Assembly: GCA_947383005.1 (NCBI GenBank)
Contig: CANDBT010000026.1
Location: forward strand, 1 to 64,000
Length of the DNA: 64,000 bases
Origin: an uncultured bacterium
GTDB taxonomy: Bacteria; Bacillota; Clostridia; Lachnospirales; Lachnospiraceae
Direction of reading: 5' to 3'
Every line of letters begins with the position of its first letter. Within the stretch, counting starts at the first letter, position 1. The notes under the pieces were generated by a model. It worked only from the letters and a program-made list of their open reading frames with translations, had not been told where the DNA came from and made no database searches. Position numbers and translations under genes: made by a program. Shown one piece after another: positions 1 to 64,000 of this stretch.

Positions 1-67
1 CCATTGCGGCCATAGACCACGCCCAATCATCGTGGTATAGGGCATTGTACTTTGGCTGTGCCGCCAT
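1..67 (-). CDS. terS: Terminase small subunit, N-terminal part (cut by window edge)
   Basis: The minus strand from the ATG at 67 stays open to base 1 and encodes MAAQPKYNALYHDDWAWSMA, which resembles the start of phage small terminase subunits that bind packaging-site DNA through an HTH. The start lies 8 bases after the ParB stop, so the two are probably translated together. The frame continues in phase onto the fragment at 63687-64000 if the molecule is circular. The HTH segment, about 26 residues in relatives, would lie outside the window. The link is inference from position, strand and family resemblance. Confidence 0.7.
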   Translation of the reverse strand, partial: MAAQPKYNALYHDDWAWSMAAM

Positions 68-75
68 ACAAAATG

Positions 76-996
76 TTATCTCCCACTGAGATAGTCAGCA
101 CAAAGGTACTCAACAAGCTGCCACCTGTTCTTGCTTGTTACTGTACCCTCTTTTTCTGCCTTTTTGATAGCTTGCTGTATCACCTTCGCAGATTCTCCGG
201 GAATTGCATTACTGCCAAACAGTTTCGCCAGGTAAGTCCAATCCTCTTCCTCATTGAACCCAACTTCACCCATTCTCTCGTTAGCATTCTGTATCATCGA
301 ATGAATAGCAGCGCCAATATTCCGTATGTCCGTAAACTTCTGGTATCGGCTGAGTGTTTCCGCGAATCCCTTGCACTGTTCGTATGACGCCACTCCGATG
401 ATCTCCGATGCAGTAGTTTCCAAGCTCTTTATCAGAGCATCCATATCCTGTATCTGGTGCGGAAGGAATGAAAATGTCACATTCTTAAAATCAAACTGGA
501 TGGCAGGTGACAACATTTTATCATACTGCTTCAATGGTTCCTCCATGATGTCCTTTCCGACAAAACTCTCGATCATATCATCCACATCGGTAATCATCTT
601 CACGATTTCACGCAGCGTACTATCATCGTCAAATCCGGAGATTGCATTGTGTGCCAACTGCTTTGCCGCTATCTGGCTCCGTGAGAGTCCGGATACATCC
701 AAAATCACAACAATCTCTTTTAATCCTGCCGCCCTTGCGCTCTTGATCCTATGATGGCCCGATACTACCTCCAATTTTCCGTCCTTCAGAACTAAAAAAG
801 GCAGACTCTCCAACTGCCCTCTCTTCAAGATATTGGCTGTCAACTGATCCTGCATTTCATTTTTCATTATCCTGGCGTTGATGTCCTGCTCCTTGACCTT
901 ATCAATCTGGACTTTCGCAATCACCAAGCCGGATCCCATATCATAAATTACTGAGCATCCTTCGACGTGGATACTTTCGTTCTGCTCGTTTGCCAC
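76..996 (-). CDS. ParB-like nuclease-domain protein
   Basis: The protein has a ParB/Spo0J-type N-terminal domain, with the core SGHHRIKSARAAGLKEIVV at about residues 80-98. ParB domains bind and sometimes hydrolyse CTP or cut DNA. In phages such proteins often sit beside a DNA methyltransferase just upstream of the terminase, as here. I chose the GTG at 996 because AAGGAGG lies 8 bases upstream; the longer ATG at 1017 has no such site. It overlaps the methyltransferase-like gene by 49 bases. Its actual role, whether packaging-site handling, nuclease or DNA modification, is not shown by sequence. Confidence 0.85.
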   Translation of the reverse strand: MANEQNESIHVEGCSVIYDMGSGLVIAKVQIDKVKEQDINARIMKNEMQDQLTANILKRGQLESLPFLVLKDGKLEVVSGHHRIKSARAAGLKEIVVILDVSGLSRSQIAAKQLAHNAISGFDDDSTLREIVKMITDVDDMIESFVGKDIMEEPLKQYDKMLSPAIQFDFKNVTFSFLPHQIQDMDALIKSLETTASEIIGVASYEQCKGFAETLSRYQKFTDIRNIGAAIHSMIQNANERMGEVGFNEEEDWTYLAKLFGSNAIPGESAKVIQQAIKKAEKEGTVTSKNRWQLVEYLCADYLSGR

Positions 997-2363
997 TGTT
1001 TTTCCCTCCTTAGCCATTCGATCAATGTCTGTTGCTCTGATCTGCCCGCAATCAGCTTGGCCTCATATGTCAGCTTGTAACCGTTCTGCTTGTCCTCTAT
1101 ACGATTTACCAATTTCATTATGCCCCGGACTTCTTTGTTCTCCGGATACTTGGTAAGCATTGCTGTGCGCATTTTCACAACCTTTTCCTGTTCGATGCTA
1201 TCTAAAAGAGTATCTACAAATGCCCGGTTCTGTGCAAGCATATAGCAAAGCCGCCCTAACCGGTACTGCTCATGTGGCACTTTCATCACATACCAAACAA
1301 AGACGGAATCAGCTGCCATCTTAGATAGGCCGAACACTCCGGCCACATAGCCATCTATCAGTAATGCCCGGTTATAGGTAGCTGAGGAACCCACGAAATT
1401 ATGTGTCCACAGGGCACGGTAATACTGGGCCTGTGCCGCCTTAATCGGAATCACCTGTACTTTGCTGTCTTCTTTGATTTCATAATCCCTCGGCAACGTA
1501 CTACAGTCTAACGGCTCCAGTTTACTTTCTGATGGGCGCTTGATTTTCTTTCCGTTGGCAAGAGCTGTCGCCTCTTCCTCTCGGTTTGATGTGATGTAGG
1601 CATTCAAATCTGCCCTAGTGCCAGATCGGGCATAGATCGTATATCCTACTGCCTCGCCTACCCTCTTTTCCTGGTAGCAGAGAACTAAAGCCTTTGCTCC
1701 CATGCACATATCATAGAACTGCTGATGTCCTGTCTCTGGATTGAACATTTGGTATTCCGGCTCTTTCCATGTCATTTTCCCTTGGGTGTCGTAAAACTTC
1801 TCATAACCGGAAAAATAAGTCGGCGGATTTGCAATAACCAAGGCATGGGGATCATCCAGTACCCCTTTCAGATGCTCCCACATATCCAGTGTCCTATAAC
1901 TCATTCCGTGCAGAAGATTCCGCACAACCTCAATCTGCCGGTTGATACTCTCTATGTGATCCTGTCGCCTCAACCGAAGATCCGTAAACATCTGGTAGAA
2001 ATAATCATTTCCTGCATTCTTTGATGTTCTGAGAAACAGTTGTGCGTACAATGCCGTTGCAGGGTCAAGCAGCTCCGAATCCTCAAAGCCTTGTGCATGA
2101 ATTTCCAGAGATTCTAAGGACTGACCTGTAATAGCATATCCAAGCACCGTAGACATCATATTCACATCGCTGGTTTCGATCTGCTCTGGCCTGAATCCAT
2201 TCTGTACTGCCAGATTTGCCATAGCGAATGTACCCGCACAAGGCTCTACAAACCTGGTATATCCGGATTGAGCTGCCGTCTCAATCAGCTTTACGAGGAA
2301 TTTCTGTTCTGAGGTACCCAGACACCCCAAAAACATTGCACCCGGATTCATGAAAAATTCCAT
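948..2363 (-). CDS. Methyltransferase-like protein (putative antirestriction adenine modification)
   Basis: A 471-residue protein with a glycine-containing motif, FVEPCAGTFAMANLA at about 38-52, typical of the SAM-binding site of class I adenine methyltransferases. An NPPT motif at 179-182 stands where DPPY/NPPY normally lies. The C-terminal half (about 290-400) does not look like a standard target-recognition domain and may be an acyltransferase-like or Mom-like part; that is speculation. AAAGGAG sits 9 bases before the ATG. It lies in the late operon between DUF488 and ParB, so it probably modifies phage DNA before packaging to resist host restriction. Confidence 0.7.
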   Translation of the reverse strand: MEFFMNPGAMFLGCLGTSEQKFLVKLIETAAQSGYTRFVEPCAGTFAMANLAVQNGFRPEQIETSDVNMMSTVLGYAITGQSLESLEIHAQGFEDSELLDPATALYAQLFLRTSKNAGNDYFYQMFTDLRLRRQDHIESINRQIEVVRNLLHGMSYRTLDMWEHLKGVLDDPHALVIANPPTYFSGYEKFYDTQGKMTWKEPEYQMFNPETGHQQFYDMCMGAKALVLCYQEKRVGEAVGYTIYARSGTRADLNAYITSNREEEATALANGKKIKRPSESKLEPLDCSTLPRDYEIKEDSKVQVIPIKAAQAQYYRALWTHNFVGSSATYNRALLIDGYVAGVFGLSKMAADSVFVWYVMKVPHEQYRLGRLCYMLAQNRAFVDTLLDSIEQEKVVKMRTAMLTKYPENKEVRGIMKLVNRIEDKQNGYKLTYEAKLIAGRSEQQTLIEWLRREKQWQTSRTKVSTSKDAQ

Positions 2364-2366
2364 TTG

Positions 2367-2570
2367 CTATCGCTCCTTTCCTTGAATTGTGAAAATTATA
2401 CAAAAAGCTGAGACAGTTTCGAGTATAATCCTGGGGATTTTTGATGCCTGCCACAGCGCATTGCACAAAAATAAGGCACCGCACTCATTGAATACGATGC
2501 CATTGTTGTTGGACCGGAACCCTGCAATGAACAGGTACTCTCCCTTGGAAAGGGAACGTGATGCTTTCAC
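2367..2570 (-). CDS. Possible small protein upstream of the methyltransferase
   Basis: A 67-codon frame with a GTG start fills the gap between the DUF488 gene and the methyltransferase-like gene and stops 3 bases before the next start, as expected for an operon member. The ribosome binding site is weak. The last third is hydrophobic. I do not recognise the family. It could also be untranslated spacer. Confidence 0.4.
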   Translation of the reverse strand: MKASRSLSKGEYLFIAGFRSNNNGIVFNECGALFLCNALWQASKIPRIILETVSAFCIIFTIQGKER

Positions 2571-2587
2571 CAGTTCCGGATATTATA

Positions 2588-3097
2588 TTAAATCCCTGCC
2601 ATACCACATTCAAACAAACTCATTTGCTTACAGCCACTATCTTCCTTTGTAGGCTCTTTGGCAGGTTTCTTACAGTCATTCTTTGACTTTCCCTTTGCTT
2701 TCGGCGGTGTCGGATCGGGCAACTCTTCTATGACTCCCCCCACATTCTCCGCCCACCATTCTGCGAAGATTGTTCTGTGGCACCAATCGTCCTCCACCCT
2801 CACATCTTCAAAGCAGAGAAGCACAAGTTCCTTACCCTCACTTCTTGCTCTTTCGTCCAGCTTTGCAACCATGCTGATAATTCTATCTTTTCCAATTTCC
2901 TCCAGCTTTCCGTAATACGCTCTCTTGAACGCTTCAATATCCATGTTCAGCATATACCCCTTCGGTGCCAAGGAGTAGCACTGTTCTCTCAGCTCATACC
3001 CTAACCGAAATCTCGGTTTCCCGATGCTAATTCCTACCGGGTAATGCTTGTCGCCCGATAACTCTTTATTGCTATACCTGCTGGTCCATATCGCCAT
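2588..3097 (-). CDS. DUF488-like protein
   Basis: A 169-residue protein with the DUF488 signature: a C-terminal ELVLLCFE followed about 13 residues later by WCHRTIFAEWW. The cysteine, glutamate and CHR residues are conserved in that family, whose biochemical activity is unknown. The tail (about 125-165) is lysine- and proline-rich and probably disordered. AAAAGGAG lies 9 bases before the ATG. It is the first gene after the 3.1 kb intergenic region and heads the ParB/methyltransferase group, which hints at a part in nucleic acid modification (inference). Confidence 0.75.
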   Translation of the reverse strand: MAIWTSRYSNKELSGDKHYPVGISIGKPRFRLGYELREQCYSLAPKGYMLNMDIEAFKRAYYGKLEEIGKDRIISMVAKLDERARSEGKELVLLCFEDVRVEDDWCHRTIFAEWWAENVGGVIEELPDPTPPKAKGKSKNDCKKPAKEPTKEDSGCKQMSLFECGMAGI

Positions 3098-3375
3098 TTC
3101 AAATCACTCCTTTTGGTCTGTTGTCCTTGTAATAATTATACTATACAGACAGTTCTAAGTACACTTAAATAGCCTTATTTAACCAATTGTTAAATATCAT
3201 CTGGGCATTGCGGCAAGCCTTTTGACCTGCCGCTACACCTGAGAAGAAAACAACTGACTATTTTAAGGGGTGACATATGGGCTATTGGCTGATTACCATA
3301 TTATCATTGTGATTTTCTAATGTAAACCTACACTTTTTCTCCCTGCTTTTGATATAGCCTCAGGGAACATTTAAA
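3098..3375 (-). promoter_or_regulatory. Intergenic region with probable late promoter
   Basis: A 278-base gap without a gene. On the minus strand it holds a perfect TATAAT (plus 3135-3140), but the hexamer 17 bases upstream (TGTACT) is a poor -35 box. That fits an activator-dependent late promoter driven by the regulator encoded just before it. A GCGGCA/TGCCGC inverted repeat (3210-3233) separates it from the regulator gene and may be an operator or weak terminator. No coding frame of note was found. Confidence 0.5.
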
Positions 3376-3960
3376 TCACATTCCAAGCAGGTAAACAGCT
3401 ACAATTCCATAGGCTATCCCCAGATCCTTATACACCGTCTTCTCACTCACATTTTCTACCGTAGAAATTTCCTGTACCGAATATTGCTTTTCCTCCAGAT
3501 ACATCATGTAAAGCTCCCGATACCGGCGCTTCGCCTCTTCACTTCTGGACTTTTCGCATTCTTCCCGATACATTTCAACTGCTTTTTCTATGCGATAGAC
3601 GCAATATAAATCCTCCTGCCTCCGCTTCTCCTCATCCTTAATTGTCCTTTCTGACCGGGTTACTGTTTCTTTTGCATTCCCCATGAGATCCTGTATAAAT
3701 TTCCATCGAAGTTCAATCTGCTCTTCTTCTGTAAACTCCGCTTCATCTGACAGTGTTGCTTTAATTCTCCGATACGAACTGAGCATCCTTTTTGTTTTGT
3801 TAACCTTATTCTCTTGCCTTGCCCGTTTTTTGTCAGACTTAACCTGTTCCGCCCAGAACCGCTTTACGGCTTCTTCTCCTGCTATAGCCGCGATCTGATT
3901 TATCTGCTCTTGTGTAAGAATGTACATGGGGATTTTTTTCTCAGTCCTATCCAATTCCAT
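3376..3960 (-). CDS. Phage late transcription regulator (ArpU/RinA type)
   Basis: A highly charged protein of 194 residues ending in a sigma-70-region-4-like HTH with the core YSVQEISTVENVSEKTVYKDL. This architecture is typical of ArpU/RinA-type activators that sit at the end of the early operon of Gram-positive phages and switch on the packaging and structural genes. I chose the ATG at 3960 because AAGGAGG precedes it; the longer frame lacks a site. The gene ends right before the putative late promoter region. Confidence 0.7.
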   Translation of the reverse strand: MELDRTEKKIPMYILTQEQINQIAAIAGEEAVKRFWAEQVKSDKKRARQENKVNKTKRMLSSYRRIKATLSDEAEFTEEEQIELRWKFIQDLMGNAKETVTRSERTIKDEEKRRQEDLYCVYRIEKAVEMYREECEKSRSEEAKRRYRELYMMYLEEKQYSVQEISTVENVSEKTVYKDLGIAYGIVAVYLLGM

Positions 3961-4044
3961 AATGCCGCCTCCTTGATTTTCTCGCATTAACGAGTTATGA
4001 TATTCTCAGTCACGAGTCGTTCCGTCAAGGGGCGGCTTTTCTTT

Positions 4045-4293
4045 TTACCTGCGGCTTTTCATACAGGTGGCGAAATGCGATATGTACCCTGTATCTTTTG
4101 ATTCTTTTGGCCCGCACTTTTCCCCTGCAACTACCCGTCCATCATCGGTTACTATACGCTCCCTTCCACCTTTTACTTCCAGATAATTTACGAACTGAGG
4201 ATTCACCGGCATATTTTTACCTGCCTTTGTCCTTATCCACATAATTTGTCTGCCACAATTTTTACATATTCCAAACTTATTACCTGTCCTCAT
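4045..4293 (-). CDS. Zinc-ribbon-like small protein
   Basis: An 82-residue protein starting with a CKNCGRQIMWIRT zinc-knuckle-like motif; further cysteines lie at the C terminus (GEKCGPKE, FATCMKS). This arrangement suggests one zinc ribbon formed by the two halves. It overlaps the preceding gene by an ATGA junction, so the two are probably translationally coupled. Unknown role; similar small proteins are common in early operons of Clostridia phages. Confidence 0.7.
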   Translation of the reverse strand: MRTGNKFGICKNCGRQIMWIRTKAGKNMPVNPQFVNYLEVKGGRERIVTDDGRVVAGEKCGPKESKDTGYISHFATCMKSRR

Positions 4294-4619
4294 GCTCCCT
4301 TATCCCTCCTTCCCGCTCTCTTTCTGCCTAATTCAATGTCCTGTAACTGCTTAATATTTACTAAGCTACAGTCTGGCAACATAATCAACGGTTCTCCCAG
4401 CACTACCTCCGTACCTTCAATATGCATCCGTGGATAACTCAAAAGTACATTACACTCCCGAGATACCTTATAGTTGGAATTACTGATTATGCTCCGCACT
4501 CGCTTTAAATCAGCGGTGCTTGTCCTTCTCCCCTTTATTTGGATTTTCCGGAACTCTACCTGCATAGCGTTCTGCTCCTTGTATATTCGCTCAAAAACAT
4601 ACATAAAATTTCTTGCCAT
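4290..4619 (-). CDS. Hypothetical early phage protein
   Basis: A 109-residue basic protein without recognised domains; the middle (about 20-60) is rich in Arg, Ser and Asn. I prefer the second of two adjacent ATG codons, 6 bases after AAAGGAG. It is followed by the zinc-ribbon gene with a 4-base overlap. Function unknown. Confidence 0.65.
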   Translation of the reverse strand: MARNFMYVFERIYKEQNAMQVEFRKIQIKGRRTSTADLKRVRSIISNSNYKVSRECNVLLSYPRMHIEGTEVVLGEPLIMLPDCSLVNIKQLQDIELGRKRAGRRDKGA

Positions 4620-4658
4620 CATTCACTCCTTTCTTCGCTAAAGGCCAGTTTATCGTAC

Positions 4659-5084
4659 TTACCCGCCCATCTTTTTCAATGCGGATTCGGCTTCTTCTCT
4701 GATAAGGAAAACAGTCTTGTCAAAATCCTCATATTTGAATTCCCATGAGCCAAAACCTTTTGACGGAATGGCGGCATATTCTCCTTGAAATCCGTGATAA
4801 TCGTTCCACCACTCATTTATGTGGCATATCTTTTTAGATTTTACGGCACCATCTTCTACAACGAAAATCTCCTGACCTATCATTATCCTCTGATATTTAA
4901 AATCCAATTTCAGCAGCTTCCCTTGTTCCTCTAAGTCCTCATATTCTCCGAGTTTTTGATGCGCCTTTTGTGGAAAACTGCACTCACCACAAAGGCAAAT
5001 CCCGCTTGTTTCACTGCAAGGATTTTCTTCTAAACAATGTTTTAAGCAATATTTTGAACCTATTTTTTCTGTTAATCTCTCCAT
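4659..5084 (-). CDS. Cysteine-rich early phage protein
   Basis: A 141-residue protein beginning MERLTEK, with a cluster of cysteines (YCLKHCLEENPC ... CLCGEC) in residues 12-38, then AHQKLGEYEDLEEQGKLLKL, a motif I have often seen in small Firmicutes phage proteins. The cysteines probably bind zinc or a metal cluster. The ATG at 5084 fits the upstream AAAGGAAAT better than the longer frame. Role unknown. Confidence 0.7.
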   Translation of the reverse strand: MERLTEKIGSKYCLKHCLEENPCSETSGICLCGECSFPQKAHQKLGEYEDLEEQGKLLKLDFKYQRIMIGQEIFVVEDGAVKSKKICHINEWWNDYHGFQGEYAAIPSKGFGSWEFKYEDFDKTVFLIREEAESALKKMGG

Positions 5085-5119
5085 ATTTCCTTTTTCCTCC
5101 ACAATCCCTTAAATCCAAA

Positions 5120-5359
5120 TCAATCATTGCAAAACATTTCTAAATGCCGCATATCATCACATGGTATTCTTTTTCCCAGAAAGAATAATGCTCCTATCTC
5201 CGTCACTGTTTTGTCCCTAAGATAATTTTTTAAATCAACCGGAAAGGCCGCCTGGACAACTAAATGCTCTCCATGCTCGTTTGCCCACAGCAGCGTGATC
5301 GGATACCTCTCATCTGCTTCTTCTCCGTTTTTGACATCCACTTCATTTATTGCTTTCAT
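5120..5359 (-). CDS. Hypothetical early phage protein
   Basis: A 79-residue protein with no recognised domain. GGAGGTAGAT precedes the ATG at 5359, which is preferred to the upstream GTG. Soluble, mixed alpha/beta character. It sits between the cysteine-rich gene and the YopX gene in the same leftward operon. Confidence 0.6.
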   Translation of the reverse strand: MKAINEVDVKNGEEADERYPITLLWANEHGEHLVVQAAFPVDLKNYLRDKTVTEIGALFFLGKRIPCDDMRHLEMFCND

Positions 5360-5377
5360 ATCTACCTCCACTAATGT

Positions 5378-5752
5378 TTAATCCTTTTCTCTTATCAGTT
5401 CAGGATTGTCGAAAATGTTGCCGATAATTTCACATCCCCTATAAACAGAACTAAGCAAAGTAGAAAACATATTATGTGTAATTCCATGCACTAAAAATTC
5501 AGAGTTTTTAAACTGCACTTTTATATTTCCCACTTCATCATGAGAAAGAATATCCCCCTCAAAAATCTTCCTTCCGTTCTTATCTGTCAAACCTGTGTAC
5601 TGGCAGACAGTTTTGGGAATAACATCTGCGGCCTGTCGCATTCCACAGTTGTAGTAATGTATTATCATATTGCCGTCCTGATATTTAAGCAAATCTCCAT
5701 ATACCCATTTTTTATCGCCAAACCGTTTTGCTCGAAATAAAATTTCTCTCAT
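5378..5752 (-). CDS. YopX family protein
   Basis: A 124-residue protein with the YopX signature: an opening REILFRAKRF and W-Y-G-D segment, CQYTGLTDKNGRKIFEGDIL at about 53-72, and a closing EIIGNIFDNPEL. YopX proteins are widespread in Gram-positive phages and prophages; their function is unknown and the structure is a beta barrel. The ATG at 5752 follows GAGGTGGTAT; the upstream in-frame codon lacks a site. Confidence 0.9.
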   Translation of the reverse strand: MREILFRAKRFGDKKWVYGDLLKYQDGNMIIHYYNCGMRQAADVIPKTVCQYTGLTDKNGRKIFEGDILSHDEVGNIKVQFKNSEFLVHGITHNMFSTLLSSVYRGCEIIGNIFDNPELIREKD

Positions 5753-5766
5753 ATACCACCTCGCCA

Positions 5767-6228
5767 CTAACTGAACACCGGGAGCATTGGCGGCATCTGG
5801 CCTGTCTCATAAGCAGCCTCGATCTGTGGTGCCATCCATTCTCCCGCCGTCCTGCCATCAGGAAGGACAATATCATATAAGAATTCCCTCTCCACTGTGC
5901 TGATTCCTGCACCCACCGCTTCCAACTTTGCCTTTACTATCAGATACAATGCCCTCCACCGGCTCCTGCAGGCCTGCTCCCATGCGGCGAATGCTGCCTC
6001 CTCCGTCCGTTTCTGGCCCCGTCCGGGAGTATACCAGTACTCACGTGCCTGCTTGTCTGGTAAAGGAAGAATAAATCTGATCTGCCTGCCATCCATGAAA
6101 AAACCGATAACCGCCGTATCCGCTTTATATCCTGAAACAAACTGATCTGCTCCATAGCGCTGTACCATTTCTTCTATATCCGCCTTTGTCTTTGCAACTG
6201 AGACAGAGGTTTTCTCTGCATATGCCAT
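5767..6228 (-). CDS. Conserved phage protein of unknown function
   Basis: A 153-residue protein beginning MAYAEKTSVSVAKTKADIEE and ending in PDGRTAGEWMAPQIEAAY. It belongs to a family very common in early operons of Firmicutes phages; no activity has been assigned as far as I know. Tryptophan-rich central helix (WEQACRSRWRALYLIVKAKL). The ATG at 6228 with GGAGGG upstream is preferred over the 35-codon longer frame, whose extra part looks non-native and overlaps the next gene. Confidence 0.8.
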   Translation of the reverse strand: MAYAEKTSVSVAKTKADIEEMVQRYGADQFVSGYKADTAVIGFFMDGRQIRFILPLPDKQAREYWYTPGRGQKRTEEAAFAAWEQACRSRWRALYLIVKAKLEAVGAGISTVEREFLYDIVLPDGRTAGEWMAPQIEAAYETGQMPPMLPVFS

Positions 6229-6244
6229 TTCAATTTTCCCTCCA

Positions 6245-6451
6245 TCAAAGTTTAATATCAAAATTATCACGAATCTCTTTAAATGCCGCTGTAGACCAAT
6301 GACCAATATATCCTCCATCACTTTCCAATTCAATTACGCCGCCAAGTTCATCATATACCATATTGTACTTTTCACCTTCTTTCCACTTTTCGATACTTGA
6401 AAATTCATAATCTCTTTTTGCAACTGCAAGCATTTTCTTACCAGCCATCAT
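6245..6451 (-). CDS. Hypothetical small protein
   Basis: A 68-residue protein of unknown family, with a tyrosine- and glycine-containing beta-rich middle (KYNMVYDELGGVIELESDGG). The ATG at 6451 follows GGGGGTG. It is one of a run of tightly packed small early genes, many preceded by a similar CGCTAAAG-type spacer. Confidence 0.55.
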   Translation of the reverse strand: MMAGKKMLAVAKRDYEFSSIEKWKEGEKYNMVYDELGGVIELESDGGYIGHWSTAAFKEIRDNFDIKL

Positions 6452-6465
6452 CCCATACACCCCCG

Positions 6466-6726
6466 CTAAAGTTTAATCTCACACTTCTTAGGATGCGTTT
6501 TCCCCTTAAACTTTTTCCATAATTCACATTTGCCATACCGATCTGACCGATTACTGCAATTAGCGCACTTTATATCCCTTTTGTGTGGATGTGTCGCTTT
6601 GTAATATGCAAGTCTACAGCGTTTACTACAAAACATGGCATCAGAACGGTTTGAAAGAAAACTGCTGCCACACTTCCAGCACCTGACTTCTTTTACAAAT
6701 TTCCCGTTGATATGTACGCCAGCCAT
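6466..6726 (-). CDS. Small zinc-finger protein
   Basis: An 86-residue protein with two zinc-finger-like halves: CWKCGSSF ... MFCSKRC at about 16-38, and IKCANCSNRSDRYGKCELW with a later cysteine at about 52-82. The first half resembles the zinc ribbon of small phage DNA-binding proteins. Lysine-rich C terminus. Probably nucleic-acid binding; specific role unknown. Confidence 0.7.
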   Translation of the reverse strand: MAGVHINGKFVKEVRCWKCGSSFLSNRSDAMFCSKRCRLAYYKATHPHKRDIKCANCSNRSDRYGKCELWKKFKGKTHPKKCEIKL

Positions 6727-6748
6727 TCATTCCTCCACTAAAGTTTAA

Positions 6749-7051
6749 TTAAGGTTTATAACATACCCTCATTTGCTTATATCCCAACCTTTCCAAATAT
6801 TCAGGCTCAATCAAAATATCATCGTATCCACGGAATTCCTCCCATGTCATACCATCATAGTACTTAGGGAAATAATAACCTTTTTCTTTTACTTCATTTT
6901 CGGAGTAAATCTCACAGTTATCTATATCACTTGTATATCCACCGAATGACCTCTCCTGTCCATCCTCTGTCCTACTGCCCCAAAACAATAAGGTTCCGCG
7001 GAACATACCAGAATGTTCATTACAGACAATTACATACCTCCTATCTCTCAT
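6749..7051 (-). CDS. Hypothetical early phage protein
   Basis: A 100-residue protein with many tyrosines and acidic residues; a central DNCEIYSENEVKEKGYYFP segment is followed by a YDGMTWEEFRGYDDILIEPEYL helix. I do not recognise the family. It overlaps the following upstream gene by 11 bases. Confidence 0.6.
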   Translation of the reverse strand: MRDRRYVIVCNEHSGMFRGTLLFWGSRTEDGQERSFGGYTSDIDNCEIYSENEVKEKGYYFPKYYDGMTWEEFRGYDDILIEPEYLERLGYKQMRVCYKP

Positions 7052-7259
7052 GCGCCACCTCCGCTAAAGCTTTTATCTTTTCTGAAAAATCCATTTCCGG
7101 ATAATCTTTTTTGGGATAGCGCTGGTATATCGCCTTGCATCTTGATCCGACAACATAGTCCCTATAATATTCCCGTGCCAACCGAAGCGGTATGTCCTTA
7201 TGATTTCCGGTCAATGTCAATTTGCCTTGATCCTCATACTCAATTTTTATTTTCCACAT
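7041..7259 (-). CDS. Hypothetical small basic protein
   Basis: A 72-residue protein starting MWKIKIEYEDQGKLTLTG, an alternating beta-strand pattern, then a basic helix. Family not recognised. The close packing and 11-base overlap with the next gene argue that it is translated. Confidence 0.55.
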   Translation of the reverse strand: MWKIKIEYEDQGKLTLTGNHKDIPLRLAREYYRDYVVGSRCKAIYQRYPKKDYPEMDFSEKIKALAEVAHER

Positions 7260-7287
7260 ATCCTACCTCCGCTAAACTCCGATTTAA

Positions 7288-7581
7288 CTACTCAAAAATA
7301 ACTGACATGTCCTTTGCCAGCGCATACCCGTATTCACGGTTTGCCCCACACGATTTCTCCCAGCCTTTCAGCATATATATGCTCCCACACATCCCCAGCA
7401 TGGTTAAACTCATCCCCATATATTCCTCGTATGCTGTATCCTCTGGAAGCATGCTACCCACTGCTGCCGGGTTAATGACAGAGTACCCACATTTCTCCAA
7501 TTCGCATTCCTTTTCGCTGAACCGTTCCAAGTAATCATCTGTCCCAGTAACAGGCACGCTGATATAAATCCTCTCTTTCAC
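7288..7581 (-). CDS. DUF4406 protein (nucleoside deoxyribosyltransferase-like)
   Basis: A 97-residue protein starting RIYISVPVTG, with NPAA at about 37-40 and a C-terminal GWEKSCGANREYGYALA. These match DUF4406, which has the fold of nucleoside 2-deoxyribosyltransferases. The catalytic glutamate could be the one in REYGYA. It may act in nucleotide salvage or on modified nucleosides, but the activity is not proven for the family. Common in phage early operons. Confidence 0.8.
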   Translation of the reverse strand: MKERIYISVPVTGTDDYLERFSEKECELEKCGYSVINPAAVGSMLPEDTAYEEYMGMSLTMLGMCGSIYMLKGWEKSCGANREYGYALAKDMSVIFE

Positions 7582-7685
7582 CTCAAACCCTCCTGCTAAT
7601 CTCCCCTTAATCCCAGCTCCCTTTCAGGCATTTTAAATTTCCCGTCAATATCGTGCCTGCATAATTGCCTCAAATATCTCTTCCA

Positions 7686-8114
7686 CTATCCGCGGGATGC
7701 AAGGACGAGCGCATCCTCCCCAATATCGCCATCATTGGAATGCCTGCGCTTCTTGCAGGTTTCAAGCTGCTCATCCCTGTTATATCCGACCGACTCCTCC
7801 AGCTTTCCCTGGATCTGTTTTATCCTCTTAAGCTGGTATTCCCATGCGGCTTTAGCATAGGGATCCTCCATTAACCCAACACGCCCGCTCACTATGTCGT
7901 GATAATCTGCCAAGGCATCTATTATTATCCTAAGTTCGCCTACTACTGTCTCGATCCACTGCTCATGCATCCCCTTGGTCTCCATATAATGCCAGAACCG
8001 CTTCATGCGCTCATCAAATGTCTGGGCTGGATCAATATTCTTTTTCTCTTTCTTCTGTTTTATTTTCGCAGGAAGCTTCTGCTCCTCTGGAAATAAGCTT
8101 AACTGTCCTTCCAT
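7686..8114 (-). CDS. Hypothetical helical early protein
   Basis: A 142-residue, strongly charged helical protein starting MEGQLSLFPEEQ. The LSLF motif near the N terminus resembles a DNA sliding-clamp-binding peptide (QLxLF), an inference from the motif only. No clear ribosome binding site; instead a GC-rich inverted repeat (8118-8162 region) lies just upstream. Function unknown. Confidence 0.6.
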   Translation of the reverse strand: MEGQLSLFPEEQKLPAKIKQKKEKKNIDPAQTFDERMKRFWHYMETKGMHEQWIETVVGELRIIIDALADYHDIVSGRVGLMEDPYAKAAWEYQLKRIKQIQGKLEESVGYNRDEQLETCKKRRHSNDGDIGEDALVLASRG

Positions 8115-8214
8115 TTTTCAGGAGCCCGTGTACACGTCACCCCGGCCGGAGGCTCGGCTCCTTTCTTTTTATTTCCTCGGCAGATAATCTTCTATCCGCA
8201 TCTGACCATATGGT

Positions 8215-8499
8215 TCAAAATTCATCCACAATATTTCCCTTTTCTTGCTGCATACCTGTGAATAACAGGTTGTTTCTTCTCTGTGCCAGCTTTTCCGGAT
8301 CATTTTTAATCCACTCAAAGAGGTTTATCACATTCCCATCCAAGTCATTCACAGTCTCAATATTTGACCTCGACTTGTTGAATAGGACGGCTCCACTCCC
8401 CAGGAACGCTTCCAAGTAGCTATGATGGTCGGGAAAGAAACTGATAATCCACTCTGCAATAGACCACTTGCTTCCTGGGTATTTCATGATGGCTCTCAT
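8215..8499 (-). pseudogene. Truncated Dam-like adenine methylase
   Basis: Residues MRAIMKYPGSKWSIAEWI and FLGSGAVLFNK match the N terminus and SAM-binding motif I of D12-class (Dam) adenine methylases, and VNDLDGNVINLFEWI continues the match. The frame then changes into unrelated sequence and stops after 94 residues; a full Dam is about 270. The DPPY catalytic motif is absent, so it cannot methylate. It is probably the remnant of a deletion that fused the gene start to the leader of the next gene. Confidence 0.75.
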
Positions 8500-8611
8500 C
8501 CCCATAATTCGCAAAATCCCATAAAGTGCATACTCAATCATCCTCCGGCTCTTCATAGCCATATCCATCTTCTGACTCATCATCCCCTAAAAGTTCATCC
8601 GTTATATCTTC

Positions 8612-9181
8612 TTAATCTTCTGGCCCTTCGGATCCATCTTCCCCCGGCTCAATCTCAGGAATATCTACTTCCCTAAATTCCCCATCAATTACTTCGCCCT
8701 TGCCATCCGGCCCAGGAAGCCTTGGGATTTCCTTTCCCTCTATCAAGTTTGAATTGATAGAAGAACCGTCCTCGCCTTCTACATCCTCTTCCTCCTGCTG
8801 GAAATCCGCATCAAAAATACTCCGCTGTGAGGTATTGGCAATCGGCACCAGCTTGAATATTCCGGTATCTTCATCCATCACCAGTTCCATTTCATTGTTG
8901 AAAGAACTGGATTTTTCGTCATTGATTTTCACCGCTGATGTGACCTTATGCTTGAACTGGGGCTTGCTGACTTTCCTCGTCTCTCCCTCAACATCTGGAT
9001 CATAATTCGGGATATATTCATTTACCATCGTGACATCAATCTTCAATGCCATGCTACCCTCACTGGTGCCTTTCTCCTGCATATTGCCGATCAATCGCTG
9101 GAGGACAAAGTTCATATCTCTTTTCATATCCTCAAAAGTGTCGCTATCAAAATCCAACCTCTTTTCAAATTCTTCATTCAT
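8612..9181 (-). CDS. Acidic early phage protein, possibly truncated
   Basis: A 189-residue protein with a very acidic C terminus. The N-terminal part is helical; the middle carries EMELVMDEDTGIFKLV-type beta segments. It starts in a 4-base overlap (ATGA) with the DUF1351 gene upstream. After the TAA at 8612-8614 the same frame continues for 25 more codons, also very acidic, to a TGA at 8534, suggesting a recent nonsense mutation. Family known only from phages near recombination genes; function unknown. Confidence 0.7.
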   Translation of the reverse strand: MNEEFEKRLDFDSDTFEDMKRDMNFVLQRLIGNMQEKGTSEGSMALKIDVTMVNEYIPNYDPDVEGETRKVSKPQFKHKVTSAVKINDEKSSSFNNEMELVMDEDTGIFKLVPIANTSQRSIFDADFQQEEEDVEGEDGSSINSNLIEGKEIPRLPGPDGKGEVIDGEFREVDIPEIEPGEDGSEGPED

Positions 9182-10356
9182 GCCTTAATCCTCCCATACT
9201 CAATGCCATTATCATTCATAAACTGAATCAGCTTCTCTAACTGGCTCCTGGTTCCCTTAGCATAAAACCTGGTCTGGTAACGCTTTTCCCCAGCTTTTGG
9301 CGGCTCTGCTTTCTGCTGCTGGGTAAAGGGATCTACTGCCGACACATACGCCTGCTGCTCAATAGTCTGAATGGTTCTCCCTATTTCAGATACTGGATTA
9401 CTTCCCAATGGATTCGTTCCGCTTTCTCCCCCATTTGATACACTTTTTACGGGTTCCGTTCCGTTTTCTTGGCTTTCGATCACATTTTCCTGCTGTTTGA
9501 TCACACTTTCCTGTTCTACTTTTTTCTGCGCTTCCTGAGCCTTTCTCTGCTCTTCGTCCAGCTTCGCCTTTTCTTCGGCCTCCTTCCGACGTTCCTCGGC
9601 CAGGCGTTTCCTTTCGGCCTCTTCCTCAGCCTTCCGCCTCTTCTCTGCGTCCAGCTTTGCTTCCAAGTCAGACAGCCGCTTATTCTCTGCCAGTGCCATG
9701 CTAAGATCCAGAGTCTTTATGTAAACATCCTTTGCATTCAGCTTATACTTACTCTCCAGGCTGTCGATTGTCTCCAGGTCCATGCGGACCTTTTCAACCT
9801 TTGCCTTGATCTCGGACTGAGCATTAGCTAGCTTATAAGTCTGGTTCAAATACCGGCTGTCAAATATCCGTCCAAATGGAAGCACTTCTGCCAGATCCCC
9901 AATCACTTCACCATAGGCCATCCGGATGCTATTCTTCTTTTTCTCCCTCTGCTGATCTTCAAATGCTTTCACCTGCCTGTCAATGATTCCTACAGGCTCA
10001 TTGATTAACGCGAGAATCGCTTTTACTTCTTTCTCAAACGTATCATAAGGCTCATTGATGATCTTCTTAACCATTTTCCGGCGTTCCTCGATAGCCTTAA
10101 CGAGACTGTTCAGTTCCGCCCGATCTTCCTTGGCCTGTTTTATGTTGTCCTCTGTATAGACAACATTCTCATAGTCGGCTATCTTCTGCCTTACTGCTGC
10201 CTCCAATTCCTCCTTGTTCCACTTTATCTCCCGTAGGAATCCATCTTCTGTAGGGTTGATTAACCGGAACTCCATCTTTTCCGGCTGCGCTGCTGCTGCC
10301 ACGTTCTCGATTTCAGCCCCCACCACTTCCGTTGCTGTTTTCTTTCTTCCCGCCAT
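9178..10356 (-). CDS. DUF1351 protein
   Basis: A 392-residue protein with a long charged coiled coil at about 205-290 (runs of Glu, Arg and Lys), a helical N-terminal DUF1351 domain, a Gln/Ser-rich linker and a small C-terminal domain ending in QLEKLIQFMNDNGIEYGRIKA. DUF1351 proteins accompany RecT/recombination genes in Gram-positive phages; biochemical role unknown. The ATG at 10356 follows AGGAGGTG. Confidence 0.8.
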   Translation of the reverse strand: MAGRKKTATEVVGAEIENVAAAAQPEKMEFRLINPTEDGFLREIKWNKEELEAAVRQKIADYENVVYTEDNIKQAKEDRAELNSLVKAIEERRKMVKKIINEPYDTFEKEVKAILALINEPVGIIDRQVKAFEDQQREKKKNSIRMAYGEVIGDLAEVLPFGRIFDSRYLNQTYKLANAQSEIKAKVEKVRMDLETIDSLESKYKLNAKDVYIKTLDLSMALAENKRLSDLEAKLDAEKRRKAEEEAERKRLAEERRKEAEEKAKLDEEQRKAQEAQKKVEQESVIKQQENVIESQENGTEPVKSVSNGGESGTNPLGSNPVSEIGRTIQTIEQQAYVSAVDPFTQQQKAEPPKAGEKRYQTRFYAKGTRSQLEKLIQFMNDNGIEYGRIKA

Positions 10357-10367
10357 CTGTACACCTC

Positions 10368-10571
10368 CTAATAATCTTTCTTGATGAATCCTTTTCTTTC
10401 TGCACAGTTCATGCAATAATTGTATCTACCATATATAGTTGCACCACACCTTCTGCATTTGTGCCCCCTTCTGGTTGCCATTCCGGCTGGTTGACCGAGC
10501 TTGAAATAACAATTTTTGCAATATGTGTAGTGATCAGCACAATAGCCGCCGCATCTTTGGCAGTATGCCAT
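10368..10571 (-). CDS. Double zinc-ribbon protein
   Basis: A 67-residue protein with four CxxC pairs: CQRCGGYC, YCKNC, CRRCGAT and YCMNC. They form two zinc-ribbon units in tandem. Probably binds nucleic acid or serves as a small protein adaptor. Placed between RusA and the DUF1351 gene. Confidence 0.75.
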   Translation of the reverse strand: MAYCQRCGGYCADHYTYCKNCYFKLGQPAGMATRRGHKCRRCGATIYGRYNYCMNCAERKGFIKKDY

Positions 10572-10592
10572 CTCCTTACCTACCTCCTATAT

Positions 10593-11051
10593 TTAATCTA
10601 GTCCTATTGCCCGGATTGTCACATCAACCCTCGGCTGTTCGGAAAAGAACTTTCTCACCTGTGCATCCACGACAGCAGCATCATCATGGTATGCCACCTT
10701 ATTCAGACTGTCACAGATGATCTTCCCGATATTGTCCCAATCCGGTTTTTTTGTTGGCCGGATTTTATGCTCCAGCATGGCTCTCCTCTTTCCCCTGCTA
10801 GTGGATTTCGGGATCTCGTAGTAAGCGATAATCCTCACATCCAGGGCCGCATCCTCGCTGAACATCTTCCCTTCCGCCGCCTGCTGATACATCAGCTTAA
10901 CCAGATTCTCATATCTCACCGTTTCATCAGGCGTATATGTCTTTACATAGCGCCCTGCCTTGGAAAATTTGGGTCTCTGTTTCCCAAATGGCTGACCTGG
11001 TACAGAAAACTTAATCTTCTTCATGGCTTCATCCTTTTCCATCCGCTCCAT
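10593..11051 (-). CDS. rusA: RusA-like Holliday junction resolvase
   Basis: A 152-residue protein with the RusA pattern: PGQPFGKQRPKFS near the N terminus and the catalytic acidic block KPDWDNIGKIICDSLN at about 108-123, followed by YHDDAAVVD. RusA dimers cut four-way junctions made during recombination and replication. Here it probably resolves junctions before packaging, together with RecT and the partner nuclease. Start preceded by AGGAGG with a short spacer. Confidence 0.9.
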   Translation of the reverse strand: MERMEKDEAMKKIKFSVPGQPFGKQRPKFSKAGRYVKTYTPDETVRYENLVKLMYQQAAEGKMFSEDAALDVRIIAYYEIPKSTSRGKRRAMLEHKIRPTKKPDWDNIGKIICDSLNKVAYHDDAAVVDAQVRKFFSEQPRVDVTIRAIGLD

Positions 11052-11059
11052 AATGCCTC

Positions 11060-11251
11060 CTACTCACTACTGGTGGAATCCTGCTCGCTGTCCTTATACA
11101 CCTTTAAGAAATAATCCATCTGCTTTCCAGTCGGCGTTTTTTTCCTTACCCCCGGCCCGATTGTATAGCCGTTTTCCAGAAGAATGCCCGCAACCGCCTT
11201 TCTATCCTCTAACTTGTAAATGCTGATTTCTGCCACCTTTTCCAATGCCAT
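11060..11251 (-). CDS. Hypothetical small protein
   Basis: A 63-residue protein, ALEKVAEISIYKLEDRKAVAGILLENGYTI in its first half, which suggests a small alpha/beta fold. Family not recognised. It lies between the helicase loader and RusA in the replication segment. Confidence 0.6.
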   Translation of the reverse strand: MALEKVAEISIYKLEDRKAVAGILLENGYTIGPGVRKKTPTGKQMDYFLKVYKDSEQDSTSSE

Positions 11252-11255
11252 ATCA

Positions 11256-11900
11256 TCACCCTAATGCTTTCATCATGTTGTCATATGCCACCCGCAGTTT
11301 TCCAGTTAATTGAACTGCCTTTTTCTCCACAGACTTTCTTTCCTCTGCAATTGATACTGTCTTACTCTCGTATTGGCATATTTTCTCCAGCTTTTTCTCA
11401 TTACCCATTAATTTTAAAATATCTGGGCTTAATTTCTGCATTTCCCTGTCCTTAACTGTCTCCGCCCGGTATGTACGCATAAAATTAGATTGGGTAACGT
11501 TCATCCATGTACCATCCACATCTTCTGCCATGGCCCACTCCCGCAATTGTCCCGGACTGGCAACCGCTTTTTGTACAATCGGCGGAAGCTTCGCAAATTC
11601 TTCATCCGCATGGTAAATGGAATTTCTCATTGCCTTTAAAACCAACTGCCACGCCTCCATCTCGTTGAGTTCCCCGCTATCAGCCTGCAAACGTGTTGCT
11701 TGTCTCCTAATACTTGCAACTGTGGGTTCCTTTTCTACCGTCTGCATATGTATTTTTATCGCATTGCTACACACTCTATAATCCAAATCTCCCAACAAAC
11801 CGTACCAGACTTCAAATGCATCCCTGTCTGGAATGAACGACGGCTGCGTATAAACTGCCTTTAGCCCTTTAACCAAAATTTTAAATTCATCTCTTGTCAC
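11256..11900 (-). CDS. gp39P-like replicative helicase loader
   Basis: A 214-residue protein whose N-terminal half (DEFKILVKGLKAVYTQPSFI, then WYGLLGDLDYRVCSNAI and EPTVASIRRQA) matches the helical loader/inhibitor domain of SPP1 gp39-type proteins. These proteins bring the host helicase DnaC to the phage origin through contacts with the initiator. It overlaps the replisome organiser gene by 4 bases, as in many Firmicutes phages. Confidence 0.75.
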   Translation of the reverse strand: MTRDEFKILVKGLKAVYTQPSFIPDRDAFEVWYGLLGDLDYRVCSNAIKIHMQTVEKEPTVASIRRQATRLQADSGELNEMEAWQLVLKAMRNSIYHADEEFAKLPPIVQKAVASPGQLREWAMAEDVDGTWMNVTQSNFMRTYRAETVKDREMQKLSPDILKLMGNEKKLEKICQYESKTVSIAEERKSVEKKAVQLTGKLRVAYDNMMKALG

Positions 11901-12811
11901 CAGTTATCTATCTCCTTGACCCTATTAGCGATTTTTTCCACGTAAGAACTTTCCGTTTTCCCATTTCCTTTGAAATCTTTATTGTCATAATTTCCTTCCA
12001 ATACCTTCGGGAAATTATTCGGACGCACAAACCAATCGAAAGTAATTGTCCAGCCATTATTATTTTTCCCCTGCAAGAAATCACTGCATTTAATTTTTTC
12101 AATGGCTTCTAACACTTCATCTACGCTATATTGCTTTATCCTTGCCACAAGTGAACCATAACGCTTTGATATGCTGTCCAGTTTAGTAATAGGCTTTATC
12201 CCAAAATTCTGTAATTCATTCCATGTTTCCACCATACGCTGGACATCAGTCTGACAAACAATTTCGTTAGAAATTGTTATAGAGTTTTTTTCTGTATCTG
12301 AAATCTTATCTATAATCTCTGTACTCTTATCTCTAATCTCTTTCTCTGTACTCTTACTCTGTGTGGACAAATTAGAGACATCACTAGAGACATTGTCTAC
12401 ATTATTGTCTGCTAACTGTCTTTGTATTTGTCCTACCTTCCTTTGTTCTCGTTTCTGCTTTGCGTAGTCAGTCTCAGACCCAATAAGATTTTCAAAATCA
12501 GCTATAATAAGACTTCCTGATTCCTGTTCATATATAAGTCCTAATTTTTTAAAAAGGCCTAACGCAATTGTCACTGTATCTCTGCTGAAATATTTACAAT
12601 CTCTCTGGATCTTATCAACATCAAACGGAATTATTACTTCTCCAATTTGCCTAGCAAGCTCTCCACTGGTATTTATGCACATCAAACAGAGCATTTGGTA
12701 CAAAACAACATATTGCGCACCATTTTTTTGCCCCATAAGGAAATCTACGGTATCACTTGTCATAAAATCTTTTTTTAGCTTTATCCAATAATACTTTTTT
12801 CCCGTTGCCAT
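11897..12811 (-). CDS. Phage replisome organiser (replication initiator)
   Basis: A 304-residue protein. The N-terminal part YYWIKLKKDFMTSDTVDFLM starts the winged-helix domain of Firmicutes phage replisome organisers, which bind origin DNA. A Ser/Thr/Asn-rich linker follows, then a C-terminal DnaD-like region with TITFDWFVRPNNFPKVLEG at about 263-281. I chose the ATG at 12811; the 15-codon longer frame begins with TTG. AAGGAGG lies 13 bases upstream, rather far. The CGCATTTGCG operator precedes it. Confidence 0.85.
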   Translation of the reverse strand: MATGKKYYWIKLKKDFMTSDTVDFLMGQKNGAQYVVLYQMLCLMCINTSGELARQIGEVIIPFDVDKIQRDCKYFSRDTVTIALGLFKKLGLIYEQESGSLIIADFENLIGSETDYAKQKREQRKVGQIQRQLADNNVDNVSSDVSNLSTQSKSTEKEIRDKSTEIIDKISDTEKNSITISNEIVCQTDVQRMVETWNELQNFGIKPITKLDSISKRYGSLVARIKQYSVDEVLEAIEKIKCSDFLQGKNNNGWTITFDWFVRPNNFPKVLEGNYDNKDFKGNGKTESSYVEKIANRVKEIDNW

Positions 12812-12837
12812 TTGCGTAAGCTGTCCTCCTTGCAATT

Positions 12838-12861
12838 CGCATTTGCGTACCTTCAAGGTAC
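12838..12861 (-). promoter_or_regulatory. Operator-like palindromes before the replisome organiser
   Basis: CGCATTTGCG (12838-12847) has the CGCANNTGCG form found in the three leftward promoters elsewhere. It touches a second perfect palindrome, GTACCTTCAAGGTAC (12847-12861). A weak TATTAT lies just upstream on the minus strand. Together these suggest that transcription into the replication genes is controlled by the lysogeny repressor. Confidence 0.5.
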
Positions 12862-12945
12862 AATAATAGGCTCAGGGAGCGTTTATAAATGCCCTCTGAT
12901 ATAAAAATATACCCTCGCACTTTTTTGCCCCTTTACAAGCCTATT

Positions 12946-13114
12946 TTACTTGTCACCACCTCCACATTCTTTCATCATTTCCTCTGCTTCACGAAAAAGC
13001 TTGTCTACCTCTTCTTTTGGGATTTTCTCTGCATCCTCCATTGCTTCCCTCACGGCCTGACAGGTACTGCACATGCAGTACCCCCCCCCCGGCAAATTTA
13101 CAGCTATTATTCAT
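12946..13114 (-). pseudogene. Small cysteine-rich gene interrupted at a G10 run
   Basis: The ATG at 13114 overlaps the upstream stop (ATGA) and a frame of MNNSCKFAGGG runs into ten G (plus 13081-13090). With nine G the frame would continue as YCMCSTCQAVREAMEDAEK and end at TAA 12946 (about 55 residues): an N-terminal cysteine cluster, probably zinc-binding, plus an acidic helix. With ten G it stops early. The intact second half and coupling to its neighbour argue that the gene is real and switches or is mis-sequenced. Confidence 0.65.
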
Positions 13115-13296
13115 CTGGCACCTGCTTTCTGGGCAGTTGCTTCCAGGAATCTTTCCTGATCTGCCTCATTCAGGCCAAAGAATACGCACTGGAGGAAATC
13201 CTGGGCTCCATAATCTTCTATGATCGTCTCGAGAAGCATCCTGGCTCCTGATGCTGTGCTGCTTAATACGTCAAAAATGTCATTGGATTTTTTCAT
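13111..13296 (-). CDS. Hypothetical small protein
   Basis: A 61-residue protein starting MKKSNDIFDVLSSTASGARM. AAGGAG precedes the ATG at 13296; the 40-codon longer frame has no such site. Family not recognised, but it contains a helix FLQCVFFGLNEADQERFLEA. It is coupled (ATGA) to the cysteine-rich gene. Confidence 0.6.
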   Translation of the reverse strand: MKKSNDIFDVLSSTASGARMLLETIIEDYGAQDFLQCVFFGLNEADQERFLEATAQKAGAR

Positions 13297-13417
13297 ATGA
13301 TACGGCTCCTTTTCTCTCTTGATTCCGCCGCTTAGATTTGATAGAATGGATTTATCAATCGTTTTGGCGGTTGGTGTGAAAGTAGAGTGTTGTGTTCGTT
13401 GGTAGCGGTGCAACACT

Positions 13418-13591
13418 CTATCTTTTTATTTCTTCATAGACTTTCCTGATACCCTCCCTTATAATATCGGCCTTGGTTTTTCCGGTTATCTGAGAACAAT
13501 ACTCCAAAATTTTTATGTCGTCATCAGACATTCTTATTCTGGTCTCATGCTTTTTAGGATTATCAGTTGGCCTACCAGTTCTTGGTGACAT
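13418..13591 (-). CDS. Ribbon-helix-helix (CopG-like) regulator
   Basis: A 57-residue protein, TRIRMSDDDIKILEYCSQ then GKTKADIIREGIRKVYEEI, the ribbon-helix-helix pattern of CopG/Arc DNA-binding proteins. GGGAGG precedes the ATG at 13591. Two direct repeats of the type TGGTGANACATA lie upstream (13607-13645), likely its own operator. An inverted repeat AGAGTGTTG/CAACACTCT (13384-13419) follows its stop codon. Confidence 0.7.
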   Translation of the reverse strand: MSPRTGRPTDNPKKHETRIRMSDDDIKILEYCSQITGKTKADIIREGIRKVYEEIKR

Positions 13592-13720
13592 TTTTACCTC
13601 CCTTCTTTTGGTGATACATATATCATAGCATATGGTGACACATAAGTAAATATATATTATTAATAAATTTTTGCTACCAACGATCCGTACCATATTCAGT
13701 TGTCAATGAACAATCCCTTT

Positions 13721-14524
13721 TTAAATTCCTGATGTCAAATCCATAATCGAAATCGGCCTTGTCAGCACCCGGTTATGCCTACAGCAATCACACAACTCAC
13801 ATCTGTCTGGCTCAGCCTCCCCACTCTTCACTCTGAGGACTCTTGGCATATTTGCTCCCACCACATTAAGAGCTTCCTGCAGATAATTATCTGTCGCATG
13901 GACAATGCGAATGTCCGGCTCCTTTTCCTTTGTTGCTGCTGCAATATAAAATGGCAGCTTTTTCCCGGTATTCTGCCTCACAATCTCCTGGTAAACCGCT
14001 CCTTGAATGTCATAGCCCCAGTAACGCACGAAATCAAGATAGCCAATATCCTTTACCCATTTCAGCTCCGTAATGGATGCCATAACTTTCAAATCCACGA
14101 TTGCCACGTCCGGAATATAACTGTCGATCTTGATTTTCCACTTTGTCCCGAATAATTCCCCTGTCATAATGACCTGCTTCTGCCCGGACATATACTTCAT
14201 GAAATATTCATCACGCTCAATACGTGCGATTATCTCCTCTGCCTTTACATAATCCTTCAACAAGCCCTTGTCGCCGGTTTTCTTGAATATATTGGGATGC
14301 TCTATCTTGAACCTTTCCGATGTACCCTCAAAGTAGGCATCCACATAGCTGCCTACAAGAAGAGCTGTGGTTTCTTCCTCTTCCCACCTTTCTTCCAGTT
14401 TTTCCAGGGCTGTAAACTCACACCCCAAACGCCCATATGTACCATAAAAATCTTTGAACTGTGAAACACTCATATACTCTCTGTTAGCCTCATTGCTGTA
14501 ATAATTCTCCGCTGTCAATTGCAT
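13721..14524 (-). CDS. PD-(D/E)XK exonuclease-like partner of RecT
   Basis: A 267-residue protein of the DUF3799-type nuclease family, with core MTGELFGTKWKIKIDSYI then VAIVDLKVM at about 119-147 (D and DxK as metal ligands), and a C-terminal four-cysteine cluster CELCDCC that may bind an iron-sulphur cluster or zinc. Placed directly after RecT, it is the expected 5'-3' exonuclease of a RecE/RecT recombination pair. Starts after AGGAGGAG. Confidence 0.85.
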   Translation of the reverse strand: MQLTAENYYSNEANREYMSVSQFKDFYGTYGRLGCEFTALEKLEERWEEEETTALLVGSYVDAYFEGTSERFKIEHPNIFKKTGDKGLLKDYVKAEEIIARIERDEYFMKYMSGQKQVIMTGELFGTKWKIKIDSYIPDVAIVDLKVMASITELKWVKDIGYLDFVRYWGYDIQGAVYQEIVRQNTGKKLPFYIAAATKEKEPDIRIVHATDNYLQEALNVVGANMPRVLRVKSGEAEPDRCELCDCCRHNRVLTRPISIMDLTSGI

Positions 14525-14536
14525 CTTCTACTCCTC

Positions 14537-15442
14537 CTATTCTTCCACCTCTTCCAGGTCTAATCCTCCAATTTCCGCTGCTCCGCTTTCCCCTTCATTC
14601 TGCTGATGATCTTCAACGATGAACGCATCCTGCGCCTCAATTACATCAGGTTTATTATCTCCATAGGCCCCGGTTCCGCTTTCGTCATAGACTTTTTGGT
14701 CATCCTGGATTGCTCTCTGCATATCGATTGACAGGATCCCCCATTTGCTGAGCAGTAGCTTGATTACAGTCTTTAAGGCCATAGCTTCAAAATCTGTGGT
14801 CCATTTGCTTTTCTTAGTTTTCTTCTCAATGTCGCTACGGTATGCCTGAGAATACTTCCTTGCATGATTTTCCACGTTCTGCTTCGACATAAAGAGTTCC
14901 TGGACATATCCTGTAACCAATTCAAACCTCGCGTAGTAACCTGCAACCTCTTCCTCATTACCTTTTTCTCTCATAGTGCATTGTGAGAAGTCCTCCACAA
15001 ATTCGATCTCCCCGGTAATAGGATTGAACCTTTTGAGTTCATCCTGATATACAACCGCATAATTCATCCTCCTGTAATACCCGGATCTGATTGCCAACTG
15101 GATGAATCCCTTGTACATAATCTGGAACTGGGCTTCCATCTGCTTATCATATTTTTTTGTCTGGGGATTCCACTTGCTATTATTGTAAGGAACAATCGCA
15201 CTAAAGCCCAGGTTACTGTCAATTGGCAGATCATAGGTCGCTGCCACAAACGCAGCCGCCATAATCGAGTTTGCATCGCATTTCTGCAATTGCGTACTTC
15301 CAGATACCACGTTTGTTATAGACGCCAGAAACTGTGGTGCTTTCTGCCCTAACACTTCTGCAAATTTCTTTTTTACTTTTTCATCGCTGATCATCCCCTT
15401 AACCTGTCTTGAAACACTTAAGCCTGTCTGTTGTTCTTCCAT
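14537..15442 (-). CDS. recT: RecT single-strand annealing protein
   Basis: A 301-residue protein with the RecT core: FLASITNVVSGSTQLQKCD, IMAAAFVAATYDLPID, and FQIMYKGFIQLAIRSGYYRR at about 111-130. RecT anneals complementary single strands during phage recombination. The 50 C-terminal residues are acidic and probably disordered, which is usual. Ribosome binding site GGAGG 8 bases upstream. It precedes the exonuclease-like partner. Confidence 0.95.
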   Translation of the reverse strand: MEEQQTGLSVSRQVKGMISDEKVKKKFAEVLGQKAPQFLASITNVVSGSTQLQKCDANSIMAAAFVAATYDLPIDSNLGFSAIVPYNNSKWNPQTKKYDKQMEAQFQIMYKGFIQLAIRSGYYRRMNYAVVYQDELKRFNPITGEIEFVEDFSQCTMREKGNEEEVAGYYARFELVTGYVQELFMSKQNVENHARKYSQAYRSDIEKKTKKSKWTTDFEAMALKTVIKLLLSKWGILSIDMQRAIQDDQKVYDESGTGAYGDNKPDVIEAQDAFIVEDHQQNEGESGAAEIGGLDLEEVEE

Positions 15443-15445
15443 TCC

Positions 15446-15661
15446 CTATTCCTCCCTTTTTCCACATAATGAACTAAATATTTCGGATAGTATCATTCTC
15501 ACTTTCCTTACAAGCTCTACAGTGAAAAGAACAAAGGGCAAGACCATCCATTCCCCGCCATAGGCAAAATATCCTCTTTCCACATAAGATTCCCTTACGG
15601 CTTGTGCAGTTAAAGTGATTCCTATAACTATCCATTGCCAGTTCTCTTTAAAATATCTCAT
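15446..15661 (-). CDS. Small membrane protein
   Basis: A 71-residue protein with one or two membrane segments (QWIVIGITLTAQAVRE and WMVLPFVLFTVELVRKVRMIL). It begins in the stop codon of the hydrolase gene (TAATG), so the pair is translationally coupled. It may work with the membrane-anchored hydrolase; that is inferred from position only. Confidence 0.6.
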   Translation of the reverse strand: MRYFKENWQWIVIGITLTAQAVRESYVERGYFAYGGEWMVLPFVLFTVELVRKVRMILSEIFSSLCGKREE

Positions 15662-16299
15662 TACCCCGTCCTTTTCTGTCTGCTGAAAAACATATTTCCA
15701 ATCTGCATATATGGATCAGTGTTAGGAAGATAGCCGCAGGACGTAAAATACAAAACATCCTCTGGAAGGTCATTTCCATATTCAACCATGTACTGTACAG
15801 CCTCATAGCAACTGTCAGTCACATTACATCTTTCATAACGGCCATTCCACATAGAGCTAAACTGCCTCACAGGCTCTTCCTGCCAAATCACCTCTGATAT
15901 ACTGCCTGGAAAACTTTCTGAGCGTACCCTGTTCATGATCACACAGGCAATCGCATATTGGGCTTCAAATCCCTCTCCCTCTGCCTCGGCTGCCGTCAAC
16001 CGTGACAGCAGATCAAACTCTTCATCCGTCAGCCGAAAGCATATCTGCGGCTTTCTCTCAATTGCCGTTTTCTCTTTTCCCTCCTTTACTTCAATAAAAT
16101 GGATTTCCTCCTGAGTCGGGGCAGTTATGCAGGTTTCGTCAAAAAGATTGTTTATCCCCTTTATGTTCTCCCTTATCTTCATTCCGGACTCTGCTCTGAC
16201 GCACTTTACAGTCCCAGACATATATAGAACTGCAATTACGATTAGGGATATTTTTATCATATCTGACAGCCCGAATTTCAATAGCTCTTTCCTCTCCAT
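15661..16299 (-). CDS. Membrane-anchored CwlJ/SleB-like cell wall hydrolase
   Basis: A 212-residue protein with an N-terminal membrane segment (MIKISLIVIAVLYMSG, about 14-29), a linker, and a C-terminal SleB/CwlJ-type hydrolase domain: LTAAEAEGEGFEAQYAIACV with the likely catalytic glutamate, then NRVRSESFPGSISEVIW. Such domains cut spore cortex or cell wall peptidoglycan. It is unusual because it lies in the early operon, far from the endolysin. Possible roles are wall remodelling or superinfection exclusion; neither is shown. Confidence 0.8.
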   Translation of the reverse strand: MERKELLKFGLSDMIKISLIVIAVLYMSGTVKCVRAESGMKIRENIKGINNLFDETCITAPTQEEIHFIEVKEGKEKTAIERKPQICFRLTDEEFDLLSRLTAAEAEGEGFEAQYAIACVIMNRVRSESFPGSISEVIWQEEPVRQFSSMWNGRYERCNVTDSCYEAVQYMVEYGNDLPEDVLYFTSCGYLPNTDPYMQIGNMFFSRQKRTG

Positions 16300-16310
16300 A
16301 GCGCCATCCC

Positions 16311-16805
16311 CTATCTGCCCTTGATGGCCTTTTCAGCAGCGATCTTCATCCCGCTGATCACCTCAGCCATACTGTCCAATTTTTTCAGGATTTCTTTCAG
16401 CTTCGGGACTTCCTCGCTGCTGATGATCCCATCCTCCGTTATTTCTATCAAATCCACCTTCACAGCTTTTATTTCATCTTCGTTAAAGCCTTTCAGAAGC
16501 CGCAGCGTAATTCCTTGTATGCCTTTTTCTTCTGTAGCCAATGGAAGGAACCCATGAACCGGGCACTCCTTCATACAATACCCGGTGATCAATTCCGGGG
16601 TACGATAGAGATCAGCCATAAGAACCACCTTGTCCACTGGCACAACCTTCGTGTTACCAAGCTCATAATCTGCCAACGTAGATACTGAAATTCCCAAAAG
16701 TTCCGCAGCTCCTTCCCGGCTGTATAGCCTTTCGTTGTATATTGCTGCCTTTTTCCTCGCCTGGAAATATACATTTGTGTTCTCACTTATAGGTCCTTTT
16801 CCCAT
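16311..16805 (-). CDS. HTH regulator (XRE-like)
   Basis: A 164-residue protein with an XRE-like HTH at about 27-65 (LYSREGAAELLGISVSTLAD, then YELGN). The C-terminal part is helical (LKEILKKLDSMAEVISGMKIAAEKA). A CPVHG/CMKEC cysteine pair after the HTH is shared by many Firmicutes phage regulators. It is the second gene of the early operon and probably tunes early or lytic expression. Confidence 0.75.
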   Translation of the reverse strand: MGKGPISENTNVYFQARKKAAIYNERLYSREGAAELLGISVSTLADYELGNTKVVPVDKVVLMADLYRTPELITGYCMKECPVHGFLPLATEEKGIQGITLRLLKGFNEDEIKAVKVDLIEITEDGIISSEEVPKLKEILKKLDSMAEVISGMKIAAEKAIKGR

Positions 16806-16833
16806 TCCATGTTACCTACCCTTCTGCTAAAAT

Positions 16834-17253
16834 CTAATCATCACCAGCAGGAATGGCCGGCAATTTAATATCCAGAATACGGTTGATGGCATCCACAATA
16901 TCTTCATTCATCATTTTGCCATTAATTACAAGCGATAGCCGATCTCTGGAGACATCCATCTTCTCTGCCAATTGATTGATGCTCATATCCCGGTACAAAA
17001 GCTTCGACTTAACTGCATTGCACCAGTCCCTCGATGGTGTATTAATGCGCTCCGGCAATCCCTTTGTTCCCAGCTTCTCGTTGATCTTCTCTACGATTTG
17101 CCTGTAGGTTTTGTTGGAATACCGCCCATTGATAACCGAAGATACTACTGCAAAACTGTAACCGATGCTTTCAGCTAACTGCTTGATTGTCATTCCTTCA
17201 TCAATCATAGCTTTTCGGACATCCTTGCTCCATTGTGATGGTTCCTTTCTCAT
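16834..17253 (-). CDS. Tandem-HTH Cro-like regulator
   Basis: A 139-residue protein with two Cro/cI-type HTH units (MTIKQLAESIGYSFAVVSSV and MSINQLAEKMDVSRDRLSLV), likely a duplicated domain. As the first gene of the early operon, it is the probable lytic (Cro-type) counterpart of the repressor encoded divergently. The ATG at 17253 follows AAAGGAG by 10 bases; the longer TTG start overlaps that site. Confidence 0.75.
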   Translation of the reverse strand: MRKEPSQWSKDVRKAMIDEGMTIKQLAESIGYSFAVVSSVINGRYSNKTYRQIVEKINEKLGTKGLPERINTPSRDWCNAVKSKLLYRDMSINQLAEKMDVSRDRLSLVINGKMMNEDIVDAINRILDIKLPAIPAGDD

Positions 17254-17491
17254 TTGAGTATCACTCCTTTCTCGCAATTGCTAATTACTTTGTATTTATT
17301 TTCACTAGTTTGCGTGCTATAATAGAATTAAGTCTATTTACAAACCCGCAAACTTGCGTTGAAATACTTGTCACCCTCTCAGCTCGCAACTTTGAAATGA
17401 TTTGTATTTCATAGTTATATTATACTACGCAACTGCGAATTTGTAAATATATTTATACTTGTTTGCGAAATTATTTACATGGAGGTTGCCA
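17254..17491. promoter_or_regulatory. Divergent lysogeny/early promoter region with CGCAA/TTGCG operators
   Basis: On the minus strand: TATAAT (plus 17419-17424), a 17-base spacer and TTTACA (plus 17442-17447), with CGCAACTGCG (17428-17437) inside the spacer. On the plus strand: TTGAAA (17392-17397) and TATATT (17416-17421), spaced by 18, serve the repressor. Further half-sites occur at 17273-17282, 17310-17316, 17346-17358 (CGCAAACTTGCG), 17384 and 17461. The two promoters overlap, as in a genetic switch. Confidence 0.75.
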
Positions 17492-17857
17492 ATGGAAATT
17501 ATTGAAAGAATCTACAAAACTCTCGGTGAACAAGGGAAAAAAGCATATGAACTTTGCGTAAAACTGGACATCAGTACCTCAACAATGTCAACATGGAAAG
17601 CGCGCACCAATGATCCGCCAGCCAAGTATATGAAAACTATTGCTGACTTTCTTGGAGTGTCTCTGGACTACCTTCTTACAGGGCAAGAGGCTCCCGTCCG
17701 CAAATCTACCACCCCAGAAGAAGATGAACTTCTTGAATTATTTCGTTTATTGCCCTCTGACAGAAAGCAGCGTTACCTTGGGAGATTGGAAAATGAGGTA
17801 GAGAATTATACAAAAGAACAAAAATACCTTGACGAGGAAAAAAGATTGTCAGTTTAG
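17492..17857 (+). CDS. cI-like repressor (HTH)
   Basis: A 121-residue protein with an HTH at about 15-60: YELCVKLDISTSTMSTWKAR then PPAKYMKTIADFLGVSLDYL. This is the short XRE type of repressor, with no LexA-like protease domain. ATG at 17492 follows GGAGG by 6 bases. Transcribed divergently from the Cro-like gene over shared operators, it is the expected lysogeny regulator. It lacks a cleavage domain, so induction probably needs another factor (inference). Confidence 0.85.
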   Translation: MEIIERIYKTLGEQGKKAYELCVKLDISTSTMSTWKARTNDPPAKYMKTIADFLGVSLDYLLTGQEAPVRKSTTPEEDELLELFRLLPSDRKQRYLGRLENEVENYTKEQKYLDEEKRLSV

Positions 17858-17902
17858 AATGGTATCGGCATCATAGCCGGTACTAAAAATAGGAGAATGC
17901 CT

Positions 17903-18220
17903 ATGACAAATTCCACCCTTTATTTCAAGCTGGCACGTTCGGAAGAAAAAGCAGGGAACGAATGTGCAGCCCTGCTTTTCTATCTTTCTTCATTCTGTGA
18001 AAGTTTTAATTCTAGTGCCAAAGACTATCCTTATGGCACCGTTGCAAAAATCAGAATGCTGCAGAACCGACTCTCACTGCCAGATCAGTTCTTATTTGAT
18101 CTGATGCACTCGTATGGCCCCTTATCGGATGCTGAGTGCCAGGAATTATTATCTGCTTCCATCTATGGTAACATTACCAGTGTGAATGCTATTCTTGCCG
18201 CCAGTACCAATATGGACTAA
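17903..18220 (+). CDS. Hypothetical lysogeny-module protein
   Basis: A 105-residue protein, helical, with no recognised domain. AGGAG lies 7 bases before the ATG at 17903. It lies between repressor and nuclease-like gene, where phages often carry genes expressed in the lysogen. It may act with the next gene; spacing is about 15 bases. Confidence 0.6.
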   Translation: MTNSTLYFKLARSEEKAGNECAALLFYLSSFCESFNSSAKDYPYGTVAKIRMLQNRLSLPDQFLFDLMHSYGPLSDAECQELLSASIYGNITSVNAILAASTNMD

Positions 18221-18235
18221 GGAATGGAGGAAATT

Positions 18236-18811
18236 ATGAAACCATTAACCGGAAATGAGGAATTTACCTTTCATGGCGCCAATACAGGACTATCAGTCAA
18301 AGACTTTTGGATCTGGGCGTATTCTGATTTAATTGACAACACCCAGCGTGGGGTAATGGCAGAATTTCTCGTTTATTCATCATTAAGAAATATCTCTCCG
18401 GATGCACAAATGCGGTTGAACTGGCTTCCTTTTGATGTGGAAAGCCCCTCCGGACGCCGGATTGAAGTAAAATCTGCCGCTTACATCCAAGCCTGGACCC
18501 CAGAAAATATCTTTGCTCAGATCCGTTTTGATATTGGGAAGAAATTGGCTTGGGATAATACAACTGCTGCTTATGCCCCTGAGGCAAAACGCAACTGCGA
18601 CCTATATGTTTTCTGCCTCTTTACTGCCAAGACAAAGGATGTCTCCCTGCTCGACCTGGACTATTGGGATTTTTATGTGCTGCCTACATCCGTTCTGAAT
18701 GAAAAAATGCCAGATCAGAAAGGAATATCTTTATCCTCCCTGCTCAAACTGGAACCGATAAAGACAAACTATTCAGGGCTTTGCTCTGTAATTGAATCAA
18801 TCAATCTGTAA
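18236..18811 (+). CDS. PD-(D/E)XK nuclease-like cargo protein
   Basis: A 191-residue protein with a typical metal-binding core: WLPFDVESPSGRRIEVKSAA (D ... ExK) at about 64-83, preceded by a conserved acidic helix (MAEFLVYSSL). This is the fold of restriction endonucleases and defence nucleases. GGAGG precedes the ATG at 18236. Position in the lysogeny module suggests a function in the lysogen, such as exclusion of other phages. No cognate methylase or partner is evident except possibly the small gene before it. Confidence 0.7.
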   Translation: MKPLTGNEEFTFHGANTGLSVKDFWIWAYSDLIDNTQRGVMAEFLVYSSLRNISPDAQMRLNWLPFDVESPSGRRIEVKSAAYIQAWTPENIFAQIRFDIGKKLAWDNTTAAYAPEAKRNCDLYVFCLFTAKTKDVSLLDLDYWDFYVLPTSVLNEKMPDQKGISLSSLLKLEPIKTNYSGLCSVIESINL

Positions 18812-18824
18812 AGGATGTGACGCT

Positions 18825-19955
18825 ATGAAACTGCCAAACGGCTATGGAAGTGTAACTAAATTATCTGGCAATAGGCGCAAACCATATCTCGCCCGCATTA
18901 CACTTGGATGGTCCCTTGATGAACAAACTGGCAAAGCAAAACAAAACCGTGTCCCACTTGGGACCTTCAAAACCAAGAAAGAGGCTCTACAGGCATTAGC
19001 TGAATACAGTGCTAATCCCTATGAAATTCAAGGAAATAATCTCATTTTAATTGAGCTTTATCAAAAATGGACTGATTCCTATTTCCCTACACTTGAAAGT
19101 CCATCGTCTGTAAGGACGATTAATTCTGCATGGAAATACTGTCATGCAATCTACAATATGCGAGTTAAAGATATCCGAGCTAGGCATATAAAAGGAATTA
19201 TGGAGGATGGTTTTATTATTTCTGACCGTGGTAAAGATGCTGGTAAAAAAGTAATGGCCTCTCCCAACACCAAAGCCCGGATTAAATCTTTATTCAATCT
19301 CATGTTAGATTATGCTGTAGAATATGAATTAGTGGACAAAAACTATGCAAGGACTTTTGACTTATCATCCGATATTGTGAAGGAAAAAAGCGATTCCACC
19401 AGAGACCATATTGCCTTTACGGATAAAGAAATGAAAGCACTATGGGACAATGTGGATCGCCTACGTTTTGTGGACTGGATTTTGATTCAGTGTTATATGG
19501 GATGGAGGCCACAAGAGCTTGCCATTTTGAGAATTGAAGATGTTAATCTGGAAGGACAATATATTACAGGAGGAATGAAAACAGATTCTGGGAAAAACCG
19601 TATAGTACCTATCCACCCCCGCATAAAAGGACTAATATCAAAAAACTATAGCGAAGCCATTACGCTTGGCAGCAAATATCTCCTTAATGACCCTAAATCT
19701 CCCAAAGGTGGAATGAGTATTACATACGATAAATATGCAGGCCGTTTTGATAAGATTATAAGCTCCCTAAATTTACGCAAAGATCATCGCCCCCATGACC
19801 CGCGTAAAACTTTCGTTACCATGGCCAAAAAGGCCGGTGTCGATGAATACGTGATCAAGCGAATTATCGGCCACAGAATTACAGACCTGACCGAGGGGAC
19901 ATATACTGAACGAGATCTGGAATGGCTGAAAAGGGAAATCGAAAAAATACCATAA
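18825..19955 (+). CDS. int: Tyrosine integrase
   Basis: A 376-residue integrase with an N-terminal arm-binding segment (LPNGYGSVTKLSGNRRKPYL), a SAM-like core-binding region and a catalytic domain with the residues R (GWRPQELA), K (TDSGKNR), HxxR (HDPRKT), H (GHRI) and Y (YTERDL). It would insert the circular phage genome into the host chromosome. The start at 18825 follows AAAGGATG. It shares its message with the repressor and cargo genes. attP is likely just downstream. Confidence 0.95.
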   Translation: MKLPNGYGSVTKLSGNRRKPYLARITLGWSLDEQTGKAKQNRVPLGTFKTKKEALQALAEYSANPYEIQGNNLILIELYQKWTDSYFPTLESPSSVRTINSAWKYCHAIYNMRVKDIRARHIKGIMEDGFIISDRGKDAGKKVMASPNTKARIKSLFNLMLDYAVEYELVDKNYARTFDLSSDIVKEKSDSTRDHIAFTDKEMKALWDNVDRLRFVDWILIQCYMGWRPQELAILRIEDVNLEGQYITGGMKTDSGKNRIVPIHPRIKGLISKNYSEAITLGSKYLLNDPKSPKGGMSITYDKYAGRFDKIISSLNLRKDHRPHDPRKTFVTMAKKAGVDEYVIKRIIGHRITDLTEGTYTERDLEWLKREIEKIP

Positions 19956-20019
19956 TCTACCTTAATGGTGTCCTGACAAGTCCTGATAAAGTATAAAATT
20001 TCGTGAATAGGAAACACAC

Positions 20020-20259
20020 AGGCAACAAAAAAGGTTGAAAACGGCGTCTTTTCGGTACATTGCCGTTTCCGTTGAGGAAGCTGCCAAGGCTGGGAAGTTC
20101 TAAATTCATTTTTTCTGACAAGTCTGAAAGTACCGTAATTCCAAGGATTGCGGTACTTTTTTATTTTATCCGTTTTGTATCAGATTTGCTGTGAAATGTC
20201 CTGAAAATTGCTCCGCAGGTAACGTATAGGTAACAAGTAGGCAACACACCACAGGTAAC
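20020..20259 (+). other. Probable attP region with integrase arm repeats
   Basis: Repeats of AGG(T/C)AAC occur at 20020-20026, 20217-20223, 20228-20234, 20239-20245 and 20253-20259, on both sides of terminator-like sequence. Such spaced direct repeats behind an integrase gene are typical arm sites. The core crossover sequence is not identifiable without the host attachment site. The 439-base gap between the integrase and the next gene holds only this and two hairpins. Confidence 0.5.
20127..20165 (+). terminator. Terminator after the integrase
   Basis: AAAGTACCG (20127-20135) pairs with CGGTACTTT (20151-20159) and is followed by a T-rich run, consistent with a rho-independent terminator for the lysogeny transcript. 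Confidence 0.7.
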
Positions 20260-20280
20260 AAATTTTTCCGGGTAAAGCCG

Positions 20281-20317
20281 AAAGAAAGCCGCAACTACAA
20301 TAGCTACAGCTTTCTTT
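20281..20317. terminator. Probable bidirectional terminator
   Basis: AAAGAAAGC (20281-20289) and GCTTTCTTT (20309-20317) form a 9-base-pair stem flanked by A/T-rich sequence on both sides. It probably closes the accessory operon coming leftward (stop at 20394). Confidence 0.55.
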
Positions 20318-20393
20318 ATATTTTATGCATATTCAATTTACTTAGTCGGTCTCACTACGTCTGCGATTCAACATCCAGCAGGAAATACCATCA

Positions 20394-20633
20394 TTATGCC
20401 TCTGCCCCATCATATATATATCCCGTTTCCTCCCAAAACTTCAGTGGTGATATATAATAATCAAATTGTGAGCTTCCTTCCTTTTTGAATGCCACTCCAA
20501 ATTTCAGGAGCCCTTGAATAATTCCCTGACGGATAAACTGCTGGTCTTTTTTCATAACACGAGCTGCTACTGCCACCGGTACATTCTCCCCGGTAAATTG
20601 AGGTATCTCTAAGTATACTTTTCTTTTATCCAT
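20394..20633 (-). CDS. Small winged-helix-like phage protein (possible excisionase-type)
   Basis: A 79-residue protein, KVYLEIPQFTGENVPVAVAA then MKKDQQFIRQGIIQGLLKFG and YYISPLKFWEETGYIY. The family is common beside the integrase in Clostridia phages and looks like a short DNA-binding wing-helix protein, so an excisionase or regulatory role is plausible but unproven. It overlaps the next upstream gene by 8 bases and is the last gene of the accessory operon. Confidence 0.65.
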   Translation of the reverse strand: MDKRKVYLEIPQFTGENVPVAVAARVMKKDQQFIRQGIIQGLLKFGVAFKKEGSSQFDYYISPLKFWEETGYIYDGAEA

Positions 20634-20868
20634 CTTTTTCCCCCTTTGCCTGACTCAATGCCTGTAAAATATCATTTGCTTTCTTCTCTCCAATCCCCTT
20701 TACCTGTAGAATTGCCTGTGTAATTTCTTCATCAGACAATCCGGACGCTTCCTGCTTTCCCGCTTCATATCCTCTCTTATACAGGTTCTCGCAGAAAGCA
20801 CTCATTTGTCCATGATCCATTTTCCTGATACCCTTGTATGTTTTCCTGTTTAATTCAAATGCTCTCAC
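20626..20868 (-). CDS. Small helix-hairpin-helix protein
   Basis: An 80-residue protein. The C-terminal part LQVKGIGEKKANDILQAL fits a helix-hairpin-helix, a non-specific DNA-binding motif. GTG start 7 bases after AAGGAGG. It pairs with the following gene by an 8-base overlap. Role unknown, likely with DNA. Confidence 0.65.
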   Translation of the reverse strand: MRAFELNRKTYKGIRKMDHGQMSAFCENLYKRGYEAGKQEASGLSDEEITQAILQVKGIGEKKANDILQALSQAKGEKDG

Positions 20869-20885
20869 ATCTTCGCCTCCTTATC

Positions 20886-21665
20886 CTATATTGGCAAACT
20901 CAATTGCATATCCTCGGATACAAACCTTTGATCTAAGTCATAGATCGTACTGCCATCAGACCTATATGAAAAAGGCACCTTGTCCTGCCAGTCTTTGAAA
21001 CTGCTCCATAACTCCGGCAGATGCTTTCGGATATTTCTCAGCTCTTTCAGATTTTTTTGCTGGCAATGCTGGCAACTTACCCTATCCAATATGTCATATA
21101 ATCTGATTCCGGATTGTTTCCACTGCACTCCATGCTGATAACAATACTCCAGACAGTCCGCCTCCATCATCCCCCACTTTATCAATGGATATGACTTTGC
21201 ATAATTCTTATGAGGTTTTATGTCTATTCGCTGTGCCTCGTCAGCCGCTATGCCTACATACTCGATCACAAATCTCTCTAATGACTGATAATATCCATTT
21301 AAAAGCTGCCTTTTTATAGCTGTTCCCCATCGCTGCTTTCCACACCATCCATATCCCTTACATCCATTCCGCTTTTCATGCTCAAATACCATAAACTCAA
21401 ACATACTCAACTCAACTCCTGTATTCGCTCTGTATTCCTGATATTCTTCTGTTTCTGGTATGCTGAGGACAGTAAACTTGATCCTCTCTTTCAAACATAT
21501 ACTTGCCGCAAACAGAAGTGCATCATATGTTGCTTGGTATTCATCGCCTAAATCTACAGTTACAACTTCATCCAGCCTTACATCTTCCTCCAAAATCTTT
21601 AAGAATAATGCCAGGCTATCCTTGCCGCCGCTTAGCGACAATGTATAATACGAAAGATTCTTCAT
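20886..21665 (-). CDS. PAPS-reductase/PP-ATPase family protein
   Basis: A 259-residue protein with an N-terminal SGGKDSLAL PP-loop (about 10-18) and a C-terminal CQHCQQ cysteine cluster (about 209-214). Members of the phosphoadenylylsulphate reductase family are frequent in phages; some act in DNA phosphorothioation (DndC) or tRNA/nucleotide modification. The sequence does not reveal the substrate. No dndD/E-like partner is seen. The ATG at 21665 has a weak binding site, and a structured leader lies upstream. Confidence 0.85.
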   Translation of the reverse strand: MKNLSYYTLSLSGGKDSLALFLKILEEDVRLDEVVTVDLGDEYQATYDALLFAASICLKERIKFTVLSIPETEEYQEYRANTGVELSMFEFMVFEHEKRNGCKGYGWCGKQRWGTAIKRQLLNGYYQSLERFVIEYVGIAADEAQRIDIKPHKNYAKSYPLIKWGMMEADCLEYCYQHGVQWKQSGIRLYDILDRVSCQHCQQKNLKELRNIRKHLPELWSSFKDWQDKVPFSYRSDGSTIYDLDQRFVSEDMQLSLPI

Positions 21666-21680
21666 AACACCACGAAACAA

Positions 21681-21837
21681 ATTCCGCTCGTGGATAGGAC
21701 CTCACGCCTCCCATGCTACTTCGGTACAGCTTTCGCAAAGTAGCTCCCACTCATACCTCTTTCACGCTGCTGTCAGTCCTTTTGTTCTCGCCACTTTTCA
21801 CGCTTTGGCGGTCAACCCGGTTTACCGGGATTCGTTA
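21681..21837 (-). promoter_or_regulatory. Structured intercistronic leader before the PAPS-reductase-like gene
   Basis: A 157-base stretch with three inverted repeats on the minus strand: CCCGG/CCGGG (21816-21829), GCTACTT/AAGTAGC (about 21715-21744) and CCACGA/TCGTGG (about 21670-21694). No coding frame longer than 17 codons was found. It may be an RNA processing site, attenuator or small RNA; the function is open. Confidence 0.4.
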
Positions 21838-22308
21838 TTACTCCTTTCTCATTAATCCTTTCGGGAATTCCTCAATAACCTCCATACAATCCATAGGAAC
21901 CAGCCTGCTCCTGTTACATCCATAATAAACCAAGGCACATTTTCGTTGCTCGTGAATCTCCTTCCCCACATATGTCCACTCATGATACGTATCATACGCG
22001 GTATCAACATACAGATACGCAGAAACCACGACCATCTTCATGCCGACAACAATACCGGTAAACTCCTTCTCTACACATTCATAATAGTTTTTCAGGAAAT
22101 CCAGGCTTCCATCGCAATCCTCAACTTCTTTCGTCCATACACCAGTGCCGCTTGCGTTCTTCCTGTTTGAATCGCTATACAGATAGCGCTCTAGCCCATC
22201 CTCCGTTTCCCTGGGCTCTAGTTTAATTATGCACCTGCCATCGTTAATTTTCTTCATGTATGCCTGGCATTTTACTGTCTGGAACATCCACTCGTTACAC
22301 TTTTCCAT
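21838..22308 (-). CDS. Hypothetical phage protein
   Basis: A 156-residue protein of unknown family. A beta-rich middle (FTGIVVGMKMVVVSAYLYVD) and scattered tryptophan/tyrosine suggest a small globular fold. It follows an ASCH gene in the accessory operon. Two genes later comes the PAPS-reductase-like protein. Confidence 0.65.
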   Translation of the reverse strand: MEKCNEWMFQTVKCQAYMKKINDGRCIIKLEPRETEDGLERYLYSDSNRKNASGTGVWTKEVEDCDGSLDFLKNYYECVEKEFTGIVVGMKMVVVSAYLYVDTAYDTYHEWTYVGKEIHEQRKCALVYYGCNRSRLVPMDCMEVIEEFPKGLMRKE

Positions 22309-22325
22309 CGTTAGTCACCATTTCC

Positions 22326-22667
22326 CTATATACTCTTAATATGAAACCTATAGTATTCCTTTTCCTGTTTTGCTCCCCATTCTTCTTTCCCTTTACCGAC
22401 TGACAGCGTACACTTTGCAACGAATGAGGGAGAAGCTTTGCTGTAACCGTTGCGAAACATGACGTTAAACGGTCGTGTTTCTCCAATTACTTCTGTGCAA
22501 ACTTTAATGATAATTAAAACAGCTTCGTCGTCATCATCACAATCTGTAATATCAAGTAAATTTCTAATCCTTGATGTGTAATACGGCTTAATCTCCCGAT
22601 ATTCCTCCTTCTTCTCGCCCGACAAAATCATGTTGAACCACTTTTTCTTGATTGGCAAAATCAGCAT
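22326..22667 (-). CDS. ASCH-domain protein
   Basis: A 113-residue protein starting LILPIKKKWFNMILSGEKKE and YREIKPYYTSRI, a strong match to the ASCH domain (RNA-binding, related to PUA). Bacterial ASCH proteins include an RNA-modifying amidohydrolase, but this form is of unknown role. GGGGGTGATGGG precedes the ATG. Confidence 0.8.
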   Translation of the reverse strand: MLILPIKKKWFNMILSGEKKEEYREIKPYYTSRIRNLLDITDCDDDDEAVLIIIKVCTEVIGETRPFNVMFRNGYSKASPSFVAKCTLSVGKGKEEWGAKQEKEYYRFHIKSI

Positions 22668-22671
22668 CCCA

Positions 22672-23148
22672 TCACCCCCTGTCTCGCTCCGCCGACCGGA
22701 ACATCATCAATAACATTTCAGATACCGGCCTCGTTCTGTCCTTCCTCAATGCTTTCTTCACAGACTTTAGGTCATACCATGCGCCACGCCAATTCATTTT
22801 CTCAGGGACAAACACGCCTATCCCGTATGGGATTTCATTTTTCACCTTTTCGTATACTTCCTCCGGCATGACGTAATAGTTATAATCTCCGAGGAAATTA
22901 TGGCCGTTTTTCGAGTGGAAGTCCTCTACTGAGGACTTCACTTCGTAACAATAAAAATCTCCTTTTTCGATTCCGGACACCGTATTGTTGACCGGCTTGA
23001 ATTTCATAAAATCTACCCGAACCGCTTTGCTGGTGGCATAATCAAATGTAACCTCCCTAGCCCAATAAATCCTTGGATCCTTATTGGGGTTTATGTACAT
23101 TTGGGTTGACAATGAAAGCATCGCCGTAATCTCTTTCCTGTTCTCCAT
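22672..23148 (-). CDS. PD-(D/E)XK nuclease-like protein (MmcB-like)
   Basis: A 158-residue protein with RVDFMKFKPV then a core GDFYCYEVKSSVEDF at about 62-76, where the D-(x)n-ExK pattern is the metal-binding core of PD-(D/E)XK proteins. The NFLGDYNYYVMP segment that follows resembles small DNA-repair-type MmcB proteins. The function is unknown; location next to ParB suggests DNA handling. Confidence 0.7.
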   Translation of the reverse strand: MENRKEITAMLSLSTQMYINPNKDPRIYWAREVTFDYATSKAVRVDFMKFKPVNNTVSGIEKGDFYCYEVKSSVEDFHSKNGHNFLGDYNYYVMPEEVYEKVKNEIPYGIGVFVPEKMNWRGAWYDLKSVKKALRKDRTRPVSEMLLMMFRSAERDRG

Positions 23149-23151
23149 GAC

Positions 23152-24513
23152 CTACCCCCGCTTTTGGTACAATTCGTGAGTTCCGTCAAGCATCTGCTTT
23201 TCCTCTTCTGTGGCAGAAAACCCATATCTTTTCAGGAAATCAACCACCGCCATCACCTTCTCAGCGCTTTCCTGTTTGTACTCCACATTGTAATTATACA
23301 TTTCGTACTTTTTAATACTGCTCATATATGCAAGAGCCAAATGCAGAGGACTCAGGTTCTTCTCCCATTCCAAAAATTCTTTATATTTCTCTGGATCATT
23401 GCTTTCCAGTTCATACATTCCTCTCCCAGAATAGAAATTCACTAGATCAGATCTGTAGAAATCCACACCACCTTTTACCATTGCCAGCACCAAAGCTTTA
23501 TACAGCTCAACATCCTCTTTCAGAGGCTCTACCTCTTTTGTAATGATTTCCTTTATGAAACGGTCAATCTTCACATACATTGCCTTATGCCTCTGTTTCA
23601 ATTCTTTCTTTGCTTTGGCTTTCTTCTTCTCTTTAATCTCGTATTCGGACAACTCCCTTTTCTGCTTTTTAGCCGGGACGATAACCGCTATTTCGCTGCT
23701 CCAGAATACCTCCCACAAAGCCCCGTCCTCAAATTTCTTCAATGTTTTTGGTACCTCTTTTTCCAACTGCCAGGATTGAAGAATATCCCATTTTCCAGAA
23801 TACCTCTCATGTTCAGTACCATCAGGTGCTTTCTTAATTCCATTCTTTTCAAAAAGCTTCAAAAACAGCTTTTTATTCCTGGCTCTTGTTTCCGCCACTA
23901 CAGCTTGTCTTGCCCTCCATACCAAATTCCTCGAATCCGTTGCCTCTTTTAAAACCTTATCTCTGATCTTGATGTCCTCGATCTTCTCCAGCTCATACAA
24001 ATCTTTCAAATTCAGTTGGAAGCTTTCGTCCTTCTCCTTGCTTTGCAATTCCTTCTGGTTCAGTTTGGCAATATTCAACCGATGCCGGATTGTGGTTTTA
24101 CTGAATCCGGTCTTTTCAGCAATCTGCGCTTCCGTGTCCCCCAGATCAAGCATCATCTGGAAACCATTCGCCTGCTCCCAAATCGTAAGATCATTCCTCT
24201 GCATATTCTCTTCCAGCATCGTGGAGACCTGATCTTTCTTACTCATATCATCGACTATCCGGCAAGGAAGTTCTTTTAGTCCAGCCATCTTGGCGGCAGC
24301 ACATCTTCTATGACCGATAATCAACGTGTACCCTTCCTCGTTCCACTCCGCTTTTTCATCCCAGTGCCCCGGAATAACTGTAAGATTCTGCATAACCCCT
24401 TTCTTTTTAATTGACTCCGCCAGCTCTGACAAATCCCCTAAATCTTTCCTGGGATTGTCTGGGTGCTGATAAATATTTTCTACTGCAATATATGTAATAC
24501 TATTGTTTTCCAT
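23152..24513 (-). CDS. ParB/RepB/Spo0J family protein
   Basis: A 453-residue protein with a full ParB N-terminal domain: IYQHPDNPRKDLGDLSELAE, TLIIGHRRCAAAKMAGLKEL, then ENMQRNDLTIWEQANGFQMM and an HTH region AQIAEKTGFSKTTIRHRLNI. The C-terminal third is phage-specific. There is no ParA, so plasmid-style partitioning is doubtful; it may be a DNA-binding regulator or CTPase. GGAGG precedes the ATG. Confidence 0.9.
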   Translation of the reverse strand: MENNSITYIAVENIYQHPDNPRKDLGDLSELAESIKKKGVMQNLTVIPGHWDEKAEWNEEGYTLIIGHRRCAAAKMAGLKELPCRIVDDMSKKDQVSTMLEENMQRNDLTIWEQANGFQMMLDLGDTEAQIAEKTGFSKTTIRHRLNIAKLNQKELQSKEKDESFQLNLKDLYELEKIEDIKIRDKVLKEATDSRNLVWRARQAVVAETRARNKKLFLKLFEKNGIKKAPDGTEHERYSGKWDILQSWQLEKEVPKTLKKFEDGALWEVFWSSEIAVIVPAKKQKRELSEYEIKEKKKAKAKKELKQRHKAMYVKIDRFIKEIITKEVEPLKEDVELYKALVLAMVKGGVDFYRSDLVNFYSGRGMYELESNDPEKYKEFLEWEKNLSPLHLALAYMSSIKKYEMYNYNVEYKQESAEKVMAVVDFLKRYGFSATEEEKQMLDGTHELYQKRG

Positions 24514-24522
24514 ATTTCCTCC

Positions 24523-25230
24523 TTACTCCTGCGTCTTGTCTGCTATGCTGGAAATATTTCTTTCAATCTTTTTATATGTATCATTTGCCATAATAACCTG
24601 CAGGACTGCATTGGAAAGCATCGCTTTCGTGCTTTCATCAAATGCAGCCTTTACATCACGGTTTACCTGCTGGCGGACTTCATCCACCTGCTTATCCAGA
24701 TAGCTTTTTACTTCATCATCAATGCCAAGGTGCTGCAGAAGATATTCTTCAAATGTGTACTCCTGTGTTTTCGCCGTATACTTCTCACGGTATCTGTCCC
24801 TCTCGAAACTCTTGACGATACGGAACCTGCTGTTTTCAATGCAGTCTTTTACACAACGCTTGGCATATTGGAGCAGGGTAAGCTCTTCTTTCGGCTCGTC
24901 ATCCCAGATGCTGTACCCGCCGATGCTGACTTTCTCGTGATCCATAAAGTCCTGCACAATCCCCTTGATAATGTCGCCTGTCGCATACTGGATCTTCTCT
25001 TTAATATCTTCCAGTACCTCATCCTTGATCTCTTTCACAATCTCACTGTAAAGATTCTTTTTGACTTCCAACACTACAGACCGCATAATTCCAGCGGCAA
25101 AATTCTCCGTATTAAACTTAATCTCCAGAATTCCTTTCTCTACCGATGCATTCGTATTTTCCATGCCGTCCTGTTCCTCCATTTCTTCCTGTGTGGGCTC
25201 ATAATCATCTTCGTAGTCATCAAAATACAT
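24523..25230 (-). CDS. Hypothetical helical protein
   Basis: A 235-residue, highly charged and mostly helical protein with an acidic N terminus (MYFDDYEDDYEPTQEEMEEQ). Domain family not recognised; it looks like a scaffold or DNA/RNA-associated protein of a Clostridia phage. AGGAGG lies upstream. It is between Rha and ParB. Confidence 0.65.
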   Translation of the reverse strand: MYFDDYEDDYEPTQEEMEEQDGMENTNASVEKGILEIKFNTENFAAGIMRSVVLEVKKNLYSEIVKEIKDEVLEDIKEKIQYATGDIIKGIVQDFMDHEKVSIGGYSIWDDEPKEELTLLQYAKRCVKDCIENSRFRIVKSFERDRYREKYTAKTQEYTFEEYLLQHLGIDDEVKSYLDKQVDEVRQQVNRDVKAAFDESTKAMLSNAVLQVIMANDTYKKIERNISSIADKTQE

Positions 25231-25275
25231 TTCCTATTCCTCCTTCAATTTTACATATCCTGCTGTGCTTGCTTG

Positions 25276-26043
25276 TTACACTGCCGGGGCTAACTTCTCA
25301 TTCAGCAGGGCGTCAAACATCTTAAACCCATAGATGAACCCCTGCATTTCCGCCTCAATTGCCACGTCGTAAAGGGCAAATTCCAGTTCATTGCTCTCCT
25401 GAGCCTTTAATGGCGTAGCATTTATAACATCATGGAATTTCTGAAATTTTTCCGTCAGCTCTGCAATCTCCCTTCCTTCCACTGCAGGGCCGGTAATAAA
25501 CTCGTTAAACATATTGCAGTATTTCTCATACTCACTTCTTGGCCTTCCTTCCAGCAGGAATCCATTTCCCACTATACCCTTTGAGTTCCATTTCCCCGGA
25601 TGAAACTTCTCAGCCACCGCCTGATCAAAACGCCGCAATCCATCTGTGACACTTTTTATCCCCCCACCATACTCCTGCACCAGGTTCCGGTATTCTTTAC
25701 AGGCATCTTCTGTCAATTCATACATAGGGTACGATTTTTTATTCTTGTGCGAGCATACAAACGATGTCAGGATGAATCCATTTGCATCCCCTTCCTTTTT
25801 CCCTTCGCACAGGTACTTTGCGATCTGTTTTACTACTACTGTGTGGGGGCGCCCGAGAGCATCTGCAATCTCTCTGCTCGTAATGGTTACTTTCGGCCTT
25901 TCTTCTTTCTCTTTTTGGAAAGCATTTGTTTTTAAAACAATTTCCACAATATCACTGGGCGAAACGTTTCCGGCAATATTTTTGATATACTCAGCTATCT
26001 TTTCTGCATCACTATGATTAATATTTAACTTTATGCCATTCAT
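25276..26043 (-). CDS. Rha-family phage regulatory protein
   Basis: A 255-residue protein with the Rha N-terminal pattern: VTITSREIADALGRPHTVVV, then KSYPMYELTEDACK. Rha proteins regulate phage genes or interfere with host functions (phi-80/lambdoid Rha). The ATG at 26043 overlaps the upstream stop (ATGA) and has AAAGGAG 8 bases before it. Confidence 0.8.
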   Translation of the reverse strand: MNGIKLNINHSDAEKIAEYIKNIAGNVSPSDIVEIVLKTNAFQKEKEERPKVTITSREIADALGRPHTVVVKQIAKYLCEGKKEGDANGFILTSFVCSHKNKKSYPMYELTEDACKEYRNLVQEYGGGIKSVTDGLRRFDQAVAEKFHPGKWNSKGIVGNGFLLEGRPRSEYEKYCNMFNEFITGPAVEGREIAELTEKFQKFHDVINATPLKAQESNELEFALYDVAIEAEMQGFIYGFKMFDALLNEKLAPAV

Positions 26044-26297
26044 GTTATGCACTCCTTTCTAAGTAAATCCAGCAATGGATGCCAGGGTCTCGTCCCACGC
26101 ATACGGCTGATGATCTTATCCAGATCAATGTCCTCTTTTCTCGCCTTACAGTACCCCTGGCACTTCCCGGTATCTTCTCCATACAATGGCTTATCGTGAA
26201 ACCCATCGGTAATTTTGAATGCGTCCTGATTTTCTTTCCCGTCCTGGAACGCCACATATCCCTTATTTCCATAGATATAATATCCGACAATCTCCAT
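26040..26297 (-). CDS. Hypothetical small protein
   Basis: An 85-residue protein beginning MEIVGYYIYGNKGYVAFQDG and containing CQGYCKARKEDIDLDKIISR. GGAGG precedes the ATG at 26297; the longer upstream frame lacks a plausible site. Translationally coupled to rha. Family unknown. Confidence 0.6.
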   Translation of the reverse strand: MEIVGYYIYGNKGYVAFQDGKENQDAFKITDGFHDKPLYGEDTGKCQGYCKARKEDIDLDKIISRMRGTRPWHPLLDLLRKECIT

Positions 26298-26329
26298 ACA
26301 CATCACCTCCTCGCCCATGCCATACCTTC

Positions 26330-26581
26330 TCAGCCACAATTGCCATCTTCCCTGGCATCCTGGATTATTTCCGCGTTCCTCTTCCCTGCTATCTCCACAT
26401 AGATTCCGATATGGAACCCATTTAAAATATTGATTGCCTCCAATTCTGTCAGGCCGCATCTATTTTGAAGTTCCATCCTCAGCTTTCGCCTATCCCCTAT
26501 GTCCTGCAGGCCGTTTGACGGTAGGTGCTTCGCCCTATCTCTATACTCAATGGCAATCTTTCTGGTAAGCAGTTCTGCCAT
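26330..26581 (-). CDS. Hypothetical small protein
   Basis: An 83-residue protein with helices (LTRKIAIEYRDRAKHLPS, MELQNRCGLTELEAINILNG) that resemble a UBA-like or small DNA-binding bundle; no family recognised. Stop 32 bases before the next start. Confidence 0.55.
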   Translation of the reverse strand: MAELLTRKIAIEYRDRAKHLPSNGLQDIGDRRKLRMELQNRCGLTELEAINILNGFHIGIYVEIAGKRNAEIIQDAREDGNCG

Positions 26582-26584
26582 ACA

Positions 26585-27505
26585 TCAGGCCTCCTGTAGC
26601 TCTTTCAGTTTGTCAACCACCTGCTTTAATGCATACCTGGCATTATTTGTAAGCTGTCTCTGCCATGCGTTTTGGGAAGGAGCCCAACGGAATCCATTGC
26701 TTTTAAGTACCTCTCTTACTTCCAGATCCGGCTTTCCATCAAAAAACAACTGTAACCTCATTGCTTCTGTATTCTCCACGATCTTAAAGAACTGATTTTC
26801 TGTTTCCAGTGTTCCCCTTTCCTTCGTGACCTGCAGTTCCTTTATGCGCCCCTCTATTCGGTGGATGTTGGCATTATTGTTCTGCAGGGCATAATCCGGA
26901 TAGCCAGTCCTGCCGCAAAAATCCGGTTCTCTCAGTTCCTTTATCTGCCCGTCCGAATATCCCATATCCCTGAGTTGCTCATTCCCTTTTTCCGTATCCT
27001 TTAGGCGGATTGCTTTATTTGCCGCTTTCATGCGTTCTTGTATATCCTTCAGACTTTCCAACCTTTCCTCTAGCTTTTCGATCGCATCCTCATCACTGGA
27101 CTTAATAATCTCTTTTCCACGCCATATGCTCTCCATTTTGGCAATGATTGCCTGCGTCTCATTAAAGAACTGATAATTCTTATCCCACGCCTGGTTCTGC
27201 TTCTCCTTCTTTCTCACTGGGAAATTCCCTGCGCCAGAAATCATCACGGACGGACACATACACCCGATATGTATATCCCGGTTCGTGTACTCTGCCATCC
27301 TCTTCGAGTACCTGGCTGCCATGCTATATACCCGGTCTGCCTGATCTGGCCTGGCTGATGCAATCTTATCTGCCAGTTCATAGGCCCGGTCAACATATCC
27401 CTTGTACTCCGCCGTCTTGCTGCCCTCTTTGTAATCGCTGAAGGACATCATATCGTTGGCCGTCTTTGCCGCCGCCTCATTAATGCTGTAATAAACCCTC
27501 TCCAT
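26585..27505 (-). CDS. Phage/plasmid antirestriction-type protein
   Basis: A 306-residue protein beginning MERVYYSINEAAAKTANDMM. The C-terminal part FFKIVENTEAMRLQLFFDGK, then VLKSNGFRWAPSQNAWQRQL at about 263-282, is a domain I know from many phage and plasmid proteins of the DUF3560 type, found near antirestriction genes. Function unproven. The ATG at 27505 overlaps the preceding stop. Confidence 0.6.
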   Translation of the reverse strand: MERVYYSINEAAAKTANDMMSFSDYKEGSKTAEYKGYVDRAYELADKIASARPDQADRVYSMAARYSKRMAEYTNRDIHIGCMCPSVMISGAGNFPVRKKEKQNQAWDKNYQFFNETQAIIAKMESIWRGKEIIKSSDEDAIEKLEERLESLKDIQERMKAANKAIRLKDTEKGNEQLRDMGYSDGQIKELREPDFCGRTGYPDYALQNNNANIHRIEGRIKELQVTKERGTLETENQFFKIVENTEAMRLQLFFDGKPDLEVREVLKSNGFRWAPSQNAWQRQLTNNARYALKQVVDKLKELQEA

Positions 27506-27702
27506 TATGCCGTTTCCTCCAATCTTTCTCTGCGCTTTATCATGCGCACATTGCATTTTCCGTATGCCTGCAGATTCTCTCGGTATTCACGAAAAGAACG
27601 CCTTGCATCTTCCCTTGTGTATTCGCTGTTCTCCACTTCCCAGCCGTAGCCGTAATTCGTCTCAATGTCCCAGCGATCCCTTGTCTTTCTCTGATATGCC
27701 AT
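27505..27702 (-). CDS. Hypothetical small basic protein
   Basis: A 65-residue protein, arginine- and glutamate-rich (TREDARRSFREYRENLQAYG). Family unknown. Its stop overlaps the next start by one base. It probably forms a helix that contacts nucleic acid or a partner protein. Confidence 0.6.
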   Translation of the reverse strand: MAYQRKTRDRWDIETNYGYGWEVENSEYTREDARRSFREYRENLQAYGKCNVRMIKRRERLEETA

Positions 27703-27788
27703 GTCTAAATCACCTACATTTCTCGCGATTGCGTTTGTTATTCATTTTGCTTATTCTCACTTGCGAGTTTTTGAGACAAAAAAATATA

Positions 27789-28073
27789 CTACACCCAATC
27801 CAACTCTCTGAGTTCCTGTGCTTCCTCTCCATGTCCATTGCTTTCAAGCAACCAAATATCAAACTGCACCGCTACATCCTCAAATTCAAATCCACAATCA
27901 TTGAGGCTATACACTTCCTCCATCACTTCCCCTACCATCTGTCGACTACCGCATGCAACCATAGTTGCCATAATGCTCTGCACTTTCATCTGGCCTAATT
28001 TCCATTCTGTAGACTCCATATCATGGCTATCTCTCTCTCTTAAAGCTGCTCTGTAATCGTTCATATTATACAT
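27789..28073 (-). CDS. Hypothetical protein, first gene after the 28.1 kb promoter
   Basis: A 94-residue protein with a conserved-looking helix MESTEWKLGQMKVQSIMATM. GGGAGGT precedes the ATG at 28073, which is 45 bases downstream of the -10 box, so this gene heads its own transcript. Family unknown. Confidence 0.6.
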   Translation of the reverse strand: MYNMNDYRAALRERDSHDMESTEWKLGQMKVQSIMATMVACGSRQMVGEVMEEVYSLNDCGFEFEDVAVQFDIWLLESNGHGEEAQELRELDWV

Positions 28074-28117
28074 ATTCTTACCTCCCAGCATTTTATTTGT
28101 TGTTTGATTATGTATAT

Positions 28118-28146
28118 ATTATACTTCGCAACTGCGTATTTGTCAA
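28118..28146 (-). promoter_or_regulatory. Leftward promoter with repressor operator
   Basis: Minus strand TTGACA (plus 28141-28146), a 17-base spacer, TATAAT (plus 28118-28123). The spacer holds CGCAACTGCG (28128-28137). About 40 bases around it match the promoter at 34221-34249 except at one position. Confidence 0.85.
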
Positions 28147-28174
28147 TGTTTTTACTTCTCAGATACAAATATTT

Positions 28175-28519
28175 TTAGATTTTTCTCAGAATAATCTCGT
28201 ATCCAAGAGCCCTTGCCATTCGGTAAAAGCTATCGTATCTCATGTTCACGGTTCCCCTGTTTAACATTTGACTGACATTCTGCCTCACGCATCCCATCCT
28301 TTCAGCAAGCTCTTTCTGATTGACATTCTCTTTCTCCATAATTCTCTGGATAACTTCCGCTGCATTGGCTCCGCTAAATTCTCCATTTAGTCTCTCAATA
28401 GCTTTATTCAGGGCCGCGACATCCGCTTTCCAGATGCTATCAGGATCGCCCTCCCCTATTATGTTCTCACAATGTGCCGCAAGACTTTCCATCTGGCTGA
28501 TAATATTTCCGATAGACAT
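28175..28519 (-). CDS. XRE-like HTH regulator
   Basis: A 114-residue protein with a C-terminal HTH: VNQKELAERMGCVRQNVSQM and an antitoxin/XRE-like continuation NRGTVNMRYDSFYRMARALG. The N-terminal part is helical. The ATG at 28519 follows GGAGGG by 11 bases. It is the last gene before the internal promoter at 28.1 kb and may regulate it. Confidence 0.7.
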   Translation of the reverse strand: MSIGNIISQMESLAAHCENIIGEGDPDSIWKADVAALNKAIERLNGEFSGANAAEVIQRIMEKENVNQKELAERMGCVRQNVSQMLNRGTVNMRYDSFYRMARALGYEIILRKI

Positions 28520-28560
28520 ATTTATTTCCACCCTCCTGTCCTAAAATTATCCCTTTTCCC

Positions 28561-28854
28561 CTACTCAAACAAAACTACATACATACCTTCCTCGTATTCC
28601 TCCAAATTCTCTCCGGCATCCTCAAAGTCCTGTTCGTCTGCGCACGGAGCTAAGGGGCACGAAAAGGCATAACAATAGCCCACCTGCTCTCCATTTACCG
28701 TTTCTTTCTCCGCCTTTGGATGCCTACAGTTATGGCCTCCATTGCAGAATGGCTCATGCCTGTACGAGTAGCCGCAGCGCCCCTCAAATTCGTCAATGTG
28801 CATCACAACCTTTTTTATATCTCTCTTGCACCTGTCGCAATATTCCCTAACCAT
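28561..28854 (-). CDS. Cysteine-rich small protein
   Basis: A 97-residue protein starting with CDRCKRDIKK, then histidines and cysteines (CNGGHNCRHPK, YCYAFSCPLAPC), a likely two-metal zinc site, and an acidic C terminus. Role unknown. Starts at the base of the preceding stop (28854). Confidence 0.65.
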   Translation of the reverse strand: MVREYCDRCKRDIKKVVMHIDEFEGRCGYSYRHEPFCNGGHNCRHPKAEKETVNGEQVGYCYAFSCPLAPCADEQDFEDAGENLEEYEEGMYVVLFE

Positions 28855-29288
28855 TAATACGCCTCCATAATATTAAATCCTGTATAGTCCGCCAGTTCCT
28901 GCATTTCCTGCTCAAACATTTCCTCATAGAGCCCCTTCTTTCTGCTGTCACAGTACAAATGCGTATCAAGGCAATTCACATAATATGTAAAATCCCTCCG
29001 TGGATTAAGGCCATACAGGCGCATTGCCTCCAACCGCTCATATCCTGCTTCTGTCAACACTCCCTCTCGCTCTTCGGCCTCCAACCTTGTCTTTTCCGAT
29101 TTAACAGCCTTGTCAATACGGAAGATGCCCTCCTTAAAGATTTCTTCCACGATTCCGTTTAGTGTAATCTCCAGCCCCACGGACCGCATCTGCCATATAA
29201 CCTCAAACATATTCGCCCCCGAATCGTCCAGTATATCCAGGTCATCTTCGCCGCAATCCAGCACCGCCCTGATTAAGTCATTTCTCAT
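28854..29288 (-). CDS. Hypothetical protein
   Basis: A 144-residue protein, mostly helical, with a conserved-looking NPRRDFTYYVNCLDTHLYCD segment at about 94-113. I do not recognise the family. Overlaps the next gene by one base. Confidence 0.65.
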   Translation of the reverse strand: MRNDLIRAVLDCGEDDLDILDDSGANMFEVIWQMRSVGLEITLNGIVEEIFKEGIFRIDKAVKSEKTRLEAEEREGVLTEAGYERLEAMRLYGLNPRRDFTYYVNCLDTHLYCDSRKKGLYEEMFEQEMQELADYTGFNIMEAY

Positions 29289-29298
29289 AGCCTACCTC

Positions 29299-29652
29299 CT
29301 ACAAATAAGATTTTCCATATCTCTTCCGGAACTCTTTCCGGGCAATCCTGCTTTCTAATTTCTGGATTTCTTTTTCCTCATCCTCGTCATGGACAGCATC
29401 CTTCAGTATCCAATCCCTCTCCCATATCGCCTGCCCCAGCATCTTCGACAGCTTTTCTGCCATCGGGTTATCATGAACCCTGTTCAGCTTATCTCCCATA
29501 TTGTGACAATTATTGCAGATCGGGATTTTCAACCCGTCTTTTTCGCTCAGTTCCCGGCCTGCTGTACCAAAGATAAGATGATGTTCTCCCTCAGCCTGTC
29601 TGCCACAGAAGGAACATATTTCTGAATATTCCGTCACAGTGCTTTTACTCAT
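29299..29652 (-). CDS. HNH-type nuclease-like protein
   Basis: A 117-residue protein with CSFCGRQAEGEHHLIFGTAG and PICNNCHNMGDKLN, an HNH-like zinc-bound finger similar to the Ref/NinG-type phage nucleases. The HH, N and C residues fit the catalytic and zinc positions. The ATG at 29652 has TAGGAGG 6 bases upstream; the first ATG has no site. Confidence 0.75.
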   Translation of the reverse strand: MSKSTVTEYSEICSFCGRQAEGEHHLIFGTAGRELSEKDGLKIPICNNCHNMGDKLNRVHDNPMAEKLSKMLGQAIWERDWILKDAVHDEDEEKEIQKLESRIARKEFRKRYGKSYL

Positions 29653-29666
29653 TCCTGGCCTCCTAC

Positions 29667-30554
29667 TCATGCTATTGTCAGCTTGTTCTCTTTGCGGCTG
29701 TATCTATACACATTTCCGCTAAGAACCTCGACTGCTGTAACTTCACACAAATTTACTTCGCATACAATTTGTTTTAATATGTCTGGATCTGCCCCATCAT
29801 CCCTAATCACGATTACTTCATGTATACTTGATGGAAAGATATACAGATCACTTTCAATCATATCAGCCAACTTTTCAAAATACTCAGTGTAGAGCATTAC
29901 TGATGCGCCGTTATACATACGTGTATTTGAAAGTATCCATAACCGAGCAGGACCTCCGATTTCAGCATCTTCTACTGGCATACCTGTTATTTCTGCAAGA
30001 ACGGATTCTATGCTCCGTGTCGTGAATCCTCCCCTTTCCGTATTCTCCCTGGCATACTGATCAAGTTCCCCCTCTTCAATCCCGTACTCTTCGCAAATAT
30101 TATTGTTTACTTCAAAACTGAATGTATCAGCGCCATCCTCTCCTATCACTACTATGTAGATTATTGCAAGATCCAGAAACTTTCTATGTGGCATATTGCA
30201 AAGGCGTTCCTGATTCTCCCCCGCATTAATGAGTTGGTATGTCACCCTCTCTAAAATGTCCTGTTTATTAAGACTTTTGACCAGGCCATATATATTACAT
30301 TTATCTTGACTCTCCTTATAAAGATTGATAATCTCCTGCGCTGCCTCGCTAAGACTCATTTCACCTGAATTGATTCTTTTCAAAAGGCTGTCGATGTAAA
30401 TATTGGGCGTTATATTCTTACACGGTTCCTTGATATTCACTGCCTGAAGCACCACCCCATTATTCTTTTTTACCTCGGTGATATTTACCATGCACTCTAC
30501 GCCAAACTCCTTTGCTGCTTCCTCTATAACTTTGTTTAGCAACCTTTCTCTCAT
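29667..30554 (-). CDS. DUF5688 family protein
   Basis: A 295-residue protein: a helical N-terminal part with GEMSLSEAAQEIINLYKE, then a beta/alpha core (DLAIIYIVVIGEDGADTFSF). It matches DUF5688, a family almost restricted to Lachnospiraceae in my knowledge, of unknown function. GGAGG precedes the ATG at 30554; the 48-codon longer frame overlaps the previous gene. Confidence 0.8.
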   Translation of the reverse strand: MRERLLNKVIEEAAKEFGVECMVNITEVKKNNGVVLQAVNIKEPCKNITPNIYIDSLLKRINSGEMSLSEAAQEIINLYKESQDKCNIYGLVKSLNKQDILERVTYQLINAGENQERLCNMPHRKFLDLAIIYIVVIGEDGADTFSFEVNNNICEEYGIEEGELDQYARENTERGGFTTRSIESVLAEITGMPVEDAEIGGPARLWILSNTRMYNGASVMLYTEYFEKLADMIESDLYIFPSSIHEVIVIRDDGADPDILKQIVCEVNLCEVTAVEVLSGNVYRYSRKENKLTIA

Positions 30555-30591
30555 CTTTTTTCCTCCAATCTCATTCAACTTATTCTCATAC

Positions 30592-30963
30592 TTAGTAATC
30601 TGAAACGCCCCAACACTCTGGCGATAATAGTTCTTGTCCGAATAAATTATGCCAACGTCCACAGTATTCACATTGTCCTGCCCCAAGGTAAGTATCATGT
30701 AGGATTATCTCTCGGCCACATTCACAAATCGCCCTAGATTCTTCCCAATATGTCTCCCTTTGAGTAATTATGCCTTTATCCTCATATTCCTCCGGATGCT
30801 TTACACAATACTGAAAATTTTTCTTTGCCGCTTCACAAGGAAACACCGGTTTTCCATCAACAACATCAAACTGAAATCCACAGTTTCTATCCTGCAAAAA
30901 CTCAAACAATCTTACCGTTCTTTCTGCATGTGTTCTATGTGCAGGTACTATAATTTTTGCCAT
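30592..30963 (-). CDS. Zinc-ribbon phage protein
   Basis: A 123-residue protein beginning AKIIVPAHRTHAERTVRLFE, with a C-terminal zinc ribbon CECGREI ... CEYCGRWHN. Charged and soluble. Probably binds nucleic acid or a partner protein; function unknown. It may work with the DUF5688 gene that follows. Confidence 0.7.
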   Translation of the reverse strand: MAKIIVPAHRTHAERTVRLFEFLQDRNCGFQFDVVDGKPVFPCEAAKKNFQYCVKHPEEYEDKGIITQRETYWEESRAICECGREIILHDTYLGAGQCEYCGRWHNLFGQELLSPECWGVSDY

Positions 30964-30966
30964 TGT

Positions 30967-31458
30967 CTACTTTGTCACCTCCAATCCTATATATTCCATA
31001 ATCTTATGGCGGGCAAATTTTTCGATTTTCTCCAGATAATCATCTTGTTTCCAGTCAGTACCTGCATACCCCGTTTCAAACTCATTCGCCCACTGCACAA
31101 ACATCTGCTTCCAAATGATACTATCGATGTTACTCAGTTCTTCATGCTCAGCCTGTAGACTGGCATATACAAGCGAAATCTCCACCAGGTTATCTGATAC
31201 TTTGTTATAGGTCATTTTCTCCTGCAAATGATCCTGTGGTTGTATTTCCTCACTATACCCATAATAGAGTTTTATGGCTCCCCCAACATCTTTTCTCATA
31301 CCCCACCCGGTATCACCGGCGAGGAACGAAAAATAATCATCCCCTTCCATTATGAGACTTGCCATTTCCTCATATCCGCTTCTTTTAACAGATTTCATAA
31401 TTCCGGCAATCAACGGCAAAATCTCCAGACACAGCCCCCTAAATCTTTCCTTATCCAT
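30967..31458 (-). CDS. Hypothetical protein
   Basis: A 163-residue protein with a helical pattern and central DNLVEISLVYASLQAEHEEL. I do not recognise the family. The ATG at 31458 follows GGGAGG. It overlaps the preceding gene's stop region closely. Confidence 0.6.
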   Translation of the reverse strand: MDKERFRGLCLEILPLIAGIMKSVKRSGYEEMASLIMEGDDYFSFLAGDTGWGMRKDVGGAIKLYYGYSEEIQPQDHLQEKMTYNKVSDNLVEISLVYASLQAEHEELSNIDSIIWKQMFVQWANEFETGYAGTDWKQDDYLEKIEKFARHKIMEYIGLEVTK

Positions 31459-31460
31459 AT

Positions 31461-31847
31461 TCACGCCTCCCTTGCTTCTCTGACAAATTTATTTGCATCT
31501 TCCCAACTGCTGAACCAGTCATTGTAAATATCCCTACGGCTTGTACTGGTAAATGTGTTTTCCGGCTTGCGAACCGTATCTATCTTTCTGGTAATGTTTG
31601 CTACCACCCTGCCGCTGTCATATACAGCCGTTGTCACACACCAGAATGTTTTCATCCCTCCCAAAGTAAGCTCATAGGCATCTGCCTCTTCTTTTGTCAA
31701 AGGCTCCCGGTACTCAATGAATCCCCATGCCTCCTGCCCGATTTCCTCACAAAAAGTCTTTGTATCAAAATTTTCAATCCTTTCTACTGCTTCCTTTTTG
31801 GGGAAGCCGCCCGGCATAACCGGGCGCTGTGTGCTGTAATATTTCAT
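31461..31847 (-). CDS. Hypothetical protein
   Basis: A 128-residue protein, with an alpha/beta middle (LTLGGMKTFWCVTTAVYDSG) and an NITRKIDTVRKPENTFTSTS segment. Family unknown. It begins 4 bases into the preceding gene (ATGA overlap) and a CCGGG hairpin lies in its first codons (31809-31825). Confidence 0.6.
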   Translation of the reverse strand: MKYYSTQRPVMPGGFPKKEAVERIENFDTKTFCEEIGQEAWGFIEYREPLTKEEADAYELTLGGMKTFWCVTTAVYDSGRVVANITRKIDTVRKPENTFTSTSRRDIYNDWFSSWEDANKFVREAREA

Positions 31848-32482
31848 GCCCTCTCTTCCTCCTGATCCTCTTTCTTTCTTCTCCTGGACGGTGCTTTCTT
31901 TTCGCCAGTGGATGCCTTTCTGGTTCGCTTCTCCTTTTCCTGCCCTTTATCCTCGTTTACAGGCTCAGGCAGCGTTTCTTCTGCCTTTTCTGTAGGAATT
32001 ACTGTCTCGGCCTCTTCCGCCTGGATTTGAGCCACCTGCTCCGGCAATCTCTCCTGCAATTTATACCGCTTACGGATAGAGGCAATCATCAGCGCCACTT
32101 CCGCATTTACCAGTTCCTTATTCTCATCCGTCAGGCCTGCGGATAAATCCTCTCTCTCCTGCCAGTATCCTGCGTTCTCCAGAAACGCATCAATAACTCT
32201 CTTTGCCCTATCATGCTTTGCATCCCATTTCATTACGGCACCTTTCCTTTCCATGCTCCCCGCATACTCCTTTACTATTGCCTTACCCTGATCTATCGCC
32301 TCCGGAATATCAACACCGATCTGCTGATAGAAATCCGGATGGACAATACATTCATAGGCTCTTGTCATCTTATTTCTCTGCTCCTGCGTCACTCCGATAC
32401 GAAAATCTTTTGCTATCTGCAACGCTTTCTTCCAGTCCTGCTCCCGAACCGCTTCTCTTACGATCTCAGATTTCTTTACCAT
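31844..32482 (-). CDS. Hypothetical protein with basic C-terminal tail
   Basis: A 212-residue protein. The first 130 residues are helical; the rest is low-complexity with Glu/Lys/Arg, ending in KKAPSRRRKKEDQEEE. Such tails bind nucleic acid or are flexible. No family recognised. Confidence 0.6.
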   Translation of the reverse strand: MVKKSEIVREAVREQDWKKALQIAKDFRIGVTQEQRNKMTRAYECIVHPDFYQQIGVDIPEAIDQGKAIVKEYAGSMERKGAVMKWDAKHDRAKRVIDAFLENAGYWQEREDLSAGLTDENKELVNAEVALMIASIRKRYKLQERLPEQVAQIQAEEAETVIPTEKAEETLPEPVNEDKGQEKEKRTRKASTGEKKAPSRRRKKEDQEEERA

Positions 32483-32529
32483 TCAGCATCACTTTTTCCC
32501 TGCATTACCGGCAGGGAAGCCTCCCTTCT

Positions 32530-32745
32530 TTACCATCTAGCCATAGCGGCTTGTTCCCTTTGCTCTGCTTTGTAAAGCCTGAATGTCTGCAAGGCTTTTG
32601 TTTTTGTCATTGCCCCAAACTCTTTTACATAATAATCAAATTGCCGCTGATCCCAGCACTCCACCACAACATCCCCACCCCTGTTGTAGTTTTCCTGCGC
32701 CAGTGCAATAAATTCTTCATAGGTCAATGCTTTTTCTCTTACCAT
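32530..32745 (-). CDS. Hypothetical small protein
   Basis: A 71-residue protein beginning MVREKALTYEEFIALAQENY. GGAATT precedes the ATG at 32745; the longer frame starts inside the hairpin that follows the upstream gene. Function unknown. Confidence 0.6.
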   Translation of the reverse strand: MVREKALTYEEFIALAQENYNRGGDVVVECWDQRQFDYYVKEFGAMTKTKALQTFRLYKAEQREQAAMARW

Positions 32746-32792
32746 AATTCCTTTCTTTCCCCCTGCATTGCCCGGCAGGGACGGGATGAAAT

Positions 32793-32999
32793 CTACCAAT
32801 CAGGTCTTGCGACAATATCTTCTTCTTTTACTTCAAAAGCGCATTTTTTGTATCTGCTGTAAGGTTTATCTGCATTTCGTTTCGCATACTGCAAGGCAAT
32901 TTCCTTTGCTTGTTCCCGAGAATCCGCTTCTATTAAATTACCCCATCCAATAACCTTTGTTGGTGAGTTAATAATTGTAACAGTGACTTCGTACATCAT
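32793..32999 (-). CDS. Hypothetical small protein
   Basis: A 68-residue protein with TVTIINSPTKVIGWGNLIEA, then an amphipathic helix and ARPDW at the end. Resembles small DUF-type proteins of Clostridia phages. A GC-rich hairpin separates it from its downstream neighbour. Confidence 0.6.
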   Translation of the reverse strand: MMYEVTVTIINSPTKVIGWGNLIEADSREQAKEIALQYAKRNADKPYSRYKKCAFEVKEEDIVARPDW

Positions 33000-33043
33000 A
33001 TTATCATCCCTTTCTTCTGGCGCAACCCCGCCGGGTGGGTGAA

Positions 33044-33295
33044 TTATCTTATCCTCAGCGCTTTCTTTCCCATTTTGTAATCATAAAGAAGTCTGTTATA
33101 ATCATATTTCTCAAAAGGCAAAGGAACTATGATCCATCCCTCTTCACTGGGACATTCCCATCCTTTACTCTCAAGAACTTCGATAAGCTTATCCGCTTTC
33201 TCTGATTCTGCTTTTTTGGTTTCGTCATAAAAAATCCATGCTTCCGGATTCTTTCTACCCTCTTCAAGATTTCTTCCCTTATACTCTATTGTCAT
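33044..33295 (-). CDS. Hypothetical small protein
   Basis: An 83-residue protein with MTIEYKGRNLEEGRKNPEAW and a C-terminal tyrosine/arginine-rich tail. GGAGG precedes the ATG. No family recognised. Confidence 0.55.
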   Translation of the reverse strand: MTIEYKGRNLEEGRKNPEAWIFYDETKKAESEKADKLIEVLESKGWECPSEEGWIIVPLPFEKYDYNRLLYDYKMGKKALRIR

Positions 33296-33348
33296 TTACC
33301 ATATCCTCCATTCCGAAGCCCTTCCCTATTTAAGCCACTGTCACCTGC

Positions 33349-33768
33349 TTAAAATTCTAAGATTTCCCTTGCCTCCGCCACAGCATCATAACCATATTTT
33401 ACGGTCAGGTTATCCATCATCCTTTCAAATGCCCCCGGCGATTCTGCCTTATCTAATACATTAAATGCATCCTTAATGCATCTTTCATAACTGGTATCCC
33501 CACCTTTTAGCCGTTCGAGCCTCCCTTTCAGTATTTCAACTTTTCTCAGCTCTACTTTCAATTCTTCCTCTACCGCTTCTGCCATGAAAGCCGCTTCCAT
33601 CATGCCCCGTATAACCATCATTCCTCCGGCATTGAAGATTGCTGCTATCTGATCTTTCCCCTCCACATTCTTAATCCCCGGATGCCATGTATAGACATAC
33701 TCGATGTCCTTATAGTCGCCTACAGATACTTCTCTGCCTATCCTGCTTTCAAATTCGTCCTTTGTCAT
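33349..33768 (-). CDS. Hypothetical protein
   Basis: A 139-residue protein beginning TKDEFESRIGREVSVGDYKD, a HTH-like or clip-like pattern, then a long helical part including LKVELRKVEILKGRLERLKG. Function unknown. AGGGAG 8 bases upstream. Confidence 0.6.
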   Translation of the reverse strand: MTKDEFESRIGREVSVGDYKDIEYVYTWHPGIKNVEGKDQIAAIFNAGGMMVIRGMMEAAFMAEAVEEELKVELRKVEILKGRLERLKGGDTSYERCIKDAFNVLDKAESPGAFERMMDNLTVKYGYDAVAEAREILEF

Positions 33769-33779
33769 ACCGCTGCTCC

Positions 33780-33932
33780 CTACCTCTCCTTTTTCTCCTT
33801 AGCAACCACCACCAGCACCAAAGCTCCATTTACCAGAATCAATACTAAATTTCCTGCTTCCATTCCATCATGCAGGCCGACCATGAAATTGATAAACAAT
33901 AGTACCTGCAAAAACCTTCTGATTTTTCTCAT
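33780..33932 (-). CDS. Small membrane protein
   Basis: A 50-residue protein starting MRKIRRFLQVLLFINFMVGL, a positively charged start and a membrane helix, followed by a second hydrophobic stretch VLILVNGALVLVVVAKEK. AAAGGAGG lies 10 bases upstream. It is the second gene after the 34.2 kb promoter and is likely expressed when that promoter is open. Confidence 0.6.
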   Translation of the reverse strand: MRKIRRFLQVLLFINFMVGLHDGMEAGNLVLILVNGALVLVVVAKEKKER

Positions 33933-34011
33933 TGTCTTTCAGCCTCCTTTATGGTAGACTTGGAATGCAGGGGGAGTTTTCCTCCCCAAGCATCCAAGGA
34001 ACTGTTCCCGG

Positions 34012-34164
34012 TTACTCAGAAAACCAACTCAGAACCGCCGTGATAATTGCCAAAAGCATTGTCACTATGGTTCCAACGATAGCGGTCAGGCTTTCAAATC
34101 GTTGTGTTTTCAAAAGTTTCTGTTCGAGCAGTTCTTTTTCTTTCTGCCTTTTCTTTTTTCCCAA
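34012..34164 (-). CDS. Small membrane protein, first gene of the accessory operon
   Basis: A 50-residue frame from a TTG at 34164 (AAGGGGG 7 bases upstream), basic N terminus then a membrane helix LTAIVGTIVTMLLAIITAVL. It begins 57 bases after the promoter -10 box and is the first gene on that transcript. Single-helix phage proteins of this kind can be holins, toxins or exclusion factors; no family recognised. Confidence 0.5.
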   Translation of the reverse strand: MGKKKRQKEKELLEQKLLKTQRFESLTAIVGTIVTMLLAIITAVLSWFSE

Positions 34165-34220
34165 ATGGCGTCCCCCTTTCCGTTGGATTTAATCAATTTG
34201 TTTTGTTTGATTATGTATAT

Positions 34221-34249
34221 ATTATACTTCGCAACTGCGAATTTGTCAA
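34221..34249 (-). promoter_or_regulatory. Leftward promoter with repressor operator
   Basis: Minus strand TTGACA (plus 34244-34249), 17-base spacer, TATAAT (plus 34221-34226); the spacer contains CGCAACTGCG (34230-34239). This is a near-perfect sigma-70/sigmaA promoter, so a repressor must keep it closed in the lysogen. Confidence 0.9.
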
Positions 34250-34381
34250 TAGATTCACTTCTTATTTTCGAGTTATTTAGCAATAAATTCGCATCTGTAA
34301 ATCAACTTTACCAATTTAAAGTGCTGTGGCGCAAATCAGGAACATAAATTGGTGTAGAAGTATTTTTACTTACAAAAAAGT

Positions 34382-34587
34382 GTAAGATTTCTTACAAAAA
34401 ATATGAACAAATTATGAACAAAACCAACCATTTTTTACTATTCTGCTCTTATACTGATCTGTAACAAAAATTCACATATTACTTTATTTTATGGGGTTTT
34501 TGGCTATTTTTGATTAGAAATCCTGTTATGTTTCATGTAAGATTTCATGTAAGATTTCTTACACGATCTGATGTAAGATTTCTTTAC
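34382..34587. repeat. GTAAGATTTC repeats (possible origin or operator)
   Basis: GTAAGATTTC occurs at 34382, 34537, 34549 and 34573; two copies extend to the palindrome GTAAGATTTCTTAC (34382-34395, 34549-34562). The last copy is an imperfect palindrome. The region (34250-34836, 587 bases) holds no gene and is very AT-rich, with a second small repeat AGAGAT (34588-34617). It could be an origin with iterons or a regulator site. Confidence 0.5.
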
Positions 34588-34627
34588 CAGAGATTAGAGA
34601 TAGAGATTAGAGATATATAAATATAAT

Positions 34628-34660
34628 GGTCAGATGTAGAAATCTGACCGTTTTTCTTTT
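34628..34660 (+). terminator. Hairpin terminator
   Basis: GGTCAGAT (34628-34635) pairs with ATCTGACC (34642-34649), followed by TTTTTCTTTT. The T run is on the plus strand, although I see no plus-strand gene just upstream, so it may act on antisense or origin-related transcripts. Confidence 0.55.
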
Positions 34661-34836
34661 ACATTTCATTTGAGAATTTTATTCGCAATTATGTATTGAT
34701 TGTACTAAATCCTTAACCCAAAATACATTGACTTTTCTACTAATTAGGAATATTATCTAAATAGAAAAGGGCATCTGCTGGTAACAGACACCCTTTAGGC
34801 GTACCGATAGACGGTTGGCCCGATAATGTTGAACAG

Positions 34837-34869
34837 AAAAGCCGCTCAGTTTCTCAGACCGGGGCGGCT
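34837..34869 (-). terminator. Terminator ending the lysis transcript
   Basis: On the minus strand AGCCGC and GCGGCT flank an 18-base loop and are followed by TTTT (plus 34837-34840). The stem overlaps the stop codon of the 32-residue gene. Confidence 0.65.
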
Positions 34870-34966
34870 ACTTCTGTGTCTTGTTACTATCTTTACCAAA
34901 GGTATATCCGATTCCAAAACAGGTCAAGCCAAAGCTCAACACTGCAATAAGTCCCAAAATATCCAT
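34868..34966 (-). CDS. 32-residue membrane peptide
   Basis: A 32-residue frame, MDILGLIAVLSFGLTCFGIG, with a single hydrophobic helix and a charged tail. AAAGGAGGG lies upstream. A perfect hairpin CGGAGGG/CCCTCCG (35021-35040) sits in its leader and could hide an RNA start. Similar small peptides end lysis operons in Clostridia phages; function unknown. A toxin-like role is possible but not shown. Confidence 0.5.
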   Translation of the reverse strand: MDILGLIAVLSFGLTCFGIGYTFGKDSNKTQK

Positions 34967-35138
34967 ATGGCTCAGCCCTCCTTTCCTCAGATTTTCACAT
35001 ATAGCGAATTTCTATGTAATCGGAGGGTTCAGTCCCTCCGTAGAGGGCCAACCGCCTACCATCCTGGTAGCACCCACAAAAATGCTATCATACAATCCGA
35101 CAGATTTCAACAATTTTCAAGACCAGCCAGATTATTTC

Positions 35139-35312
35139 TTATTCCTCAGAATTGATAAAATCTTTGCAGTCCAGTTTCCGGTATGCTTTTTCAAAAGTTT
35201 CTTTTGGGCTCCAGGAAACATAATTATCCGGATATTTCACCCGGTATCCGGGGACTCCGTTCTTCTCCTGCGGCTCCGCCTTAACGATTTTTACACCTAT
35301 ATAATTTTCCAT
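35139..35312 (-). CDS. Conserved small phage protein
   Basis: A 57-residue protein beginning MENYIGVKIVKAEPQEKNGV, then YPDNYVSWSPKETFEKAYR, a family I recognise as very common in Firmicutes phages, of unknown function. AGGAG precedes the ATG at 35312. It sits right after the endolysin. Confidence 0.75.
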   Translation of the reverse strand: MENYIGVKIVKAEPQEKNGVPGYRVKYPDNYVSWSPKETFEKAYRKLDCKDFINSEE

Positions 35313-35322
35313 TTGCACACTC

Positions 35323-36111
35323 CTAATTGATATAAACTTTTCTGGATGCTCCGACAGCGCACACCCACCCCGAAGGAATCCTTATCCATGTGGCTCCTTC
35401 TTCTTCCTGAATCTCTTTACAGGTTACAACTGTTCCTCTTTTCAGGATACCATTTCCCTCTTCATCCTTTTTGGCATGGCTCTTGGCATTTGTGGTCAGT
35501 TGGAGGTAAGGCTTTTTATCTCCCCCTGCCGCGTCACGTATGTACATATCATTCTGTAAAGTGTAATTTCTCCCGATCTGGTACTTTCCTGTCGTAGCCG
35601 GGGCACCAGTAACAATGCTGTCATACCGGGTCAGATTATATTTATTGATGATATTCATAATCGTGCTGATGTATGTAGGGCTCGTAGCGTACCCTCCATC
35701 TTTGATGGCAGTAATACAACTCCGGGGCTCTTTCTGGTTCAAGCACCCTCTGTATCTGGAACACGCCGCCAGCATATCATAATAATCTTCAATGGCGTCT
35801 TCTATACTGTCGTATGCCCGGAACATATCTGTTATACTTACATACGTTTTGCCATCATAGCACTCCTTTGTCTTAGTGGAATATGCCTTGTCCTTCCACG
35901 CCTTGCCGAAATGAACCTTGCTTTTACCTACCTTAACTCCAAGGATCGCATTTGCATTTACCATCTTAAGGCTTGTCCCATACGCGCTCTCACAGCAGCA
36001 CTGTGCAATACATACAGAGGGCAGGGACCACTTTTCCCGGCCTTCTGCCTTGGCCTGTGCAATCGGCGCCACCCTGTTTATAAAATCATTTACCTGCTTT
36101 ACCGTTGCCAT
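35323..36111 (-). CDS. Endolysin: glucosaminidase plus SH3 domain
   Basis: A 262-residue protein. The N-terminal part has a GH73 (FlgJ-like) glucosaminidase pattern: PSVCIAQCCCESAYGTSL, then FRAYDSIEDAIEDYYDML. The C-terminal quarter (about 205-258) is a bacterial SH3 domain that would bind peptidoglycan. It cuts the host wall at lysis. The ATG at 36111 follows GGAGG; the 12-codon longer frame is not supported. Confidence 0.9.
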   Translation of the reverse strand: MATVKQVNDFINRVAPIAQAKAEGREKWSLPSVCIAQCCCESAYGTSLKMVNANAILGVKVGKSKVHFGKAWKDKAYSTKTKECYDGKTYVSITDMFRAYDSIEDAIEDYYDMLAACSRYRGCLNQKEPRSCITAIKDGGYATSPTYISTIMNIINKYNLTRYDSIVTGAPATTGKYQIGRNYTLQNDMYIRDAAGGDKKPYLQLTTNAKSHAKKDEEGNGILKRGTVVTCKEIQEEEGATWIRIPSGWVCAVGASRKVYIN

Positions 36112-36112
36112 A

Positions 36113-36280
36113 TTAGTTTCCTCCAACCTTTTCTTGTATTTGCTCATTGAGGGTTCCAGTTCCCAGCCTCCCCGTAGCCACTCTCCAGGTCACTACAGCA
36201 GGGACTATTATCAAGAAAAACATAAGCCCGACAAAAATAATCCCTGCAAGTATCCAGTCTGATCTATTCTGGTCTCTCAT
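36113..36280 (-). CDS. Small membrane protein of the lysis module
   Basis: A 55-residue frame from an ATG at 36280, in a 4-base overlap (ATGA) with the stop of the holin-like gene. One membrane helix (LAGIIFVGLMFFLIIVPAVV) and a short hydrophilic tail. Its stop is 2 bases before the endolysin start. Probably part of the holin/lysis machinery, on the basis of position and topology. Confidence 0.6.
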   Translation of the reverse strand: MRDQNRSDWILAGIIFVGLMFFLIIVPAVVTWRVATGRLGTGTLNEQIQEKVGGN

Positions 36281-36699
36281 ATCACTGCCTTTTGATTATA
36301 AATCTGCTGCTTAATTTTCTGCACCTCAGCGGTTGCCTGTTCCCCATAAACATAGTTGGCCAGGTTATTGTTTTTCACCAGCATTTCTTTCGCTTTTACC
36401 AGCGCATCCTTAACCCATTTTTCAAAGGTATCAAAAGAGATCATCTTCGCTACAACACTGAATGCCGGAACCGCACAAAACATATTATAAACTTCCCGGA
36501 GCTTTAACTGGCCGGTACCGCTCTGCAGTTCTTTTTCTGCCTCTATACAGGCCCATACCAGCCATTCCATGATCTTGGCTCTCTGCTTTTCTGTCGGAAG
36601 CCCTGCAAATTTATAGACTGCTACGGCTATTCCTCCGATTACTGCTGCCAAAGCTACAATCAAAAACCAATTTTCAACGATCCAATTTGTAACTTTCAT
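36277..36699 (-). CDS. Holin-like protein
   Basis: A 140-residue protein with an N-terminal membrane helix (WFLIVALAAVIGGIAVAVYK, about 11-30) and a charged cytoplasmic domain, matching LLH-type phage holins of Clostridia. Holins form holes in the host membrane and trigger lysis. Starts 4 bases inside the previous gene. Confidence 0.75.
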   Translation of the reverse strand: MKVTNWIVENWFLIVALAAVIGGIAVAVYKFAGLPTEKQRAKIMEWLVWACIEAEKELQSGTGQLKLREVYNMFCAVPAFSVVAKMISFDTFEKWVKDALVKAKEMLVKNNNLANYVYGEQATAEVQKIKQQIYNQKAVI

Positions 36700-37067
36700 C
36701 CTAATTCCTCACTTTCTTCCGTTTCTGCGGATGTCTTTCTAAAAGCTGTTTTTTCCTGATCGATCGGCCGGCTGAATGCCAGCTCATTTTTCTGAAAAAT
36801 ATTTTCTATAGTCTTTGTAAAACCATAAATTATGATCGGGGCAACAATCTCCGTTATAATAGTGGAGCTGACCCCCTCAACTACTTGGGAATGCTCCTGC
36901 CAGGCTAAAGCATATGACATTGAGACACATATCATCCCATGCAGGATCACAGCGCTCACCAGGACTTTAAAAAAATTCCCCCTTCCTTTCCTGCGCTTGA
37001 AAGCCGTCCTGCGGTATCTGCACTTCCGGCATTCCCTGAGTCTGATCTGCCCCTTTCTTTTTGACAA
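36696..37067 (-). CDS. Small membrane protein of the lysis module
   Basis: A 123-residue protein with a basic N terminus (about 30 residues with many Arg/Lys) and two hydrophobic stretches (VLVSAVILHGMICVSMSYAL and TIITEIVAPIIIYGF). TTG start 10 bases after AAGGAGG. Possibly a second holin or antiholin; unproven. Confidence 0.6.
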   Translation of the reverse strand: MSKRKGQIRLRECRKCRYRRTAFKRRKGRGNFFKVLVSAVILHGMICVSMSYALAWQEHSQVVEGVSSTIITEIVAPIIIYGFTKTIENIFQKNELAFSRPIDQEKTAFRKTSAETEESEELG

Positions 37068-37099
37068 GACTGCATCACCTCCTTACCCAATAACCATTC

Positions 37100-37432
37100 C
37101 TACGATATTCCCATCTTCATGAGGAAATAGCAAGTGACAGCCCCAGCAATTGCAGTGACAATATGATCTACCACCTTTCGCCACATTTTCCCGTCCCGGC
37201 TCTCTATCACTTCCAGGCGCTTTGCATGTGATTCCTGGATTTTCAGCGAATTTTCCATATTGACCGCCAGACGTTCCACATTGGTCACCAGGGCCGTGAT
37301 CTGTTTTGAGTTTTCCTCTAAAATGTCCAGCCGCTTATTCTGACGTTTATTTTCATCTGCCAGGTTTTGATTTGCCAGATCCATACTCCGCCGAAATTCC
37401 TCATGCTCACTGCGGGAAATATAATCATCCAT
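37100..37432 (-). CDS. XhlA-like haemolysin/holin accessory protein
   Basis: A 110-residue protein: a coiled coil (about 15-75) and a C-terminal membrane helix (VTAIAGAVTCYFLMKMG). This is the layout of XhlA, which works with a holin in lysis. The ATG at 37432 is 11 bases after AGGAGG. It is the first of the lysis genes. Confidence 0.75.
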   Translation of the reverse strand: MDDYISRSEHEEFRRSMDLANQNLADENKRQNKRLDILEENSKQITALVTNVERLAVNMENSLKIQESHAKRLEVIESRDGKMWRKVVDHIVTAIAGAVTCYFLMKMGIS

Positions 37433-37472
37433 TTTATTCATCACCTCCTCTCAAAAATAGGAAAATATGTAT

Positions 37473-37494
37473 AAAAAAAGAGCCCCTTGGCTCC
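37473..37494 (-). terminator. Terminator between lysis genes and the fibre cassettes
   Basis: GAGCC (37480-37484) and GGCTC (37489-37493) form a short stem; on the minus strand a run of seven T follows (plus A 37473-37479). A related hairpin (GAGCC/GGCTC) lies at 41301-41315 beside another cassette. Confidence 0.55.
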
Positions 37495-37518
37495 TACTAG
37501 CAAAATGAAATTGTTTGT

Positions 37519-38094
37519 GAATTAAATAATAATTTAAAGCAGACTTTTCAGGCTGGTGTTGACGCTTTGTATAACAGATGCGTGAGCTGTGGGGCAACAC
37601 CCAGCGCGAAAACTCCCACAGCGGTCAGTACAGCCATAGGCACCATCCATACCAACAGATACAATGACGGCTACAGCGCTGGAAATGCGGCTGGCTATAA
37701 CAGCGGGCGTACCCAAGGGCAAAATGATGTTAAAGGCAACCCTGCGGCATATGGAATTGCAACAATTGAAAACAGCAGTTTTACTGTACTTGCATCGGGG
37801 GCAAATGCAAATTCATGGTCCAGCCTTGACCAGACTTTTACTGTAACAAAAAATGGGATGCTAACAATTTCAGTTTTCCGTCTTTATTACGGTGCCCCTC
37901 AGGTATTTAAAAACGGCGCAGGGGTAGGCGCTGTGAAATCTCAACCAGGGGATTCAAACACCAGCAAAACTCCTCAGTGTATGGATACATTTGCATTTAA
38001 AGCCCAAGCCGGTGATACTATTAGGGTTTATTCCCCAACGGTTACTACAGGGGACAACAGGGGCGCAATTTTTATTGCAGGTATAGTTGCCTAA
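37519..38094 (+). CDS. Silent tail-fibre C-terminal cassette 1
   Basis: An open frame of 191 codons with no plausible start and no ribosome binding site, preceded by TAG. It begins with NNLKQTFQAGVDALYNRCVS and ends with a beta-rich tip (about 105-190). It is about 96-100 percent identical at DNA level to cassette 3 (41371-41945). It reads in the same frame from its AT-rich core as the expressed gene, so inversion would fuse it to the expressed N terminus. Confidence 0.75.
   Translation, partial: ELNNNLKQTFQAGVDALYNRCVSCGATPSAKTPTAVSTAIGTIHTNRYNDGYSAGNAAGYNSGRTQGQNDVKGNPAAYGIATIENSSFTVLASGANANSWSSLDQTFTVTKNGMLTISVFRLYYGAPQVFKNGAGVGAVKSQPGDSNTSKTPQCMDTFAFKAQAGDTIRVYSPTVTTGDNRGAIFIAGIVA
37520..37537 (+). 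repeat. Recombination core site A
   Basis: AATTAAATAATAATTTAA at the start of cassette 1; the core TTAANTAATAATTTAA is shared by all four sites, with N = A here. It is an AT-rich, roughly palindromic sequence, suited to a XerCD-like tyrosine recombinase. Confidence 0.65.
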
Positions 38095-38155
38095 GACCTG
38101 CTAATGTTTATTCGGTATAGTTAATCTTCCAAATTAGAGAGATATTACAGTATAA

Positions 38156-38636
38156 TCATTCTACGGTAATACTGTTAATGGTAAACATAGCTCCATTAGA
38201 TGTTACAGCTCCTCCTACGGTAGGCTGGGTAAAGCCCCAGTCCCCTGATTTACTCCAACTGCCATTAGAATTCTTGGCATATATAGCAGTTCCGCTTTTT
38301 GAGATATTATCTGGCAAAAGATTTAATGTCCAGCTCACGGTGATCTTTTTTACAGCATTTGCTACTGCGCCGGCATTATATCCGGCATTGTAGTTAGCAG
38401 TATATTGAGAGCCAGTATATAACCCATAGCTGTTGGGAGCTCCTTTGACATCATTCTGCCCCTGGGTACGTCCTGCCGAATAACCGGTATTATACCTATT
38501 GGTGTGGATAGTGCCTATGGCAGTGCTGACCGCTGCGGGGGTTTTCGCGCTGGGTGTTGCCCCGCAGCTCACGCACCTGTTATACAAGGCGTCAACACCA
38601 GCCTGAAAAGTCTGCTTTAAATTATTACTTAATTCG
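38156..38636 (-). CDS. Silent tail-fibre C-terminal cassette 2
   Basis: A 159-codon frame on the minus strand that starts at its core site (SELSNNLKQTF, FQAGVDALYNRCVSCG) and ends with SNGAMFTINSITVE. The longer computed frame runs antisense over the recombinase start and is not real. No start codon, so silent. Its tip sequence (about 95-159) differs from cassettes 1/3 and from the expressed gene, giving a third binding-tip version. Confidence 0.75.
38617..38634 (-). repeat. Recombination core site B
   Basis: Minus strand AATTAAGTAATAATTTAA, core variant N = G. Shares about 45 bases of flank with site A, through the cassette start. Confidence 0.65.
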
Positions 38637-38684
38637 CTTATCACACCCAAATCTGGTATCATATCCTCAAAAACGGAGGATACC

Positions 38685-39677
38685 ATGAAAGAGCAATTTA
38701 TTTGTGAAATCCTGCACCACCTACCTTCTTTTTCCTCTGACCAGCTATCAGAGATCAAAGATGCCATCCGCATTGTCCTATGCAAGTATGATCTGGAAGC
38801 CAAGGGCACATCCCTCCAAACCGTCAATAACACAAGCCTGCACTATCTGCAGATGTACTTAGAGTCCTGCGAGCAGGCCGGAAAGTCCAAAGGCACCTCC
38901 GGGCTTTACCGGTTCCACTTGTCCCACTTTTTGTCTTATGTAAATAAGGATGTCTCCCAGATCACTGACGATGATGTCTATACCTACCTGTACAATTACA
39001 GGCACAAACGCACTGTCAGCAACTCCTACCTTAACCAGATCCGGCTTATCCTCAACGGCTTTTTCAAATGGCTCATTAAGCGGCGGGTGCTTACTGCTAA
39101 TCCGGTTGACTCCATCGACTCCGTTAAATGCCAGAAAAAAGTAAAAAAGCCCTTGTCCGCCGAAGAGGTGGAGCTGCTCCGCTCCGCCTGTGACTCTGAG
39201 CGGGACCTTGCGATCGTGGAATGCCTTTACAGCACCGCTGTAAGGGCCTCTGAGCTCCTGCAACTCAACCGCTCTGATATTTCCTTTGCCGAAAATGATA
39301 TAATCGTCCTCGGCAAAGGGAATAAAGAACGCATTACCTACCTTAATGCAAGATCCCATATCCACCTGAGAAACTACCTGGAGCTGCGTACAGACGATAA
39401 CCAGGCTTTGTTTGTAAGCAGCAAAGCCCCCCATGAACGCCTTACCCGCCGGGGGCTGGAGGACATACTCAACCGGATTGCTGCCGCCGCAGATGTAAAA
39501 AATGTCCATCCCCACCGGTTCCGCCGCACAAGCGCCACTGACCTGCTCAATGCCGGCATGCCGATTGAGCAGGTACAGGAGCTGCTTGGCCATAAAAGCA
39601 TTGAGACCACACGCATTTACTGTACGGTAAACCAGGAAGCTGTGAAACATAACCATAAACGGTTCATGAATTTTTAA
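38685..39677 (+). CDS. Tyrosine recombinase (shufflon invertase-type)
   Basis: A 330-residue XerC/D-like recombinase: SAM-like N-terminal domain, then catalytic residues R187 (TAVRASELLQL), K211/K214 (GKGNKERI), H277 and R280 (PHRFRR), H303 (GHKSIETT) and Y312. GGAGG precedes the ATG at 38685. It starts 49 bases from site B and lies inside the segment that would be inverted. It differs from the integrase. Its likely role is to invert the fibre cassettes, as Rci does in plasmid R64. Confidence 0.85.
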   Translation: MKEQFICEILHHLPSFSSDQLSEIKDAIRIVLCKYDLEAKGTSLQTVNNTSLHYLQMYLESCEQAGKSKGTSGLYRFHLSHFLSYVNKDVSQITDDDVYTYLYNYRHKRTVSNSYLNQIRLILNGFFKWLIKRRVLTANPVDSIDSVKCQKKVKKPLSAEEVELLRSACDSERDLAIVECLYSTAVRASELLQLNRSDISFAENDIIVLGKGNKERITYLNARSHIHLRNYLELRTDDNQALFVSSKAPHERLTRRGLEDILNRIAAAADVKNVHPHRFRRTSATDLLNAGMPIEQVQELLGHKSIETTRIYCTVNQEAVKHNHKRFMNF

Positions 39678-39739
39678 GCCCCCATTTTCCAGCCTGCTTC
39701 TTTTCAGCCTGCCTCCGGGAGGCTTATACATTGTGCCTT

Positions 39740-40189
39740 TTATCCTGCTGACCAGATCAAAGTATAATGCGGCCTTTCCCTTTTCCACATCCATGGACGC
39801 CACTTCCGGAATGCAAGATAATTCCAGTACCGCAACCAGTCATCAAGTACAATACAGGCCACGGCCAGCAGTATCCAAAGCAGGAAATAATATAGGCATA
39901 CCTGCCCCATCAGGTTAAACGGCAGGCCGGAATAATCCCATACATCCCAGCCAAGCCACAAGTTGACGACGCATCCCGTAAAAAATTCCAGGACTGTAAT
40001 TATAACTGCCCCTATCACTGCCTGCTGCATCAAAGCCAGATCCCACGGGAAAAGATGCTCATTGAGCAGTCCAATGATTACAAAGCATAAACCGCCCAAG
40101 ATAAACATTGTCCAGTGCGTCCTTCCCCGGCAGGCCAGCTCCAGCCATGTATATAACCTGCCTCCGATTAAAAACAGCAATATCTCCAT
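39740..40189 (-). CDS. CmpB-like membrane protein
   Basis: A 149-residue protein with four membrane helices and the motif ELACRGRTHWTMFILGGLCF at about 18-37, typical of PF06541 (putative ABC transporter type IV, CmpB-like). In phages it has no proven role; a holin-like function has been guessed. It lies inside the invertible region. Confidence 0.75.
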   Translation of the reverse strand: MEILLFLIGGRLYTWLELACRGRTHWTMFILGGLCFVIIGLLNEHLFPWDLALMQQAVIGAVIITVLEFFTGCVVNLWLGWDVWDYSGLPFNLMGQVCLYYFLLWILLAVACIVLDDWLRYWNYLAFRKWRPWMWKRERPHYTLIWSAG

Positions 40190-40192
40190 ACC

Positions 40193-41266
40193 CTACACCC
40201 CCTGCTGAGCTTCCTGTGCGGCATATATATCAGCCAATACCTCTGACCGGTATTCCTCCGGGATTACCATGCCATATGTTACGGCCTCCACAGACTCCCT
40301 GTCCTCCAGGCTGTTGATATAAATCCGCAGGTCACGGTAATATGTCACATGGTAAGTCACGCTTCCCATGGCCGCCTCCGTGATCAGGAGCATATCTTCC
40401 TTTGAGTAATACTTACAGTGTTCTGACTGGTCAGATGTGTGCCAGGGGATTTTCTCCATTCCGGACATTGCCTTTGCCTGCAGCCCCATGAGGCTTGTCT
40501 GGTCATATTCTGTCAGCGTAAAATGCTCCACGCTCCCATCCGTCAGTATAACATTGACACCCTCCTGGATCGCAGCCTGCTGTACGGTATTCATTTCCAT
40601 TATCTTCCTGGCCTTTACCTCTGCCAAGGTTTCCACATATGTAAATTTCGCCTGAAATGATGTATCATCATCTATCGCCCCTGTATCTGGGATTTCCGGT
40701 TCCCAGCCCTCAAATTTATAGTTTTCTCCCGGAACCGGTGAGGGAATAACCAAATCCTCATATCGATCCACGGCCTGAGACTTTTCCCCATTTATGGTCC
40801 CACCGTCCCCCGCGGTGAATGTCACCATAGGAACCGGTTTAAATTTTGCCTCGAATGTCATATCACCGCTGACCACACCTGTATCCGGAATTACCGGCTC
40901 CCAGCCAATAAATTTGAAATTTTCCCCAGGTATCGGTGATGGGACTTCCAAATCTTCATATCTGCTTACAGCCTGGGACTTTTCCCCGCCTATGGTTCCT
41001 CCGGGCCCTTCTGTAAAAGTCACTACAGGCAACGGCGGTACATATACACTTCCGTCATCTGAAAACTGCGCACCGCCGTCTACATTTTTGTAGACGGTCC
41101 GGAATCCTGTGTAATCCCAGTTATCATCACAGTCCAGACGTGACAGGATAAATCCATTCCCTTTTACAGGAAAATCGCCAGTTACCTGTACCACATGGTC
41201 ACTAACAGGACCAAAATCGACTACATATTTTGTATCCTGTTCTCCTACATACATAAGATATAACAT
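40193..41266 (-). CDS. Tail-fibre-associated protein with two InlB-like repeats and DUF4376
   Basis: A 357-residue protein. Residues 1-80 form an N-terminal domain; 81-144 and 147-210 are two near-identical bacterial (InlB B-type) repeats with the marker TINGEKSQAVDRYEDL; the rest (about 215-357) matches DUF4376, common in phage tail-fibre genes. Such repeats often bind or extend at the cell surface. GAAAGGAAAAAAAT precedes the ATG at 41266. Probably a fibre or fibre-assembly protein. Confidence 0.7.
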   Translation of the reverse strand: MLYLMYVGEQDTKYVVDFGPVSDHVVQVTGDFPVKGNGFILSRLDCDDNWDYTGFRTVYKNVDGGAQFSDDGSVYVPPLPVVTFTEGPGGTIGGEKSQAVSRYEDLEVPSPIPGENFKFIGWEPVIPDTGVVSGDMTFEAKFKPVPMVTFTAGDGGTINGEKSQAVDRYEDLVIPSPVPGENYKFEGWEPEIPDTGAIDDDTSFQAKFTYVETLAEVKARKIMEMNTVQQAAIQEGVNVILTDGSVEHFTLTEYDQTSLMGLQAKAMSGMEKIPWHTSDQSEHCKYYSKEDMLLITEAAMGSVTYHVTYYRDLRIYINSLEDRESVEAVTYGMVIPEEYRSEVLADIYAAQEAQQGV

Positions 41267-41370
41267 ATTTTTTTCCTTTCTCCCGAAAAATGGGTAAAAT
41301 AATAGAGCCTTTCGGCTCCAATTAATAGTTTCATATATAACTCTCCCCACTCCCTGTCTCCTTCTGACTG

Positions 41371-41945
41371 CATTAATTAATAATTTAAAGCAGACTTTTC
41401 AGGCTGGTGTTGACGCTTTGTATAACAGATGCGTGAGCTGTGGGGCAACACCCAGCGCGAAAACTCCCACAGCGGTCAGTACAGCCATAGGCACCATCCA
41501 TACCAACAGATACAATGACGGCTACAGCGCTGGAAATGCGGCTGGCTATAACAGCGGGCGTACCCAAGGGCAAAATGATGTTAAAGGCAACCCTGCGGCA
41601 TATGGAATTGCAACAATTGAAAACAGCAGTTTTACTGTACTTGCATCGGGGGCAAATGCAAATTCATGGTCCAGCCTTGACCAGACTTTTACTGTAACAA
41701 AAAATGGGATGCTAACAATTTCAGTTTTCCGTCTTTATTACGGTGCCCCTCAGGTATTTAAAAACGGCGCAGGGGTAGGCGCTGTGAAATCTCAACCAGG
41801 GGATTCAAACACCAGCAAAACTCCTCAGTGTATGGATACATTTGCATTTAAAGCCCAAGCCGGTGATACTATTAGGGTTTATTCCCCAACGGTTACTACA
41901 GGGGACAACAGGGGCGCTATTTTTATCGCAGGTGTTGTTGCATAA
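41371..41945 (+). CDS. Silent tail-fibre C-terminal cassette 3
   Basis: An open frame of 190 codons lying tail-to-tail with the expressed fibre gene. No start codon or binding site. Its protein is identical to cassette 1 except one residue near the end (IAGVVA versus IAGIVA). Inversion between its core and that of the expressed gene would put this tip on the fibre. Confidence 0.75.
41372..41388 (+). repeat. Recombination core site C
   Basis: ATTAATTAATAATTTAA, N = T, identical over 17 bases to site D on the opposite strand. It begins cassette 3. Confidence 0.7.
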
Positions 41946-41962
41946 ATTTACCACAGGAAAAA

Positions 41963-42613
41963 TTATATTTTGGCTACAGATATGGATTTTAGATTAACCA
42001 TATGCCATCCTGCTCCTCCTGAATATGAACCAATGCCAGGCCTGTTTAATGCCTGGTTTGGATGTCCATTTGTTGGGAATGATGTTGATACAGCCCCATT
42101 AACTATATCTATTGTCTGAGCAGTAAAAGCTTGTTCTCCTGTAAATTCATTCCTGCCATCGTATACATCTGCCTTTAAAAGTACGGTGATCCTATAGTTT
42201 GTGTTTATAACACTTGCCCTGCCGGCATTGTATCCAGCATTGTAGTTAGCCGTATATTGGGCGCCTGTATACAGGCCATAGCTGTTAGGGGAGCCTTTTA
42301 CATCATTCTGGCCCTGGGTACGGCCTGCATTATACCGATTAGTAGAGATTGCACTAATAGCGGCTGAAATCGCTGCAGGAGTTTTCGCGCTTGGTGTTAC
42401 CCCGCAGCTCACGCACGCATTATAAAGCGTGTCAACACCAGCCTGGAAAGACGTTGTTAAATTATTAATTAATCCCTTAACTGCCAATGCATCTACCGAC
42501 TTCCCTGATACCGTATTTGCATTGACCTGCTCCTGCGTTGTTAATAAGTCAGGCTTCGGGCAATACTTATTTCCTTCTGAATCTTCTATCTGGACATTGT
42601 ATGTACTTGCCAT
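41963..42613 (-). CDS. Expressed tail-fibre gene with variable tip
   Basis: A 216-residue protein. Residues 1-46 form a constant N-terminal part (MASTYNVQIEDSEGNKYCPK) that would attach to the baseplate. The core site D encodes LINNL at about 47-52. Then come a conserved stalk with GYNAG/NRYN repeats and a variable tip (about 130-216). It is the only copy with a start and a ribosome binding site. Recombination with cassettes 1-3 would replace everything after the core. Confidence 0.8.
   Translation of the reverse strand: MASTYNVQIEDSEGNKYCPKPDLLTTQEQVNANTVSGKSVDALAVKGLINNLTTSFQAGVDTLYNACVSCGVTPSAKTPAAISAAISAISTNRYNAGRTQGQNDVKGSPNSYGLYTGAQYTANYNAGYNAGRASVINTNYRITVLLKADVYDGRNEFTGEQAFTAQTIDIVNGAVSTSFPTNGHPNQALNRPGIGSYSGGAGWHMVNLKSISVAKI
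42457..42473 (-). repeat. Recombination core site D
   Basis: Minus strand ATTAATTAATAATTTAA inside the expressed fibre gene, in frame as LINNL. It matches site C perfectly, which would favour the C-D inversion (about 1.1 kb). Confidence 0.7.
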
Positions 42614-42627
42614 CTTTCTTCCTCCTC

Positions 42628-43425
<798 letters not shown>

Positions 43426-43439
43426 TTCCCCAGCCCCCT

Positions 43440-43712
43440 TTAACGTATCATCTTATAGCCTACAGCCGGGCTTGCCATTGCCGCCGCTGCCTCCGGCACT
43501 GCCGTCTCGCCTTCAATAAAGGCATATATAGTCCCAGGCGTCCTCTGGTCCACAGGGATGGCTACGCTGCTGATCACTATCCCTGATTTATCTTTCAGTG
43601 TTTCTAATAAATTCCGGCCGTCCGGCAACCAGACTATATCTGCCTGTGTGTGGGGATAGATCACATCCCCATCAGGGCTCTGCAATTCCGTTGGTAAATA
43701 TCTCCCTGCCAT
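43440..43712 (-). CDS. Short tail-fibre/baseplate protein
   Basis: A 90-residue protein, [20 protein letters not shown], then a short domain with [17 protein letters not shown], a pattern often seen in the N-terminal domains of tail fibres. Family unresolved. AAGGAGG precedes the ATG. Confidence 0.6.
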
Positions 43713-43723
43713 ATCCTTCCTCC

Positions 43724-44614
43724 TTATCTGCTCTCCTTAACTACTGCATACAACTTTTCCGGTTCCCTTACATACGCCTCATCCTCGCTTCCATCAAGAA
43801 AGACGATACAATTCAGTACGCCTGCGTAAGAATACGGCGATTCTTCCACATCCGCCCTGGCCGTTATTTCAACCCCATACATTGTCCTTTCCACCCTGGG
43901 CTCTTCCAGGCCCTGTATATAGCGGTCAAACTGGATGACGATCAGTCCCCTTATCTTCGTGATCAGCCCATACAGGCTCCCTTTCGTCCTTTTTGCAGGC
44001 GGCTTATAGGTTGCTTCCGTCATGAGAACAAAAGGATCGTCGGCATCCTTAAAGCAGCTTGCTTTTATATCATCCAGATACTTTGCTATTTTCCCAAACA
44101 ATTCTGGAAGGGAATCCCCTGATTCCAGCTTTTCCCGTTCTGCCGCCGCCTCAAATACGGATGCGAACTCATATTCATATGGTTTATTCTCAGAGTCCGT
44201 CCTGTGTACTTTATAAATCCTGTTGGTATCTTTCAGGGTTTCCAATAAGACCATATTTTTCCCGTTCAGTTCCTCTATCGTCCCTATTTTTACTCCTGCA
44301 GCCCCCGCTATCTTAAGCGCAGCCACATCACGGTATAGATGCCTGCACTTCAAATCCGTGATATACTGCAAGGTATTGAACTGCCTGGATGTAGGGATGC
44401 CGTTAATGCCCCCTACGATGGCCGCCCAGCCGTCCAGCCAGTCTCTAATGCTGATGGTTTCCCGACTTGCCGTATTGGCAAACAGGCTTTCAAAAAGCAT
44501 TTCCATGCCTGCATTGTTTATGTTTGGCCCCGGGTCTGGGGCCAGTTCATTGAGCAGGCTGCTTCCTGTATCATTTGCCACGCTGCTTCCTATGCCGGTA
44601 TCTGTTTCCGCCAT
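43724..44614 (-). CDS. Baseplate/fibre protein, family unresolved
   Basis: A 296-residue protein, hydrophilic, with an NGIPTSRQFNTLQYITDLKC block and ELYAVVKESR-type ending. I recognise only that it lies between the baseplate wedge and the fibre genes of Mu-like phages. GGGGAGGAG precedes the ATG. Confidence 0.6.
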   Translation of the reverse strand: MAETDTGIGSSVANDTGSSLLNELAPDPGPNINNAGMEMLFESLFANTASRETISIRDWLDGWAAIVGGINGIPTSRQFNTLQYITDLKCRHLYRDVAALKIAGAAGVKIGTIEELNGKNMVLLETLKDTNRIYKVHRTDSENKPYEYEFASVFEAAAEREKLESGDSLPELFGKIAKYLDDIKASCFKDADDPFVLMTEATYKPPAKRTKGSLYGLITKIRGLIVIQFDRYIQGLEEPRVERTMYGVEITARADVEESPYSYAGVLNCIVFLDGSEDEAYVREPEKLYAVVKESR

Positions 44615-44618
44615 ATGA

Positions 44619-45221
44619 TCACTCCTCCCCTATGATATGTAAAAACTTTCCCTGTCCAAATCCAAGCGCATCCTTGTTAAGGTCCCGGAATCCGAAGAAC
44701 TCCAGCTCGAAAAATTTCAGTTCCACAGACACGCCGCCCGGCTTTACAGTAAGCTTGGTATTATAAAGCATTTTAAGCATCCAATCCTGGAAGTCGGCGC
44801 CTACCATAAGCTGAAAGTGGGCCGGATGGTCGTCAAACTCCCTGTAGTAAAGCAGCTTCATGTTATAAAGCAGCCGGCACACCTCGATCAGCTCCGGGAA
44901 AGTGCATGTGTTGGCATTCCTGAGCGCCTTATACATCAAAAAAAGCCGGTACCGTTCATCATCGATCACATCAAAATCCACAAGGCCTGCATATCCGGCA
45001 GACTCAGCGCGGGTCAGCACCACGATCTCGCCGGCGCCGTCAAGCTGCTTCCCAGAGGCCGTCCTTATGGCGCGCAGGGTTTCAAGCTCCCAGAGTGCCC
45101 CGCCGAGCTCTTCCAGTTCCTCCGCAAAGGCCCTTACCAGCACTTCTATATTGCTCTTATGCTTAAACTGTTCGGGCAGCTTCCCTAAAAAACTCTTTAC
45201 GATACTTCCAGCATCAACCAT
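44619..45221 (-). CDS. Baseplate protein (gpI/DUF2612-like)
   Basis: A 200-residue protein with an EDL-like helical start, an LDGAGEIVVLTRAES block, and an RYRLFLMYKALRNANTCTFPELIE segment, as in Mu gp48/P2 gpI-like (DUF2313/2612) baseplate proteins. These cap the wedge and bind fibres. The ATG at 45221 lies after GAGGTGG; the earlier frame is not supported. Confidence 0.7.
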   Translation of the reverse strand: MVDAGSIVKSFLGKLPEQFKHKSNIEVLVRAFAEELEELGGALWELETLRAIRTASGKQLDGAGEIVVLTRAESAGYAGLVDFDVIDDERYRLFLMYKALRNANTCTFPELIEVCRLLYNMKLLYYREFDDHPAHFQLMVGADFQDWMLKMLYNTKLTVKPGGVSVELKFFELEFFGFRDLNKDALGFGQGKFLHIIGEE

Positions 45222-46674
45222 CCAGCACCACCTCGATTCTGGACGCATCAAGCACCGCCTTCTGGCGGTGGCTGACAAGGACATTCCTCAGGGTATACTC
45301 CTCTCCTGCCGGTATATATTTCTCCGTGGATGCTGCGAATGCCATGATATCTACCATGGATACGCTGACCACCTTGCTGTAGATATTTGCAAGGAAAGTC
45401 TGCAGGTACACGCTGTCCCCCACCTGCAGGTTTTTCCCATCCTCCAGGATGGAGTCCTGCGTAAGCTGGATAAAATTTGGCGCCATTGCTTTCCCGTCCT
45501 TCCCGGTGATCACCACCCTGAGCCATACATAAAGGTAGTCCGGTCGGCTGAACCCTATCTTGTGGATATTCCCAAACATATCAGATACATCCATTATGAT
45601 ATTCCCATAGGCCCGGACTCCGTTGGTCTTTTTCTGATAGATCGTGTTTGCAATCTCCCCGTCATCACCCCCATCCACAATAATCTCAACTGATTTTGGA
45701 GGCCGCCCCTCCATGTCCGTAGTTTCCGTATCGTTCTCATATCCGGCAACAGAAAGCACATTGGCAACGGAGTTATATATTTCTGCGGTAATACTCTCCA
45801 CCATATTTTTGGATCGGGTGGCGCAGCGCTTAACAAAGGTCTGCCTTGCCTCTATATCGTCGGCTTCAAAGCGCCCGGGCACAGGGGCTATGTCGTTTTT
45901 CACTTCCCTTATCCCCGTATCAAGCGTGACCATTTCCTTGATCAGCCCGTCTGCTATGATGACCGGCCCATAATCCATGCTCTCAAATAAAATATTTGAG
46001 GTGACAGAGTCTATCAGCAGGTTATTGGATATTGCCAGCGTATTGGAGGTCTGCTTATAAATATCCTCAATGACCAGCAATCCGTTTTCTTCATCCGCCT
46101 TTACTTCCATCCCTTTTTCATCTATCATCCCCTCAAATGCCCTTATGACCATCCCGGCGTCATCACCGGGATGCTGCACATACTGGTAGGTGTTCCTGTT
46201 CAGGGTGATGTAAAAAAGGTCGATCCCGGATTCCATATAGGGCTTTATGACGATCCTGCGGAAATTCTCACGGCCTATTACCTGGGTATTGGTACACCGG
46301 AACATCTTCTCCGGGTTTGTCGCCGATTTGACCAAAACGCCGTATGGCACCATGGTATCATCCGGCGCGGTGCAGGCAAGCATATAGGTTGTCCGGCAGT
46401 CCCGCTCCCTCGTGATGCCGCCAAACTGCATGGCATTATCCAGGTTTGCGCCCTCCGCGCTCATGGTATACATGGCGTAGTATGTATTCTCCGCCTCCTC
46501 CCAGAGCTTTGCAACTTCATCTGAAAAGCCTGTTACCAGGACATTTAAAAAAGACTGTGGGTTGATCGTTATATCATATCCCCAGCCTTCTTTTAACTTT
46601 GCGTAGACGTCATTTTTCACTTCATCCAGCCGTTTCCTTACAAATCCGTCCTTTGTCACGCCATACTCACCCAT
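45214..46674 (-). CDS. Baseplate J-like protein
   Basis: A 486-residue protein matching the baseplate J/Mu gp47 family: MGEYGVTKDGFVRKRLDEVK, SFLNVLVTGFSDEVAKLWEE, and VESITAEIYNSVANVLSVAG. It forms the wedge that links the baseplate core to the fibres. The ATG at 46674 follows GAGGAGG. Confidence 0.85.
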   Translation of the reverse strand: MGEYGVTKDGFVRKRLDEVKNDVYAKLKEGWGYDITINPQSFLNVLVTGFSDEVAKLWEEAENTYYAMYTMSAEGANLDNAMQFGGITRERDCRTTYMLACTAPDDTMVPYGVLVKSATNPEKMFRCTNTQVIGRENFRRIVIKPYMESGIDLFYITLNRNTYQYVQHPGDDAGMVIRAFEGMIDEKGMEVKADEENGLLVIEDIYKQTSNTLAISNNLLIDSVTSNILFESMDYGPVIIADGLIKEMVTLDTGIREVKNDIAPVPGRFEADDIEARQTFVKRCATRSKNMVESITAEIYNSVANVLSVAGYENDTETTDMEGRPPKSVEIIVDGGDDGEIANTIYQKKTNGVRAYGNIIMDVSDMFGNIHKIGFSRPDYLYVWLRVVITGKDGKAMAPNFIQLTQDSILEDGKNLQVGDSVYLQTFLANIYSKVVSVSMVDIMAFAASTEKYIPAGEEYTLRNVLVSHRQKAVLDASRIEVVLDG

Positions 46675-47020
46675 GGAGCACCACCTCCTCATTAAAAGTC
46701 TCTTTACTGGTCCGGAACTGGAACTTCACCAGGGCACTCCTCCTTTCCGGGTCAAAAAAAATATCCATAACAGGCACCTCCAGCACATCATCCACATCCA
46801 TCATTTCACTGACCAGCAGCCTTTTTATGCGGCCGATGTCTGCCTTTTTGACCAGCACCACATCAAACCACGGTATCCCCTTCTCGGGGTCAAATACCCA
46901 TTCTGCAAATACCCATTTAAGCTTGATCATGACGGCCTGCACAGGGCTTGTTACCAGCGATATGTCCCCTTCTGCAGTCAGGGCAATATCCCCCTGCTTA
47001 TCCAACAGAATATCCTTCAT
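46667..47020 (-). CDS. Baseplate wedge protein (gp25/gpW-like)
   Basis: A 117-residue protein, with EWVFDPEKGIPWFDVVLVKK at about 40-59, matching the gp25-like/DUF2634 family that forms part of the baseplate wedge of contractile-tailed phages. Overlaps the J gene by 8 bases. Confidence 0.75.
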   Translation of the reverse strand: MKDILLDKQGDIALTAEGDISLVTSPVQAVMIKLKWVFAEWVFDPEKGIPWFDVVLVKKADIGRIKRLLVSEMMDVDDVLEVPVMDIFFDPERRSALVKFQFRTSKETFNEEVVLHG

Positions 47021-47024
47021 CCCA

Positions 47025-47633
47025 TCACCCGCCTTCCGTTATGACGCCATGCACTGTAAGGTCTCCCTCTATCACTATCCCCAGACCGCTTACCGAAACA
47101 CTGCATCCGGAACATTCCTGCCTGACTTCATCTGCCCCCATCCGTATCCGGCTTTCCTGGTACTGCGCCTCCATCCCGTCCTTTTTGAGGGTAAGCTCCA
47201 TTTCCTCATTTTTAAGGATAATGGCATTCTCTTCCACTGCCTTCTGCAGCGCCTCGGCCGCCTCCCCGAAGAGCCCTGGGATGCATACCGCATTGGTCAG
47301 GTCAAATTTCATGTTGCTGTCCGTCTCTTTCCCATGGCTCATCCATGGCTTTAAGTCATTTTCACAGACAAGTATCAGGCACCCGTCCCCAGGCTTTACG
47401 GGATATGCGATCATCACATTCTGGCCGCCGGCCTGGGGGAATACCACAGGCACCTTCACAATCGTGGGGTAGGAGAGCTTTTCCCCGTTCTTCATGGTCA
47501 TGACCCCTTCCGGCTTTACGGATGCCATGCCGGTGGCCGGGTCAAATTCTGCTATGGTTCCCGGAAGGGCTGTATGGATGTCATAGCTCGCCTCCCTGAC
47601 CACATCTTCTATCTGCTGTACAAATTCCTGCAT
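47025..47633 (-). CDS. Baseplate spike/assembly protein (gpV-like)
   Basis: A 202-residue protein with an OB-fold-like N terminus (LPGTIAEFDPATGMASVKPE), then VIAYPVKPGDGCLILVC and a beta-rich C terminus. The pattern fits Gp138/gp45-type spike proteins, which carry the puncturing tip. ATG at 47633 chosen over the preceding TTG. Confidence 0.75.
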   Translation of the reverse strand: MQEFVQQIEDVVREASYDIHTALPGTIAEFDPATGMASVKPEGVMTMKNGEKLSYPTIVKVPVVFPQAGGQNVMIAYPVKPGDGCLILVCENDLKPWMSHGKETDSNMKFDLTNAVCIPGLFGEAAEALQKAVEENAIILKNEEMELTLKKDGMEAQYQESRIRMGADEVRQECSGCSVSVSGLGIVIEGDLTVHGVITEGG

Positions 47634-47650
47634 CAAACCGTATCACCCCC

Positions 47651-48553
47651 TTATCCTTTTAGTTCCATAAGCGTGGCCCTGCACTGCCAGTCCCCTTCGT
47701 AATTATCTCCCTCTATTGATACCTTCTGCACCCGGAAATATCCGGTTACCACCCGGCTTGTCACATGGACATAGCTGTTCACCCCGATTGCCAGGTTCAT
47801 GAGGTATGTCACCTCCCATCCAAGCTGTGCTGCCTGCGTATCCCCTCCTCCTGCACCGCTGTTTCCTCCGCTGCCGCTGCCTCCGCTGGCGGAAAGGCTG
47901 ACCCTCTTGGGACTCCCGATCAGCCCGCTCCCGGCGTTCAGCTCATAGCAGTTCAGGGAGATTGGCTCCCCCGGCTTCGTGAGCTGCAGGATGCCGTCCT
48001 GTATGGTCCAGCTCGTGCCGTCCATGCGGACCAGCCTTTTCAGGAGGTTTTTTGCGCTCCCCACAAAGCTGAATCCGTTGCTCAGCTCCGTAGGGAACCT
48101 CAGCGCATTGGCAGAGCTGCTAAGCGGCAGGCCCATCTGGTTTGCAATCTCCTGATAGATTACATCTGTCTTAGTGCCCTCTGCATAAGAAAGAGACACA
48201 TTCGTATCCCTCAGTTCAACCATACTGTCTGCAAGCTCTATCTCCGTCATCTGGTCTGCCCCTTCTTTTGAGGTCGAGGCGTGGGTGACCGTCCCGGAAA
48301 AAGCCTGGGAAATGCTGCCGCCATATCCGGCTTTTACGATTACCACACAGTCCTGCTTCTCCAGATCTGCCAGGTGTTCCTTACTTAAATTCCAAACAGT
48401 GACCTTTCCGGTATTTGGGCTTTCCACATCTGCCTTTTCAAAAGCAAATTTTATATGGATTGGGATTCCGTTTGCTGTGGCAGCGCCGATCTCAAACCCG
48501 GCCCCGCCGCCTTCCCCGATCAGGACCCTGGCCTGCCTATCGAATAATGTCAT
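47651..48553 (-). CDS. Baseplate hub protein (late control D/XkdQ-like)
   Basis: A 300-residue protein with a beta-rich N-terminal half and a Gly/Ser-rich loop GGSGSGGNSGAGGGDTQAAQ at about 223-242. It resembles the gp44/XkdQ/gpD-like hub that anchors the spike. GGAGGGCCC precedes the ATG. It overlaps the next upstream gene by 17 bases. Confidence 0.7.
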   Translation of the reverse strand: MTLFDRQARVLIGEGGGAGFEIGAATANGIPIHIKFAFEKADVESPNTGKVTVWNLSKEHLADLEKQDCVVIVKAGYGGSISQAFSGTVTHASTSKEGADQMTEIELADSMVELRDTNVSLSYAEGTKTDVIYQEIANQMGLPLSSSANALRFPTELSNGFSFVGSAKNLLKRLVRMDGTSWTIQDGILQLTKPGEPISLNCYELNAGSGLIGSPKRVSLSASGGSGSGGNSGAGGGDTQAAQLGWEVTYLMNLAIGVNSYVHVTSRVVTGYFRVQKVSIEGDNYEGDWQCRATLMELKG

Positions 48554-48884
48554 GGGCCCTCCTCCATTCCTTCAAGTCTTCCCACGGTATAAAGGCGAAC
48601 TCTGCATTGCCGCTGGCAAAGTCCTTCCTGCCTACCCGTTTCAGGTTCGTAAAGCATCCGAATATCCCCTGGGGGATATGCACGGAAGTGTCAAAATGCG
48701 TCAACGGGGAAAGGGGCACAATCTTCCTCTGCTGTAGCAGGATATTCCTGTCTGTATCGTATACTCCAAAGGACCAGTAGTCATATTCCCCATTGTACAA
48801 AAACCGTATCAGGTATTCCCTGCGGCATAGGACTACACGTGAAAAACTGTCGTTCATATCCGGTACCTGTATATATTCCATCAT
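48537..48884 (-). CDS. Baseplate plug-type protein
   Basis: A 115-residue protein, MMEYIQVPDMNDSFSRVVLC, with DTDRNILLQQRKIVPLSPLT. It fits the baseplate plug family (DUF6983 type) located between Dit-like and hub genes. The ATG at 48884 follows GAGGTGGGG. Confidence 0.7.
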   Translation of the reverse strand: MMEYIQVPDMNDSFSRVVLCRREYLIRFLYNGEYDYWSFGVYDTDRNILLQQRKIVPLSPLTHFDTSVHIPQGIFGCFTNLKRVGRKDFASGNAEFAFIPWEDLKEWRRAHDIIR

Positions 48885-48895
48885 GCTGCCCCACC

Positions 48896-49474
48896 TCACT
48901 TATTGATCAGGTTATACAGGATAGAGGCTTTTGTCTCTGACCCTGAACTTCCGGAAGAACCGGAGCCAGAACCAGAGGAGCCTCCCCCGCTTCCGCCCCC
49001 TCTGCCGCTCCCGGTGCCTGATGTGCCTGCGTTTGCCCCTGTATCCCCGCCCCTGACATAAGACGCCGGGATCGACGTCATCTGGGAGGACACCTTATTT
49101 ACCTTCTTTAGCCTTATCCTGACCTCACGGGAAGTCATATTGCTTTCATCCTTGGGGACATTCAGGTAGGTTATCCCCATATCCGTATAAACGTCCGTCC
49201 TTGTGGTCAGTGTCACAAGTTGTTTGGAGAAAAACAGGTTTTCCAGCTGCGCCACTACCGTCTCCACACGCCCTGTCCCATGGTTTAGCCAAGTAACAGG
49301 AGTATTGGTCAGATAGCCCGTAATCTCCAGCTCCATGGGCTTGATACTGATATTGTCGGACACGGAATATCCCGTCTCCACTGCATACTCCGGAATATCG
49401 GAGTTGTAAGAACGTGACTCGCTGATAAGTGCGTCAAATTCTATGCCGTTAATAGCACACGGCTGCCGTTCCAT
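48896..49474 (-). CDS. Dit-like/LysM-type tail protein with Gly/Ser linker
   Basis: A 192-residue protein. The first 135 residues have a beta-strand pattern of the N-terminal Dit-like domain (MERQPCAINGIEFDALISES); residues about 145-180 are a glycine/serine-rich linker. It sits directly after the tape measure, where tail tip proteins are found. AAGGGGG precedes the ATG. Confidence 0.65.
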   Translation of the reverse strand: MERQPCAINGIEFDALISESRSYNSDIPEYAVETGYSVSDNISIKPMELEITGYLTNTPVTWLNHGTGRVETVVAQLENLFFSKQLVTLTTRTDVYTDMGITYLNVPKDESNMTSREVRIRLKKVNKVSSQMTSIPASYVRGGDTGANAGTSGTGSGRGGGSGGGSSGSGSGSSGSSGSETKASILYNLINK

Positions 49475-49492
49475 CCTTACCGCCCCCTTCCG

Positions 49493-51376
49493 TCATGTGC
49501 CAAATTTTAGCCCTTTGGCTAGCTGGCCTGTTGTGTCCTCCGCGGATTTCGTTGCCGCTTTAGACATCGTTTCCTGGTCTGTCCCGTGAAACTCGTTGTT
49601 GATCTTTACATCCTGGCTTATGTTGTTTGTCTTGCTCCCTGTGCCTGTGGCATTCGCCACCGTGGTATTGCGCACTGTCGCGCCTCCTGCAAAGAAATCT
49701 CCTATACCGCTGAAAAAGTCCCCTATGCCGCCGAAGAAATCCTTCACCGCCTGCAGCTTTTCTTTGACTTTATCCACAAATTCCGTGACCTTTTTTATGC
49801 AGGCATCTATTTTTTCACCAAAAAAGGCATAAATCGCCTCCCATATTCCGGTAAAAAATGACTGGATGGCAAGCAGGATTCCCTCAAATATTTTCTGGAT
49901 CCCCAGCCATGCCTCTTCCCAGTCTCCGGAAAAAACACCGCTTAAAAACTGGATAATTCCCTCAAGGATAAGCAAAAATCCCTTCACTATTCCGCCCAGG
50001 CCTGAAAAAATTGCAGAGAGTGCCTCCAAAATCTGGTCTCCCCATTTGTCCCAGAATTTTTGCAGGGCGCTGAATATTTGGACGGCCAGATCATAAAGCC
50101 CGCCGAATACCTGTCCTAGTAATGGCAGAAGCTCCCTGAAAATTTTAACGAGCTTTTCCTTAATCTCCCCGCCGTTTTCCGTCCAATATTCTTTCCATTT
50201 GCCTGATATGGTCTTTGCTGCGTTCTGCAAGGCAAGCCATACTTGGAGCAGGAAGCCTTTCACCTTGTTCCATGCTGCTATGATGCGGTCCCGTACCTCG
50301 TCCACATCATAGCCCATCTTCTTAAGCGCATCCCCGATCACGCTGTTGTTCCCCTGCATGAAATTGATAAAATCCTCCACAATCAGCGCGATCGCCAGGA
50401 TCACGGCTATAATAGCAAGGATTTTCAGGTTCGCCACATTGAGCATGCTGGTAAAGGATTTTAAGAAATTCAGTATCTTCTTGCCTTGGAAGGCCGCAAA
50501 AGCAATCCCGACGGCTATCGCTATAAATTTAAGCACATTTTCAATGCCGCCGAATTTATCCACCACCTTTACCGCTATATCCCTGGCTTTGTTCAGGCCG
50601 TTCATAACGGTATCAAAGGCCCTGGTCATATACTTTGCCAGCGTCCTTGTCAGGCCGATGCCGGAATTTATGTCATCCAGCCAGTAGCCCCACCGGTTGC
50701 GGATGTTTAAAAGGGAATCCGATATGCTGTAATCCAGCCCGCCGAACTTTGCATCAATCTCATCCGCATTTAAAATAAAAGCGTCCTTTAAATCCGCAAG
50801 GCTGATCCTCCCGTCCGCTGCCAGCTGCTCCAGCTGGTCAGTTGTGCTCCCGAGCTGCCTGTTTAAAAATTCCACTGCCTCCGGGGATCTTTCCATGAGC
50901 TGGTTGAGCGTTTCCGTATCGACCTTCCCTTTTGCAAAGGACTTATTGACGGCCTCCATCAGGCCCGCGATCTCTTCATTACTCTTGCCCGCCACTTTAA
51001 ACGTCTTTGTGAGGGCGTCATTAAAGGCGATCGCTTCATCCACATTTCCGAACAGTTCCTTGTTTTCCTGCACCAGGGCGCCTACTACCTTGGCCGTATC
51101 CGCATATGACATTTTCGTGTCATTGGCGGATTTCATGATTTTTTCCTGGATCTGCTTCTGTTCCCCAAGGCCGTTCGTAGCGCTCTTGATCTGGTCATTA
51201 ATCCCGTTAAATTCTTCTGCCAGCGCATTCATCTGGGTGAGGGAGAAACCGATCCCGATTGCCCCCAGGGCCTTTGCGGCAAAGCTTTTCACAGAGCTGA
51301 TCTTGTCCTCGACATTGTTAAGGGAGGCATCGTCAACCTTAAACCCCATGGCTACAAACAACTCGCGTACTGTCAA
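49493..51376 (-). CDS. Tail tape measure protein
   Basis: A 627-residue protein with an N-terminal tape-measure domain (EFNGINDQIKSATNGLGEQK, then EGKVDTETLNQLMERSPE-like region), membrane-like hydrophobic stretches at about 275-335, and a helical, repeat-like C terminus (IGDFFSGIGDFFAGG). It sets tail length and is ejected during infection. It is short for this type (about 630 residues), so a short tail is expected. TTG start after GGGAGGG. Confidence 0.9.
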   Translation of the reverse strand: MTVRELFVAMGFKVDDASLNNVEDKISSVKSFAAKALGAIGIGFSLTQMNALAEEFNGINDQIKSATNGLGEQKQIQEKIMKSANDTKMSYADTAKVVGALVQENKELFGNVDEAIAFNDALTKTFKVAGKSNEEIAGLMEAVNKSFAKGKVDTETLNQLMERSPEAVEFLNRQLGSTTDQLEQLAADGRISLADLKDAFILNADEIDAKFGGLDYSISDSLLNIRNRWGYWLDDINSGIGLTRTLAKYMTRAFDTVMNGLNKARDIAVKVVDKFGGIENVLKFIAIAVGIAFAAFQGKKILNFLKSFTSMLNVANLKILAIIAVILAIALIVEDFINFMQGNNSVIGDALKKMGYDVDEVRDRIIAAWNKVKGFLLQVWLALQNAAKTISGKWKEYWTENGGEIKEKLVKIFRELLPLLGQVFGGLYDLAVQIFSALQKFWDKWGDQILEALSAIFSGLGGIVKGFLLILEGIIQFLSGVFSGDWEEAWLGIQKIFEGILLAIQSFFTGIWEAIYAFFGEKIDACIKKVTEFVDKVKEKLQAVKDFFGGIGDFFSGIGDFFAGGATVRNTTVANATGTGSKTNNISQDVKINNEFHGTDQETMSKAATKSAEDTTGQLAKGLKFGT

Positions 51377-51378
51377 CT

Positions 51379-52070
51379 TTAGTCCCTCCCTTCCTTCATT
51401 TCTGCAATCTTCATCCTCTCAATGTCAAGGTCCATGCTGTACAGCGCATAGAGCTTCAACGCTTCATCCAGCGTATACCAGCTTTTTAGCTCCTCCATGC
51501 TCGCCAGCCTGGCCTTAATCAGGATATACATCCGCATTTCCAGCTCGCTGAAACGGCTTATGTCAAGGGTGCCATACCGGGAAACATTATCTTCTGGGCC
51601 ATATCCGTTACTTTGCCAGATAGGTTCCCGAATTTCTCGAAAAAACCCGCATAGTTCACCTTTATCACGTGAAATGCTAGGATAAACATATCCTGAGTAT
51701 TCCCGCAAAATATCTCATTGCTCAGATCCTCTGTAAGGAGCTGTGGGTCCGCCCCTGCTTCTGCCCTTACGCCGATATTTCCGGAAAGCAGGAGGTCCCG
51801 CAATAGCTTTTCCACCTTATCCCCGGAAAGCGAAGAGAAAGCCCCTGCGATATGCGGGGCCACCTCTCCAATATCCATATCCATCATGTGTTTTTCTTCC
51901 CCGCCATTCCCCAGGGCTGGTGCTACCGACGCAAGCATAGGTGTCAGCAGGGCGGCTACCTCGCCGCTTATGTTCGCCGCCTTAAATGCCGGGAAGGGGT
52001 AAATATAAAAGAGGTTCCCTCCTACTGGGGCCTCTTTCGGTTCCATCATCTTTGAAAGGTTCCTTGCCAT
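51379..52070 (-). CDS. Tail assembly chaperones G and GT, -1 frameshift
   Basis: The upstream frame (52070-51558) gives a 170-residue product that ends PGMAPLT. The downstream frame (51379-51708) has no credible start. A perfect slippery heptamer T TTT TTC (minus 51645-51639), in the zero frame, would shift to the -1 frame and give a fusion of about 230 residues ending ERMKIAEMKEGRD. This is the classic arrangement of phage tail chaperones that wrap the tape measure, which follows directly. Confidence 0.8.
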
Positions 52071-52088
52071 GTTCACCTTTTCATCCTC

Positions 52089-52508
52089 CTATTCGATCTG
52101 GAAGTCGGCCTGCCCGGTTTCCAGCGTCCATTCCTTGTTCTGCCCTTCCTTGCCTTTTGTATTAGTTGGAAGCTTGGTCACCCATGCCGTGTTGGCCGTG
52201 AACTTCTCCGCCCCCGTCAGGTCTTTGATCAGGATGGGGAAATGCCCGCTCCCGTCCTGCCTGTCCCTGCGGTATCTGTCCAGAAGGTACTTATGAGTCG
52301 GTGAGCTCATGAGCAGGGAAAGCTTCACGCTGAACCTCATGTTCGGGTCCACTGACCGGACAATCTCACCGTCACATCCTGATTTTGATGTCACTCCTCC
52401 GGAAATCTCTTCTATAGTGATGAACGAATCTTCAGCATAGCCTGTCACCATATGGGTCCCCAATGCCACTTTTACCATCAAGGGATTGTATGTTGTAATA
52501 CCGTCCAT
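52089..52508 (-). CDS. Tail tube protein
   Basis: A 139-residue protein, MDGITTYNPLMVKVALGTHM, with a short beta-sandwich pattern and ESGGVTSK-like loops, typical of the small tail tube proteins (DUF3277 type) of Mu-like phages. It stacks into the inner tube; located between sheath and chaperone genes. GGAGG precedes the ATG. Confidence 0.8.
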   Translation of the reverse strand: MDGITTYNPLMVKVALGTHMVTGYAEDSFITIEEISGGVTSKSGCDGEIVRSVDPNMRFSVKLSLLMSSPTHKYLLDRYRRDRQDGSGHFPILIKDLTGAEKFTANTAWVTKLPTNTKGKEGQNKEWTLETGQADFQIE

Positions 52509-52524
52509 TTTTTATCCTCCCTCC

Positions 52525-53619
52525 TTAATAAACCAGGTTTCCTTTAAGCTCTGCCACATGGATTGCTCCGGCCAGCCTTGCCCGGAACTGGCATCCTGAC
52601 AATACCCTGCTGGCCCTCTGCGCGCTGCTGAGCGACGCCGCTTTAGGCACAGTCACGACATAGCCGTATATAGGCTCGTCGTTCTCGTCATATTCCGTAT
52701 CCGCTATCCCGCCGATCTTCTGGCCCTCTGCCAGCACCGCCTCCATCTGGTTCTGTACCAGCACAATCCCTGCATCCGTATAGGGTATCTTGGGATGCTT
52801 CACAAAGAGCTCATAAATCCTGATCTGCATCTGGTTCTTAAGCCAGTCACGGAAACGTATGATGTCAACCCATTCGCCCCCTATCATCTTCCCATCCCTG
52901 GTAATGTCCCTTCCGGCGCAGGGAACATAATAATTCAGGTTCTCTTCCTCCAAGAGGCGCATTTCCCGCGATGTGATCTCGGACGGAAGTATTCCGGCTA
53001 ATGTCTTATAGGCCCATGTCTCACTCCCCGGGTCATAAGAAAAACATTTTGACAGCCAGGCGACATGCGCATATGCGTCCTCGGAATAGATGCCGAAAGT
53101 CCTCATGTATTTTTCTTCCGTGACGGGGTTCTTCATTTCAGCGGCGGTAAAGGCAAATATCTTCTCCGTAGATTCAATTATTTTGGCCGCCTCTTCATAA
53201 TCCCCTTCCTCTGCCCCGGCCAGCGCCAGGCCGTACCATCCCGGGGTATCCAATGCCTTCTCTATGGTTTTTGTAATCCCTTCCAGCGCCTTTCCGGTTT
53301 CCTGGGCTGCTGTTTCTTCCCCTTCTGTATTTCCACCCGGGTCCGGGCTTTCCGCATTCCTTACCGCAATGTAAATATATTTCGGCTTCTGCTCCTGGAT
53401 AAAAGCGATACGGGCGGCCTCGTATATTTCTTCCTTCTCCTTCCATCCGGCTTCTGACACCTCTGCAAGGGAAGCATATTTATCCACCTGCTTAAAATTC
53501 TTTCCTTCGGCCACAGGCCTCCTGCCGATCAGGAGGATTGTCCCGAAGCTTGCCCCGTCTTCCACCGGGGCCTCTATGGATATATTACAGTTGACTATAT
53601 TATCCAGTATCTCACTCAT
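52525..53619 (-). CDS. Tail sheath protein (DUF3383-like)
   Basis: A 364-residue protein with ASFGTILLIGRRPVAEGKNF near the N terminus and a YVVTVPKAASLSSAQRASRV C-terminal region, matching DUF3383/contractile sheath proteins. Its contraction drives the tube through the host envelope, so the phage is a myovirus. The ATG at 53619 follows GGAGG; the 52-codon longer frame overlaps the neighbour. Confidence 0.85.
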   Translation of the reverse strand: MSEILDNIVNCNISIEAPVEDGASFGTILLIGRRPVAEGKNFKQVDKYASLAEVSEAGWKEKEEIYEAARIAFIQEQKPKYIYIAVRNAESPDPGGNTEGEETAAQETGKALEGITKTIEKALDTPGWYGLALAGAEEGDYEEAAKIIESTEKIFAFTAAEMKNPVTEEKYMRTFGIYSEDAYAHVAWLSKCFSYDPGSETWAYKTLAGILPSEITSREMRLLEEENLNYYVPCAGRDITRDGKMIGGEWVDIIRFRDWLKNQMQIRIYELFVKHPKIPYTDAGIVLVQNQMEAVLAEGQKIGGIADTEYDENDEPIYGYVVTVPKAASLSSAQRASRVLSGCQFRARLAGAIHVAELKGNLVY

Positions 53620-54166
53620 AACTTGCCTCCATTTCCACATCTTCAAAATATCCGCCGCTTTCCGGAGGGGTTCCTGCGTCAGGGGCGTATATGGCAGCTT
53701 CCCCCTCGTGGTACTCCAGCGTACAGTTAACTGTGAGCTCCAGCATGGCACGGTTCTTGTAGCGCACCCCTTCAATGGCTGTCAGGTTCCTGACCCCGTC
53801 CATCTGCAGGATGCTGGTATTTGCCTGGTGCATCCTCTCTATCCCCTTGTCTGACTGCAGGTACAAAAGAAGGATGGTAAGATCCTCCACGGAGGTATCT
53901 TCCATCCCTGCTACCATGCCTGCCCCTTCTGAAACGCCGGCCGTATATCTGTTGATTTCTAAAATTTTCCTACACTCATAGTAGTAGTAAATTTCCCCAT
54001 CCTTTAATATGCTGACCGGATGGATGGGAAACCCGGTATCTTTCAGTTTCAGGGTTGTGCAGGGAGGCGGGATCTGTGCCGTATACTGTTCAGCCCAGAC
54101 CACGTTGCCCCCTAAGCATTCTTTCACCATATCCCTTAAAAACTTTTTAAATTCAGAGAATGTCAT
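53612..54166 (-). CDS. Tail terminator/neck protein
   Basis: A 184-residue protein with IPPPCTTLKLKDTGFPIHPV and ILQMDGVRNLTAIEGVRYKN, as in LIC_12616-type neck/terminator proteins of Mu-like tails. It overlaps the sheath gene at its end and the next gene by 4 bases at its start. Confidence 0.7.
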   Translation of the reverse strand: MTFSEFKKFLRDMVKECLGGNVVWAEQYTAQIPPPCTTLKLKDTGFPIHPVSILKDGEIYYYYECRKILEINRYTAGVSEGAGMVAGMEDTSVEDLTILLLYLQSDKGIERMHQANTSILQMDGVRNLTAIEGVRYKNRAMLELTVNCTLEYHEGEAAIYAPDAGTPPESGGYFEDVEMEASYE

Positions 54167-54570
54167 GGCGTATCTTCACCGTTCCCCTTCTCCCCATCGT
54201 CTGGCACAGTATCCACCCTGGGAATCTCACTGACCGGGATAAGGCCGAATACTGCCTCTGTCTGCCCTACAGGGGTATTGCCCCATACATCCGCCCCGGT
54301 GCATTCATACCACTGGCCCCGGTATAAAAGGCGGTCTGCCAGGGTTCCTGCGGCATCATCCGCCGGCCTGATCTCCACCTTCCCGATTGCTTTTATGTTC
54401 TTATCACGCCGTATGCCTTCCGGAAGGGCAAGAAGCTCATTGGTTGTCATAGGCTGGACATTCAGCATTACTGTCCTGTCACTGTACCTCGCTCTTGGGG
54501 AGCCATCTGTGTACTCAGTCTTTTCAAACGACCTCAGTGTATAGGGTTTCTTGAATATATCCAGCATCAT
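54163..54570 (-). CDS. Head-tail joining protein, family unresolved
   Basis: A 135-residue protein, MLDIFKKPYTLRSFEKTEYT, with an alpha/beta pattern (DRTVMLNVQPMTTNELLALP). Likely a head-completion protein by position. Overlaps the neighbours by 4 bases on each side. Confidence 0.6.
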   Translation of the reverse strand: MMLDIFKKPYTLRSFEKTEYTDGSPRARYSDRTVMLNVQPMTTNELLALPEGIRRDKNIKAIGKVEIRPADDAAGTLADRLLYRGQWYECTGADVWGNTPVGQTEAVFGLIPVSEIPRVDTVPDDGEKGNGEDTP

Positions 54571-55064
54571 CTTTCACCCCCTTTTTTACCAATCCAGAAA
54601 TTAACAGAATCTTTCATCTGGCTGGTGTCAATCAGGGGTTTGTCTGACCCTTTACGTTTTATTGTGGCCTCTGCATTGGCGGCAAAATCCCCCTGCTCAA
54701 TCTCTGTCTGTACCAAATCCTTTTGAAATAGTCCCACACCTTCCAGCACCTTCCTTGCCGATGCGCCATTTAAAAAGGCTTCCTCTTGGGCCTTAAGCAT
54801 ATGCTCTATGGCTGAGATATGCTTATCTACGCTGTCACGCATAAAAGGGCGGGACGGAATATGCTCCGTCCCAAATTCATTCCACATGGCTTTGTCAATC
54901 AAATCCGCAGGCGGTTTTTTCTTTTCTGATGTATCCCCTTCATCCTGTTGTTTTCCTGTTCCCTGCTTTTTCTGGTAGCCAATCCTTACCTCCAATCCCG
55001 CCAGCTCCCGCAGCTCCTTCATAAACCGTTCTCCCTCCGGCGTCCATTTATCCTCTACCGACAC
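54567..55064 (-). CDS. HK97 gp10-like neck protein
   Basis: A 165-residue protein with the segment LEVRIGYQKKQ, then AMWNEFGTEHIPSRPFMRDS at about 63-82, the hallmark of gp10-like proteins at the head-tail joint. GTG start after AAAAGGGGGTAG. Confidence 0.75.
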   Translation of the reverse strand: MSVEDKWTPEGERFMKELRELAGLEVRIGYQKKQGTGKQQDEGDTSEKKKPPADLIDKAMWNEFGTEHIPSRPFMRDSVDKHISAIEHMLKAQEEAFLNGASARKVLEGVGLFQKDLVQTEIEQGDFAANAEATIKRKGSDKPLIDTSQMKDSVNFWIGKKGGER

Positions 55065-55068
55065 GGAA

Positions 55069-55503
55069 CTACCCCCTTTTCATCCCGGAGACCGCAATCG
55101 GCATGATACAGCGCTTGCAGATGTCCAGGAACTGCAGCCCGTAGGCCGTAAGCAGGTATTCCGCATCCGCTGAGGATTCACTCCCGCCTGAGCTTGTTGA
55201 CGGGTTGTTAAAGGAAATGCTGGTGCTCCCTTCTGAGAAAGACGCAACATTCATGGTATCCTTGACGGACGTGGATATGCTGCTGCCCTCCCCTTCCGTT
55301 TTCTTTACCGGCGCATTCAGGGACATCTTATGGGCTGTCAGGTAAGCAAGGGCCTGGTAATAAAACTTCCCGAACTTCTCTTCGCTGACATACGGCTCTG
55401 AGAGCTCCACCCATACCCGCAGGTCATCCTCCTTCATTTCCTTATGCTCCGGCGAAATCACCCTGATAATCCCTATTACCTTCCGTGCGCTTTCAATCTT
55501 CAT
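55069..55503 (-). CDS. Head-tail connector (DUF4054-like)
   Basis: A 144-residue protein: EDDLRVWVELSEPYVSEEKF, then YYQALAYLTAHKMS, and a Ser-rich C-terminal part. Matches the DUF4054/connector proteins in Mu-like operons. GAGGCTTTT precedes the ATG. Confidence 0.75.
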   Translation of the reverse strand: MKIESARKVIGIIRVISPEHKEMKEDDLRVWVELSEPYVSEEKFGKFYYQALAYLTAHKMSLNAPVKKTEGEGSSISTSVKDTMNVASFSEGSTSISFNNPSTSSGGSESSADAEYLLTAYGLQFLDICKRCIMPIAVSGMKRG

Positions 55504-55512
55504 AAAAGCCTC

Positions 55513-55827
55513 CTACCCTTCCTTCTGGGCCTCCTGGATCTTCTTTAAAATTCCTGCTTCTGTTGTAGCGTTACCAATGTCAATCCCATGTTCTGAGGCA
55601 TAGGCGGTCAGCTCTTCTTTTGTCATATCCGATAATGCCTTTTCGGTTTCGCCGTTTTCCTCCCCGCTTTCGCCCTTTTCATCCACCTTTTCAAAGACAC
55701 CGTTTGAAATATACTTCTGGATTACCGGGTTGTTTTCATACCCTGCCGGGCACTGCGCCGTCTCCCCGGGCAGGATGCTCAGCCCGTTCATTCCTATGAT
55801 CTTGTTGGACTTATTTGTAATCTTCAT
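55513..55827 (-). CDS. LEM/HeH-like small head protein
   Basis: A 104-residue protein that starts MKITNKSNKIIGMNGLSILP and ends with a LEM/HeH-like helix pair (LSDMTKEELTAYASEHGIDI ... ILKKIQEAQ). The middle is Glu-rich. The ATG at 55827 follows GGAGGG; the long frame is not supported. Proteins of this type often decorate the capsid or act at the vertex. Confidence 0.65.
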   Translation of the reverse strand: MKITNKSNKIIGMNGLSILPGETAQCPAGYENNPVIQKYISNGVFEKVDEKGESGEENGETEKALSDMTKEELTAYASEHGIDIGNATTEAGILKKIQEAQKEG

Positions 55828-55849
55828 AAAGCCTTTCCCTCCGTTAATG

Positions 55850-55881
55850 AAAACAGCCCCTCCGGTTATCCAGAGAGGCTG
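55850..55881 (-). terminator. Hairpin after the capsid gene
   Basis: Stem of CAGCCTCTC with GAGGGGCTG (one mismatch) followed by TTTT on the minus strand. It probably partly ends the very strong capsid transcript before the joining genes. Confidence 0.5.
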
Positions 55882-55903
55882 CATATTTAAGTCAGTTAAG
55901 TTT

Positions 55904-56932
55904 CTAAATCCCTTCCGCAATGAGGGCTGAGAGCGGGTAATAAATAACCATACCGGCCACCCTTTCCTCGCAGGGGACTTCAATCTCCAATCCCTTTTCC
56001 TGTATGGTGTGCTGCAGGAACGGCATAGGGATTTCCAGGGTCATTTTCTTGGGGCTGTTCGTATAGAGCAGGGCCACGTTGCTCCCCGTAGGGTTCATGT
56101 CCGTGGATTCCGCCTGGAGCTCGTTGGCTTCCCTTATTTCTGTCAGGTATGGGGCGTGGTCCATCAGGAATTTGAGGATTGTGGTCTCCGTGTCGGGAAT
56201 CCTCCTGGTTGCCAGGTCAATGTAAACGTGCGCCGGGAGCACCAGGGTGTCGGGCTTCTCCACGTTCTTGGTGATCTTGGAAACATATTTCTGCATGTTG
56301 TTGACATCATCCAGAATCTGGTCAGCATCCTTATAACAGAATTCTGTCCTTTCCTTACCGTCTACCGTAACTGTGGAAAGTATGAACTTCGGGATGTCGT
56401 TTTCCTCTGAGAGTATCCCGACCAGGTTGTCCTCCTTGCTTCCCATCCATGCAATCTTATTTACCAGGTAATCCATCGCATATCTGGCTGATTCGCCTTT
56501 GCGCACATCCAGCGATTTCCCGGTCATCCTGGAAGCCCGCATTTCCTGCACGGAGTAGCCGTAGCTGTCACCAATAGATTTGACGTGGCCGGTGGTGGGC
56601 TTCCCCTTTACGTCCGCACGGGGAAGGTCTGTGGCATAGTTGTTGATGATCATCGCCATGCCTGTCTGGTCATAGCTGTAGTAGGTAAATGTCTCCATCC
56701 CTTCCGGGATCTCGCTGGATACGGGGAAAAGGCTCAGCGCCGTCATTTCCGGGTATTCCACGTCATAGGTCTGGGTCTTTACATAATCCAGCTCCCTTGC
56801 GAAGAATACGCTTGCGGACGTCTCTATGCCCCCGTCATACCTTACGCCCCTTACAGCGCTCCGGCAGACGTTGGACTTGCGCAGGACTTCCTCGTCGGCC
56901 CTGTCATAATTCATGTGTCTGTTTCTGTTCAT
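55904..56932 (-). CDS. Major capsid protein (DUF2184)
   Basis: A 342-residue protein, with YDQTGMAMIINNYATDLPRA, YGYSVQEMRASRMTGKSLDV and MPFLQHTIQEKGLEIEVPCE, which match the DUF2184 major capsid proteins (HK97 fold) of Mu-like phages. It forms the icosahedral shell. AAGGAGG precedes the ATG. The proteolysis/scaffold partner is probably the DUF2213 gene upstream. Confidence 0.85.
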   Translation of the reverse strand: MNRNRHMNYDRADEEVLRKSNVCRSAVRGVRYDGGIETSASVFFARELDYVKTQTYDVEYPEMTALSLFPVSSEIPEGMETFTYYSYDQTGMAMIINNYATDLPRADVKGKPTTGHVKSIGDSYGYSVQEMRASRMTGKSLDVRKGESARYAMDYLVNKIAWMGSKEDNLVGILSEENDIPKFILSTVTVDGKERTEFCYKDADQILDDVNNMQKYVSKITKNVEKPDTLVLPAHVYIDLATRRIPDTETTILKFLMDHAPYLTEIREANELQAESTDMNPTGSNVALLYTNSPKKMTLEIPMPFLQHTIQEKGLEIEVPCEERVAGMVIYYPLSALIAEGI

Positions 56933-56955
56933 GGTTTTATTTTTCCTCCTTCCTG

Positions 56956-57426
56956 TTATCCGAGACGGACAGGCGCAAGCCCGTTGTCTTTTTCCATTAC
57001 ATATTTTGCGGAGAGCTTGATCTTGGCAGATTCATCCTCCACCGTGGTGAAACGTCCCGCCTCTTCGCCATCCGTGATCAGGTAAACCTCCTTGTCATAG
57101 GCAGGCTCGGCGGCTTTCCCAAGGACGGCCCATATCTTCCCTGTACGCAGGACGCCGACGCTCTCCCCCTTTTCAGGCACCGCATTACCCTTCATATCCT
57201 GCTGGGTGGTAAAGCCGTTCTGAACTACGCCCTCAAAATCCGCCGCCGCGCTGGCCGTGGAAGGGAGGCTGATGTCGCTTCCGGGAATAGTTCCCTTTAC
57301 GACTCCGTAACCAAAAGGGATTCCCCCGGGCGTGATAAAAGTATTGTTCTCGTAATATGTAAGGTCATAAAGCCCTCCGGCTATGCCTTTGGATATGCCA
57401 TAATTGTAGCTTGTCTGTACTCCCAT
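56956..57426 (-). CDS. Capsid cement/decoration protein
   Basis: A 156-residue beta-rich protein, GGIPFGYGVVKGTIPGSDIS with SAKYVMEKDNGLAPV at the end, as in structural cement proteins (Gp24-like) that stabilise Mu-like capsids. AGGAGG lies upstream. Confidence 0.7.
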   Translation of the reverse strand: MGVQTSYNYGISKGIAGGLYDLTYYENNTFITPGGIPFGYGVVKGTIPGSDISLPSTASAAADFEGVVQNGFTTQQDMKGNAVPEKGESVGVLRTGKIWAVLGKAAEPAYDKEVYLITDGEEAGRFTTVEDESAKIKLSAKYVMEKDNGLAPVRLG

Positions 57427-57427
57427 G

Positions 57428-58798
57428 CTATTTCTTACCTCCTAACTTTGAAATCATCTTTCTGCGGGCTTCTGCCGCGGAGCTGGTATCCGCAGAATCC
57501 ATGTTCTGGGCCCTGCCTCCTGACATGCTCCTTCTCTGGTCATCCGTCCTTTTCCGGCCGGCTACCTCCTGCTTTGCAATGTCATATGCTGCCCTGATAT
57601 AGGCATCCGACTTCCCGTCCAGGTTAAGCTTCGGGTTCACCTTTTTAATCACCTTCTTGCGGGCGCTTGTCAGGTCAAGGTCCTCTACGCCATCCAGGTT
57701 AAGCTTGTCGGCGATCCGGCATACCTCCAGGTATTCCTTGACTTTCTTGTTGACCGCCTTGTCCATGCTGTCCAGGTTGACGGGTTTCCCTTCCTCCCCG
57801 CCGTCCTCAGATAAATCTTCGCCGTCTATGGTTTCCTCAGACTCATCCGCATTTGTCTCCGGATCCACTTCGTCGTTATTGGAACTGCCCTCCGGCGTAT
57901 CGTCCCCGTCCATTGTCCCCATGTCGCTGGCGGCCTGGAGCTCGTCGATCACATTCAGCAGGGCTTCAATGTCGCCCTCCTGCTCTGCGATCACCGCTTC
58001 GGAATCCATCTGCTCCGCCCCGGAATCCCTGCGGTCTTTCCTTTCCCTCACTGCGCTGACTACCTCATCCGCATCCAGCTTCACCTCTTCCTCGTCCCCG
58101 GTCACAGGAGCCGTCTCCTGCTGGGCCCGAAAGAGGGCGATTGCCTGCGCAATCTGCTCCGGCGTCAGGTCGCCGTCATATCTTTTTTTCTTCCCGGCTT
58201 CTCCCTTTGCTGCTACTTTTGCCATCACTGGTCCTCCTTTTAAATATTTTTTCTTTGCCCCATCCTTGTGGTCTATGTTCAGCCTTGCGGCATCCCCTGC
58301 CCTCGCCTCACCGACTAAGGCAAGATGGTTGATCTCAATGTCACGCTGGATGCAGTCATAGCTCTGGCCCTGATACTTTCCCGGTTTCTCTTCCGGCGTC
58401 TGGCTGTATCCCAGGGAAAGCTCCCTCAGCCCGCATCTCTTCAAGGCGTCCGTGTTGTGGATTACGATCTTGCACCGGACGCTCTCCCCATCCTGGTAGC
58501 CTTTGCTCAGGATGGTCCCGATCTGCTCCCGGTGGACATTGTTCTTGTCAATCTCACCCGCGTCATGGGTGATGATGATGGGCTTGCCCTCATAGCTTGC
58601 CAGGCTCTTTTCGGAAAAAACTTCCTCCGGGATCCTCAGCTCCCGGCGTATGCCGTCTCTGGCCTGCGGGTCCTCGTACTCAAAAATCCCGCACCTGGTA
58701 ACTATGGGATGGTCTACAAGGTAGCCTTCCTCTGTGTAGTAAGTCTGATCCATCCTGATACTGTCCAGCCTGTATTTTCTTCCCTTTTCACGGTCCAC
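57428..58798 (-). CDS. DUF2213 prohead protease/scaffold-type protein
   Basis: A 456-residue protein. Residues 1-175 match DUF2213 (FSEKSLASYEGKPIIITHDA with a glutamate and HD residues, then LSLGYSQTPEEKPGKYQGQS), related to prohead proteases. A long acidic, Ala/Ser/Asp-rich region (about 200-370) may act as scaffold. GTG start after GGAGG. Confidence 0.8.
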   Translation of the reverse strand: MDREKGRKYRLDSIRMDQTYYTEEGYLVDHPIVTRCGIFEYEDPQARDGIRRELRIPEEVFSEKSLASYEGKPIIITHDAGEIDKNNVHREQIGTILSKGYQDGESVRCKIVIHNTDALKRCGLRELSLGYSQTPEEKPGKYQGQSYDCIQRDIEINHLALVGEARAGDAARLNIDHKDGAKKKYLKGGPVMAKVAAKGEAGKKKRYDGDLTPEQIAQAIALFRAQQETAPVTGDEEEVKLDADEVVSAVRERKDRRDSGAEQMDSEAVIAEQEGDIEALLNVIDELQAASDMGTMDGDDTPEGSSNNDEVDPETNADESEETIDGEDLSEDGGEEGKPVNLDSMDKAVNKKVKEYLEVCRIADKLNLDGVEDLDLTSARKKVIKKVNPKLNLDGKSDAYIRAAYDIAKQEVAGRKRTDDQRRSMSGGRAQNMDSADTSSAAEARRKMISKLGGKK

Positions 58799-58834
58799 CT
58801 ATTCCACCTCCTTCCATGCAATAAAAATGCGCTG

Positions 58835-59347
58835 TTATTCAGCGCCGCCACCATACCTTTTTTTCATGTAATCTTCCCTGAGTATCTCATACAGTTTCTG
58901 GTCATATAGTTTCCCATCCATGAGCATTACGTGCTCTTTCCTGAATCCTACGGCCCTGCCTCCGTATATCTCTACCATACGGTCATACTGGTATTTTACA
59001 GGATTTCCGATCACAACATAGAAATCTATCTTCCGGAACCTGTGCTTTTCAAAAATGTCTTTTATCATTTCTTTGACATCAACCCCGAAAACAGGGTTGT
59101 CGGTAAAGTTGCAGACCGCAAGGCCGCTTACATACCGGCATTCCCTTTCTATGCTGTATCCCAGATACCCAATCACTTCCCCCGAAGGGTTCACTGAGGC
59201 AAACTGCATCTTGTTCCAGGTGTCATCCTCTATGCCTATGGGGGAATAATAAGAGTTGCAGTGGTAATACTTATATTTTTCATTCCCCCACGTTTCCCGC
59301 ATTTTCCTCTCTAATTCCTCTTTGTAGTCCTGAGCAGGCTTAAGCAC
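58835..59347 (-). CDS. GNAT-like protein in the head operon
   Basis: A 170-residue protein with an acyl-CoA-binding-like pattern (GEVIGYLGYSIERECRYVSG, then KIDFYVVIGNPVKYQY), matching N-acetyltransferase (GNAT) folds. It lies between the Mu F-like minor head and DUF2213 genes. A GNAT protein in a head operon is unusual; it could modify head proteins, or be a relic of Mom-like DNA modification. GTG start 8 bases after AAAGGAGGG. Confidence 0.65.
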   Translation of the reverse strand: MLKPAQDYKEELERKMRETWGNEKYKYYHCNSYYSPIGIEDDTWNKMQFASVNPSGEVIGYLGYSIERECRYVSGLAVCNFTDNPVFGVDVKEMIKDIFEKHRFRKIDFYVVIGNPVKYQYDRMVEIYGGRAVGFRKEHVMLMDGKLYDQKLYEILREDYMKKRYGGGAE

Positions 59348-60278
59348 TCCTGCTACCCTCCTTTCCTGCTATTGGGGCATTGAATGTCCCGAACTTAAAT
59401 ACCGGCTTTGCACGGCACCGGCACTGGTAATCCTGTCCCGGATGGCAGTGCCTCCCTGTCATTACCTTTCTTCCCTTTTTGGTCACATACCACATCTCGG
59501 GCGGGTCATCCCAGCGGAATTTTTTCCCGTTCAGCGCCCTGTGGCAGTCCCTCACGCGGCCGTCCCCGCAGTCGCACCAGATGTATTCCTCTATCCCGGC
59601 ATCCCTCTGCTGTGCCTCTGTGACCGCCGCGTTCAATTTCCCTACCTGGTCCCTGGCAATCAGGCTGGCCCGGGACTTTTTCACATCATAGCAATTCTGG
59701 ATGTCCTTCATGATCCTTGTGGTGCTTTTCCCGTTTAAAAACCCGTCTTTTATAATCTTTCTCATATCCCCCAAAGTCTCTGACGGGATTGACGTTATCA
59801 GTGACACATTTTCATCCACCCACTGCTCCATAGCCGTGCGGTAGAACTCGCCCATGTAGTAATCTTCCAGAATATTAATCCCGAGCGTTTTGCTGACGGC
59901 CTTTTTCCATTCCTTTATTGTCAGCTTCCGTGTCAGGTTTGCAAAGGATTCCAGCTTCCTGCGCAGGCCGAAGCCCCTCTCCTTTTCGGTAAACCTCTTC
60001 TGTATCCTGTCAAGAACTTCCACCAGGAGCGAAAGTACGTCATTGATGCCGTCTGCCCGGTATGTCCCGCGCTCTTTCATGATCTGCCCCTTAAGCGCCG
60101 GAAGCTCCTCTTCCATGGTTTCCTTAAGGAGCCGCATATACGCACGGGAGAGGCGGGCATATTCCCGCTCTATGCTGACAGGGAATGCCGGGGTATACTT
60201 TGATACCAGGACATCATGGCCGTGGAACTTTTTTCGGATGATCTCCTGTATGGCTTCTTTGTTCATCTGCTCATCCAT
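59340..60278 (-). CDS. Minor head protein, Mu gpF-like
   Basis: A 312-residue protein. The C-terminal part with ASLIARDQVGKLNAAVTEAQ, YIWCDCGDGRVRDCHRALNG and HPGQDYQCRCRAKPVF matches the Mu F/gp7-like minor head domain, with several cysteines. It contributes to head assembly and DNA entry. Overlaps the portal gene by 8 bases. Confidence 0.85.
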   Translation of the reverse strand: MDEQMNKEAIQEIIRKKFHGHDVLVSKYTPAFPVSIEREYARLSRAYMRLLKETMEEELPALKGQIMKERGTYRADGINDVLSLLVEVLDRIQKRFTEKERGFGLRRKLESFANLTRKLTIKEWKKAVSKTLGINILEDYYMGEFYRTAMEQWVDENVSLITSIPSETLGDMRKIIKDGFLNGKSTTRIMKDIQNCYDVKKSRASLIARDQVGKLNAAVTEAQQRDAGIEEYIWCDCGDGRVRDCHRALNGKKFRWDDPPEMWYVTKKGRKVMTGRHCHPGQDYQCRCRAKPVFKFGTFNAPIAGKEGSRSA

Positions 60279-62250
60279 CGCGGCACCCGCCTCCCATATT
60301 CAATGTTTTTATTAATTCCTCCAGGGAAAGCCTGAACGGGGGGAACAAATCCTTTTCCATAAGCTCCTGCATGCTTTCAAACCTGGCACTGCTGATCTCT
60401 TCCCCATCACTGGCCGCAGTGCCATTGTATTCTGTACAGAGATAAAAATAAGCCGGACAAAATCCCTCCGGCATTACACTTTCGTCTATGTATCCTATCG
60501 GGATCAGCTCCTGCAGGCCAATGGAGAATTCCTCCATTGCCTCCCGCACGGCGGCTTCCTCCGGAGTCTCTCCCGGCTCGATATGGCCCCCGGGGCCGCA
60601 TATCCCCAATCCATCCAGCCTGTCTCCCACCAGAAATTCCCCGCCGTTTACCACAATGACCCCTACTCCTTTATTCCCTGTGGAGTCTCCATCTTTGTGT
60701 AGCCCTCTGGTAGCGTTACGGGTGCTGGGAGCCTTTATTTTATCCCCTATGGTAGTTTGTTTGTCTGAGGCATTTTCGCTGTTATTTTGGGCCTGCTCAG
60801 TGACCGTTTCCTCTCCCGGTATGTCAATTCCAAGGAGCCCGGCAATGTCCAGATCATCCTCTTCATTGATCAGGTCATTGACCGTAAACTCTTCGCTCCC
60901 TTTAAGCCCATCACGGACTTCCGAGACATCAAGCGCCCCCATATCCACATAAATCTGTGCTGTGGCTGCCTTTGTCTGCTCTGTGGTTGCCTTAATCGCA
61001 TCCACATTTGCCTGTTCTGCCTCACTCAGGGACCACAATGGCACAAAGCCAACCTTATAGGCCGGAACTTCCTTAATATCCCCGTTCTTCCTGCCGCATT
61101 CAAAGACCAGGTCAAGGAGCACCCTCAGATTCTTTTTCAGCATCATCTTCTGGATTTTTCCCACATAGTTGTAGTAGTTCTCCATATCGCTCTCCCCGGT
61201 GCTGTTCTCCCCTGCCGGGGAACGTCCGAATAAGATTGTCTGTGGGATGTGGGTCACGGCGGAGAGCATATTGCAGGTGCTGTCTATAATATCCTTCACC
61301 CCGGCCAGCGGCATGCTTTTGAAATCATATTCCTCTCCTTCGCTGTCAATTACAATGCTGCTCAGAATGCTTCTTGCCAGGTCGATCAGCTCCATGCGCT
61401 TAAGCACCTTATCCTCCCCATCCGGGGTCAGCAGCATGTTGGACAGGTTTTTCATCTTATGGACGGCCTGTACACACCGCTCCAGCATCCTGACGCTGAA
61501 AGAGTGGGATAGCACCGTCTCCCTGAGCGCGTGCTGTATCCGCAGGTGTTCCGGTATCCCAAAGAACTGGTAGACCGAATAAAAGCCGGTCTCCGGCAGT
61601 TTCCCATTACGGAATATGAGGCACCGGCTTTCATGCACCCTAAACCTCCCATACTGGCTGTTTATCCAGTAAAACTCCGGCTCCTGGAACTTGCTGCCGC
61701 GCCTGCGCACCTTTTCCGGATTGTAGGAATAAAGGGACGTCTGGTCCGGCTCCACAATTGCCCTTTCATAAACCCGCAGCTCTTCTACCGCTTCCACGCA
61801 GTCCCAATCAAGGGGCTCATCAATATCGCACCCATCATCCACCAGCATCACGATAACGGCGCCACCATAAAGCCTGGCCCACTTGATGGCCGTCGCCGCT
61901 TTATCCTCCCAGTCAAGCCGGTCCAGTTCATCCGAGATAAATTCCTCGACATCAGTATCATTCAGGCTGAAATCGTATCCATGCTTCACTGCTTCCTCTG
62001 CAGGCTCATCTATGATCGTGGCGAACAGGCCGTTCTCCATATACTGTTCTGTCAGCTCCAGGTCAGATACCGGCCCTTCGGCAGAATAGGTGTAGGCGGT
62101 GGAGCTGTCATTTTTTGTGTTATACCTGGTCAGTACATTTTGGTAGCCGCCGTCATAATTTCTTTTCTGCTCCTGCCCTTCGGATTTTTTCATCTGCAGG
62201 ATGCGGCGGCCGTTTTCTTCCTGGACATAATCATTCGTCTCGTTTTTCAC
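60271..62250 (-). CDS. Portal protein (DUF1073) with C-terminal Nudix domain
   Basis: A 659-residue protein. Residues about 35-480 match the DUF1073/Mu-like portal (ELTEQYMENGLFATIIDEPA at 66-85). After a Ser/Gln linker, residues about 525-650 form a Nudix hydrolase: box GGHIEPGETPEEAAVREAME (554-573) with the EExG-like glutamates. The portal is the DNA gate in the capsid vertex. A Nudix domain on it is striking and may destroy host nucleotides during infection or act structurally. GTG start after AAAAGGAGG. Confidence 0.85.
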   Translation of the reverse strand: MKNETNDYVQEENGRRILQMKKSEGQEQKRNYDGGYQNVLTRYNTKNDSSTAYTYSAEGPVSDLELTEQYMENGLFATIIDEPAEEAVKHGYDFSLNDTDVEEFISDELDRLDWEDKAATAIKWARLYGGAVIVMLVDDGCDIDEPLDWDCVEAVEELRVYERAIVEPDQTSLYSYNPEKVRRRGSKFQEPEFYWINSQYGRFRVHESRCLIFRNGKLPETGFYSVYQFFGIPEHLRIQHALRETVLSHSFSVRMLERCVQAVHKMKNLSNMLLTPDGEDKVLKRMELIDLARSILSSIVIDSEGEEYDFKSMPLAGVKDIIDSTCNMLSAVTHIPQTILFGRSPAGENSTGESDMENYYNYVGKIQKMMLKKNLRVLLDLVFECGRKNGDIKEVPAYKVGFVPLWSLSEAEQANVDAIKATTEQTKAATAQIYVDMGALDVSEVRDGLKGSEEFTVNDLINEEDDLDIAGLLGIDIPGEETVTEQAQNNSENASDKQTTIGDKIKAPSTRNATRGLHKDGDSTGNKGVGVIVVNGGEFLVGDRLDGLGICGPGGHIEPGETPEEAAVREAMEEFSIGLQELIPIGYIDESVMPEGFCPAYFYLCTEYNGTAASDGEEISSARFESMQELMEKDLFPPFRLSLEELIKTLNMGGGCRDG

Positions 62251-62267
62251 TTCTTTCTCACCTCCTT

Positions 62268-63671
62268 TTACAGCAGACCATCAATGTTGAAGCCCATCCA
62301 CAAGGTTATCTCTCCAAAGGCGGAGCTTCCGGCGTCTACCATATCCTTAAACTTGCTTTCAGGGAAACTTTCGAGCTGGTTAAAATACTCCTCGTTCCAT
62401 TCCCCTTCCATAACGTCAAAGAACCCCTGCTGCCACTGTGCCGCCATAGGCTCCGCGCGGGACTCTTTGCTTCCTGATTCTGTCCTGGGTATTACATCAT
62501 ATCCGGCCAGCATGTTTACATAACTCTGGGCCTGCTCTTTTCCTGCCTGGCCCGGGTCTTGTGGAAGCCTCTGCCTCACCCCGCCAAATTTACTATACTT
62601 TGCATTATCTATCTGGGCGGTAGTCAGCACCAGCTTGCGGACGTCACCGGCCTTAAGCTGCTGGTTGATAACATCCACAACTAAAAACCTGCCGCAGGCC
62701 CTCTTTGCGATCAGGACTCCGGCAGTATAAGCAGCATCCTTATTTTCATCCTCATCCGTAGCGGCCAGATCCCATCCCCTGCAAAGACTGATAATATCGT
62801 CCGGCAGCACTTTCAGTATTTCTTTGATCTGGATACGCTTGAAGAAAGATCCGGCGCTTGGCTTGATTTTCCAGTTGCCACGCAGAAGCCTTTCTTTTTC
62901 CACTTCTGTAAGAGCCAAAAGGTTTGCAAGATAGCCGGGATCGTTTTCCATGAGGATTTTATTATCTTTCAGAGTGCTCGCAATAAATGTGACGCTTTTT
63001 ACAGCACGGTTCGCCTCATCTTCACTGAGTCCGATCTGCCTGGCAAACTCCACACCTTCCTCTTTCGTGTCAAACCATGTGACAATATCATTGTTGTGAA
63101 CCATGTAGCGGATAACCCCGCTGCGCTCTGGTATCGGGTATCCGGTTTCCGGATCTATCCACCATGAAATAAAACCAGCAACCCAACTGTCAGCATCCGG
63201 ATTGCAGGTTGCCCTCATATATGGATGTATGCCGCAAGTTGTCCTGTTCCGCGAAAGCATATAAAAAAAGCTATATTTACTGAAATGTGTAAGTTCATCA
63301 AAACCTATAAACGCAATCTGTGATCCTTGCCATCCTTCGCAATCATCGTCCCGTCCAATATGCGCAAAATTGACCGTAGCACCAGATTTAAACTGCCAAT
63401 GATATTTAGGTGTCTTAAGTGGATAAGCACCTTGCACGTAGCTGTATATTGTTCTGGCACTATCCCATAATCCCCCTGGTGAAGTAATCTGTGTATAATC
63501 CCTCCGGAATATGATCGAATTATACCCTGGATTGTTGATGTATCTTAATGGCTCCAATAAAAGTCCATATGTCTTTCCGCCCCCTGCTGCCCCTCCATAA
63601 ATACAAATATCTGCAGAAGTTGCAAGGAATCGCTCCTGAGGTCCCTCTTGGGGTTTAATTATTCTTGGCAT
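62268..63671 (-). CDS. terL: Terminase large subunit
   Basis: A 467-residue protein with Walker A at GGAAGGGKTYGLLLEPL, Walker B at about FIGFDELTHFS, and a C-terminal RNase H-like nuclease region with GWDLAATDEDENKDAAYT. It drives DNA packaging and cuts concatemers. GGGGACTGGTT precedes the ATG. It overlaps no neighbour; TerS lies just upstream. Confidence 0.95.
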   Translation of the reverse strand: MPRIIKPQEGPQERFLATSADICIYGGAAGGGKTYGLLLEPLRYINNPGYNSIIFRRDYTQITSPGGLWDSARTIYSYVQGAYPLKTPKYHWQFKSGATVNFAHIGRDDDCEGWQGSQIAFIGFDELTHFSKYSFFYMLSRNRTTCGIHPYMRATCNPDADSWVAGFISWWIDPETGYPIPERSGVIRYMVHNNDIVTWFDTKEEGVEFARQIGLSEDEANRAVKSVTFIASTLKDNKILMENDPGYLANLLALTEVEKERLLRGNWKIKPSAGSFFKRIQIKEILKVLPDDIISLCRGWDLAATDEDENKDAAYTAGVLIAKRACGRFLVVDVINQQLKAGDVRKLVLTTAQIDNAKYSKFGGVRQRLPQDPGQAGKEQAQSYVNMLAGYDVIPRTESGSKESRAEPMAAQWQQGFFDVMEGEWNEEYFNQLESFPESKFKDMVDAGSSAFGEITLWMGFNIDGLL

Positions 63672-63686
63672 AACCAGTCCCCTTCT

Positions 63687-64000
63687 TTATACATCATCAT
63701 CTTTTTGGGGAAGATAGAAAATTGTCTGTTCTTCCTCAGGTATACTTGGAACATATTTGGGCTGGTCAGCCCATCGGTCACGTTGCCTGTTTTTTAGCCA
63801 GAAACACTGAGCCGCGACATCAGGAGGAACATGCTTCTTAATGGTCTCTACCTTTACAGGCTTTACATTGCCATTCTTATCAACCTCAACAACTTTCTTT
63901 TCCTCCGTATAATCATACCCTGTAGCTCTCTGGTACAAGCTCCTTATAACTTTGGCGTCTGATACGGCTTTCCCTTCTGCTAGCGCCTTACCAAATGATT
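63687..64000 (-). CDS. terS: Terminase small subunit, C-terminal part (cut by window edge)
   Basis: From the window edge the frame reads SFGKALAEGKAVSDAKVIRS, then LYQRATGYDYTEEKKVVEVD, and ends PQKDDDV at 63687. These are the C-terminal features of small terminase proteins: a helical start and KHVPPDVAAQCFWLKNRQRD (helix before the oligomer core). It stays open to base 64000, so the gene continues outside. Together with 1-67 it makes one gene across the junction. Confidence 0.8.
   Translation of the reverse strand, partial: SFGKALAEGKAVSDAKVIRSLYQRATGYDYTEEKKVVEVDKNGNVKPVKVETIKKHVPPDVAAQCFWLKNRQRDRWADQPKYVPSIPEEEQTIFYLPQKDDDV

Follow-up and report, generated by a model that had tools for sequence, protein, structure and literature searches.

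Does a tailed prophage of a Lachnospiraceae host exchange the tip of its tail fibre by inverting DNA with a tyrosine recombinase of its own? The window (the whole 64,000-nucleotide stretch that was analysed) contains one complete fibre gene and three start-less cassettes grouped around such a recombinase. The general logic is known from other systems. Rci of plasmid R64 acts on the plasmid pilin pilV, where inversion exchanges adhesin C-termini. Gin, Cin, and Min are serine recombinases, and their inversions exchange tail-fibre C-termini. An earlier note had read the locus as a tail-fibre shufflon with its own recombinase. In-phase inverted site pairs, selection on a hinge region, and cassette inversions between related loci with homologous recombinases agree with that reading, whose probability is estimated at about 85%.

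The features of the locus are as follows (L004, L016, L022, and L056 are related loci that are described below).

18792..19955, plus strand: separate integrase outside the switch, 387 aa (Phage_integrase, 5.5e-12)
37478..37495, minus strand: hairpin resembling a terminator by consensus match only, immediately outside site A (L016 counterpart 7496-7479)
37519..38094, plus strand: silent cassette 1, no start, same tip as cassette 3
37521..37537, plus strand: site A, 17-bp core
38156..38635, minus strand: silent cassette 2, no start, 159 aa open (in-frame reading 38635-38159), different tip
38617..38633, minus strand: site B, 17-bp core, about 50 bp upstream of the recombinase ATG
38685..39677, plus strand: XerA-like tyrosine recombinase, the predicted invertase, 330 aa (Phage_integrase, 2.6e-37; SAM_4)
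39740..40189, minus strand: CmpB-like membrane protein (PF06541, 1.8e-11), late orientation, within the B-C segment
40193..41266, minus strand: DUF4376 protein with InlB-type repeats, a possible tail accessory (PF14301, 7.6e-7; phrog_1348 tail fiber protein, 5.1e-8), within the B-C segment
41303..41320, minus strand: hairpin resembling a terminator by consensus match only, lying between the DUF4376 gene and site C (L016 counterpart 10439-10424)
41370..41945, plus strand: silent cassette 3, no start, 191 aa open
41372..41388, plus strand: site C, 17-bp core
41963..42613, minus strand: expressed fibre gene, an ORF of 216 aa with the constant N-terminus (residues 1-47) and the current tip (cassette 4)
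42457..42473, minus strand: site D, core ATTAATTAATAATTTAA, within the expressed fibre gene; the homology with L004 stops here (window position 42458)
42628-43425: collagen-like tail fibre adjoining the expressed fibre gene

The positions given in the earlier note for the fibre gene with a start, the three start-less C-terminal cassettes, and the recombinase were borne out by the open reading frames. The locus has a constant N-terminal gene and C-terminal variants in phase with it, and none of the cassettes has an internal stop. Seven of the 576 bp distinguish cassette 1 from cassette 3. No mismatch lies between positions 9 and 548, and five of the seven fall within the final 28 bases. Judging from this pattern, it looks like one tip was recently copied over an older relative, beginning in the core. 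Because cassettes 1 and 3 carry the same tip, the three cassettes hold two distinct tips, and the locus has three tips rather than four.

The name "tail fibre" is based on the location of the gene, on its neighbours (the collagen-like fibre and the DUF4376/phrog_1348 "tail fiber" protein), and on comparison with related loci. The gene context of the locus consists of tail and lysis genes, and the phage surroundings include terminase, portal, tape measure, DUF3383, DUF2612, and endolysin genes. The fibre and cassettes themselves have at most weak matches in Pfam and PHROGs (best E 0.0076). A search of a phage collection with the fibre and cassette 3 found no match, and their predicted structures (mean pLDDT 42.9 and 47.6, respectively) were too poor for a fold search.

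The recombinase combines a Phage_integrase catalytic domain with a SAM-like domain for core binding and scores above the cut-off of the XerA-like model NF040815. The solved structures closest to it in sequence are 4a8e, XerD (1a0p), and XerA (5hxy). In an alignment of 13 recombinases including that of the window, R187, K211, H277, R280, H303, and Y312 are invariant; we take these to be the catalytic residues. By its sequence the enzyme is of XerA/XerD type and intact. It is armless and XerD-like, and it is distinct from the integrase, as the earlier note had it: the integrase shares no more than 21% identity with any recombinase in the tree described below. A hairpin across the recombinase start was considered as a translational control element and rejected, as it weakens or disappears in L018, L022, and L056.

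A short asymmetric crossover site is found at each variant and inside the complete gene. The 17-bp core, ATTAAxTAATAATTTAA, is partly palindromic and occurs in four copies with 0-1 mismatch, at 37521(+), 38633(-), 41372(+), and 42473(-). All four are in the same reading phase, which agrees with the earlier note. With up to three mismatches allowed, the window has six matches against 0.50 expected, a number that none of 100 shuffles reached; of the two extra matches one overlaps site D on the opposite strand and the other is unrelated. In the 5.0-Mb host genome only sites A-D are within one mismatch of a wider pattern, and six more have two. Two further core-like matches, 3.7 kb apart on another contig (C11), were judged to be chance, since the reversed pattern matches four times in the genome.

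In the proposed mechanism, the recombinase would bind the AT-rich core and invert the DNA between oppositely oriented cores. As all cores are in one codon phase, inversion between C and D (1.1 kb) or between A and D (5.0 kb) would place another cassette behind the constant N-terminus. The A-D inversion would also flip the recombinase and two late genes (39740-41266), which lie inside both the A-D and the B-C segments and were not mentioned in the earlier note. Inversion between A and B (1.1 kb) would load cassette 2 for a later A-D inversion. Inversion between B and C (2.8 kb) would flip the inner block of the recombinase and the two late genes; following A-D, it could return this block to its original orientation. 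The earlier note expected at least three versions from the C-D, A-D, and A-B inversions. Three tips are indeed available, but the three inversions do not each give a distinct outcome: C-D and A-D would give the same tip, and cassette 2 needs A-B followed by A-D. We infer that the recombinase acts on these cores, that this phage itself switches by inversion, and that the tips bind receptors. If the switch is active, a single lysogen would release virions with differing tail tips, so that phages of common gut bacteria would vary in host range with no need for mutation.

Within the window, the principal evidence is selection in the hinge. Between silent cassettes 1 and 2, the 49-codon hinge shows 11 synonymous changes on about 33 sites and 2 non-synonymous changes on about 114 (dS 0.45, dN 0.02). 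Neither cassette can be translated at present. Protein-level selection on both implies that both are, as far as sequence can tell, translated at times. This evidence extends to the shared hinge and not to the tips.

Could the switch have worked formerly and the present arrangement now be fixed? Close relatives bear on this question. L016, a locus of Parablautia intestinalis (Lachnospiraceae), has a recombinase 96% identical to that of the window and sites at the same four places: A at 7522(+), B at 7949(-), C at 10484(+), and D at 10894(-). Another locus, L023 from genome G286, is contained in it letter for letter; the host of the window falls into one family group with G286. In L004, the DNA of the constant N-terminus is 80% identical up to the core and is followed by an unrelated tip, and an inverted site is found 0.6 kb away from the core. 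Three observations are in favour of a fixed remnant. First, no second arrangement of this phage was found among 397 genomes of the host family and IMG/VR. Second, L016, L004, L022, and L056 all have the CmpB-like and DUF4376 genes to the recombinase side of the fibre and in a single, late-operon orientation, as in the window. A-D or B-C inversions are therefore not seen frozen in this clade, and a lone A-D inversion would be either rare or followed by B-C. Third, the recombinase frame is broken in two of six close relatives (L022 and L056, both from metagenome assemblies). In the window, however, the recombinase is intact, all four cores are kept, and the silent cassettes have open frames whose hinge is under purifying selection; a fixed remnant is unlikely.

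Among the 397 family genomes, the fibre query gave one other match and the cassette-3 query two others. In IMG/VR the fibre query matched one contig with the same sequence as L016, and a search there for further hinge relatives gave nothing beyond that contig. The recombinase is matched at E 1e-80 or better in 12 of the 397 sampled genomes, the window's own included; in the other 11 the context is tail in eight, or seven under a stricter rule (L016 stands for G286).

More distant relatives provide before and after arrangements. The earlier note had proposed that related phages be compared for other arrangements of the same layout. Four locus pairs were found in which a tip that is attached to the N-terminus in one member is silent and inverted in its partner, although none of them is this phage itself. 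L127 and L128 share a 361-bp cassette at 100% identity, which continues the N-terminal part of a gene in one of them but lies silent and in reverse orientation in the other; their flanks are collinear at 95-97%. The same is seen in L086/L089 (330 bp, 99.4% identity) and L039/L074 (427 bp, 98.8% identity). The sequences shared at the junctions are GCGTTAAACAGCAA (14 bp), TAAATAGCAG (10 bp), and AATCACAAAATTCTAAGAT (19 bp), respectively. L084/L095, with a tip joined in one and silent and inverted in the other, is probably also a local flip, but is less clear because L084 has two similar blocks; the recombinase frame of L095 is broken. In L083/L085 the tip has opposite orientations and lies on opposite sides of a recombinase that is itself not turned, the outcome expected of one outer and one inner inversion combined. 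The switched genes of L039 and L083 match PHROGs tail families (2.5e-18 and 3.7e-16). The tail identity of those in L086/L089 comes from a weak match of L089 (phrog_3639, 9e-4), and those of L127 and L128, which have no match in Pfam or PHROGs, are assigned to the tail by position alone. The recombinases of these loci are 37-45% identical to that of the window, so the inversions are evidence for the family and not for this phage.

These junctions also bear on the idea that ordinary homologous recombination between the 150-bp hinge repeats exchanges the cassettes while the recombinase does something else. The hinge repeats are inverted and 72-90% alike, and cassettes 1 and 3 look homogenised across 540 bp, both of which speak for this idea. 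The junctions of L127/L128, L086/L089, and L039/L074, however, share only 10-19 bp, the tips of L004 have no hinge and yet keep the core, and the recombinase accompanies inverted repeats throughout the family. This explanation is very improbable. A role as a dimer resolvase or a second integration enzyme, placed here by chance, is hardly credible for the recombinase: its sequence is closest to XerA/XerC/XerD, but in six loci (the window, L016, L017, L018, L022, and L056) the recombinase starts 50-58 bp away from site B, and many relatives of the enzyme are located in inverted cassette arrays.

The shufflon reading has closer precedents than Rci and Gin, which the earlier note had cited. The inversion logic of those two would hold here, but Gin, Cin, and Min are serine recombinases whereas the window enzyme has the tyrosine (Phage_integrase) domain, and the Rin shufflon is nearer. 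As described in part of PMC6109161, Rin is a shufflon of receptor-binding protein genes in Bifidobacterium prophages driven by a tyrosine recombinase. By this description it resembles the window in its constant N-terminus, silent C-terminal variants, short sites, and an armless XerD-like recombinase distinct from the integrase. It differs in host phylum, in its site (11 bp, TTCCCTAACCC, against the AT-rich 17 bp of the window), and in layout: the Rin recombinase is on one flank of the array with the constant gene on the other, whereas that of the window is inside, between sites B and C, with two late genes (PMC6109161). The Rin site was found in none of the related loci that were searched for it. 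Clade 1 prophages of Eggerthella lenta have a Rin-like shufflon of the same logic, with a tyrosine recombinase beside variable tip genes but, unlike the window, an 8-bp site (ttccgtat) and an actinobacterial host, according to the portion of PMC8778435 that treats it. The sections of PMC8042965 that were consulted concern host invertons. In the open PMC literature, the scope of the search (subscription papers being outside it), no tyrosine-recombinase shufflon of receptor-binding proteins was found for Lachnospiraceae phages. Compared with Rin by description, the logic is the same, the layout is different, and the phylum is another. What looks new is the occurrence in Lachnospiraceae and the nesting, in which the inner pair of sites encloses the invertase and two late genes.

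In HsdS shufflons, for example PsrA of Streptococcus pneumoniae, a tyrosine recombinase also inverts gene segments (papers on such systems include PMC4948785 and PMC7096588). Homologues of the window recombinase are present in HsdS arrays. The target there is a restriction specificity gene, whereas the fibre and cassettes of the window have no match to Methylase_S, and HsdS recombinases lie on a separate side of the recombinase tree.

The wider family was collected in part from an IMG/VR profile scan, of which the best 80 of 522 relatives were kept. Inverted repeats were counted when their arms were separated by 150 bp or more and E did not exceed 1e-3. Of 96 loci, some of them near copies, 42 have such a repeat no more than 3 kb away from the recombinase, whereas 2 of 118 control windows (3.5-6 kb, taken from these loci) have one. 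Short sites like those in L004, L018, L022, and L056 are missed by this criterion. Neighbouring genes place 53 of the 96 loci in a tail context, 15 in an HsdS context, and one in a lysis-only context, with 27 unclassified and none both tail and HsdS. The query proteins came partly from the same loci, and 10 of the 53 tail labels depend on queries from the same or a near-copy locus; without these, 43 loci are classed as tail, 15 as HsdS, and 6 as lysis only, and 32 are left unclassified. Methylase_S was confirmed in all five HsdS proteins scanned.

On a tree of 98 recombinases and the integrase, a single change is enough to part the 54 tail rows from the 16 HsdS rows, counting the window and L019 (support 90). 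None of 500 label shuffles was as low (mean 14.6). The 28 unlabelled recombinases are outside this count, several long branches make parts of the tree unsure, and removing the 10 weaker tail labels cannot increase the number of changes. The window may belong to a broad clade of dedicated phage tail-tip invertases that is well represented in gut Bacillota and sister to the HsdS invertases. The switch would then be nested, the outer sites serving to exchange tips and the inner ones to reset late-gene orientation. This broader proposal is tentative, and somewhat doubtful as a whole. In L016 the inner pair, B and C, has a 16-bp core of its own, ATTAAATAAAGATTTA, unlike the outer pair, ATTAAxTGATAATTTAA. 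On the tree, the switches of phage tails and those of restriction specificity are joined by a single recombinase family.

A gene for a CmpB-like membrane protein is a companion of the tail-tip switches. In the window it is found as follows:

39740-40189, CmpB-like membrane protein (phrog_20274, annotated 'unknown function')

This gene accompanies tail switches in the window and in 15 further loci that carry recombinases related to that of the window (L004, L016, L022, L036, L037, L039, L048, L056, L069, L071, L073, L074, L078, L124, and L131). A DUF4376-type gene is also present in 13 of these 15 loci. Two of the related recombinases, L022:8001-8989 (82% identical to that of the window) and L056:7001-7989 (80%), have a reading frame interrupted close to the N-terminus, reflecting either a real loss or an assembly error.

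An arrangement resembling the doubled cassette of the window is found in locus L088, where the recombinase lies between two related cassettes of 0.7 kb with 79.8% identity to each other:

L088:6232-6937 and L088:8126-8835, cassette pair, inverted orientation

In a Muribaculaceae isolate, the recombinase is 39% identical to that of the window and is surrounded by restriction specificity genes:

L019:6970-10232, HsdS (Methylase_S) array

In L017 (1-6738), the recombinase is 85% identical to that of the window. It lies close to an SPP1-type portal gene rather than to tail genes, a pattern that would fit either loss of the intervening region or relocation of the module. L018 (1-3440), which lacks the fibre N-terminus, is probably a prophage remnant. 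Its site and cassette array borders an EamA-like transporter gene at its end.

The window also encodes a fused portal protein:

60271-62250, portal protein with C-terminal NUDIX domain (PF06381 plus PF00293)

Since phrog_15528 spans residues 26-650 of this protein, the fusion is not unique.
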